Part shown: positions 1-34,375 of the stretch, one piece after another
Numbering within the stretch: position 1 is the stretch's first letter
Layout of the letters: each line of letters begins with the position of its first letter
NCBI RefSeq assembly: GCF_015521605.1
Contig: NZ_WANV01000040.1
Span: 1-34,375 of the forward strand
Direction: 5' to 3'
Source of the DNA: Thermococcus sp.
GTDB lineage: Archaea > Methanobacteriota_B > Thermococci > Thermococcales > Thermococcaceae
Length of the DNA stretch: 34,375 nt
Made by a program: the position numbers and the translations under genes
Notes under the pieces: model-generated
The model's database searches: none
Told to the model about the DNA's origin: nothing
What the model saw: only the letters and a program-made list of their open reading frames with translations

Positions 1-2
1 TC

Positions 3-1148
3 GTTAACTTTACCGGGGGAGAGCTTCCGGAGAGGGCTTTCCAGGTATACGCCGAAGACCTCCTCAAGGAAGCAAAAAAGATCAGAGGTCTCAGGATCAG
101 CAAGATCGAGTTTGATGCAAACGTTGGAGAGGGTGTGGTTTATCTGAACGTCCACATACACGGCAACTCCGATGGCAGTTCCAGGGACATAGAAATCGCG
201 GAGAAGAGGATGCTCCACGCGGTCAGCAAATACGCCCCCGTCCTTCTCAGGGAGGCCGAGGTCAAACCCATAGTCAAAGACGTCAGCGTGGTAATAGACG
301 GGCAGGAAATCAGGCCTCAGGAGATCGTGGACAGGGACAAAAAGAAGACGGGCAACGTGACAAAGGACGGAAAAATAAGCCTCTCCGTCCTTGAGGACGT
401 CTGGCCGTATTTCAGCGCCTACGCCAGAACCGTCATTACCGAGCTGGAGGGGGCAGGAGTAAGGGTCAAGAAAGCGTATTTTGACGTCAAGGGCAGAAAA
501 GAGTTCGAAATTAACCTGTCCATGGTCGGAGAGACCGAAATGACCAAGGAGACAGTTGAGAGAATCGCTAGGGACATTCTCACAAGGCACGCCAGAGAAC
601 TTGGAAGGTCGATAAAGCGCTACATAACCGTCCACAACATTGACGTCGAGGTTCTAACCCCTGCCATTGCAAGCGCCGCCAGGGAAGCCCCCAAGGTAAC
701 CTCCAGCAAAGCCGCGGAAGTCCTGGCAAAGAAGGAACTCCTGGAGAAGGAGGTCGAGCAGCTCCTCAAGCAGGCCGGGATAGATGACCTCGCTCCGTTC
801 ACAGAGGAAAAGAAGAAAGAGGCAGAGGAGGCCATGCTCAAAGGCCGCATAGAACCCGCAATAGAGACCCTGAAGACCAGGATTCACGCGGAGATGAAGC
901 TTATACCCCGGGTTACCTTCAAATGGCTCAAAATGAACCACGAGATCAAGGACTCCACGGTGATGGTTGACATTGAAGCGAGCTTCCTGAGGGAGGAGAC
1001 AGGGGGTCTCTTCGGCTCGTTCTCGGGAGTCTCGGACAGCAAGATAAAGAAGGACATCGAGGACGCAATAAGACGCATCCTCCGCGAGGTCTCAAAGGAG
1101 TACAGCATAAGGATAGAGCTGAGGAAGCTCAACATAATCCTCCGCTGA
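3..1148 (+). CDS. Conserved protein of unknown function (5' end outside window)
   Basis: The reading frame is open from base 3, with no stop upstream of the GTG at 135. That GTG falls inside continuous protein-like sequence, so the true start lies outside the window and at least 381 residues are visible. I do not recognise the function; a DUF2226-type archaeal protein is a weak guess. The sequence is soluble, highly charged and has no membrane segment. A helix followed by an alternating hydrophobic strand with a central Phe/Trp seems to recur about three times (near 20-165, 415-530 and 870-985), suggesting repeated alpha/beta modules. The stretch from about 700 to 860 is Lys/Glu-rich and probably helical or coiled coil. 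A T-rich tract follows the stop. Confidence 0.8.
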   Translation, partial: VNFTGGELPERAFQVYAEDLLKEAKKIRGLRISKIEFDANVGEGVVYLNVHIHGNSDGSSRDIEIAEKRMLHAVSKYAPVLLREAEVKPIVKDVSVVIDGQEIRPQEIVDRDKKKTGNVTKDGKISLSVLEDVWPYFSAYARTVITELEGAGVRVKKAYFDVKGRKEFEINLSMVGETEMTKETVERIARDILTRHARELGRSIKRYITVHNIDVEVLTPAIASAAREAPKVTSSKAAEVLAKKELLEKEVEQLLKQAGIDDLAPFTEEKKKEAEEAMLKGRIEPAIETLKTRIHAEMKLIPRVTFKWLKMNHEIKDSTVMVDIEASFLREETGGLFGSFSGVSDSKIKKDIEDAIRRILREVSKEYSIRIELRKLNIILR

Positions 1149-1160
1149 TTTCTTTTTATT
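1149..1160 (+). terminator. T-rich terminator-like tract
   Basis: An 11-of-12 pyrimidine/A-T run (TTTCTTTTTATT) begins right after the stop codon of the first gene. Archaeal terminators are T-rich tracts without a required hairpin. It also lies just past the 3' end of the minus-strand sRNA. Confidence 0.45.
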
Positions 1161-1218
1161 ATTCAGCACTCAAGATCCTCATCATCCTGACGTCAGCTCT
1201 GCCGAGGTCATCATGCGT
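1160..1218 (-). ncRNA. Box C/D methylation-guide sRNA (predicted target tRNA-Leu(CAA) C34)
   Basis: Read on the minus strand, all four boxes are canonical: C = ATGATGA (1214-1208), D' = CTGA (1196-1193), C' = ATGATGA (1185-1179), D = CTGA (1166-1163). The spacers are 11 nt (C to D'), 7 nt (D' to C') and 12 nt (C' to D), which is textbook archaeal geometry. A TATA box on the same strand (1247-1238, GATTATAAGG) lies directly after the stop codon of the 1259-2008 gene and predicts a start near 1217, three bases before box C. The D guide (1178-1167) is complementary to an anticodon loop reading CUCAAGA. By the box+5 rule the methylated base is C34 of tRNA-Leu(CAA). The D' guide (1207-1197) predicts G in CUCUGCCGAGG; I do not recognise that target. 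Confidence 0.93.
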
Positions 1219-1237
1219 TTCGCTGTTCTCAGTTGTC

Positions 1238-1247
1238 CCTTATAATC
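1238..1247 (-). promoter_or_regulatory. TATA box of the C/D sRNA
   Basis: GATTATAAGG on the minus strand, centred about 25 nt before the expected 5' end of the sRNA. It starts 11 bases after the upstream gene's stop codon, so the sRNA is probably an independent transcript. Confidence 0.6.
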
Positions 1248-1258
1248 CTGTCCCCACA

Positions 1259-2008
1259 TCAGCTCTTGGGGGACGTGAGCGGCATCAGGCCCTGGTGCTT
1301 GGTGTCATATCTGTAGGCCATTGGCTCGAATTTGGCAAGGGGCGATTTGAGGACGTACATCTGCTCGAAAATTCCATGGTCACTCTTCTTGCTTGAGAAT
1401 TCAAGCACGTAGTCACTGAATTCAATGCTCCACGAGAGGAAGCTCGTGGATACCCTGTCTTTTCCGAGGAGGTACATCGAGAAAAGATGGCGCCCGTTTA
1501 TAACGCGATTGGATAGGAGACGCTTGATCAGTTTTATGCTACGCTCCTCCCCGATTTCAAACGCCATGCCATCGAGGGAGAACACGAAGTCAACGATCTC
1601 CATTTTCTCAGTCTTCTTAAAGATGGTTCTGTATATCTGCTCAAGCTTCGGGATGTAGGTTTCGGGATTGAAGCTCTCTATCCGGTAAACGTAATCCGCC
1701 GGATAATGAAAATCATACCTTGATCCAAAAACATCGATAACCGCAAGATTGCCCTTCCGTCCCTCTTCCTCAATGTCAAGCCCCACGGATCTCGCCCTCA
1801 GCATCAGCCTTGGAAGCGGAAGGTTGTAGTTTATGATGATGCCCAGAACTCCCCTGGAAATCTGGTGCTTCAGGATTTCAAAGGGCAGTTCCCAGCCCAT
1901 TGAGAAGGAGTCATATACCACTAGCAGACTCGAACTCCTTACGAGACCTCCACCAATGGCGTGGTCGATATAGTCAAGTCCAGACGTTACCACTTGCATG
2001 TGTTCCAC
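1259..2008 (-). CDS. RecA/KaiC-like ATPase-fold protein with degenerate P-loop
   Basis: A 249-residue protein resembling the archaeal Rad55/KaiC-like RecA-superfamily proteins. The N-terminal SGLDYIDHAIGGGL matches the usual opening of that fold. The following strand-loop that should be a Walker A motif reads VVYDSFSMGWEL at about residues 30-41 and lacks the GK[S/T] core, so ATP binding by the usual route is doubtful. A hydrophobic strand ending in Asp (VDFVFSLDGM) sits near the Walker B position. The start is either GTG at 2008 or ATG at 1999. A TATA element at 2038-2031 predicts transcription from about 2009, which would make the GTG leaderless. The gene is divergent from a FilR1-type regulator and shares its intergenic region, so joint control is likely. 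The ligand and role are unknown. Confidence 0.75.
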   Translation of the reverse strand: MEHMQVVTSGLDYIDHAIGGGLVRSSSLLVVYDSFSMGWELPFEILKHQISRGVLGIIINYNLPLPRLMLRARSVGLDIEEEGRKGNLAVIDVFGSRYDFHYPADYVYRIESFNPETYIPKLEQIYRTIFKKTEKMEIVDFVFSLDGMAFEIGEERSIKLIKRLLSNRVINGRHLFSMYLLGKDRVSTSFLSWSIEFSDYVLEFSSKKSDHGIFEQMYVLKSPLAKFEPMAYRYDTKHQGLMPLTSPKS

Positions 2009-2062
2009 AATACCCCTTTGGGCATTTGGGATATATAACGTTTTTGCTCTTGAAAAACAAAA

Positions 2063-2079
2063 TTGTTCTAATAGGACAA
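2063..2079. promoter_or_regulatory. Near-perfect palindrome in divergent promoter region
   Basis: TTGTTCTA-A-TAGGACAA has 8-nt arms matching at 7 of 8 positions around a single central base. It lies between the TATA elements of the two divergent genes (about 2035 minus, about 2101 plus). It is a plausible operator for the adjacent HTH regulator; binding is inferred only from position and symmetry. Confidence 0.5.
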
Positions 2080-2141
2080 AAGTTGTGACATCAAGAAAAG
2101 TTTATTAGGATGACACCGTAAAAGGGACGGGAGGAGAGGCC

Positions 2142-2936
2142 ATGAATCCGGAAAACGTGCTCAAAATGGTTGTAACATCCAGCGTGCGGCATAAAGTGCT
2201 GCTTGCCCTCTCAGAGGGGCCCAAAACACTGGGCGAGATTCATTCCCTGGTGGGTTCAACAAAGTCAACGATTTCACACGCCCTTAGCGACCTGATGGAT
2301 GAAACGCTGGTAATTCAGGATCCTGAAACCAAGCAATACAGACTCACCAATATAGGTTATCTGGTTTCCCTCCAGGTTAGAAACATCAGGGGAGCCTTGG
2401 AAAGCATAAGACGGTTTGAGGAGTTCTGGCTCTCCCATGACCTCAGCGGCATTCCGGAAGAGCTTCTGCTGAGGCTGGGAGACCTCGTGGATTCAGAACT
2501 CCACACAACCACGCCAGAATATCTGAAGCTACCCCACGAGATATACATGGAGCTGATAAGAACGTCCAAGTGGATAAAGGGCGTGTCCCCCATACTGTTC
2601 GCGGACTACCCGGAGGAATTCTTGGAGCTGGCCTTTGGCGAGGAAGTCGATATTGAGATAATCACGACCAGAACCGTGTACGAGAGGCTCGTTGAACTGT
2701 CGCCTCCGGAGGCCGTTGAGAAAGTTAAGGGTCTTCCAAACGTCAAGCTCTATGTAATCGACGAAAACCCAAAGGTCGCGTTTACCGTGACAAACAACTT
2801 TCTGTCCCTCGGCCTGTTCTTGCCCAACGGAACATATGATATGATGAACGACCTTATCAGCACCAGTGAACGGGCCAAAAAGTGGGGAATAGAACTCTTT
2901 GAATATTACAAGAAAAAGGCTGAAAGGGTTATATAA
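2142..2936 (+). CDS. Winged-HTH transcriptional regulator, FilR1 (DUF1724)-type
   Basis: A 264-residue predicted DNA-binding regulator. An ArsR-like winged helix occupies about residues 5-75 (SSVRHKVLLALSEGPKTLGE, then a recognition helix around STKSTISHALSDL and the wing TKQYRLTNIG). The C-terminal half (about 130-260) looks like the FilR1 sensor/effector domain described in methanogen regulators. The ATG at 2142 follows a strong GGGAGGAGAGG ribosome-binding site. A TATA-like AAGTTTATTAG near 2096-2106 predicts a start about 15 nt upstream. The gene diverges from the RecA-like gene, with a palindrome between them, so autoregulation and control of the neighbour are the simplest hypothesis. 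The signal sensed is unknown. Confidence 0.82.
   Translation: MNPENVLKMVVTSSVRHKVLLALSEGPKTLGEIHSLVGSTKSTISHALSDLMDETLVIQDPETKQYRLTNIGYLVSLQVRNIRGALESIRRFEEFWLSHDLSGIPEELLLRLGDLVDSELHTTTPEYLKLPHEIYMELIRTSKWIKGVSPILFADYPEEFLELAFGEEVDIEIITTRTVYERLVELSPPEAVEKVKGLPNVKLYVIDENPKVAFTVTNNFLSLGLFLPNGTYDMMNDLISTSERAKKWGIELFEYYKKKAERVI
2929..2936 (+). promoter_or_regulatory. TATA box overlapping the upstream stop codon
   Basis: TTATATAA overlaps the end of the regulator gene and is centred about 26 nt before the ATG at 2959. The UbiA-family mRNA would then be leaderless, which agrees with the absence of a Shine-Dalgarno sequence before that ATG. Confidence 0.55.
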
Positions 2937-2958
2937 TTCCCGTTTTAAATCATTATTA

Positions 2959-3882
2959 ATGAAGAACATGAGGTTGTCCTCTGACTATGCCAAATATTCG
3001 AAACAGGACGGAATTGGGAGCGTCTTTGGTCTGGGTACCTGGTTAGCTGGCCGTGTATTCACTTTTTTGGTTTCCACCTCCCTGTTTCTAGCGGCTAGTG
3101 GTGTGTTCAAGGTTTACTTCTCCTTTCTGCTCTACGGCATAGCCCCGCGATGGAACCTGCTCGTGGCCACGTTCCTTCTGGTGTTCAGCGTTTACGGAAT
3201 CAATAAGCTGACCGACATCGGGGAGGACGAGATTAACAACCCCGAAAGGGTTAGATACGTGAAGAAAATAGCCAAACTGCTCAAATATTCCGTGATCATC
3301 TCCCTGGTCGTGGCGGTAATCCTCAGCGCCCTCACAAGTCCGTGGGCGGTTCTGGTCGTCCTATTCCCGATAATCGCCGGCGTGCTCTACAGCGTTCGAC
3401 TGCATCCCGAGTACCCAAGGCTCAAGGACATTACAGGGGTCAAAAACGTGATAATAGCAGTAACCTGGGCGAACGGAACCGCGTTTCTCCCCTATCTCGT
3501 TGCAGGAAATGTGGGTCTCCAGAAAGTCTTTATGATATACTACTTCTTTTTTATGAAGAGCATGATAAACACTATGCTCTTTGACGTCAGGGACATAGAG
3601 GGTGACAGAATGAACGGAATACAGACAATACCAGTGAAGCTGGGGCTGGAAAAAAGCAGACGGCTTCTGCTTCTTATGAACTCAACATTTCTGCCGTGGC
3701 TTGTAGCAGCATACGTCCTTGGATGCTTCGGCCACTATCTCCCCGTTCTGGTGTTCGCTGTCCTGAACGGTTATGGGTACATCCTGTATTTTGCCCGGGA
3801 AGGGTACAAACCGGGAAAAGCCCTTGATTTATGGGTGGACGGGGAATGGTTTTACACACTGCCCATAGCAATGTTAATATGA
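2959..3882 (+). CDS. UbiA-family membrane prenyltransferase
   Basis: A 307-residue polytopic membrane protein that transfers an isoprenoid chain to an acceptor. Both Asp-rich UbiA motifs are recognisable: INKLTDIGEDE at residues 81-91, a variant of NDxxDxxxD, and DVRDIEGDR at 209-217 followed by the usual G-IQTIPVKLG. About eight hydrophobic segments surround them. Motif I begins N-K rather than N-D, so the substrate may differ from those of the digeranylgeranylglyceryl-phosphate and quinone enzymes. The open frame extends back to 2899 inside the previous gene. I prefer ATG 2959 because the TATA box at 2929-2936 would give a leaderless message starting there; ATG 2968 is the alternative. The acceptor cannot be named from sequence. 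Confidence 0.85.
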   Translation: MKNMRLSSDYAKYSKQDGIGSVFGLGTWLAGRVFTFLVSTSLFLAASGVFKVYFSFLLYGIAPRWNLLVATFLLVFSVYGINKLTDIGEDEINNPERVRYVKKIAKLLKYSVIISLVVAVILSALTSPWAVLVVLFPIIAGVLYSVRLHPEYPRLKDITGVKNVIIAVTWANGTAFLPYLVAGNVGLQKVFMIYYFFFMKSMINTMLFDVRDIEGDRMNGIQTIPVKLGLEKSRRLLLLMNSTFLPWLVAAYVLGCFGHYLPVLVFAVLNGYGYILYFAREGYKPGKALDLWVDGEWFYTLPIAMLI

Positions 3883-3909
3883 AGTATTCGTCTTCCATCG
3901 AAACGCTAA

Positions 3910-3918
3910 GTTTTTAAG
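3910..3918 (+). promoter_or_regulatory. TATA box of the EamA gene
   Basis: GTTTTTAAG centred about 27 nt before the ATG at 3941, with no Shine-Dalgarno sequence in between. This implies an essentially leaderless mRNA. Confidence 0.5.
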
Positions 3919-3940
3919 CTGAACGTTCCCCGGTTTCAAC

Positions 3941-4810
3941 ATGGACGGCGTAGTACTCGGAGTTCTTGCGGCACTGACATCGGCGGTCTCATGGGCCACA
4001 TCAACGATACTGATAAAAGCAGGGATGAAAAACAAGAGCCCCGTTACCGCCAATATATTCCGTCTCTACGCCGTCTCGGTGATGTTCGTTGTTGTCTTCC
4101 TGATAGACGGCACGTTCTCCAAAATAGCCGAACTCTCACCGACCCTCCTTGCCGTGGCCTTCATTTCGGGACTCTTCGGCTTCGTCATAGGCGACTATTT
4201 CTACCTAAACGCCCTGAAGATTATGGGGGTCTCCAGAACGGTCCCCATAACATCGACGTATCCCCTGTGGACAATACTGTGGGCATTTCTTTTCCTCGGG
4301 CGGAGGATAAGCCCCCAGGTGGTGATAGGGGCAATCCTGGTCGTTACCGCCATAATCGTGGTTCGCAGGGCTGAGGAGGAAGAACGGGTCGACCCTAAAG
4401 GCTTTATCTTCGCCCTCCTCGCTCCCCTCTCATGGAGCTTTGCAATACTCACTATGGACTGGCTGACCGGATACGTGGACGTTCTGTCCCTCGCGGGAAT
4501 TAGAATGATGTTTGCGGCGATCGGGGTTTCGGTGTTCCTCCCCAAGTACCGGAGGGAGTTGAGAGAAATAACCCTAAGAGAGGCCCTGCTCCTGACAGGG
4601 GCGGCCTTTACAGGGCTCATGCTGGGGCAGTACCTCTTCGTGTATTCAATAAACCAGGTAGGCTCCCAGATATCGGCTCCAGTTTCCGCGGTAAATCCCA
4701 TAATAGCCTCGGCTCTCGCGATAGTCCTGCTGAAAGAACCTCCGAACAAGAAGATACTGGAGGGCCTCGTTCTGGCCGTGCTTGGAGTCGTGCTTATCTC
4801 GACCGCTTAA
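3941..4810 (+). CDS. EamA/DMT-family transporter
   Basis: A 289-residue membrane protein with ten hydrophobic segments arranged as two five-helix halves, the hallmark of the drug/metabolite transporter (EamA) superfamily. Each half carries the family's pattern: an N-terminal helix with SAVSWATSTILIKAG, then a mid-half SxTYPLWTIL-type motif (half 1) and the corresponding SQISAPVSAVNPIIASALA (half 2). The linker around RRAEEEERVDPKG is polar and probably cytoplasmic. Members export or import small metabolites such as amino acids and nucleotides; the substrate is not deducible here. The ATG at 3941 sits about 27 nt after a TATA box. The stop is followed within two bases by the promoter of the H/ACA RNA. 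Confidence 0.88.
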   Translation: MDGVVLGVLAALTSAVSWATSTILIKAGMKNKSPVTANIFRLYAVSVMFVVVFLIDGTFSKIAELSPTLLAVAFISGLFGFVIGDYFYLNALKIMGVSRTVPITSTYPLWTILWAFLFLGRRISPQVVIGAILVVTAIIVVRRAEEEERVDPKGFIFALLAPLSWSFAILTMDWLTGYVDVLSLAGIRMMFAAIGVSVFLPKYRRELREITLREALLLTGAAFTGLMLGQYLFVYSINQVGSQISAPVSAVNPIIASALAIVLLKEPPNKKILEGLVLAVLGVVLISTA

Positions 4811-4819
4811 CTTTTAAGC
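4811..4819 (+). promoter_or_regulatory. TATA box of the H/ACA RNA
   Basis: CTTTTAAGC immediately follows the EamA stop codon. Its centre predicts transcription from about 4840, shortly before the first hairpin. Confidence 0.5.
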
Positions 4820-4839
4820 TCTTCAGGTTTAGAGTTAAC

Positions 4840-5003
4840 CGCCGACAGCGAGGGGACAACATGTCTCCTCGCACGGGCTCGGTCAACCCGCCTCCGCGAG
4901 GTATCGGGTTCAGTGAGCGGAGCGTGCTCACGCCGAGCCCACAGGGCCGGGAGCATCCACCCGCGCGAGGGAATGAACGCGGGCCTCTGTGCCCGGCCCA
5001 CAC
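4840..5003 (+). ncRNA. Two-hairpin box H/ACA pseudouridylation-guide RNA
   Basis: Two consecutive hairpins each end in ACA. Hairpin 1 has lower stem GGGCTCGG (4875-4882) with CCGAGCCC (4933-4940), upper stem CTCCGC (4892-4897) with GCGGAG (4917-4922), and ACA at 4941-4943. Hairpin 2 has lower stem GGGCCGGG (4944-4951) with CCCGGCCC (4992-4999), upper stem CCCGCG (4960-4965) with CGCGGG (4978-4983), and ACA at 5000-5002. Both apical regions carry GA ... TGA, the L7Ae-binding K-turn/K-loop of archaeal H/ACA RNAs. Each has an unpaired pocket between its stems. The distance from upper stem to ACA is 16 nt in hairpin 2 (typical) and 18 nt in hairpin 1 (slightly long). A further 11-bp hairpin (4848-4872) precedes them. 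Ends are estimated from the TATA box and the last ACA. It may correspond to one of the Hgc/Pf-type RNAs of Pyrococcus. Confidence 0.85.
4848..4872 (+). ncRNA. 11-bp hairpin at the 5' end of the H/ACA RNA
   Basis: GCGAGGGGACA pairs with TGTCTCCTCGC (one G-T pair) around an ACA triloop. It lacks the internal pocket of a guide hairpin and has no ACA box directly after it. It may cap or stabilise the transcript. Confidence 0.6.
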
Positions 5004-5067
5004 TTCGACCCTCTTCTGAGGAAGGCTTATAACCTCCAAGACTGAAATAAATAACTGGTGGTTATGT

Positions 5068-5640
5068 ATGGTGACAATCCCCCGCCCCATTGACCCCAGG
5101 GAGATAAAGCGAATTAGGAAGGAGCTCGACATAACCCAGGAAGAGCTCGCCCAGAAGGCGGGTGTGACTCAGGCGTATATAGCCAAGTTAGAGGCGGGGA
5201 AAGTTGACCCGCGATTATCGACCTTCAACCGTATTCTGCAGGCCTTACTCGAATGCAAGAGGGCACAGCTCAAAGCAAAGGACGTCATGTCCTCCCCCGT
5301 TATCTCAGTTAAGCCCTACGAACTCGTCGAAAACGTCATCAGGATAATGAACGAGCACAACATCTCGCAGATTCCGGTTATCGCGGGCAATAAGGTTGTC
5401 GGTTCCGTGACGGAGCGGACTCTGGTCAGGCAGAGCCTTGAGTACGAGGATATCTACGACAGGAAAGTCATGGAGGTCATGGAAGAGCCGTTCCCGATAG
5501 TCAACGAGGACGAAGACCTTGAGGTCGTTAAATATCTCCTTGAGGAGCATCCAGCGGTTCTGGTTCAGGACAGGGAGGGAAAGGTGGCCGGGATCATAAC
5601 CCGTGTGGATATATTCAGAATCGGAAAAACGAAGGAGTAA
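5068..5640 (+). CDS. HTH (XRE) + tandem CBS-domain regulator
   Basis: A 190-residue predicted transcriptional regulator. A Cro/XRE helix-turn-helix covers residues about 10-65 (ITQEELAQKAGVTQAYIAKL). Two CBS domains follow at about 72-125 (KAKDVMSSPVISVKPYEL) and 133-188 (VMEEPFPIVNEDEDLEVV, ending GIITRVDIF). CBS pairs usually bind adenine nucleotides or S-adenosylmethionine, so the protein probably couples DNA binding to energy or methyl-donor status. This HTH-CBS architecture is common in euryarchaea. The ATG at 5068 follows GGTGG and has a TATA-like GGCTTATAACC at about 5023-5033. It stands alone between the H/ACA RNA and a surface-protein gene. Targets are unknown. Confidence 0.87.
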   Translation: MVTIPRPIDPREIKRIRKELDITQEELAQKAGVTQAYIAKLEAGKVDPRLSTFNRILQALLECKRAQLKAKDVMSSPVISVKPYELVENVIRIMNEHNISQIPVIAGNKVVGSVTERTLVRQSLEYEDIYDRKVMEVMEEPFPIVNEDEDLEVVKYLLEEHPAVLVQDREGKVAGIITRVDIFRIGKTKE

Positions 5641-5662
5641 AATTGTTCTTTCCTTTTCTCCC
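5641..5662 (+). terminator. T-rich terminator-like tract
   Basis: A pyrimidine-rich run directly after the HTH-CBS stop codon with four T-clusters, the usual form of an archaeal terminator. Confidence 0.4.
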
Positions 5663-5731
5663 GTTTGGAAACGTTTTTATCATCCACAGCCCATTATTTT
5701 AAGAGAAAAATAATACGAGGGGGAACGGGCG

Positions 5732-6949
5732 ATGAAGAAGATGTTAATCACGGTGATCATTTTTGCCCTCTTTTTCTCCCAATACGCGGGTGCAACCACG
5801 ATAGCGGTTGACGTTTCACACGATGAAGGGACGGTAGCGCTGGTCTCGCCCATAGTTGACCCTGTCACGGGAAAGGTCATAGCCGAGGGCATGATACCAA
5901 CCCTTTCATGGTACGACTGGGGTTACATTGGCTACAGCCCGGAGCTTGAGAACGCCGGTGTCAAGCACCTCGGCGACGGCATCACGTACGAGGCTCTGGA
6001 GGGCGTTGATGTCCTTATAATAGGGCAGCCGTGGAAGAGGTTCTCTTCCGGGGAAATGGAGGCCATCGTGAAGTGGTTCTCAGAGGGAGGGAAAGTCCTG
6101 TGGGTTGCCGGAGACTGTGACAGGAAGGACAGTGCCTACGTCCAGCGAAACGTCAACGAACTGCTCTCGGCAATACCGAACACCAGACTGAGGATAGACT
6201 ACGCCACGGCAACCGACACGTTCAGCAACGCCGGGAAGAGTGCATACGTGGCCGGTTTCGTCAGGGTGGACTTGGAAACCCCCGACGCGGATATTCTCAA
6301 CAGGGGATACCAGGGCGAAGTGGGTAAGGTTCTCTTCCATGAGCCGGGTGTCCTGGCGTGGGTGGACGAAGAGGGCAGATGGCATCCTTTAATCGCGGGG
6401 GAGATCCCTGAGGGCATCTACCGGATAGTCACGACCAGCGGTAACGGGATGATAGAGGATGACTACGCCCCCGAGGCAAGGGCTTACAAAGCCTGGGACA
6501 GGGGACTGTTCACGCTCCTGGCCGTGGAGTTCGTCAAACTCCCCAACGGGGCGGAGAGCATTCTGATAGTCAGTGCGGAAAGTCCATACGGAAGCCCCGT
6601 GCCCATATGGGTGAACCGCTACGGCAGCTATCTCTTCGATGGCCAGCAGTTCGTGACTAACCTCCTCCGCTGGGCCATCCTTGAGGCATCGAAGCTTGCC
6701 CCGCCGGAGGAAACCACAACCACCACGGTGACAACGACAACCACAACGCAGCGGACGACCACAACCACGCACCTCACGGTCTCCACCACGACTACCTCAA
6801 AGCCTGTGGCAGAGACCACCACCGGCACCAGCGAAACGTCAGTGACAACATCAGCACCGCCAAGGACTCCCCTCTGGATTGTGGGGCTCGCTGTGATGCT
6901 TCTCATTGGTGCCGCTGTTCTTGTGTTTCTGCTGCTCAGGAAACCGTGA
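5732..6949 (+). CDS. Secreted cell-surface protein with Thr-rich stalk and C-terminal anchor
   Basis: A 405-residue exported protein. Residues 1-22 are a clear signal peptide (basic MKKM, hydrophobic core, small residues before TTIAVDVS). The ectodomain from about 23 to 325 starts with TIAVDVSHDEG and contains VDVLIIGQPW and GGKVLWVAGDCD, a Rossmann-like alpha/beta pattern resembling class-I glutamine-amidotransferase-like or DUF4350-type modules, with no evident catalytic Cys-His pair. Residues about 330-375 form a Thr/Ser-rich low-complexity stalk, probably glycosylated. A single transmembrane helix (about 380-400) and a short basic tail follow, so the protein is tethered outside the membrane. 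It lies upstream of a substrate-binding lipoprotein in the same orientation, but each has its own promoter. The function is unknown. Confidence 0.8.
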   Translation: MKKMLITVIIFALFFSQYAGATTIAVDVSHDEGTVALVSPIVDPVTGKVIAEGMIPTLSWYDWGYIGYSPELENAGVKHLGDGITYEALEGVDVLIIGQPWKRFSSGEMEAIVKWFSEGGKVLWVAGDCDRKDSAYVQRNVNELLSAIPNTRLRIDYATATDTFSNAGKSAYVAGFVRVDLETPDADILNRGYQGEVGKVLFHEPGVLAWVDEEGRWHPLIAGEIPEGIYRIVTTSGNGMIEDDYAPEARAYKAWDRGLFTLLAVEFVKLPNGAESILIVSAESPYGSPVPIWVNRYGSYLFDGQQFVTNLLRWAILEASKLAPPEETTTTTVTTTTTTQRTTTTTHLTVSTTTTSKPVAETTTGTSETSVTTSAPPRTPLWIVGLAVMLLIGAAVLVFLLLRKP

Positions 6950-6994
6950 TCGGTCGCTTTTCTCCTTTATCTTGATGGCCAAAATATCCAACAA

Positions 6995-7004
6995 CTTTAT
7001 ATAC
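6995..7004 (+). promoter_or_regulatory. TATA box of the binding-protein gene
   Basis: CTTTATATAC predicts transcription near 7025. That leaves a leader of about 20 nt containing the GGTGGTG ribosome-binding site before ATG 7048. Confidence 0.6.
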
Positions 7005-7047
7005 CCCCAGCCAAATCAGTGATGGACAAATAATCCAGGTGGTGTGA

Positions 7048-8913
7048 ATGAAGAGGAGTGCCCTCCTGCTCATGCTCCTGCTGTTGGGCGCCGTCATAGC
7101 GGCGGGCTGCATAGGCGGTGAAAATACTGCGTCAAGCACCTCCAAGCCGTCAAGTGTCACGGAGACACCCACCACGACCTCCCAGACAACCCCGCAGACA
7201 TCCTCCCCCATCCATACGTCCACGGAATCCGAGAAGCCATCTTATCCGGTAACCGTTACGGACTTCGCGAACAGGACGGTCACTATAGACTCCGAACCGC
7301 AGCGCGTTGTAACTCTGGCCCCAAGCATCACGGAGGACCTCTACTACCTCGGCCTCTTCGACAGGGTCGTCGGGGTTACGGATTACGATGATTTCCCCCC
7401 GGAGGTTGCCAACGTCACCAGGATAGGCGGCTACGGAAAGTATGCAAACCTTGAGGTAATCGCTTCCCTCAACCCGGACCTCATACTCGTTGACAGCTAT
7501 TCAATGCCCATTCTCAGCGACCTCGAAAAGATAGCCCCCGTGGTTGTCGTTGACCCCCACAGCCTCGACGATATACCCAAGGCCCTCGAACTCCTGGGCC
7601 AGATTTTCAACGCCCCGGAGAGTGCCCAGAAAGCCGTCATCGAGTTCCAGACGAAGATCAAGACTATAAGCTCCGCCGTTACGGACAAACCAAAGCTCAA
7701 AGTCTTCTACGTCGTCTGGAACAACCCGCTCATGACGGCCGGAGGCGGCACGTTCATCAGCGACGTCATTGGGCTCGCGGGAGGGGAGAACATATTCGCC
7801 GACGCAAGCGGCTGGCCAGCCGTCAGCATGGAGCAGGTTCTTGAGAGGAACCCTGAGGTCATAATCCTCACGCCCCACTGCGGCATGACGGTTCAGGATG
7901 TCTACAACGGCCCCCTCGCAAACACGAAGGCCGCCAGGGAGGGGAAGGTGTATGTTATTGAGAACGAAAACGACCTCATACACCCAAGTCCGCGCGTTGT
8001 TAGAGGACTCGAAGCCATAGCAAAGCTCCTCCACCCTGAGGCCTTCAAAGTCAGCTACCCACTCACGGTCACGGACTTCGCGGGGCGGCAGGTCACCATC
8101 GAGAAGGAACCCGAGAGGATAGTTTCCCTCGCACCCAGCATTACCGAGAGCCTCTTCTACATAGGTGCCGGGGACAAGCTCGTTGGTGTCACAAAGTGGG
8201 CAGACTTCCCGCCGGCAGTGGAGAACATCACACGGGTCGGTGGCTACGGCCAGTACGCGAACCTTGAGATAATTGCGTCCCTGAACCCTGACCTGATCCT
8301 TGCGGACGGCTTCTCAATGTCCATACTGAACGACCTTGAGAAGATAGCCCCGGTGGTCATAGTGGACCCGAAGAATATCAGCGATATTTACACGGCCATA
8401 GAGATGCTCGGAAAGATAACCAACCGCGAGGAGGGAGCCAGGGCAGTGGTCGCAGACATGGAGGCAAAGGTGAGCTACGTCACCTCAATGGTCAGCGGCC
8501 AGGAGAGGCCAAAGGTGCTCTTCATAACCTGGTGGAATCCGCTTTACGTTCCCGGCAGCGGCACCTTCCAGGACGACCTGATCAGGCTCGCGGGCGGTGA
8601 AAACATATTCTCCGACATGAGCGGCTGGGCCCAGGTAAGTATGGAGCAGGTCCTTGAGAGAAACCCCGATGTGATAATAGTGTCCGCCCATGCCGGCATC
8701 ACCGCGGAAGACCTCTGCAGCACGGAGCTCGTGAATACGAACGCCTTTAAGAACGGCATGGTATTCACCATCAGCGACGACAACCTCGTCTCCAGGCCGG
8801 GGCCAAGAATAGTGTATGGATTGGAAGAGATCGCCGAGTACCTGCACCCGGACGTCTTCAACTACCAGTTCCAGCCGCTCGTATGCAATGCAACGGCCTC
8901 CAGCGGGGGCTGA
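7048..8913 (+). CDS. ABC-type Fe/cobalamin substrate-binding lipoprotein with duplicated domain
   Basis: A 621-residue lipoprotein. Residues 1-20 are a signal peptide ending AAG with lipid-modified Cys21, followed by a Ser/Thr-rich linker to about residue 64. Two complete periplasmic-binding-protein domains of the BtuF/FecB type (PF01497) then occur in tandem, about 66-325 and 334-610. They repeat the same landmarks: TVTDFANRTVTI and TVTDFAGRQVTI, LAPSITE twice, RIGGYGKYANLE and RVGGYGQYANLE, SLNPDLIL twice, and NIFADASGWPAVSMEQVLER and NIFSDMSGWAQVSMEQVLER. Such domains capture iron chelates, cobalamin or similar ligands for an ABC importer. No permease or ATPase gene is adjacent. Most family members carry one domain, so the fusion is notable. 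The substrate is not known. Confidence 0.92.
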   Translation: MKRSALLLMLLLLGAVIAAGCIGGENTASSTSKPSSVTETPTTTSQTTPQTSSPIHTSTESEKPSYPVTVTDFANRTVTIDSEPQRVVTLAPSITEDLYYLGLFDRVVGVTDYDDFPPEVANVTRIGGYGKYANLEVIASLNPDLILVDSYSMPILSDLEKIAPVVVVDPHSLDDIPKALELLGQIFNAPESAQKAVIEFQTKIKTISSAVTDKPKLKVFYVVWNNPLMTAGGGTFISDVIGLAGGENIFADASGWPAVSMEQVLERNPEVIILTPHCGMTVQDVYNGPLANTKAAREGKVYVIENENDLIHPSPRVVRGLEAIAKLLHPEAFKVSYPLTVTDFAGRQVTIEKEPERIVSLAPSITESLFYIGAGDKLVGVTKWADFPPAVENITRVGGYGQYANLEIIASLNPDLILADGFSMSILNDLEKIAPVVIVDPKNISDIYTAIEMLGKITNREEGARAVVADMEAKVSYVTSMVSGQERPKVLFITWWNPLYVPGSGTFQDDLIRLAGGENIFSDMSGWAQVSMEQVLERNPDVIIVSAHAGITAEDLCSTELVNTNAFKNGMVFTISDDNLVSRPGPRIVYGLEEIAEYLHPDVFNYQFQPLVCNATASSGG

Positions 8914-8978
8914 ACCCCCACATTTTATTTTCCGGGCAACCGTTAAAAAGGGCCCTACCAATTTTCTCCGGTGGGAGT

Positions 8979-9155
8979 ATGGAGCGGAAGACTTTTTACA
9001 GGATACTGCTGGCCATCGTTGTTATCCTGACGATCATATACACACTCGGAATAATGGGGCTCATATCCTTCCGGTGGAGCTACTACATAACCCTCTTCAT
9101 GATAGTCCTCTTCATCTACCTGAGGCTTGAGAAGAGGCTCCGAGGCGAGCCGTGA
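8979..9155 (+). CDS. Small two-helix membrane protein
   Basis: A 58-residue protein starting at ATG 8979. The start is preceded by GGTGGGAG and a TATA-like GTTAAAAAGG near 8942. Two hydrophobic helices (about 7-27 and 31-48) are joined by a short SFRW turn, and the C-terminus is basic (RLEKRLRGEP), consistent with positive-inside orientation. It is too short for domain recognition. It follows the binding-protein gene but appears to have its own promoter. Codon usage looks genuine. The function is unknown. Confidence 0.6.
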   Translation: MERKTFYRILLAIVVILTIIYTLGIMGLISFRWSYYITLFMIVLFIYLRLEKRLRGEP

Positions 9156-9292
9156 GCCGAAGTTTTTTTCCCGGGGATTGGCGAGTGGCCTCAACTTCTC
9201 CATCACCCTCCCTGACCGGGACAAACTGCCTCGAAAACTCGACCGTACGCCCGAAACGCCTAGCCGACCCCTGTTCTCTCGCCGAAAAGTCC
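9156..9292. other. GC-rich intergenic stretch
   Basis: I see no convincing gene here. After a T-run directly following the small membrane-protein stop (about 9162-9171), the sequence is GC-rich with complementary ends GGCGAG (9180-9185) and CTCGCC (about 9278-9283). That could reflect an RNA fold or chance. Confidence 0.3.
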
Positions 9293-9309
9293 GTTGTTAA
9301 CTTTTGGTT
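9293..9309 (+). promoter_or_regulatory. SurR-type binding site upstream of the hydrogenase operon
   Basis: The sequence is GTT-GTT-AAC-TTTTG-GTT, a full match to the extended SurR consensus GTTn3AACn5GTT described for Pyrococcus. It ends 13 bases before the TATA-like element at 9323-9330, the position expected for activation. SurR is the redox-sensitive regulator that turns hydrogenase genes on without sulfur and off when S0 oxidises it. Confidence 0.88.
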
Positions 9310-9322
9310 TACAATTTTCGGG

Positions 9323-9330
9323 TTTAAAAA
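9323..9330 (+). promoter_or_regulatory. TATA box of the hyh operon
   Basis: TTTAAAAA predicts transcription from about 9352. The leader would be about 60 nt and would contain a short upstream reading frame. Confidence 0.55.
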
Positions 9331-9373
9331 CGCTTTTTTAACCTCCGGCCAAGCCTCAATTGAGGGGACAGAG

Positions 9374-9427
9374 ATGAGCACGTGCATGGTTATGTTCATT
9401 GGAGGTGGTTGGGTTGAGATACGTTAA
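9374..9427 (+). CDS. Possible 17-codon upstream ORF overlapping hyhB
   Basis: ATG at 9374 follows GAGGGGA with a 6-nt gap and encodes [17 protein letters not shown], ending at TAA 9425-9427. It spans the hyhB ribosome-binding site (GGAGGTGG, 9401-9408) and overlaps the hyhB start by 14 nt in another frame. Its initiation signals are better than the TTG of hyhB. It could be a translational-coupling leader or a chance frame. No protein evidence is possible here. Confidence 0.3.
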
Positions 9428-10517
9428 GCTCCCGAAGGAAAATACCTATGCGTTCCTTGAAAGGCTGAAGGAGTGGGGCAAGCTCTACGCCCCCGTGAAA
9501 ATTTCCGAGAAGTTCTACGACTTCAGGGAAATAGACGACGTCAAAAAGGTCGAGTTCCACTACAACAGAACGATAATGCCGCCGAAGAAGTTCTTTTTCC
9601 TGCCGAGGGAGAAGCTCTTCGAGTTCAACCTCTCCAAGGCCGAGTACAAGGAGGTCATAGAGGACGTTGAGCCCTTCGTTCTCTTCGGTCTCCACGCCTG
9701 CGATATCTTCGGCCTCAAGATCCTCGACACCATATACCTCGACGAGCTTCCGGACAAGTACTACAAGGTCCGCAGGGAGAAGGGCATCATCGTAGGCATC
9801 AGCTGTATACCGGATGAGTACTGCTTCTGCAACCTCCGCGAGACGGATTTTGCCGACGATGGCTTCGATCTGTTCCTCCACGAGCTCCCGGACGGCTGGC
9901 TCGTTCGCGTTGGAACACCGACCGGCCACAGGATAGTTGACAAGAACATCAAGCTCTTTGAGGAGGTCACCAACGAAGACATCTGCAACTTCCGTGAGTT
10001 TGAGAACAAGCGCTCGAAGGCCTTCAAGTACCACGAGGACTGGAGCAACCTGCGCTATCTCCTTGAACTTGAGATGGAACACCCGATGTGGGAAGAGCAG
10101 GCGGACATATGCCTCGCCTGCGGCAACTGCAACACCACCTGTCCGACGTGCCGCTGTTACGAGGTGCAGGATATCGTAAACCTCGACGGGAACACAGGCT
10201 ACCGCGAGAGGCGCTGGGACTCCTGCCAGCTCAGGAGCCACGGCCTCGTTGCAGGAAACCACAACTTCAGGCCGACCAAGAAGGACCGCTTCCGCAACAG
10301 GTACCTCTGTAAGAACGCCTACAACGAGAAGCTCGGCATAAGCTACTGCGTCGGCTGCGGCAGGTGCACCTACTTCTGCCCGGCGGGCATAAGCTTCGTG
10401 AAGAACCTGCGCACAATCCTTGGACTTGAGGAGAAGGCCTGTCCCTCTGAGATAAGCGAGGAGATTCCAAAGAGGGGATTCGCCTACGCCTCGGAGATAA
10501 GGGGTGAGGACATATGA
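9414..10517 (+). CDS. hyhB: Sulfhydrogenase I beta subunit (iron-sulfur electron-transfer subunit)
   Basis: A 367-residue cytosolic subunit that passes electrons between the FAD subunit HyhG and the NiFe module. It is very similar throughout to the P. furiosus hydrogenase I beta chain. Two ferredoxin-like Cys clusters are visible: [16 protein letters not shown] and [12 protein letters not shown] in the C-terminal third; the N-terminal part resembles anaerobic sulfite reductase subunit A. The frame is open further upstream, but I choose TTG 9414 ([12 protein letters not shown]) because GGAGGTGG ends 5 nt before it and the family starts there. It is the first gene of hyhBGSL, with an ATGA overlap to hyhG. 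A SurR-type site lies upstream. Confidence 0.95.
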
Positions 10518-11398
10518 GCGAGGTAGTTCCCAGGGAGATTATGATGCCGGACGAGAACCCCTACGCACTCCACAGGGCAAAGGTTCTCAAGGTTTATCCG
10601 CTCACGGAGAAGGAAAAGCTGTTCCTCTTCAGGTTTGAGGATCCAGAGCTGGCCGAGAAGTGGACTTTCCGCCCGGGACAGTTCGTCCAGCTCACTATCC
10701 CTGGCGTCGGAGAGGTTCCGATAAGCATATGCTCCTCAGCGATGAGGAAGGGGTTCTTCGAGCTGTGCATCAGGAAGGCCGGAAGGGTCACCACCGTCAT
10801 CCACAGACTCCAGCCCGGAGACACCGTCCTCGTTCGCGGCCCCTACGGAAACGGATTCCCGGTTGACGAGTGGGAGGGCATGGACCTGCTCCTTATCGCC
10901 GCAGGCCTTGGAACCGCCCCACTCAGGAGCGTTTTCCTCTACGCGATGGACAACCGCTGGAAGTACGGCAACATCACCTTCATCAACACCGCCCGCTACG
11001 GAAAGGACCTCCTGTTCTACAAGGAGCTGGAGGCCATGAAGGACCTGGCCGAGGCCGAGAACGTCAAGATAATCCAGAGCGTTACCCGCGACCCCGAGTG
11101 GCCTGGACTCCACGGAAGACCGCAGAACTTCATAGTCGAGGCCAACACCAACCCGAAGAACACCGCCGTGGCAATATGTGGTCCGCCGAGGATGTACAAG
11201 GCGGTCTTTGAGTCCCTCATCAACTACGGTTACAGGCCTGAGAACATATTCGTGACGCTGGAGAGGAAGATGAAGTGCGGAATAGGGAAGTGCGGTCACT
11301 GCAACGTCGGAACGAGCACGAGCTGGAAGTACATCTGCAAGGACGGCCCGGTCTTCACGTACTTCGACATAGTATCAACGCCCGGCTTACTGGACTGA
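10514..11398 (+). CDS. hyhG: Sulfhydrogenase I gamma subunit (FAD/NAD(P)-binding)
   Basis: A 294-residue subunit of the ferredoxin-NADP reductase/dihydroorotate-dehydrogenase-K type. It oxidises or reduces NADP(H) and feeds the iron-sulfur chain of HyhB. The N-terminal beta-barrel holds the FAD site ([12 protein letters not shown], then PISICSS). The Rossmann half begins [22 protein letters not shown]-terminal Cys cluster ([14 protein letters not shown] ... YICKDGPVF) ligates a [2Fe-2S] centre. ATG 10514 overlaps the hyhB stop as ATGA, so translation is coupled. The length matches the Pyrococcus and Thermococcus orthologues. Confidence 0.95.
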
Positions 11399-11408
11399 GG
11401 TGGTGGAG

Positions 11409-12206
11409 ATGGAAGGAAACGGAAAGGTTCGCATCGGGTTTTACGCTCTCACCTCATGCTACGGCTGCCAGCTCCAGATGGCGATGATGGACGAGCTCCT
11501 TCAGCTGCTTCCGCACGCTGAAATCGTCTGCTGGTTCATGGTCGAGAGGGACAGCTACGAGGACGAGCCGGTGGATATAGCCTTCATCGAGGGAAGCGTC
11601 TCCACTGAGGAGGAAGTTGAGCTCGTCAGGAAGATACGCGAGAACGCAAAAATCGTTGTGGCCGTTGGCTCCTGTGCGGTCCATGGCGGTGTGCAGAGCT
11701 GGGAGAAGGACAAGAGCCTGGAAGAGCTGTGGAAGACTGTATACGGCGATGCAAAGGTTAAGTTCCAGCCGAAACCTGCGAAGCCAGTCGAGGAGTACAT
11801 CAAGGTAGACTACCGCATCTACGGCTGCCCGCCGGAGAAGAAGGACTTCCTCTACGCCCTCGGCACCTTCCTCGTAGGCTCATGGCCGGAGGACATAGAC
11901 TACCCGGTCTGTGTTGAGTGCAGGCTGAACGGACACCCGTGCATACTCATAGAGAAAGGTGAACCGTGCCTCGGTCCCATAACGAGAGCCGGCTGTGACG
12001 CCCGCTGTCCGGGCTTTGGGGTGGCATGCATTGGCTGCAGGGGAGCGATAGGCTACGACGTCGCCTGGTTCGACTCCCTGGCCAAGACGTTCAGGGAGAA
12101 GGGACTCACAAAGGAAGAAATACTCCAGCGCATGAAGATATTCAACGCCCACAACCCGAAGCTCGAAGAGATGGTTGAGAAGATATTCCAGGAGGTGGAA
12201 GAATGA
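11409..12206 (+). CDS. hyhS: Sulfhydrogenase I delta subunit (NiFe hydrogenase small subunit)
   Basis: A 265-residue small subunit carrying the [4Fe-4S] relay next to the NiFe site. The proximal-cluster Cys residues are visible in [17 protein letters not shown] and GCPPEKKD. The C-terminal region adds the Cys-rich set [25 protein letters not shown] and ACIGCRG, expected for two more cubane clusters. The frame allows GTG 11400, but ATG 11409 has GAGGTGG at the right spacing and starts the conserved [15 protein letters not shown] region. It lies between hyhG and hyhL and overlaps hyhL by ATGA. It is cytosolic, with no twin-arginine signal, as in other Thermococcales sulfhydrogenases. Confidence 0.95.
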
Positions 12207-13492
12207 AGAACCTCTACCTTCCTATCACCGTTGACCACATAGCGCGCGTTGAGGGCAAGGGCGGCGTTGAGATAGTCGTCGGGGACGGGGGCGTCAAAGA
12301 GGTCAGGATCAACATCATAGAAGGCCCGAGGTTCTTCGAGGCCATAACCATAGGCAAGAAGCTCGACGAGGCCCTGGCGGTTTACCCCAGGATATGCTCC
12401 TTCTGTTCGGCCGCTCACAAGCTCACCGCGGTTGAAGCCGCCGAAAAGGCGATTGGCTTTGAACCCCGCGAGGAGATCCAGGCCCTCAGGGAGGTCCTCT
12501 ACATCGGCGACATGATAGAGAGCCACGCTCTCCACCTATACCTCCTCGTCCTCCCGGACTACCTCGGCTACTCCAACCCGCTCAAGATGGTCGATGAGTA
12601 CAAGAAGGAGATAGGCATTGCCCTCGACCTCAAGAACCTCGGAGGCTGGATAATGGACGAGCTTGGAAGCAGGGCGATACACCAGGAGAACGCGATCCTC
12701 GGAGGCTTTGGCAAACTGCCCGGCAAGACCACCCTTGAGCTTATGAAGAAGCGTCTCAACGAAGCGCTCCCGAAGGCCGAGTACACCTTCGAGCTCTTCG
12801 CCAAGCTGGAGCAGTATGAGGAAGTCGAGGGGCCGATAATCCACATGGCCGTGAAGCCGAGGGGGGACGTCTACGGCATATACGGCGACGCCATAAGCGT
12901 CAGCGACGGCTTCGAGTTCCCGAGCGAGGACTACAAGAAGCACATGGTCGAGCGCGTTGTGGAGCACAGCTTCGCCAAGCACAGCTTCTACAACGGGGAG
13001 AAGCCCTTCATGACCGGCGCCATCTCCCGCGTTGTCAACCATGCAGACAGGCTCTACGGAAGGGCAAAGGAGCTCTACGAGAGCCACAGAGACCTGCTCA
13101 GGCCGACCAACCCCTTCGCCAACAACCTGGCCCAGGCGCTTGAGCTGGTCTACTTCACAGAGAAGGCCATCGACCTAATCGACGAGGCGCTCGCGAGGTG
13201 GCCGGTAAGACCGAGGGACGAGGTCGAGATAAGGGACGGCTTCGGCGTCAGCACGACCGAGGCACCGCGCGGAATCCTCGTCTACGCCCTCGAAGTCAGG
13301 GACGGAAGGGTGGCCTATGCTGACATCATAACCCCAACGGCGTTCAACCTCGCCCAGATGGAGGAGCACGTCAGGATGATGGCGGAGAAGCACTACAACG
13401 ACGACCCGGAGAGGCTCAAGCTCCTCGCGGAGATGGTTGTAAGGGCCTACGACCCGTGCATCTCCTGTTCAGTGCACGTGGCGAGACTCTGA
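12203..13492 (+). CDS. hyhL: Sulfhydrogenase I alpha subunit (NiFe catalytic large subunit)
   Basis: A 429-residue catalytic subunit that reduces protons or oxidises H2. Both Ni-Fe ligand motifs are intact: RICSFC at 63-68 (Cys65 and Cys68) and DPCISC at 417-422 (Cys419 and Cys422). The C-terminus reads [13 protein letters not shown]. Cleavage after His425 by a HycI-type protease would release a tetrapeptide and close the active site, and such a protease is encoded 0.9 kb downstream. ATG 12203 overlaps the hyhS stop. The operon ends at a T-rich tract. Orthologous to the T. kodakarensis and P. furiosus enzymes, which also reduce sulfur or polysulfide in vitro. Confidence 0.96.
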
Positions 13493-13496
13493 GCAA

Positions 13497-13513
13497 TTTT
13501 TAATTTTCTCTTT
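13497..13513 (+). terminator. T-rich terminator of the hyh operon
   Basis: TTTTTAATTTTCTCTTT follows the hyhL stop by four bases, typical of archaeal termination. The next gene is convergent. Confidence 0.55.
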
Positions 13514-13572
13514 AAATGGTGCTTTACCCTGTAACTGCTGATTGAAGATACAAAAAGTGAGTCGTTCCGAAG

Positions 13573-14301
13573 TTACCTGTTTTCCATTTTCTCGCATGGG
13601 AAGTAAATTTTCCCAACGAAACCCTCGCCGAGTGATCCAACGATATACACATTACCAATGGAGTATTTGTAGACGACAGTGATACCACCGTTCGTGACCC
13701 GGCAGGATGAGGGAAGGATGTATGTGTTGTTAAAGAGCTTAGCCGGAGGAGCATTGAGAATTTGAATGGGCTCATTTAACTCCACGGTGACGTTGAAGGT
13801 CTCGTTCCATAGACTAAGCCTTTTCACTGACCATCCAATGGGCCTAACAACGTAGTGCGTTCCGTTCTTATCGACCTCGTAGTTGACAACCATGTTAACA
13901 ACCCTCTTGGGAGTTCCAGAAACATTAATGTTCACAACCGCCGTTGAACCGTTCTTCATCCACACGGTTATAGATGCCGGGAGTCCATGTGAGTCTTTGA
14001 ACTGATAATAGGGTACCACGTAAACGTCATCGGAGAGCTTAAACGCTGAGACGTTGAAAACTGCCGAATCCGTTTTTACAAAGACCACAAAATATTGGTA
14101 GTTACTGACGAGGTGACGATAACCTATGAAGCCCGCGCTCACGTTAACCATGATGGCAGTCACGTTAATTGGAACCCTGAATGGAACAGAGCTTACTCTG
14201 AGAGAGAATCCCTGTGATGCATTTTTGGTTCCAACTTGGGCGAGACACCCTGCGGAGAAAACGGTGATGATCAACGCCAAGACCACAATCTTCTTTACCA
14301 T
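13573..14301 (-). CDS. Predicted lipoprotein of unknown function
   Basis: A 242-residue exported protein. MVKKIVVLALIITVFSAGC is a lipoprotein signal with the modified Cys at residue 19. The rest is beta-strand-rich with many Asn-X-Thr/Ser sequons (NVTAIMVNVS and others), as expected of a glycosylated surface protein. ATG 14301 is preferred over GTG 14316 because GAGGGATG lies just upstream. A TATA (TTTATATATA, about 14362-14353 on this strand) predicts a start near 14328. It interrupts an otherwise hydrogenase-related stretch and looks more AT-rich than its neighbours, which may indicate later insertion. I recognise no family. Confidence 0.75.
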   Translation of the reverse strand: MVKKIVVLALIITVFSAGCLAQVGTKNASQGFSLRVSSVPFRVPINVTAIMVNVSAGFIGYRHLVSNYQYFVVFVKTDSAVFNVSAFKLSDDVYVVPYYQFKDSHGLPASITVWMKNGSTAVVNINVSGTPKRVVNMVVNYEVDKNGTHYVVRPIGWSVKRLSLWNETFNVTVELNEPIQILNAPPAKLFNNTYILPSSCRVTNGGITVVYKYSIGNVYIVGSLGEGFVGKIYFPCEKMENR

Positions 14302-14352
14302 AGGAACATCCCTCACTAAAACATTGAGGGCAGTTATAACAACTGCCTATCG

Positions 14353-14363
14353 TATATATAAAG
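14353..14363. promoter_or_regulatory. Shared bidirectional TATA element
   Basis: TATATATAAAG is a strong TATA on either strand. Read plus, it predicts a start near 14382 for the protease gene; read minus, one near 14328 for the lipoprotein. Only about 110 nt separate the two start codons. Confidence 0.5.
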
Positions 14364-14383
14364 ATTTTGGTAAGGCTCATAAA

Positions 14384-14404
14384 CCCTCCAGAGCAACTGG
14401 AGGG
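14384..14404 (+). promoter_or_regulatory. Hairpin overlapping the hycI ribosome-binding site
   Basis: CCCTCCAG-AGCAA-CTGGAGGG is a perfect 8-bp inverted repeat with a 5-nt loop. Its 3' arm contains GGAGGG, the Shine-Dalgarno of the gene at 14415. It starts at about the predicted transcript 5' end, so it could occlude ribosome binding or be a DNA operator. Confidence 0.55.
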
Positions 14405-14414
14405 GGGAGAAACG

Positions 14415-14864
14415 ATGAGAACCTTAGTCCTTGCACTCGGCAACGAGCTGATGAAAGACGACGGGGTGGGCCTTAAGGTTGGGAGGATACTCATTGAGAG
14501 GGGTTGCAACGTCCTTGAGGTCGGCACCGACATCTTCAGGCTTTCGAACCACTACCGCGGGGAGGAGAGACTTATAATCATCGACGCCATCCTGAGCGCG
14601 GAGTTTCCACCGGGAAAGATAGTGCATCTGAAGGGGGAGGAGGTATTCGAGAAGCTCAGGGCCGAGATAAGGAGCGCCCACTTCATGGGGGCAATAGACG
14701 GGCTCAAACTTCTCATGTCGCTCGATAAGCGCCTCGCAAATGCCGAGATACACTTCATCGGAGTTGTTGCCAAGGAGATAGACCTCGGAATGGAGCTGAG
14801 CGACGAGGTCGAGAAGGCCCTGCCCGAGGTCGTTAAGCTTGTTGAAGAACTGTGCAAAAATTGA
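14415..14864 (+). CDS. hycI: Hydrogenase maturation endopeptidase (HycI/HybD family)
   Basis: A 149-residue Ni-dependent endoprotease that trims the C-terminus of a NiFe large subunit after Ni insertion. It opens with the family motif LALGNELMKDDGVG (Glu11 as likely Ni ligand), followed by LIIIDAILS (Asp) and RSAHFMGAIDGL (His), the other expected Ni ligands. The length is normal for the family. ATG 14415 is chosen over the upstream TTG at 14367 because of the GGAGGGGGGAG ribosome-binding site. The nearby hyhL ends in a cleavable VARL tail, so it is the obvious substrate. A membrane-bound hydrogenase elsewhere in the genome could be another. Confidence 0.9.
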   Translation: MRTLVLALGNELMKDDGVGLKVGRILIERGCNVLEVGTDIFRLSNHYRGEERLIIIDAILSAEFPPGKIVHLKGEEVFEKLRAEIRSAHFMGAIDGLKLLMSLDKRLANAEIHFIGVVAKEIDLGMELSDEVEKALPEVVKLVEELCKN

Positions 14865-14883
14865 ATTTAAAAGAATTAATGAA

Positions 14884-15177
14884 TCATCCAAAGAGCATTT
14901 CGAGTTCCTTTTTCATTATGCTTCTGTTCATCACTAAGTGGATCGTTATTAGGATCATCATGACGATGCCGTAGCGGGCACGGAGCTTGAGGTAGTCCAG
15001 CTGGGTCATCCCAAGAAAGCTGCCGTTTTTGCCCGAGATTATTGTTCCAACCGTTATGAACACAACCCCCAGAAATCCCACAAGGAGTACCAGCGAGAAG
15101 GCAGCTTTAATCCTGAGCCTCTTCCTTAAAGCAGGGTTCTTTTTGGCCTCTTCAAAAGCCTTTGCCATTACGTCCAT
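14884..15177 (-). CDS. Small two-helix membrane protein (DUF4405-like)
   Basis: A 97-residue protein with a charged helical N-terminus, a transmembrane helix (about 27-48) and a second one near 72-90. The latter reads YGIVMMILITIHLVMNRSIM, with the IHLVMN pattern seen in DUF4405/cytochrome-b-like membrane proteins. Only one His is visible, so haem binding is uncertain. ATG 15177 is preferred over GTG 15186 because GGGGTGA lies six bases before it. A palindrome lies upstream of its likely promoter. It is convergent with hycI. The function is unknown. Confidence 0.65.
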   Translation of the reverse strand: MDVMAKAFEEAKKNPALRKRLRIKAAFSLVLLVGFLGVVFITVGTIISGKNGSFLGMTQLDYLKLRARYGIVMMILITIHLVMNRSIMKKELEMLFG

Positions 15178-15229
15178 AACTTTCACCCCACATATGGGCG
15201 ATAAAAGGCGTTAAAACACTTCGTTAGGT

Positions 15230-15245
15230 CTTTTCCCAGGAAAAG
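15230..15245. promoter_or_regulatory. Perfect palindrome upstream of the small membrane-protein gene
   Basis: CTTTTCC-CA-GGAAAAG, 7-bp arms with a 2-bp centre. It is about 50-70 bp upstream of the minus-strand start at 15177, beside TATA-like sequence near 15196-15206. It may be an operator or part of the suf termination region. Confidence 0.35.
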
Positions 15246-15290
15246 CGGGAAAAATTAGGGGGACCGGATAATATAAGAAAAGTTTTTCAA

Positions 15291-16628
15291 TCACATGCTA
15301 CCACTGACGGAGAGCTCGATAATCTTCCTTATCTCAACGAGGAACTCCATCGGAATGTCCCTTAGCATCGGTTCAAGGAAGCCCTTAACTATAAGCTGCG
15401 TCGCCTTCTCCTCACTGAGACCGCGGCTCATGAGGTAGAACAGCTCCTCCTCGCGTATCTTACCTATCGCGGCCTCGTGGCTCAGCTCGGCATCATCGAC
15501 CTTGCTGACAAGCCCAGGATATGTCTCCATCGTCGCTCTGTCGCTCATCAGTAATGCATCGCAGTTTATGTGCCCTCTGGTTTTTGGAGCCTTTGCCACT
15601 ATCCTACCCCGGGTTATTACGGTGCTCCCGTCCATTATAACGGCCTTGCTTGCGTTTATCCCCGCAGCGCCCCTGCCCTGGAGGTACATCTCGCCGCCAA
15701 GATCAACGTACCAGTCCCTCTGACCGAGGATTATTCCATTAAGCTCGACATAGCCGTTCTCGTTCACCCAGTACTTGGGGTTTGCTATGTTGCTCCTGCC
15801 AGTTCCAAGGCCAACGGTGGTGTTAATGAAGCGCGCTCCTTTGCCGATTCTCGCCCTGGTCATGGGCCTTGTATGGACGTATTCGGGCCAGTTCTGGAGC
15901 ACGGTAAGCTGAACCTTTGCGCCCTCGTGGAGATACGCCTCAGTCATGTCGAGATGGAGAGAGTGCTTGACGAGCACCGGCGCGGTACACCCTTCTATGA
16001 GATGGAACTCGCTGTCAGGCTCGGCTATTATGATTATGTGCGGTGCTTGGGCCAAGGCACTTTCCTGAATCAAGAAGAACAGGTGAAGAGGGAACGGAAC
16101 TTTGAGACCCCTCTTAACGTGGAGGAAGATTCCACCGTTCCATACCGCCGTGTGGTAGGCGGCCATTTTGCTCTCATCTGCACGGAAAAGCTGAAGGAAA
16201 TGCCGTTTAACAACATCGGGGTACTTCTTAACCGCCTCTTCCATCGGCAGAACTACGAGACCTTTCTTTGCCCATTCCTTGAGAAACTCGTTGTAGATGA
16301 TGCCGGTGTCAGTCTGAACAGCCAGTCCGGCTATGTATTTCTGTTCGACTTCACTTATACCAAGTCTGTCGAGGAGTTCCCTCATCCCCGGGGGCAGATC
16401 TTCAAGACTTTCTATATGCTCGGGAATGCCAGTTATTTCCGGCTTTGCAATAAAACGGAGGAGCTCGTCCTCGCTTATAATCGGGTCTCTGTGAGGAGCG
16501 TTTTCAAAGGCATCCAGCGCCTTGTACCTTATCCGCGTCATCCACCCAGGTTCATTGTTTCTCCTCGCAAGGTTGTCTATCTCCTGTGCTATTATCTCCT
16601 TGGCCTCTTGGACGGTTATCTCACTCAT
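15291..16628 (-). CDS. sufB: SufB-type Fe-S cluster scaffold protein
   Basis: A 445-residue SufB/SufD-family scaffold on which Fe-S clusters are assembled with the ATPase SufC. The C-terminal right-handed beta-helix carries the conserved set EGCTAP, GHINCDALLMSD and SHEAAIGKI, which contain the Cys and His/Glu residues linked to cluster building in SufB. The length and HTAVWNGG motif fit SufB rather than SufD. No separate sufD, sufS or sufE is present, matching the minimal archaeal SufBC (SMS-type) arrangement. ATG 16628 overlaps the sufC stop as ATGAGTGA, implying coupled translation; GTG 16637 is an alternative. Confidence 0.92.
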   Translation of the reverse strand: MSEITVQEAKEIIAQEIDNLARRNNEPGWMTRIRYKALDAFENAPHRDPIISEDELLRFIAKPEITGIPEHIESLEDLPPGMRELLDRLGISEVEQKYIAGLAVQTDTGIIYNEFLKEWAKKGLVVLPMEEAVKKYPDVVKRHFLQLFRADESKMAAYHTAVWNGGIFLHVKRGLKVPFPLHLFFLIQESALAQAPHIIIIAEPDSEFHLIEGCTAPVLVKHSLHLDMTEAYLHEGAKVQLTVLQNWPEYVHTRPMTRARIGKGARFINTTVGLGTGRSNIANPKYWVNENGYVELNGIILGQRDWYVDLGGEMYLQGRGAAGINASKAVIMDGSTVITRGRIVAKAPKTRGHINCDALLMSDRATMETYPGLVSKVDDAELSHEAAIGKIREEELFYLMSRGLSEEKATQLIVKGFLEPMLRDIPMEFLVEIRKIIELSVSGSM

Positions 16629-17367
16629 CGCACCCACACTCCTCGAATATCCTCTGGAAGCCCTTCTCCTCGATTTCTTTCACGAAGTTACCGTCCCTTT
16701 CTAGGACTATCCTTCCCCCGCGCATGACGTGAACCTTGAATCTGCTGGGGTCAAGGTGCTGAAGTATTCTTCCGTAGTGAGTGATTAGAAGTATGGCGGT
16801 TCCGCTCTCGTGAAGCCCCTCAATCTTTCTGCTGATGACACTAAGGGAGTCAACATCAACGCCGCTGTCCGGCTCGTCCAGAATCAAGAGCTTGGGCTCA
16901 AGGAGAAGCGCCTGAAGGAGTTCAAATCTCTTCCTCTCACCACCGGAGAAGCCAACATTGACGTACCTTATCAGATCCTCCTCACTGAACCAGAGCTCCC
17001 CTGCGGTATCGACGATGCGATCGTAGGCCTCAACAGGATCCATCCCCCTGACCTCGGCCAGAATCTGCTGTAGGAACTCCATTATCCTGACCCCTTCAAC
17101 CTCCTCAGGGTGCTGGAACGCCAGAAGGATGCCTCTTCTGACACGCTCGTCGGGAGAAACGCCGGTTATGTCTTCCCCATTGAAGAGTATTCTCCCCCCT
17201 GTGACACTGTATCTGGGATGTCCTGCTATGGTCAGGGCGAGGGTTGACTTGCCCGAACCGTTGGGACCCATGATGACATGGAACTCGCCGGAACCCACCG
17301 AGAGGTTCACACCCCGGAGAATCTCCTTTTCCTCAACAGTGACCCTGAGATCCTCAACATTGAGCAC
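16621..17367 (-). CDS. sufC: SufC ABC-type ATPase for Fe-S cluster assembly
   Basis: A 248-residue ATPase that powers cluster assembly on SufB. Every ABC motif is intact: Walker A GPNGSGKST near residues 34-42, Q-loop LLAFQHPEE, signature FSGGERKR, Walker B LLILDEPDSG and the switch His in LLITHYGR. The FSGGERKR variant and the DEPDSGVDVDSL run are typical of SufC rather than transporters. Its ATG follows GGAGGTGAG. A TATA-like CTCTTAAAAAAGG (about 17402-17414, minus) predicts transcription of the sufCB operon from about 17383. Confidence 0.94.
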   Translation of the reverse strand: MLNVEDLRVTVEEKEILRGVNLSVGSGEFHVIMGPNGSGKSTLALTIAGHPRYSVTGGRILFNGEDITGVSPDERVRRGILLAFQHPEEVEGVRIMEFLQQILAEVRGMDPVEAYDRIVDTAGELWFSEEDLIRYVNVGFSGGERKRFELLQALLLEPKLLILDEPDSGVDVDSLSVISRKIEGLHESGTAILLITHYGRILQHLDPSRFKVHVMRGGRIVLERDGNFVKEIEEKGFQRIFEECGCDE

Positions 17368-17473
17368 TCACCTCACCTCCAAGGCTTACCTAATCCTGCC
17401 TTTTTTAAGAGTTTCTAGCAAAATGGAGCGAGACGGAGAAAAATATTCGATAATGGGGATTCAGAAGAGAATA

Positions 17474-19381
17474 TCAGAGGGAAAGCGGAAGGGCTTTCCT
17501 TATGCGTTTGAGGAGCTCCCTCTTCTTCTCGCTCTCCTCAAGGGCTATCTCAAGCACCTCGTCAATGGTCTCGACGGGGAATATCTGAACCTTCTCTGCC
17601 TTGTCCCTGCTGAGGAACACGTCCTTCTCGTTGCTCTTGGGGATTATTACCGTCTTTATGCCGGCCTCTATGGCGGCTTCTATCTTCGGAGTCGCCCCGC
17701 CTATCGGAAGCACCTCACCGCGAACGCTTAAAGAGCCGGTCATGGCCACATCCTGTCTGATGGGTATCTCCTCAAGGGCCGAGATGACGGCGGTCGCGAC
17801 ACTTATGCTGGCCGAGTCACCCTCCACGCCCTCGTAGGTCTGGAGGAACTGGACGTGGATATCGTACCTGCTTATGTCCTCGCCTTTGTAGCGCTTGATT
17901 ATTGCCGAGACGTTCTGGACGGCCTCTTTGGCTATCTCCCCGAGCTTTCCCGTGACGATTATCTTGCCCTCCTCCTTGCTCGCAGCGGGGGCAACCACAG
18001 CCTCTATCGGCAGGACTATACCGCTCTGCTCACCGATCACCGCGAGGCCATTGACGCGGCCTATCTCGCTCCCTTCGGTCTTGATGACTTGGTACTCCTT
18101 TTTGCGCTCTATGTACCAGTCAGCCAGCTGCTTTTCGAGGGGCTTTGCCATCCTTATCGCCTCAAGGACGTCTTCGCGCTCCACGTACTTCTTGCCCTTC
18201 TTGACCGCTATGTCTCCAGCGGCCCTCACAATACCGCCAAGGTCACGAAGGCGCAACGTTAGGTGTCCCTTTCTGCCGGCACGCTTCTGTGCCTCCCTGA
18301 CGATCTCCTCAACGGCATCGCGCGTGAAGTGTGGTATCTTTCCGTCGCGCTTTACCTCCTGGGCCACGAACTGTATGAGCTTGCGCCTGTTCTCGATGGT
18401 GTCGGGCATGGTGGTGCGCATATAGACCTCGTAACCATAACCTCTGATACGGGAGCGCAGTGCCGGGTGCATCTTGTCAACGGTGTCAAGGTTTCCCGCG
18501 GCGACTAGGACGAAGTCACAGGGGACCGGCTCGGTCCTGACCATTGCTCCGCTTGACATCTCACTCTGGCCGGTTATCGGGAACTTCTTCTCCTGCATCG
18601 CCGTGAGGAGGCTCTGCTGCATCTTAAGGCTCAGCGTTGCCACTTCGTCTATAAACAGGACACCCCTGTGGGCGCGGTGTATCATCCCGGGCTCTACCCT
18701 CTCATGGGCCGGCGTCCCCAGGCCACCGCTCTGGAAGGGGTCGTGGCGCACGTCGCCGAGGAGTGCACCAGCGTGGGCACCCGTGGCGTCGATAAACGGC
18801 GCCTTGGTCCTGCCGCAGTTGTCGACGAGAAGTTTGGGAACGAGTACTGAGCTCCTGAGACGCATATTCGAGAGGGCCATTATGGTGAGTATGACAACAA
18901 ACAGCCCCATAAGGAGCGTCGTGGCGCTGAAGTCTATAAAAAGTGCCAGCATTACAGTGAACATGACGAAGAGGAGTATGTACGATTTTATGCTCTCCTG
19001 GCCTTTGGCCTTCTCGCGGTACTTCTCGACTATTCTCCGCCCCTGACAGGCCGGGACGGTCTTTATCTTGGGCATGTTTTCGTCTTCGGAGTTCGGAAAT
19101 ACGAGTATATCCTCAAGGTTTTCCGTTGGTAGGAGCTCAGCCATCGCCTGACCGAGCATTGACTTACCAGTTCCCGGCTCACCTATCAGGAGAACATGCC
19201 TTTTCTGGGTCGCGGCCGTTTTTATGACCTCCACCGCATGCTCCTGTCCGATAACCTGATCGATGAGCTTTTCGGGAACCTTTATATCCTCGGTCGTTTT
19301 GAAATCCAGACCTAGGTCTAGGCGCTCTCCGTATTCCCTGGGGGCCAGGGTTTCCCTCTCAACCTTCGTGTCCTCCCCCAT
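17474..19381 (-). CDS. lon: Archaeal membrane-bound Lon protease (LonB type)
   Basis: A 635-residue ATP-dependent protease facing the cytoplasm. The AAA+ module has Walker A GEPGTGKS (67-74) and Walker B VLFIDE (241-246). Two transmembrane helices (about 133-150 and 155-172) are inserted inside the AAA+ domain and anchor the enzyme, a feature of archaeal Lon. The C-terminal protease domain has the Ser-Lys dyad in GDSAS (Ser523) and GGATPK (Lys566). The open frame runs up to 19594, but ATG 19381 has GAGGGA upstream, and 635 residues equals the T. kodakarensis enzyme. A TATA (GTTATAAATC, 19434-19425 minus) fits a start near 19405. It removes misfolded and regulatory proteins. Confidence 0.96.
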
Positions 19382-19424
19382 TTTGCTTCCCTCTTTCGCT
19401 CTCTCAAATTGGAATGCTCGGGGC

Positions 19425-19434
19425 GATTTATAAC
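19425..19434 (-). promoter_or_regulatory. TATA box of lon
   Basis: GTTATAAATC on the minus strand, centred about 49 nt before the lon ATG, giving a leader of about 24 nt with the ribosome-binding site. Confidence 0.55.
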
Positions 19435-19498
19435 TTTTTTGAGATTGCTGAGAAAAAGCTAAAATAGGGCTTGCCATCCATAATCCTTGGTGGAAGCG

Positions 19499-20299
19499 AT
19501 GAAGGTTGAGGATCAGATAGTGTTTACGGCCCATCACGGGAACTGGAAGGTGGCAGACAGGCTCCTTGATATGGAAGACGAGAAGGTGGCGCACTTCATA
19601 GCGAGTATAGCCAACACCGTCAACTCCAAGATACCCGAGTACCTCACGGAAGTCATGAACGTCGCTGGAATAATGAGCCTCGCCGAGGAGATTGGGAAAA
19701 AAGACCTGAGCGACGCTGTTGTCGCCCTTAAATCACCAGGGACTGCGAGAAAGCTCGGTCAGCTTGTTTTTGAGGAGGACAAGAAGCTCAAAAAACACCT
19801 CGTTGAGGTTGCTAAGGCCCTGCTCGTCAGGGAGGTACTGTCCAAAAAAGTGCCGGTGGAGTATCCTGAAGAGCCGCTGGGTGAGGTTAAAATAGTCTTC
19901 CCGTACAACGAAGACCACATCAACTTTGTTGCATTCCATGTGAGCGGAAAAACGAAGTGGAGGGCCGTTAGAAGACTTATTATCGATGAGAAGACTCCCA
20001 TGGCAGACGTTGCAAGACTCCTTGCGAGCATAAACGAGAGCATCACTCTTAAACTGCCACTCTACGCTGGAATCGACGTCGGCGGGATAGAGGCCTGGTT
20101 CGGAGAGTTTAAAAAGGTCAAAAAGGCCGAAATACCGGCGGTCGTTGAAAAGTACAAGCATTTCCCTGCCGAGAACTATGCTCCAGCAGACTTCCAGGAA
20201 CACGCGAGGGTTTACGCCCTGAGAACGGTCCTTGGAAAGATAGGACTGCCCCTGGACGTTCCCGCAAAGAACCTTGAGAAGTATTTGGAGAAGAAATGA
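19499..20299 (+). CDS. DUF2666-like archaeal protein with internal duplication
   Basis: A 266-residue soluble protein of unknown function that resembles the archaeal DUF2666 family. It is made of two related halves: [14 protein letters not shown] ... [20 protein letters not shown] in the first, and [15 protein letters not shown] ... [19 protein letters not shown] in the second. The alternating charged and hydrophobic pattern suggests a helical bundle. ATG 19499 follows GGTGG and is preferred to TTG 19487. It diverges from lon. Its stop codon lies inside the box C of a C/D sRNA candidate, and ridA follows 72 nt later, so the sRNA could be processed from the shared transcript. I cannot assign a biochemical role. 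Confidence 0.8.
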
Positions 20300-20350
20300 T
20301 GAGGCCGAGGACACCCGAGGGGAACCGATGAGGAGTCTTCGCTTCGCTGA
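20296..20350 (+). ncRNA. Candidate box C/D sRNA overlapping a stop codon
   Basis: C = ATGATGA (20296-20302), D' = CCGA (20315-20318, one change from CTGA), C' = TGAGGA (20329-20334) and D = CTGA (20347-20350). Both guide spacers are exactly 12 nt. The D'-C' spacer is 10 nt, rather long, and no terminal stem or dedicated promoter is visible. The C box contains the stop codon of the DUF2666-like gene. Predicted targets are CGAAGCGAAGAC (D guide) and GTGTCCTCGGCC (D' guide), neither of which I recognise. Confidence 0.6.
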
Positions 20351-20370
20351 TCCGTCGGGAGGTGGAGAAG

Positions 20371-20754
20371 ATGAAAAAAGAGACGGTCTTCACGGAGAAA
20401 GCCCCGAGGCCGATAGGGCCCTACAGCCAGGGGGTAATCGCTGAGGGCAGGTTCCTGTTCGTTTCAGGGCAGATACCGATAAACCCCGAAACGGGCGAGC
20501 TGGTTACCGGGGACATAGAGAAGCAGGCCAGACAGGCTATCGAGAACCTTCTGGCCGTGGTCAGGGCCGCCGGTGGGAGCGCCGAAAACGTGGTGAAGGT
20601 CACGGTGTACATCAGAGACATGGGCGAATATTCCAGATTCAACGAGATTTACGAGGAGTACTTCTCAAAGTCAAAGCCTGCCAGAGCCGTCGTGGAGGTT
20701 TCGAACCTGCCCAAAGGGGTGGCTGTTGAGATAGAGGCCATAGCCGCTCTTTAG
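20371..20754 (+). CDS. ridA: RidA-family enamine/imine deaminase
   Basis: A 127-residue protein that hydrolyses reactive 2-aminoacrylate-type enamines and imines released by PLP enzymes, preventing cofactor damage. The family markers are all present: [13 protein letters not shown] at the N-terminus, [13 protein letters not shown], and [24 protein letters not shown] at the end, whose Arg (about residue 105) and Glu contact the substrate. The length is standard. GGAGGTGG five bases before ATG 20371 selects that start over GTG 20362. Trimers are usual. It follows the DUF2666-like gene and sRNA candidate and precedes a JAMM protease by 26 nt, so the three are probably co-transcribed. Confidence 0.95.
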
Positions 20755-20780
20755 CATTTCAAATATTTTTGGTGAGCAAG

Positions 20781-21152
20781 ATGGAAGCGGTCAGGATCCG
20801 GCGTGGGCTTTTGGAGTACCTGCTGGAGCTCGCCAGGGATTTTTATCCCAACGAGTTCGCGGGTTTTTTAAGGGAAAAGGACGGGGTGTTCGAGGAGGTT
20901 CTCATAGCTCCCAACCCTCACTTCGGAAGGAGCTCGGCTTTCTTCGACACCTGGATGTTGCCCTACGATGAGAGCATTAAAGGGACCGTCCACTCTCACC
21001 CGGGACCGAATCCGAGGCCGTCGGGGGCGGACTTGAACTTCTTCTCAAAGTTCGGTGGGGTGCACATCATAATCGCCTATCCCTTCGTGGAGGACAGCGT
21101 TAGAGCATACCGCAGCGATGGGAGCGTGCTTCGGATAGAGGTTGTGGACTGA
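20781..21152 (+). CDS. JAMM/MPN+ metalloprotease (Ub-like deconjugase candidate)
   Basis: A 123-residue single-domain Zn isopeptidase. The JAMM signature is complete: Glu25 (NEFAGFL), His71-Ser-His73-Pro, Ser81 and Asp84 in HSHPGPNPRPSGAD. Archaeal homologues (HvJAMM1, PfJAMM1) remove small archaeal modifier proteins (SAMPs) from targets or process their tails, a likely but unproven role here. It could also act in sulfur transfer, since SAMPs double as sulfur carriers. ATG 20781 lies six bases after GGTGA and is preferred to GTG 20772 or TTG 20769. It follows ridA in the same orientation. Confidence 0.88.
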   Translation: MEAVRIRRGLLEYLLELARDFYPNEFAGFLREKDGVFEEVLIAPNPHFGRSSAFFDTWMLPYDESIKGTVHSHPGPNPRPSGADLNFFSKFGGVHIIIAYPFVEDSVRAYRSDGSVLRIEVVD

Positions 21153-21168
21153 GCCCTTCCACGAGGAT

Positions 21169-21250
21169 TTATCCCCTGTGCAGAGAGCCCCCGAACAGGG
21201 GGTAGTCCTTTGTGGCTTTCTCGGGATTTCTCACCGACTCCTAGGGGTAA
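21169..21250 (+). ncRNA. Unidentified structured intergenic region
   Basis: Nested pairing covers the region: TTA(T)CCCCT (21169-21177) with AGGGGTAA (21243-21250), GAGAGCC (21183-21189) with GGC(TT)TCTC (21214-21222), and inside these CCCCC (21188-21192) with GGGGG (21198-21202). An alternative stem pairs CCCCTGT with ACAGGGG. The complexity suggests a folded RNA on either strand. It lies between the JAMM gene and the separate promoter of the ArsR gene, so it is either the JAMM 3' UTR or its own transcript. No known family is recognised. Confidence 0.4.
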
Positions 21251-21367
21251 GCTCCTCCTAATGGGTATCATCCCACTCCAGAGAATGTTTCCAAAAATGA
21301 AAATTATAACATCATCGTGAAAATTCTTAAAAAGAAACTCCCATAATCCCGTTATAGGTGTTGTGCC

Positions 21368-21745
21368 ATGAAGATTAGAGACCTCCTGGATGAACTGAGC
21401 GCAAGGCAGAAAGAAACCGTTATCCACTGTGCAGAGACGTGCGGTATCCCCGACCTTGACAGGGAGGTGGAGCTCCAGGTAGAGGGGGACATGATAAAGT
21501 TTCTGAAGGCCCTTTCGAACCCACTGAGACTCAAGATACTCAAGCTCCTCAAGGACAACTGGCTCTGCGTGTGCCTGATATCCAAGATACTTGACCAGGA
21601 CCAGACCCTCATAAGCCACCACCTGCGCACCCTCAAGTCACTTGGACTGATAATCGAAAGAAAAGAGGGCAAGATGCACTTCTACAGAACCAATACCGAA
21701 GTCCTTGAGAGGTATCTCTCCATGGTAACCATCGAGCTGGTGTAA
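21368..21745 (+). CDS. ArsR-family winged-HTH regulator
   Basis: A 125-residue regulator. A winged helix covers residues about 38-105: MIKFLKALSNPLRLKILKLL, the recognition helix DQTLISHHLRTLKSLG and the wing IERKEGKMHFYR. The helix-3 sequence LCVCLISKIL preserves the Cys-Val-Cys arrangement that binds As/Sb/Cd in classic ArsR/SmtB repressors. Two further Cys (HCAETC) precede it, so thiol-based metal or redox sensing is plausible. The ATG at 21368 lies downstream of TATA-like sequence around 21322-21336 and has little Shine-Dalgarno. The stop is four bases from the MazG-like gene, implying one transcript. No metal-efflux gene is adjacent, so the regulon is unknown. Confidence 0.87.
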   Translation: MKIRDLLDELSARQKETVIHCAETCGIPDLDREVELQVEGDMIKFLKALSNPLRLKILKLLKDNWLCVCLISKILDQDQTLISHHLRTLKSLGLIIERKEGKMHFYRTNTEVLERYLSMVTIELV

Positions 21746-21749
21746 CGTT

Positions 21750-22049
21750 ATGAACGAGCTCCAGAGGCAGGTCCATGAGCTGGTCGCGGAGTTTGGCGGC
21801 TACTGGGAGCCTTTTCAGATGCTCGCAGCCTTCGTGGAGGAGGTTGGAGAGCTCGCGGATGAACTCCTAAATGTGGAAGGAATTAAGGGAGCGGGAAATA
21901 GGGACAGGCTGGAAGAGGAACTCGGTGACGTTATGTTCGCCCTTGCCTGCATAGCCAACTATTACAGAATAGACCTCCTCGATGCTCTCCAGAAGAGCAT
22001 TGAAAAGTACCGCGAACGCGACAGCGGGCGATGGCCCAACAACAGATGA
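21750..22049 (+). CDS. MazG-type nucleotide pyrophosphohydrolase
   Basis: A 99-residue all-helical NTP pyrophosphohydrolase that cleaves NTPs to NMP and PPi, often house-cleaning non-canonical nucleotides. The Mg-binding signature is present as EEVGELADEL and, after a gap, EEELGDVMFALACIAN. The single MazG domain is about the size of the small archaeal/RS21-C6 type members rather than the two-domain bacterial MazG. It lies four bases after the ArsR-type gene and follows it in one operon. A toxin-antitoxin link is not supported. Confidence 0.88.
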   Translation: MNELQRQVHELVAEFGGYWEPFQMLAAFVEEVGELADELLNVEGIKGAGNRDRLEEELGDVMFALACIANYYRIDLLDALQKSIEKYRERDSGRWPNNR

Positions 22050-22135
22050 ACATAACATCAAGTGTTGTGCTAATTTGTAACATAAAGAACTACCATGCCG
22101 TTGAATTACGCCAAAATTTCCAGTGAGATGAATGA

Positions 22136-22147
22136 CTAATTGATTAG
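22136..22147. promoter_or_regulatory. Perfect palindrome upstream of the Lrp-type gene
   Basis: CTAAT-TG-ATTAG lies about 30 bp before the TATA at 22173-22180. AT-rich palindromes are typical Lrp/AsnC targets, so autoregulation is plausible. The short arms leave room for chance. Confidence 0.35.
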
Positions 22148-22172
22148 AAATCCTCCAACTTATCGAAACATT

Positions 22173-22180
22173 TTTATAAT
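22173..22180 (+). promoter_or_regulatory. TATA box of the Lrp-type gene
   Basis: TTTATAAT predicts transcription near 22201. That coincides with an out-of-frame ATG (22201) opening a 10-codon frame that overlaps the regulator's start. Confidence 0.55.
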
Positions 22181-22222
22181 TGGGACGCTCAATCTTCACC
22201 ATGATTTTGGGGAGGTGGAGAC

Positions 22223-22672
22223 ATGGCCGATAAAATAAACGGGATTGACATCAGGATTTTGAAGCTCCTCGCCAAGAACGCCCGCCTTACCTACAAGGAG
22301 CTCGCCGAAATTCTTGGCACCACGAGGCAGAGGATATCAAGGAGGATGGACCGCCTAGAGAGGAACGGCATCATAAAGAAGTACACAGTGATACCCAACT
22401 ACGATGCCCTTGGCTATGTCCACGTGATACTGGGAATCACCGTCAAGCCTTCGGTCAGCATCGACGAGATAATCCCAGCCCTCGTTGAAGATGAGAACAT
22501 CAAGATAGTCGAGCGCGCCCTCGGTTCGCACAACCTCGTGATACACATCGTCGGCCCCAAGGATATGAAGGAGCTTGAGAAGATTATAAACGAGGTCTCC
22601 AAGAAGATACCCGGCATAGACAAGCTCGACATAACTTTCGTAACCGAGACCGTTAAGTTTGAGGTTCTCTGA
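22223..22672 (+). CDS. Lrp/AsnC-family transcriptional regulator
   Basis: A 149-residue regulator. The N-terminal HTH spans residues about 5-55 (IRILKLLAKNARLTYKELAE with recognition helix TRQRISRRMDRLERNGII). The C-terminal RAM/effector domain runs from about 66 to 145 (VHVILGITVKPSVSIDEIIP, ending ITFVTETVKFEVL) and would mediate octamer formation and amino-acid sensing. ATG 22223 follows GGGGAGGTGGAG. Thermococcales carry several such regulators of amino-acid metabolism and transport; I cannot say which this is. An upstream palindrome suggests self-regulation. Confidence 0.93.
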   Translation: MADKINGIDIRILKLLAKNARLTYKELAEILGTTRQRISRRMDRLERNGIIKKYTVIPNYDALGYVHVILGITVKPSVSIDEIIPALVEDENIKIVERALGSHNLVIHIVGPKDMKELEKIINEVSKKIPGIDKLDITFVTETVKFEVL

Positions 22673-22682
22673 TTCCCTTTAT

Positions 22683-22704
22683 TTCCTTCGTCAACCGACG
22701 AGGG
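22683..22704 (+). terminator. Hairpin after the Lrp-type gene
   Basis: CCTTCGTC-AACC-GACGAGGG forms an 8-bp stem (one G-T pair) 10 bases after the stop, following the pyrimidine-rich TTCCCTTTATTT. It may terminate or protect the mRNA 3' end. Confidence 0.35.
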
Positions 22705-22721
22705 AAAGAATAATAAAGCCA

Positions 22722-22744
22722 CCACCTGCACTTCTCTCAGGTGG
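22722..22744 (+). promoter_or_regulatory. Inverted repeat spanning the DUF92 start region
   Basis: CCACCTG-N9-CAGGTGG is a perfect 7-bp inverted repeat whose right arm is the GGTGG ribosome-binding site of the gene at 22750. TATA-like AATAATAAAG (22709-22718) predicts a start near 22738, inside the repeat. It therefore fits a DNA operator across the start site better than an RNA hairpin. Confidence 0.5.
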
Positions 22745-22749
22745 CAGAG

Positions 22750-23463
22750 ATGCTTGAGAGAGTGGCAGTGGATCTTGCAGTGGTCGCAGGACTCGGCATC
22801 GGTTCGTACAGATTCAAGGCCCTCGATGCCAAAGGCGCCATTGCCGCGGCACTCCTCGGGCTGTCGGTTATGGAGCTGGGGGGAATATACCCCTTCGCCG
22901 CACTGCTGGCCTTTGTGGTTCTGGGCGTTCTGGCCACCAAGTACAAATTCAGGGAGAAGTCAAAGCTGGGTGCCGCTCAGGGCAGGGACGGAATAAGGAG
23001 CTGGGGCAACGTTCTCGGCAACGGCCTGGCTGCCCTCATCTTCCTTGCCTTCGAATACTTCTCCCAGATGGACGTCTTCTGGGCGGCCAGTTTTGCCGCA
23101 ATAGCAACGGCCAACGGGGACACACTGGCCAGTGAGCTCGGCAAGATCTTTGGAAAAAACCCCAAGCTTATCACGACACTCAAACCCGTTAAGCCAGGAG
23201 TCAACGGGGCGGTTTCGTGGGCGGGGGAAGTCTTTGCCCTTATAGGAGCCCTCATAATAGCCCTCTTCGCACTCCCCGTGAGCACAGACAGGGGAGCTAT
23301 GCTCCTCGCCATCACCATCGGCGGATTCATCGGTGTCAACTTGGACAGCCTTATAGGGGCGACCCTTGAGAACGAGGGGATAACTAACAACAACTCAACC
23401 AACTTCCTCGCGAGCCTCTTCGGAGGCTTTATCGGCGCCGGCCTCTTCTACCTCATTGCGTGA
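22750..23463 (+). CDS. DUF92-family integral membrane protein
   Basis: A 237-residue polytopic membrane protein (about six helices) of the DUF92/TIGR00297 family. Characteristic features are LDAKGAIAAALLG near the N-terminus, the NGLAALIF and ANGDTLASELGK motifs mid-protein, and LDSLIGATLEN near the C-terminus. The plant member VTE6 is a phytyl-phosphate kinase, so archaeal members may phosphorylate isoprenyl phosphates; this is by homology only. ATG 22750 is chosen because GGTGG precedes it by five bases; GTG 22741 would place that site inside the gene. The stop is immediately followed by the promoter of a C/D sRNA. Confidence 0.87.
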   Translation: MLERVAVDLAVVAGLGIGSYRFKALDAKGAIAAALLGLSVMELGGIYPFAALLAFVVLGVLATKYKFREKSKLGAAQGRDGIRSWGNVLGNGLAALIFLAFEYFSQMDVFWAASFAAIATANGDTLASELGKIFGKNPKLITTLKPVKPGVNGAVSWAGEVFALIGALIIALFALPVSTDRGAMLLAITIGGFIGVNLDSLIGATLENEGITNNNSTNFLASLFGGFIGAGLFYLIA

Positions 23464-23464
23464 A

Positions 23465-23475
23465 GTTTTAAAACC
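23465..23475 (+). promoter_or_regulatory. TATA box of the second C/D sRNA
   Basis: AGTTTTAAAAC directly after the DUF92 stop is centred about 25 nt before 23494, the first base of the sRNA's terminal stem. Confidence 0.65.
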
Positions 23476-23493
23476 CTAAAAGGAACTTTTTCC

Positions 23494-23552
23494 GGCGGAT
23501 GATGACTACGGCGGATTCCCGAGCGGTGAGGAAGACCTTAGGGTCTGACGCC
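23494..23552 (+). ncRNA. Box C/D methylation-guide sRNA (predicted 23S rRNA target)
   Basis: C = ATGATGA (23499-23505), D' = CCGA (23519-23522), C' = TGAGGA (23527-23532) and D = CTGA (23545-23548). The C'-D guide is exactly 12 nt and the D'-C' spacer 4 nt. GGCG before box C pairs with CGCC after box D to form the terminal stem. A TATA box lies 25 nt upstream. The D guide AGACCTTAGGGT pairs with GGUCCUAAGGU, a segment of 23S rRNA domain IV that is nearly universal, over ten positions (two G-U). Box+5 places 2'-O-methylation on the U of CCU-AAGG. The D' guide (23506-23518) has no target I can name. Confidence 0.92.
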
Positions 23553-23585
23553 TCGCCTAACACAATTCAAGAATTAAATAAAAGC

Positions 23586-24641
23586 TCATGTTCTCTCCTC
23601 TCGCTTTCGGGCGTACTCCTCGTAAACCTCCCAGAGTGAGACGAGCGCAGCCGGGATGCCGTGCTCCGTGGCAAACGTCATGTACGGCGCGAGGTCAACG
23701 ACGTAGTCGGCGAATCTGAAGAGCCCGCGCGGGATGCCCTCACGGGAACCCACGAAAATCACAACTTCCTTCGCGTAGAACATGTCCTTCGCGAGCCTGT
23801 CCTTCACCTCGGCGAGGGTTGGTCCCTTGGGGTCGGTTATTATGAGCAGCCTCTTGCCCCTCCTTTTGTCTCTGACCACCTGATAGAGGTCCCAAACCGA
23901 GACTGGAACCTTCTCAACCTTCCACGGATACGCCTCACGCTGTATCTGATGTCTGCTCTCCTGCCCCACCCTTACCCCCTTTATGAACTCCGCCAGCTCG
24001 AAGGCGTCCATCTTCTCCTTGGGGGCGATTATTAGTTCCTTTACCTCGAAGGCTTGTGCGGCCCTCCCTATCTTTTCTCCAAAGCTTCTGCAGGCCTTGT
24101 AGTCCCCCCAGTAGGGCATCTGGACGAGTGTGACCTTCCGGAAAAGCTTCCTGGCGTCTATTTTATCGGGGGTGAACTTCCTGAACTCTTCCCCCGGAAG
24201 CACTGAGATGTATGCCCTGTCGCCGATTATCTCAACCTGCACAACCCGGTCCGGCCAGCTCAGGTTTACGTCGGCATTCGTTAGCTCCCTTATCCTGGCA
24301 CCCAGCTCACGGTTGACATCCATACTGGTGAACCCGTGCTTGCCTCGCCTCTTCGTCTTCACGGCAAAGGTCTCGCCCTCACCTATCAGGGGAGCGAGTT
24401 TTTCGGCGCTCTCGACTATCTTCTCAAGCTCACCGGGAACTTCAACGACAACGGGTATCAACCTCTCAACCTCAGGAATCCTCAGTATCTTGTCACTGGC
24501 GCTTTCATCATCCGTTTCAACGATGATAAGACCAGAATATCCCATGGGAGACGCCCAGACTGTGGCGTCTGAAATGGATTCCCTGATGTAGTTGGCGGCG
24601 ACACTCTCCATTCCCCGCTGGGTTTTGACTATGAACTTCAT
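23586..24641 (-). CDS. THUMP-SPOUT RNA methyltransferase
   Basis: A 351-residue predicted RNA methylase. The N-terminal half (MKFIVKTQRGMESVAANYIR through FAVKTKRRGKHGFTSMDVNR) is a THUMP-type RNA-binding module with preceding ferredoxin-like fold. The C-terminal half shows the trefoil-knot SPOUT pattern: KRLLIITDPKGPTLAEVK, EVVIFVGSREGIPRGLFRFA and DYVVDLAPYMTFATEHGIPA, where glycine-rich loops bind S-adenosylmethionine. THUMP domains direct enzymes to tRNA acceptor stems, so tRNA is the likely substrate, but base and position are unknown. ATG 24641 follows GGAGGTGCG, with TATA GCTTTTAAGCG upstream. It is a single gene downstream of the eS1 gene. Confidence 0.87.
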   Translation of the reverse strand: MKFIVKTQRGMESVAANYIRESISDATVWASPMGYSGLIIVETDDESASDKILRIPEVERLIPVVVEVPGELEKIVESAEKLAPLIGEGETFAVKTKRRGKHGFTSMDVNRELGARIRELTNADVNLSWPDRVVQVEIIGDRAYISVLPGEEFRKFTPDKIDARKLFRKVTLVQMPYWGDYKACRSFGEKIGRAAQAFEVKELIIAPKEKMDAFELAEFIKGVRVGQESRHQIQREAYPWKVEKVPVSVWDLYQVVRDKRRGKRLLIITDPKGPTLAEVKDRLAKDMFYAKEVVIFVGSREGIPRGLFRFADYVVDLAPYMTFATEHGIPAALVSLWEVYEEYARKREERT

Positions 24642-24725
24642 AACCGCACCTCCGAGAGAAAAATCCCTCAGACGCTTAAAAGCCTGCCGAACAACTCGGA
24701 CACAGGAGAATAGAATTGGGAGGCA

Positions 24726-25328
24726 TCAAGCCTCCGGCTCGGCGAGAACCTTGATCTTCCTGATCTCGGCCCTCTTGATCGGGTATATCTTCCTGGCTTC
24801 CTTGGCTATCTCCGCCGCCATCTTACCGCTGACGGCCTCAAGGACGAAGTCCCTGTAGTTGAGCTCCTCGGCCTTCTTGTAGATGATGTCCTGAATGATC
24901 CTCCTGATAGCCCTCTCCTGGCTGGTCTGGATGCGCCTGTAGGCGATGACCATTCCCATGACGCGGAGCTTGTAGCCGTCCTTGGTGGTGACGTTGAATA
25001 TGCCGTCAACTCTCGTCGTTCTCCTCCTGACGAGGCTCCTTATGTAGCTCCTCGCGAGGGTGTGTCCCTTGAACTTGGTGTAGGCGTTCTGTCCCTTGAC
25101 GTCGTAGATCTGGAAGTAGAGCTTGACCTGGCCCTTGGTGAAGTCGCCGGTGAGGTCCTTAAGGGTAGTCTCGATGACCCTCCCGATGACCTTCTCAGGT
25201 TCATCGGCGGGGGTGAGGCCTATCTCCTTGCTTCCGAAGAAGTCTGGAGCGTAAACTATGTACCACTCTTTCATCTTCCACTTATCCTTGGTAGCAGCAG
25301 CCCTCTTCCTTGGGTTACCCTTTGCCAT
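24726..25328 (-). CDS. rps3ae: Small-subunit ribosomal protein eS1 (S3Ae)
   Basis: A 200-residue ribosomal protein present in archaea and eukaryotes, located at the mRNA exit side of the 30S subunit. The basic N-terminus ([20 protein letters not shown]) and the motifs [27 protein letters not shown] and [20 protein letters not shown] match S3Ae end to end. It follows pcc1 by 15 bases in a translation-related minus-strand operon. Its ATG is preceded by GGAGGTG. Confidence 0.97.
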
Positions 25329-25343
25329 CTCAACACCTCCAGT

Positions 25344-25604
25344 TCACACCTTTTCGGTAACATATTCGGCGATTTTGATTGAAAACACCAAATCATCCAG
25401 CGCTTTGATGAGTGTCTCAATCTCACCCGAGTATTTAACCTTTGTTATGACGTCCCCATCTTCCCATCGGGTTAGCACATTTAAACTTTTCTTTAGGCTT
25501 TCCGGAAGGCCCACGTTGTCCACTTCCAGTGCCTCAGCTATAGCCTCGGCCCTTCTCCGGTCGCCGTAGTGCCAGACTATCTCGGCCTTCGCTTCAATCT
25601 TCAC
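25344..25604 (-). CDS. pcc1: KEOPS complex subunit Pcc1
   Basis: An 86-residue subunit of KEOPS, the complex that makes the universal tRNA t6A37 modification with Kae1 and Bud32; Pcc1 forms the dimer that binds tRNA. The [20 protein letters not shown] opening, [10 protein letters not shown] and the final [13 protein letters not shown] are typical. I select GTG 25604, which overlaps the GAN nuclease stop by 11 nt, giving the usual size. The upstream ATG 25631 would add nine unconserved residues and a 38-nt overlap. It lies directly upstream of eS1. Confidence 0.9.
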
Positions 25605-27021
25605 CGCCCTTTCCCTCCACCTGCCTTCCAAGTGCCTCGTTGAAGAGCCTGATGAACTCGTTTATCCTGTCCTTCGGGAAGCGGATTCCGGCCGCTATTG
25701 CGTGGCCACCCCCCTCGCCGCCGAGCTCTTCCGCGACCTCTCTGAGTGCCTCTCCCAGGTGATATCCCTTGGCCAAGGCCTTTTCGGTCGTCCTGGCGGA
25801 GCCCTTTACAAGGTTTGGATCCTCGTCGCTATCGGCAAGCACCACAACGGGCTTCTCCGGATCGGCCAGACCGGCGTTTATCGCTATGTTTGCGGCGATT
25901 CCAACGAGGGTGTCTCTGATGTTCCTGCCAGCGTAGAAAATGTACGCGTGTTCTCCCTCATCGACCATGCTCCAGTTCTGGATGAGGAACTTTCTGGCCT
26001 CTATCTGCTCCCGCTTGTAGTCTTCCAGCATCTTTCTGGCGCGCCTGTAGGCATCTTCGTCGCCGAGGCAGATGGCAACCCCCAGCGTTCCGGCGTTTAA
26101 GCGACCGGTGGCGTTGAGGAGCGTCGCAAACTCCCTCGCCTCGTGTCTGGGATCACCCTCCGGATAGAGCGGACTTATGACGACGTCCCCGATAAGCCTG
26201 TCTATGGCCTCCTTGGGAGCACCGTGCTTGATAAGGTGTATCACCAGCGCATCGTGGAGCTTCCTTTTTTCCTCTTCCCGCAACTGCCAGTACTTCATGT
26301 CCGGGTCGAAGCCCTTGGCGCGGAGCCACTCTATTGCCTTCCTCTCGTCCCCCGTTATCTCGGGGATCTCTGGATGGGTGGCGTAAGCCAGCATCTGATA
26401 GAGCGGCCGGCTCTCCCTTCCAAAGAGACGGAGTTCCTTTCTGATTTCCAGAATATCCAGCTTCCTGCCGTCCTCAATGATATCGGTGTTGAGTCCGTGG
26501 AAGGTCCCGTCAATTTCCTGCATATCCCCGACGGCACCGACGAGGGCGATGTACGCCATGTCCATGTTCCTCCCGTCCATCTCCCTGGCGACGAAGTAGG
26601 AAACGCCAGAACCGCTGAGGTCTCGGACACTGTTGGCACCGAAGGGGACAGGGTTTACCAGCACGTGGGAGTCCGTGGAGAACTCGTCCTTTTCAGGAGG
26701 GTGATGGTCCGCAACGACAACCGTGGCGAAGTCGAGATACCGCTCTATCAGTTCCATGGAACCGCTTCCCAGGTCTGTGAAGACGTATATTCTGTGCTTC
26801 TCTGAGGCAAGCTCCTTTATGAGCTCCTCGCTGAGCTGTTTGACTATGCTGAGCTGGAAACTGCCGCCTTCCCGGGCAACGGCCTTGGCAAGAACCGCTC
26901 CAGCGGTGATACCATCGGCGTCCCTGTGGGAGATTATCCTGATAGTATGCCCTAGCTCAACGTGCATCTTGATTAGCTCTGCTCCCTCTCGGGCCTTCTC
27001 AAAGAAAGCGCCCCGGTCCAT
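25594..27021 (-). CDS. GAN: archaeal RecJ-like DHH exonuclease (GINS-associated nuclease)
   Basis: A 475-residue DHH/DHHA1 phosphoesterase. Motif I is [11 protein letters not shown] (Asp34 and Asp36), motif [11 protein letters not shown], motif [12 protein letters not shown] and motif IV GAVGDMQ, all Mn-coordinating. The C-terminal DHHA1 domain ends in [11 protein letters not shown]. In Thermococcales the orthologue, GAN, binds the GINS part of the CMG replicative helicase and degrades single-stranded DNA 5' to 3'. The gene order S15, GAN, Pcc1, eS1 matches what I recall from T. kodakarensis. It lies 28 nt after the S15 stop and overlaps pcc1, so replication and translation genes share a transcript. 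Confidence 0.92.
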
Positions 27022-27049
27022 TTTACCACCTTATAAGAAGGAAAGGGGG

Positions 27050-27505
27050 TCAGCGAACCAGGAGCTTGGCCTGCTCCGGATCGTAGCGCCACTTGGCCGG
27101 CAGTTTGCCGGTTCTCCTGTAGTACTTGACAAGGCGCCTGATCTTGCTCTCGGTGAGCTGGAGGCCCCTCCTCGAGTGCTTGTCCTTCGGGTGCATCTCC
27201 AAGTGCTTCCTGAGCTTGACGGCCTTTCTGATGAGGGCCATGAGGTCCTCCGGAATGTCCGGTGCGAGGCCGTTCTCTTCGAGGATCTTGGTAATCTTCT
27301 TGCCCGTGATGAGCTTGACGCTCGGAATACCGTACTGGTCCCTGAGGATCGTCCCTATCATGGCCGCGCTGTAGCCTTCCTTCCTAAGCTTGATAACGAG
27401 CCCCTCGACCTCCTCCGCCGTGTACTCGACCCAGGTCGGCGGAGCGGTCCTCGGTGGCCTCTTAGAACCTGATTTACCCCTCTTTCTCGCGTGTATCCTT
27501 GCCAT
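27050..27505 (-). CDS. rps15: Small-subunit ribosomal protein uS15
   Basis: A 151-residue archaeal/eukaryotic-type S15 with the basic N-terminal extension [17 protein letters not shown] before the conserved S15 fold ([18 protein letters not shown] near the end). The open frame extends to 27703, but ATG 27505 follows GGAGGTG by seven bases and gives the family's normal length. TTTTTAAACC (27582-27573 on this strand) is a suitable TATA for the rps15-gan-pcc1-rps3ae operon. Confidence 0.97.
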
Positions 27506-27611
27506 ATCATGCACCTCCCGGTGACGGCCAGCTCCCGCCAGCCGCCCCTTCGCGTAGGGAATTGAGGGGAGGTTTAAAAAGGTTTGCCCACCATGTTTAC
27601 GAGACAAAAAA

Positions 27612-27621
27612 GTTTTAAATA
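27612..27621 (+). promoter_or_regulatory. TATA box of the LAGLIDADG gene
   Basis: GTTTTAAATA is centred 25 nt before the ATG at 27641. There is no Shine-Dalgarno, so the message is predicted to be leaderless. Confidence 0.5.
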
Positions 27622-27640
27622 AACGAATTAAAATAGTTAC

Positions 27641-28522
27641 ATGCGGACCTTGAGAGAGCTCCCGCCCTCTGAGGTAGAGAGAATACAGGAACGTGCCCTC
27701 CAACTTCGTGAATCTGGAATGAGCTACCTAAGGATTACAAGAGAATTAGCTGAAGAGTTCAAGGTTTCCCTCTCAAAGGCAACCGTGTTACGGTGGTGCA
27801 AGGGGACACACAACACCTTCAACAAAACAAAGCGCGTTAATTTAAACCCCTCTCCCGGATTGGCATATATAATCGGAGTTTATCTTGGCGATGCTTCTAT
27901 CAGTGACAGGAATTACCAATACAGAATCCGCCTGAAGGTCGTGGACAGGGATTTTACCAACAGTTTTAAGAAGGCTATGGAATCAATAGGAGTAAATCCT
28001 AGGACTGGTTTTGAACACAATAAAGGGCGAAGCGATAGATGGTGGGTTGAGGTTACCAACAAGGAACTGTTCATGTTCTTGAAAGGTCCAGAAGAGCAGC
28101 TCTTTGAGATTGCTAGAGTGCATCCAAAGGAGTTTCTAAGGGGATTCTTTGACAGTGAGGGGAGTGTTTTTGTAGATAAAAAAGATCCAAGAAGAACCAC
28201 CATTGTGGCAGATAACTATAATACAGAAGTCCTCAAACTCTGCAAGGAGTTATTAGGAACCCTAGGAATCCACTCAACAATATATTTGGTCAAGAAAAAA
28301 GGCACAAAAGTTATGATTCGAGGACAAGAATATCAGTACAACAACGACCTTTACAGGATCAGTATCCACAGAAGAACTAGTGTTGCAAGGTTCGCGGAGA
28401 AGATAGGCTTCTCAATCTTACGAAAACAAGAGAAACTAGAAACCTTCCTCGAAGCTTTTTACCCACATACCTCCGAAAAAGATTACCACAAAATTAAGTC
28501 GTATAGCGGGGGGAGGATTTGA
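27641..28522 (+). CDS. Free-standing LAGLIDADG-type homing endonuclease-like protein with HTH
   Basis: A 293-residue protein. An N-terminal helix-turn-helix (about 10-55, [20 protein letters not shown] and VLRWCKG) is followed by a two-motif LAGLIDADG core. The first motif is [12 protein letters not shown] (catalytic Asp84) and the second [12 protein letters not shown] (Glu173). Both acidic residues are present, so nuclease activity is possible, although some family members act only in DNA or RNA binding. It is not inside an intein or intron. The last six codons and the stop run into the 3' end of tRNA-iMet on the opposite strand. The gene looks more AT-rich than its neighbours and has unlike codon use, signs of acquisition. 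It could alternatively be a domesticated regulator. Confidence 0.82.
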
Positions 28523-28578
28523 ACCTCCGACCTCCGGGTTATGAGCCCGGCGGGCACTCCTAGCTGCCCCACCCCGCT
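28504..28578 (-). tRNA. Initiator tRNA-Met (CAU)
   Basis: On the minus strand, acceptor AGCGGGG pairs with CCCCGCT, giving the archaeal initiator A1-U72 pair, with discriminator A73. The anticodon arm is CCGGG-CTCATAA-CCCGG with CAT and the three consecutive G-C pairs diagnostic of initiator tRNA. The T arm is GGAGG-TTCAAAT-CCTCC. There is no intron, and CCA is not encoded. The 3' end overlaps the convergent LAGLIDADG gene. Confidence 0.97.
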
Positions 28579-28608
28579 GCTCGACCCGTTAGTTAGTGAA
28601 CCGGGGAG

Positions 28609-28620
28609 GGTTTATAAATT
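28609..28620 (-). promoter_or_regulatory. TATA box of the tRNA gene
   Basis: AATTTATAAACC on the minus strand predicts a start near 28590, leaving a 5' leader of about 12 nt for RNase P. Confidence 0.6.
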
Positions 28621-28677
28621 TTGTGGCGGGACAATGCTATGCCAACCGCCAAAAACGGGAAGAAAATAAAGAGAAAC

Positions 28678-29388
28678 TCAGTCAAGGGGGGTTATGTTAA
28701 CCACGATTTTGGCATCCTCGCTGCCGTATTCGAACCTAACTGGAAGCCCCTTGCTGTTTACAAGCACTTTCCATTCCGCCCCGTTTCCAGCAGTAAAGCG
28801 GTATTCAAAGAGCTTCTCTTTGAGTCCGAGCCCCATGAGTATCCTGTCCGTCAGTGAGAAGGAGCCCTTGAGGGCCTGGAAGTCCCTGGACTTGAGGGCC
28901 ACATCGCGTAGCATCAGCGTGGGCAGATTGGCCTTCAGCATCCCCATGGCCTGCTCCTGACTGATTCCATAGTACCGCTCCCAGAACTGAAGTATGTCCA
29001 TCCTGGTTCCGTTGGCAAGGGTTACGGTTCCGGAGATCCTCCCGGTATTGAGGTCAAAAACGGCCTCGCCTTTCATCACTAGGGAGCCGTTTATATACAG
29101 CTCGTCGTACTCGGTGACGATTCCCCTAGTGAGGTCCACGGTGCCCTTAGTCACAGTCCTGCCAGTGTACAAGAACTCCCGCCGGATGCTCTTCGAGTTC
29201 CCGTTGTGAACTACATAAACCCTGTACTGTTTGAATTCAACGTTGCGGGAGAACTGATACTTCTTCGTGTTTTCCAGGGCCAATGCCAATGTTTCCTGTG
29301 AAGGCGGCTGAGAGAGAGCGTATGCCGTGCTCAGAACACCTCCAAGGACGACGAGAACCACAACAACTGGAAGGACGTACCTCCTCAT
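28678..29388 (-). CDS. Exported protein of unknown function
   Basis: A 236-residue protein with an N-terminal signal or anchor (MRRYVLPVVVVLVVLGGVLS), probably cleaved near AYA-LSQ. The mature part is rich in beta strands (VYVVHNGNSKS, REFLYTGRTVTKGTVDL, GRISGTVTLANGT) and resembles lipoprotein- or outer-surface-type beta sandwiches without matching a family I can name. The ATG is preceded by GGGGGTG. It lies 13 nt downstream of another exported-protein gene, and both probably form one minus-strand operon transcribed away from the dehydratase genes. Confidence 0.72.
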   Translation of the reverse strand: MRRYVLPVVVVLVVLGGVLSTAYALSQPPSQETLALALENTKKYQFSRNVEFKQYRVYVVHNGNSKSIRREFLYTGRTVTKGTVDLTRGIVTEYDELYINGSLVMKGEAVFDLNTGRISGTVTLANGTRMDILQFWERYYGISQEQAMGMLKANLPTLMLRDVALKSRDFQALKGSFSLTDRILMGLGLKEKLFEYRFTAGNGAEWKVLVNSKGLPVRFEYGSEDAKIVVNITPLD

Positions 29389-29401
29389 TCACACCACCCC
29401 C

Positions 29402-29851
29402 TCAAAACGTTCCGGCTCCGACCAGCTTGTAGTGCCATTTCATGGTCATCGTAGAGCGCGGTCCACCGTCTCCGTCGTCAAGGAACGGGTAGTAGAAGCT
29501 CCCCGTAAAGCTCGCTTGGGTGTACGTCCTTGACAGAGAAAAGCCCTGGGTGTTGGTGATTCTCACTGACGAGTAGTCCAAGAAATAAACTCCGAGCACT
29601 ATCACCGCAATACTGGAGTGTCCCCTGCCCTCGTACCAGGAGGTAGAGTAGGACTCCACTTCTCCCCACATCACAAAGGTGTAGTAGTTGGGCCAAAGGC
29701 CAACAGTCTTGGTATCGTAGAAGAACGCTCCCGTGTCCGACAGAACCACGTCGTACGTGCCGCCCCAGAAATCCGCTGCTACCTGTCCTGCGGTCATGCT
29801 GCTAAATACCAAAAACAGCAACAAGGCTGCCTTCTTACTTCGGCTTACCAT
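29402..29851 (-). CDS. Secreted aromatic-rich protein of unknown function
   Basis: A 149-residue protein. Residues 1-27 are a signal peptide (basic MVSRSKK, hydrophobic core, cleavage near AGQVAA-DF). The mature domain is unusually rich in Tyr, Trp, Phe, Ser and Thr (GLWPNYYTFVMWGEVESYST), typical of a small extracellular beta protein. ATG 29851 follows GGGGGTG and is preferred over GTG 29860. TATA-like TTTTATAACC (about 29901-29892, minus) gives a start near 29870. Its partner is the exported gene 28678-29388. No family is recognised. Confidence 0.7.
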   Translation of the reverse strand: MVSRSKKAALLLFLVFSSMTAGQVAADFWGGTYDVVLSDTGAFFYDTKTVGLWPNYYTFVMWGEVESYSTSWYEGRGHSSIAVIVLGVYFLDYSSVRITNTQGFSLSRTYTQASFTGSFYYPFLDDGDGGPRSTMTMKWHYKLVGAGTF

Positions 29852-29925
29852 AGGCAACACCCCCGGTAGGCATTAATTATTATCGTAAAAGGTTATAAAA
29901 TTTCCGTCATAAATCGCCATGGATC

Positions 29926-29939
29926 TTGACTTTAGTCAA
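29926..29939. promoter_or_regulatory. Perfect palindrome upstream of the dehydratase operon
   Basis: TTGACT-TT-AGTCAA, 6-bp arms, ends 12 bp before the TATA box of the dehydratase genes and about 25 bp from the divergent gene's TATA. It is a candidate operator. Confidence 0.45.
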
Positions 29940-29951
29940 TAGAAGCGAGAA

Positions 29952-29960
29952 CTTATAAGC
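29952..29960 (+). promoter_or_regulatory. TATA box of the dehydratase operon
   Basis: CTTATAAGC predicts a start near 29981, leaving a very short leader with GGTGG before ATG 29991. Confidence 0.55.
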
Positions 29961-29990
29961 AGAGAAGTTCCTCAGATAATGGGTGGTTGA

Positions 29991-31151
29991 ATGTATCTGA
30001 CAAAGGAGGAGGAGCTCATCCTCGCCGGGGAATATGGATATGCTCTTCAAAAGGCTATGGAGATACTCGTCGCTCTCGGTGAGATATACGGCGCAGACAG
30101 GCTGATCCCAATCAAGAGTGCCCAGATAGCGGGTGTCTCGTACAAGAACATCGGTGAGGCAGGTGTTGAATTCCTTCGTGATTTTGTGGACGCAGGTGCA
30201 AAGGTCAGCGTCTACACGACCCTGAATCCGGCAGGGATAGGAGACGATGAGTTCATGGAGAAGCAGCTTGAAGTCCTTGAACTTTACCGCAGGATGGGGA
30301 TCGAGATAACCTCAACCTGCACACCTTACTATGGGGCGAATCTTCCAAAGTTCGGCGACCATCTGGCGTGGAGTGAGAGCTCAGCAGTCAGCTTTGCGAA
30401 CTCCATCCTGGGGGCGAGGACGAACAGAGAAGGCGGACCCTCAAGCCTGGCCGCGGCGATAGTCGGCAAGACTCCCAACTATGGCCTTCACAGGGATGAG
30501 AATAGAAAGGCCACAATCAGGATCAGCGTTGAGGCAAAAGTTGAGACCTTCGTCGATTACTCCGCCCTCGGCTATCATCTTGGAAAAGTTCTGGGAAACG
30601 ATGTTCCGTACTTTGTCGGTCTGAGACCAGAAAACACGGATTTTCTCAAGGAGATGGGAGCTGCCATGGCCGCCAGTGGGAGCATAGCGCTCTACCATGT
30701 TGAAAACGAAACTCCCGAATACCGCAATGCCATCACGGACAAAATTGAGACAATAGCGGTTGAGGATTCTGACATCCAGGCAGTCAAAGAGCAGTTTTCA
30801 GACGAATGGAGCGAAATCGACATGATACTCGTAGGCTGTCCCCACGCATCTTTGGCAGAGATTAAAGAAATCGCCGAGCTCCTCAAGATGCGCGGGAAAC
30901 CTCTAAAAATCCCCCTGTTTGTAACGGCCAGCAGGGCTGTTAAAGCTCTGGCCGACTCCCTTGGCTATACTGACATCATAGAGAGGTACAACGGCAGAAT
31001 AATTCCGGATGCGTGCTTCGTGGTGTCTCCCATCCAGGAATGGTACAGGGGAATAGCGACGAACAGCGGCAAGAGCGCGTTCTACTTCCGGTCCTTTGGG
31101 TTCAGCGTACGGCTGGATAACGTGGAGAACCTTATCAACGACGCTCCGTGA
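29991..31151 (+). CDS. Phosphomevalonate dehydratase large subunit (aconitase X catalytic domain)
   Basis: A 386-residue [4Fe-4S] enzyme subunit, formerly DUF521. With the small subunit it dehydrates (R)-5-phosphomevalonate to trans-anhydromevalonate 5-phosphate in the archaeal mevalonate pathway that makes membrane isoprenoids. The expected Cys residues are present in ITSTCTPYYGA, LVGCPHASLAEI and PDACFVVSP. SAQIAGVSYKNIGEAG and SESSAVSFANSILGARTNRE match the family. The hypI-type proteins in bacteria share the fold but act on hydroxyproline derivatives; the archaeal context favours phosphomevalonate. It sits directly before the swivel subunit, six bases away. Confidence 0.93.
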   Translation: MYLTKEEELILAGEYGYALQKAMEILVALGEIYGADRLIPIKSAQIAGVSYKNIGEAGVEFLRDFVDAGAKVSVYTTLNPAGIGDDEFMEKQLEVLELYRRMGIEITSTCTPYYGANLPKFGDHLAWSESSAVSFANSILGARTNREGGPSSLAAAIVGKTPNYGLHRDENRKATIRISVEAKVETFVDYSALGYHLGKVLGNDVPYFVGLRPENTDFLKEMGAAMAASGSIALYHVENETPEYRNAITDKIETIAVEDSDIQAVKEQFSDEWSEIDMILVGCPHASLAEIKEIAELLKMRGKPLKIPLFVTASRAVKALADSLGYTDIIERYNGRIIPDACFVVSPIQEWYRGIATNSGKSAFYFRSFGFSVRLDNVENLINDAP

Positions 31152-31157
31152 GGTGGG

Positions 31158-31553
31158 ATGATGAGGTTTAAGGGCAGAAAAATAGTCGGTGGAAAAGCGG
31201 AGGGAGAGCTGATAGTCTCTCAGAAACCCCTCTCGTTTCTCGGTGGAGTTGACCCTGAAACGGGAATTGTGACGGACGCTGAAAGCGACATACGGGGACA
31301 GAGCATAGCGGGCAAAATTCTGGCGTTTCCCAGGGGGAAGGGCTCAACCGTCGGATCGTACATAATATATGCCCTCAGAAAAAATGGTAAGGCACCTAAG
31401 GCAATAATCGTTGGAGAGGCTGAGACAATAGTCGCCACGGGTGCAATAATAGCGGGGATACCCATGGTGGATGGAATAGACGTCTCAAAGCTCACCACAG
31501 GAAAACGCGCCCGCGTGGACGCCGACAGAGGACTGGTCGAAATTGAGGAATAG
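31158..31553 (+). CDS. Phosphomevalonate dehydratase small subunit (aconitase X swivel domain)
   Basis: A 131-residue swivel-domain subunit (DUF126) that closes over the Fe-S active site of the large subunit. The motifs GGKAEGELIVSQKPLSFLGG, DIRGQSIAGKILAFPRGKGS and GIPMVDGIDVS are family hallmarks. ATG 31158 or the adjacent ATG 31161 (ATGATG) both follow GAGGTGGG; I keep the first. It is co-transcribed with the large subunit. A TATA-like GACTTTTTAAGCC overlaps its stop and serves the next gene. Confidence 0.93.
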   Translation: MMRFKGRKIVGGKAEGELIVSQKPLSFLGGVDPETGIVTDAESDIRGQSIAGKILAFPRGKGSTVGSYIIYALRKNGKAPKAIIVGEAETIVATGAIIAGIPMVDGIDVSKLTTGKRARVDADRGLVEIEE

Positions 31554-31595
31554 ACTTTTTAAGCCATCCAAACTATCCACTTTTAGGGGAGCCAA

Positions 31596-32852
31596 ATGAC
31601 AAGGGGAATCTACGAGTGCATCAACTGCAAACACAGGGAGATACTGGACTCTACCGAGCCTCTGCTCGAAAAGAGCTGTCCCGTTTGCGGAGAGGACATG
31701 GTTCTAGTCGAGTTCCAGACCGATTCCAATGAGCTTGCCCTCCAGATAGCCCCTCAACCAAAACCCATGATGCCCCCCGAGGCCCTTGAGAAAAAACTTA
31801 GGGAGTTCTACCTCCTTGACCTGGAGAGGATAGAGGGCAATGTCTCTGTTTTTAAGGTTCGTGAGATCCTTGAGACTGATTTTGAAAAGGTTCTGCGGGA
31901 ACTGGAGGAGATTGGATACTGGGCCGCCCTTAAAAAGCGCGAGGGCAATGTCATGCTCTTCGTATTCCCGGCCGGGGAAGTCAAGGAGGACAACAAATGG
32001 CTTCCATGGGTGTTCCTGATAGCGACTATCTTCACAACCATCTTTGCGGGCTACTACCTGTCCTCGATGTATATTCAGGTCCTTGACTATTACGGCCTCC
32101 CGGGGATAAGAAACCCGTACGTCAACGCCATCGCGTTCTCGATAAGCGTTATGGCAATACTCGGCACCCACGAGCTCGGACACAAGATAGCGGCGGCTTA
32201 TCACGGCGTTAGAGCGACGATGCCTTACTTCATACCATTTCCGAGCATGCTCGGAACGCTCGGAGCGGTGATACGGGTTAAGTCTCCTCTGCCCACAAGA
32301 AACGCCGCCATAGACCTCGGAGTCAGCGGCCCAATAGCCGGTTTTCTAGTTGCGATTCCAGTCAGCATAATCGGTCTCAGACTTTCCGTCCCAGTGCCCC
32401 AGCACCTAATCCCTCCCTCCCAGGGAGGGGTAGCCTTCGGTGAGAACCTTCTGTTCCTGTTCATTGAAAAGTACATCGTCACCTTTCCCGAGAACAGCGT
32501 TGTGTTCCTTCACCCCGTGGCAATCGCTGGATGGGTCGGAATCCTGGTGACGTTTCTGAATCTCATCCCGGCGGCTCAGCTGGATGGTGGACACATCGCC
32601 CGCTCATTCCTCGGCGAGAAGACCCATCGACACCTCACGATGGTTGTAGGCCTGGTTCTCATTGGCATGAGCTTTCTCTGGGTGGGCTGGCTTATATGGG
32701 GCATCCTGGTTCTCCTAATGGGATCGGTTGGCAATCCAGGCGCGCTGGATGAGGTCTCCCCAATTTCAAAGAAGCGACTCGCGCTTGCGATTCTGGCGTT
32801 CATAATCTTCATAATCTCGGCGACACCGAGACCCCTGTGGGTCACCGGATAG
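31596..32852 (+). CDS. M50-family intramembrane (site-2-type) zinc metalloprotease with N-terminal zinc ribbon
   Basis: A 418-residue membrane protease. Residues 1-40 form a zinc ribbon (Cys8/Cys11 and Cys28/Cys31: ECINCKH and CPVCGED). A cytoplasmic helical segment of about 90 residues follows. The membrane core has HELGH at 192-196 (catalytic Glu193) and the second metal motif AQLDGGHIARSF about 135 residues later, with roughly six to seven helices around them. Members cut transmembrane regulators or signal-peptide remnants. The target here is unknown; the ribbon may bind a partner or nucleic acid. The last 11 bases overlap the convergent HTH gene. Confidence 0.9.
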   Translation: MTRGIYECINCKHREILDSTEPLLEKSCPVCGEDMVLVEFQTDSNELALQIAPQPKPMMPPEALEKKLREFYLLDLERIEGNVSVFKVREILETDFEKVLRELEEIGYWAALKKREGNVMLFVFPAGEVKEDNKWLPWVFLIATIFTTIFAGYYLSSMYIQVLDYYGLPGIRNPYVNAIAFSISVMAILGTHELGHKIAAAYHGVRATMPYFIPFPSMLGTLGAVIRVKSPLPTRNAAIDLGVSGPIAGFLVAIPVSIIGLRLSVPVPQHLIPPSQGGVAFGENLLFLFIEKYIVTFPENSVVFLHPVAIAGWVGILVTFLNLIPAAQLDGGHIARSFLGEKTHRHLTMVVGLVLIGMSFLWVGWLIWGILVLLMGSVGNPGALDEVSPISKKRLALAILAFIIFIISATPRPLWVTG

Positions 32853-33408
32853 TCCCTTTCCTGTCCCGGAGGATCTGTTCAATGTCGTAGTATATGGAGT
32901 CTCTGGATACCCCGAACATTCTAGCTATCTCAGAAATGTTGAGAACCCGGGGATTGTAATTGAAGTTTTCGAGGACTTTGGCCAGAAGCTCTCTGCGCTC
33001 TTTGATTGTATATTCGGTGAACGATTTTATCTCGAGGGGAGCATTGTACACGACAACCCCAACGGCGTACGTTCGTCTCGTCACGGGGGTTGTGTAGGTT
33101 CCAATCTCAAAGTCCACGATTTTAGCGCTCCTGGGCAGCTTAGCGTTCAGTTTTTCCAGCGTTTTTTGAATTGCATCCTCCTTATGTTTTCCCGGCGAGT
33201 AATCGGCGAGGACACCCTTACGGGTGTTACCATTGGGGTCAAGTAGAAGGGTTACTGTGAGGTTCATAAAAGCACCGAATGTCAGGTGTATTTTTGAGGA
33301 ATATATAATGCCATGTTTAGAGGATAAAAGATCCTGCGACTTAGACACTATGTTTTTTACACAATCCTCAATATTAACTGATTCGGATTGGATAGCCACC
33401 AATTCCAC
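32842..33408 (-). CDS. HTH transcriptional regulator, possibly EarA-like
   Basis: A 188-residue protein. The N-terminal 130 residues are a mixed alpha/beta domain of unrecognised fold (LTFGAFMNLTVTLLLDPNG, AVGVVVYNAPLEIKSF). The C-terminal 45 residues are a helix-turn-helix (NISEIARMFGVSRDSIYYDI). Archaellum regulators of the EarA type are of similar size and place, and this gene diverges from class III signal-peptide proteins, so it may control them; this is inference. GTG 33408 follows GGGGTGAT. TATA-like AAATTTAAG lies near 33450-33458 on this strand's upstream side. Confidence 0.7.
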   Translation of the reverse strand: MELVAIQSESVNIEDCVKNIVSKSQDLLSSKHGIIYSSKIHLTFGAFMNLTVTLLLDPNGNTRKGVLADYSPGKHKEDAIQKTLEKLNAKLPRSAKIVDFEIGTYTTPVTRRTYAVGVVVYNAPLEIKSFTEYTIKERRELLAKVLENFNYNPRVLNISEIARMFGVSRDSIYYDIEQILRDRKGTIR

Positions 33409-33464
33409 ATGATCACCCCTGCACTTTCTACAGTATTGGGGAGATTTGACTTAAATTTGAGGAG

Positions 33465-33481
33465 AAAGCTATATAAGCTTT
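33465..33481. promoter_or_regulatory. Palindrome centred on the mini-pilin TATA box
   Basis: AAAGCT-ATATA-AGCTTT has perfect 6-bp arms around the TATA core (CTATATAAG). Its centre is 53 bp before ATG 33526 and predicts a start near 33497. A protein bound here would block TBP, so it is a candidate repressor site, although symmetric TATA boxes can occur by chance. Confidence 0.5.
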
Positions 33482-33525
33482 TTTAGTGCATTAGTGTATG
33501 AAGTAATCCTTTGGGGGTGAATAAC

Positions 33526-33702
33526 ATGAAGAGGAAGGCCCAAGGTGCCATCGAGTATCTGTTTATGATTGCGGCTGCCCTGATAATAATCCTGATTGTT
33601 GTCAGGCAGCTTCAGGGTAGGACGAGCAGTGCCACCAACACCATAAACAGCACTGCCAATGAGCTTAACCAGAGTCTCCAGAACCTCAACCAGAGCGGTT
33701 GA
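33526..33702 (+). CDS. Class III signal-peptide (pilin-like) protein 1
   Basis: A 58-residue pilin-like protein. MKRKAQGAIEYLFMIAAALI is a class III (type IV pilin-like) signal. The prepilin peptidase would cut before QGAIEYL, leaving the hydrophobic helix that packs into a filament core. The short tail is Asn/Gln/Ser/Thr-rich (TINSTANELNQSLQNLNQSG), with sequons and a heptad-like spacing. It is much shorter than a true archaellin (about 200 residues), so it may be a minor pilin or a minimal filament subunit. ATG 33526 follows GGGGGTGA. It is divergent from the HTH gene. Confidence 0.82.
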   Translation: MKRKAQGAIEYLFMIAAALIIILIVVRQLQGRTSSATNTINSTANELNQSLQNLNQSG

Positions 33703-33779
33703 TTTCGGAATATCTTTCTTTATTTAATCTTAAGTCTTCCTTTTGGTTATGTTGACCCAATTATATTAGGTGGTCAGTG

Positions 33780-33971
33780 GTGAATAGGAGTGCCCAAGCG
33801 TCTCTGGAGTACATCATGATGTTCGCCCTCGGCATGCTGATCGCTGCCATAATAATATATCGGCTCATAGGGATCAAGGGACTCGCTAAGTGGGCAGGAT
33901 CTCAGATGAACAGTACCGGTGAGGATATCTCGGAGGGCCTCCAGAATTTAAGCAATATATCAAACCAATAA
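33780..33971 (+). CDS. Class III signal-peptide (pilin-like) protein 2
   Basis: A 63-residue paralogue-like protein with the QASLEYIMMFALGM class III cleavage region, a hydrophobic helix and a short polar tail (NSTGEDISEGLQNLSNISNQ). GTG 33780 lies six bases after AGGTGG and is chosen over GTG 33777. Signal and tail composition match the preceding gene, so the pair probably arose by duplication and may assemble together. AT- and T-rich spacer DNA separates them and could hold a terminator plus a weak promoter (CAATTATATTAGG near 33756-33768). Confidence 0.78.
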   Translation: MNRSAQASLEYIMMFALGMLIAAIIIYRLIGIKGLAKWAGSQMNSTGEDISEGLQNLSNISNQ

Positions 33972-34026
33972 AGAAGTAAACCTTTTTAGCAGGAGGCCTT
34001 CAGTTTTATTCCAAGGTGGTGTTACC

Positions 34027-34375
34027 ATGGGATTCCTCTCCTTTGGTTCAAAAAAAGATAAAATAAAAAAGCTCATAGAAGGAGAGCGCTTCGATGAAAT
34101 TGTATCAATGGCAGTAAAGGACAAAAAGGCCTTGAATGCACTCATAGAACTTCTGGATGACCCCGCCCCGGGTATCCGAGGAGATGCACTGCTCCTTTTG
34201 GGGATGGTTATCGAGCAGAGGAGCGACGTTATCGAGCCCCACGTAGGGAAGATACTCCCAAAGGCCATTGAACTGACCAAAAACAGGAACCCCTACGTAA
34301 AAGAAAATGCCATGATCCTATCCTACGAAATCGCTCGCAGATTTCCTGGCAAAGTATTGGACCTCAAGGATACCA
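34027..34375 (+). CDS. HEAT-repeat protein (3' end outside window)
   Basis: The first 116 codons of a helical-repeat protein; the frame is still open at the window edge. After MGFLSFGSKKDKIKKL come paired helices typical of HEAT/armadillo repeats, such as ALIELLDDPAPGIRGDALLL and the later NPYVKENAMILSYEIAR. Such scaffolds mediate protein contacts. ATG 34027 follows GGTGGTG. Co-orientation with the mini-pilins, 55 nt away, suggests but does not prove a shared function. Confidence 0.78.
   Translation, partial: MGFLSFGSKKDKIKKLIEGERFDEIVSMAVKDKKALNALIELLDDPAPGIRGDALLLLGMVIEQRSDVIEPHVGKILPKAIELTKNRNPYVKENAMILSYEIARRFPGKVLDLKDT

Follow-up and report, generated by a model that had tools for sequence, protein, structure and literature searches.

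The 34,375-nt stretch of Thermococcus sp. DNA analysed here (the window) carries an RNA gene that follows an ORF ending at 4810 and precedes one that begins at 5068. A first-pass annotation made from the letters had placed a double H/ACA guide RNA at 4840-5003 and had named the flanking ORFs EamA (ORF to 4810) and HTH-CBS (ORF from 5068), labels that we keep. An Rfam scan of the whole window bears out the guide RNA, with a match to RF00058, HgcF (Pab35), at 4841-5013 (+) that scores 148.5 bits (E 1.1e-34; gathering score 70 bits) and covers the full model, positions 1-168 of 168. The annotated locus is thus real, but the conserved RNA begins at 4841 and not at 4840. We regard it as almost certain that the locus is HgcF (Pab35), a catalogued archaeal two-motif H/ACA sRNA. 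As an H/ACA guide it belongs to a known family and is ordinary: the whole RNA including the 5' hairpin, the pockets, the targets and the clade are alike in HgcF/Pab35 and in the window locus, and nothing essential differs. HgcG/Pab40 (RF00064) and HgcE/Pab105 (RF00060) are H/ACA guides of the same genomes, encoded by genes separate from HgcF.

HgcF matches occur in 91 of the 115 genomes of the class, and all 91 are Thermococcaceae. Within this family, 91 of 94 genomes have a match; of the three others, two are less than 80% complete and one (G084) is at 85%. Seventy HgcF loci were read for neighbours, promoter and conservation, and a 58-sequence alignment was used for covariation. Among the 70 loci, a recognisable EamA neighbour is found in 55 and an HTH-CBS neighbour in 51. 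Since several loci (L028, L043, L047, L048, L053, L064 and L065) have an intact RNA with neither neighbour found, HgcF is an independent gene. A TATA-like box precedes the RNA in nearly all loci, with T at -27 and A at -24 in 99%; position +1 is G in 70/70 and position -1 is mostly a pyrimidine. From this combination, transcription is predicted to start at G4841 itself, and the published P. abyssi HgcF transcript begins 4 nt earlier (PMC4652768). The features of the locus are collected in Table 1.

Table 1. Features of the HgcF locus (window coordinates; 23S positions in P. abyssi numbering)
Feature	Position	Strand	Basis or remark
TATA-box core of the predicted HgcF promoter (-28 to -23 from 4841)	4813-4818	+	70-locus conservation
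HgcF (Pab35) H/ACA guide RNA, start to last ACA box	4841-5002	+	Rfam RF00058
5' arm GCCGACAGCGAGG, complement of 23S 2590-2602; 4841-4847 a single-stranded, putative toehold	4841-4853	+	13/13 pairs
5' hairpin, 11 bp here, sequestering nt 8-18 of the arm	4848-4872	+	folds in all 70 loci
ACA at 15 nt distance from the RNA's 5'-terminal nucleotide; candidate box of a half-motif	4856-4858	+	invariant
H/ACA hairpin 1 (Pab35.1)	4875-4943	+	covariation, conservation
Hairpin 1 3' guide GCUCACG	4926-4932	+	pairs with CGUGAGC before U2672
H/ACA hairpin 2 (Pab35.2)	4944-5002	+	covariation, conservation
Hairpin 2 5' guide GCAUCC	4953-4958	+	pairs with GGAUGC after U2697-C
Hairpin 2 3' guide CUCUGU	4985-4990	+	pairs with ACAGAG before U2549

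The two tandem hairpins of the first-pass annotation, each with K-turn/K-loop bases, a pocket and a terminal ACA, are both found. Hairpin 1 has a lower stem 4875-4883/4932-4940 and an upper stem 4892-4897/4917-4922, with a K-element formed by GA 4898-4899 and UGA 4914-4916 and the ACA at 4941-4943. Hairpin 2 has a lower stem 4944-4951/4992-4999 and an upper stem 4960-4965/4978-4983, with a K-loop formed by GA 4967-4968 and UGA 4974-4976 and the ACA at 5000-5002. With lower stems of 8-9 bp (8 bp had been annotated), an internal pocket, a K-element and the ACA after 15 nt, both correspond to the archaeal H/ACA motif, for which we asked for a lower stem of 7-9 bp, a pocket, a K-turn or K-loop and an ACA 14-16 nt from the upper stem. 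None of the 70 loci departs from UGA in either hairpin or from GA in hairpin 2, while hairpin 1 has either G or A at 4898; little or no variation is seen in the 3' strands of the two pockets. In Pyrococcus, the upper stem of hairpin 2 has a bulged base that is absent from the window locus and from most Thermococcus loci.

The predicted fold has an energy of -92.6 kcal/mol, compared to -69.6 ± 4.6 kcal/mol in 200 shuffles (z = -5.05). In the 58-sequence alignment, 97.1% of the cells in the four H/ACA helices are paired, a value that falls to 49% when the partner is shifted by one column. The stems also covary, as a guide RNA at this place had been expected to do: both sides have changed in 14 of 29 pairs, compared to 4.0 in shuffles, and none of 500 shuffles reaches 14. 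The competing fold suggested for hairpin 1, in which 4913-4918 pairs with 4926-4931, is part of the minimum free energy structure of the single sequence but is not conserved in relatives. L059 and L075-L077 break it by lacking TGAGC, whereas pairing of the canonical upper stem is retained in 98.5% of cells. According to published work, P. abyssi H/ACA guides including Pab35 bind L7Ae, Cbf5, Nop10 and Gar1 and guide pseudouridine formation. By analogy with Pab35 and its relatives, L7Ae would sit on the K-turn or K-loop of each hairpin, and Cbf5, Nop10 and Gar1 would assemble there.

Targets were sought in the 23S rRNA of relatives; the 23S gene of the window genome is missing from its assembly. 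The published P. abyssi 23S number equals our own coordinate minus 26, with genome G025, whose HgcF locus agrees exactly with the coordinates published, taken as P. abyssi, and with this offset 11/11 tested positions (ten from papers, and 2697) fall on U. The assembly of the window genome itself (G000) was found to hold part of the 16S gene only (contig C15, 1-736; L031, L032) and no 23S, its rRNA operon being apparently broken at the contig end.

The pockets of both hairpins are complementary to the 23S sites published for them, so that the uridines expected for a working guide are found in each case. For hairpin 1, the 3' guide matches the seven bases directly before U2672 (7 bp), and the 5' guide AACC (4885-4888) matches GGUU after U-G; L2672 is the published target of Pab35.1. 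For hairpin 2, the six bases before U2549 are paired and the 3' side contributes one bp, as in the published fit, L2549 being the published target of Pab35.2. Each pocket would offer a 23S uridine to Cbf5, U2672 in hairpin 1 and U2549 in hairpin 2. Hairpin 2 also fits ACAGG-U2697-C-GGAUGC, with UCUGU pairing to ACAGG and the full 5' guide forming 6 bp, and U2697 may be its second target. The target formula annotated for hairpin 2, AGG-U-N-TGGATGCT, corresponds to this second site (23S ACAGG-U-C-GGATGCT) except for one surplus base, an extra T. That given for hairpin 1, CACG-U-N-GCGGGTTGA, was out of register, and the pocket fits CGTGAGC-U-G-GGTT at L2672 instead. Taken literally, the annotated target strings are absent from 23S and 16S.

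The RNA begins with a further hairpin. The first-pass annotation had seen it as an extra 11-bp hairpin and as unusual; it is indeed present but is a regular part of the family, being contained in the Rfam model and in 70/70 loci. It is held by compensatory changes, with CG/TA exchanges at 4849 and GC/TA exchanges at 4855. The conservation of this 5' module is lopsided: the arm strand is nearly invariant, and more variation is seen in the loop and the 3' strand. Over the 70 loci, the first 18 nt (GCCGACAGYGRGGGKACA) are variable at four positions only, and the leading bases 4841-4847 are unpaired yet invariant. The ACA at 4856-4858 is conserved in 70/70 loci; 4858 is unpaired in 67 of them, and 4856-4857 are unpaired in 14-16. 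The name 'Pab35.3' used in PMC4652768 was considered as a designation of this hairpin and is read here as a slip, HgcG having three ACA hairpins and the text of that paper naming Pa40.3.

Nucleotides 1-13 of HgcF are the exact reverse complement of 23S CCUCGCUGUCGGC (P. abyssi 2590-2602). We take this segment to be equivalent to about 2498-2510 of E. coli, in the peptidyl-transferase loop. It is the longest rRNA-complementary run in HgcF, the runner-up having 9 nt. All 13 pairs (Watson-Crick or G-U) can form in 70/70 loci and none is broken: all 13 are Watson-Crick in 41 loci, one is a G-U in 28 and two are G-U in the remaining one, leaving 12 and 11 Watson-Crick pairs, respectively. The rRNA stretch is invariant, and covariation between arm and rRNA therefore gives no test of the pairing; the changes at 4849 and 4851 can also be accounted for by the hairpin alone. 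No comparable conserved rRNA-complementary leader of 12-13 nt is present in HgcE or HgcG.

How often such a match would arise by chance was estimated in several ways. Dinucleotide shuffles reach 13 in 24 of 20000 cases for the 32-nt module and in 74 of 4000 (~0.02) for the whole RNA. In Thermococcaceae DNA, chance 13-mers occur at ~6e-5 per strand position (~36 scattered clusters in 591,000 positions), which corresponds to ~1e-3 when the module as a whole is considered and to 6e-5 when the match must fall exactly on +1. In a set of 16 genomes, occurrences of the 13-mer lie in 23S and, antisense, at HgcF +1, and in few places besides; a reversed control pattern has no occurrences in the same 16 genomes. 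The impression gained from the window, that 13-mer rRNA matches lie only in guide RNAs, did not hold, with 43 other clusters in the 591,000 strand positions of relatives, of which 7 lie at apparent C/D guide genes in Pyrococcus and the rest are mostly scattered. A contig scan with an 18-letter degenerate pattern of the arm gave, among the matches listed, mostly bacterial hits that are evidently due to chance.

At 85 °C, the predicted duplex with rRNA (-9.7 kcal/mol) is more stable than the hairpin (-3.6 kcal/mol). Owing to this difference and to the seven-base toehold standing ready, the 5' arm probably pairs with 23S rRNA. Taken together, the data seem to support a description of HgcF as a guide RNA whose 5' arm serves as a third rRNA-binding element, a joint reading to which we assign, from sequence comparison, a probability of roughly 0.65.

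As to the function of the pairing, we infer the following course. The toehold GCCGACA would pair with UGUCGGC in the peptidyl-transferase centre, and the arm would then open its own hairpin by strand invasion and extend the pairing to a helix of 13 bp with 23S 2590-2602. This helix would fall between the pocket targets, with 2549 on one side and 2672 and 2697 on the other. The arm could thereby tether the particle to domain V and keep the stretch open while the pockets act. If this is correct, an archaeal guide RNA would make a third, extra-pocket contact to the catalytic centre of the ribosome, and guide RNAs would be linked to rRNA folding. The orphan pseudouridines 2603/2607 and 2585/2589 would also become addressable by one short mutation in a genetically tractable Thermococcus; of the whole RNA, it is the conserved 5' arm that merits experimental work. 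The match between arm and rRNA goes unreported in the literature on HgcF, Pab35 and the orphan sites, as far as the parts compared extend, with the original 2008 target paper outside this comparison; the priority of the finding is uncertain.

The proposed pairing outside the pockets has a parallel, by analogy only, in snR30/U17, an H/ACA snoRNA that pairs with pre-rRNA beyond the canonical pocket (PMC7601244, PMC9176245). snR30/U17 comes from eukaryotes and pairs with 18S without modifying it, whereas HgcF is a working guide whose extra pairing would be to 23S. HgcG hairpin 1 carries GCGAGG, the 5' guide for U2588, and so addresses the same rRNA stretch as the HgcF arm over six bases. Competition for 23S 2590-2595 would be expected between HgcG hairpin 1 (L204-L209) and the HgcF 5' arm, so that the two guide RNAs may bind domain V in turn.

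Alternatively, the conserved hairpin could act as a mere 5' cap in protecting or folding the transcript, with a complementarity to rRNA that is coincidental. The maintenance of the hairpin by compensatory changes is what such a cap would predict, and the shuffle p for the single module (~0.001) is not astronomically small. However, a cap accounts neither for the contrast between a variable loop and 3' strand and the invariance of the loop-side ACA and of the first seven bases, which are unpaired, nor for the retention of the match in 70/70 loci, and we consider this explanation doubtful.

Pairing of the arm with 23S would also bring it next to pseudouridine 2603 (2607 in T. kodakarensis), which is described as being without a known guide and as requiring Cbf5 and Gar1, and not Nop10, in vivo (PMC6138745). 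The arm might then be a one-sided H/ACA guide that aids or directs Cbf5 at this orphan site. In such an arrangement, the ACA at 4856-4858 would dock on the PUA domain of Cbf5 in a complex formed without K-turn, L7Ae or Nop10. The 5' strand that the lower stem lacks would be supplied by the rRNA, and the arm:rRNA helix would stand in for both the lower stem and the 3' guide duplex. By the H/ACA rule, as stated in the literature, the 3' guide starts at the base pairing with the nucleotide before the target and the ACA follows 14-15 nt on. The arm conforms to the 3' half of a motif in this sense: with G4841 opposite C2602, U2603 is the first rRNA base beyond the helix, and the ACA follows at exactly 15 nt, as it does in hairpins 1 and 2, and is invariant even where it is unpaired. 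It does not form a third canonical H/ACA motif: the predicted start at 4841 leaves no 5' half, and the 5' hairpin has neither a GA/UGA element nor a following ACA. Published work indicates that a lower stem, an ACA and a loop are enough for Cbf5 binding. The dispensability of Nop10 and the lack of a known guide for Psi2603 agree with the proposal, but Cbf5-Gar1 is also reported to modify a small fragment with U2603 in vitro in the absence of any guide (PMC6138745), and the arm has no upper stem and no K-turn. Because the geometry was fitted after the fact and the opposite end of the helix is in register for U2588 as well, we rate a guiding role at 2603 as unlikely. Were it true, K-turn-free, one-sided pseudouridylation guiding would exist beside two or three neighbouring pocket sites.

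A second orphan, pseudouridine 2585 (2589 in T. kodakarensis), lies 5 nt from the arm helix. The arm and the 3' strand of its hairpin could conceivably open an alternative rRNA hairpin, CGAGG-CUUGCUA-CCUCG, and present its loop, which would make the arm the missing RNA for this site. Published data have Psi2585 depending on L7Ae, Cbf5, Nop10, Gar1 and an RNA from total RNA of unassigned identity, with an active gel fraction described as lacking a new H/ACA RNA, and CGAGG/CCUCG is common to the arm stem and the rRNA stem. The register nevertheless misfits the U-N rule, CCUCG is lost in the GTGAGG clade, and the sRNPs of six P. abyssi guide RNAs are reported to have failed, the 5' hairpin not necessarily being in the construct, so that this assignment seems very improbable. 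A reading of the RNA as cis-regulatory leader to the HTH-CBS gene, which lies on the same strand with the RNA 66 nt upstream of its ORF and is kept in 51/70 loci, can hardly be right, as HgcF has its own promoter, belongs to a known guide family and stays intact while its neighbours change, with neither found in seven loci. The third rRNA-binding element remains the reading that we prefer for the 5' arm.

Several other small RNAs were seen in the course of the analysis. In L001, L003-L007 and L019 (Pyrococcus-type), a convergent C/D-like RNA, GATGACGA...CTGA...GTGATGA, with a 13-nt rRNA complement, lies on the opposite strand ~60-90 nt past the 3' end of HgcF. Elsewhere in the window, 23495-23551 (+) holds a probable C/D box guide RNA with GGCG...CGCC ends, box C GATGATGA and box D CTGA. 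It has a 14-nt perfect complement to 23S (G055 LSU 2403-2416), and its best Rfam match, snoPyro_CD, scores 25.7 bits, under the cut-off of 45. The C/D box RNA sR45 (RF01274, 68.7 bits) is found at 20292-20352 (+), where it overlaps the end of the ORF 19487-20299 and has an 11-nt 23S complement. A tRNA-Met gene with anticodon CAT lies at 28504-28578 (-).
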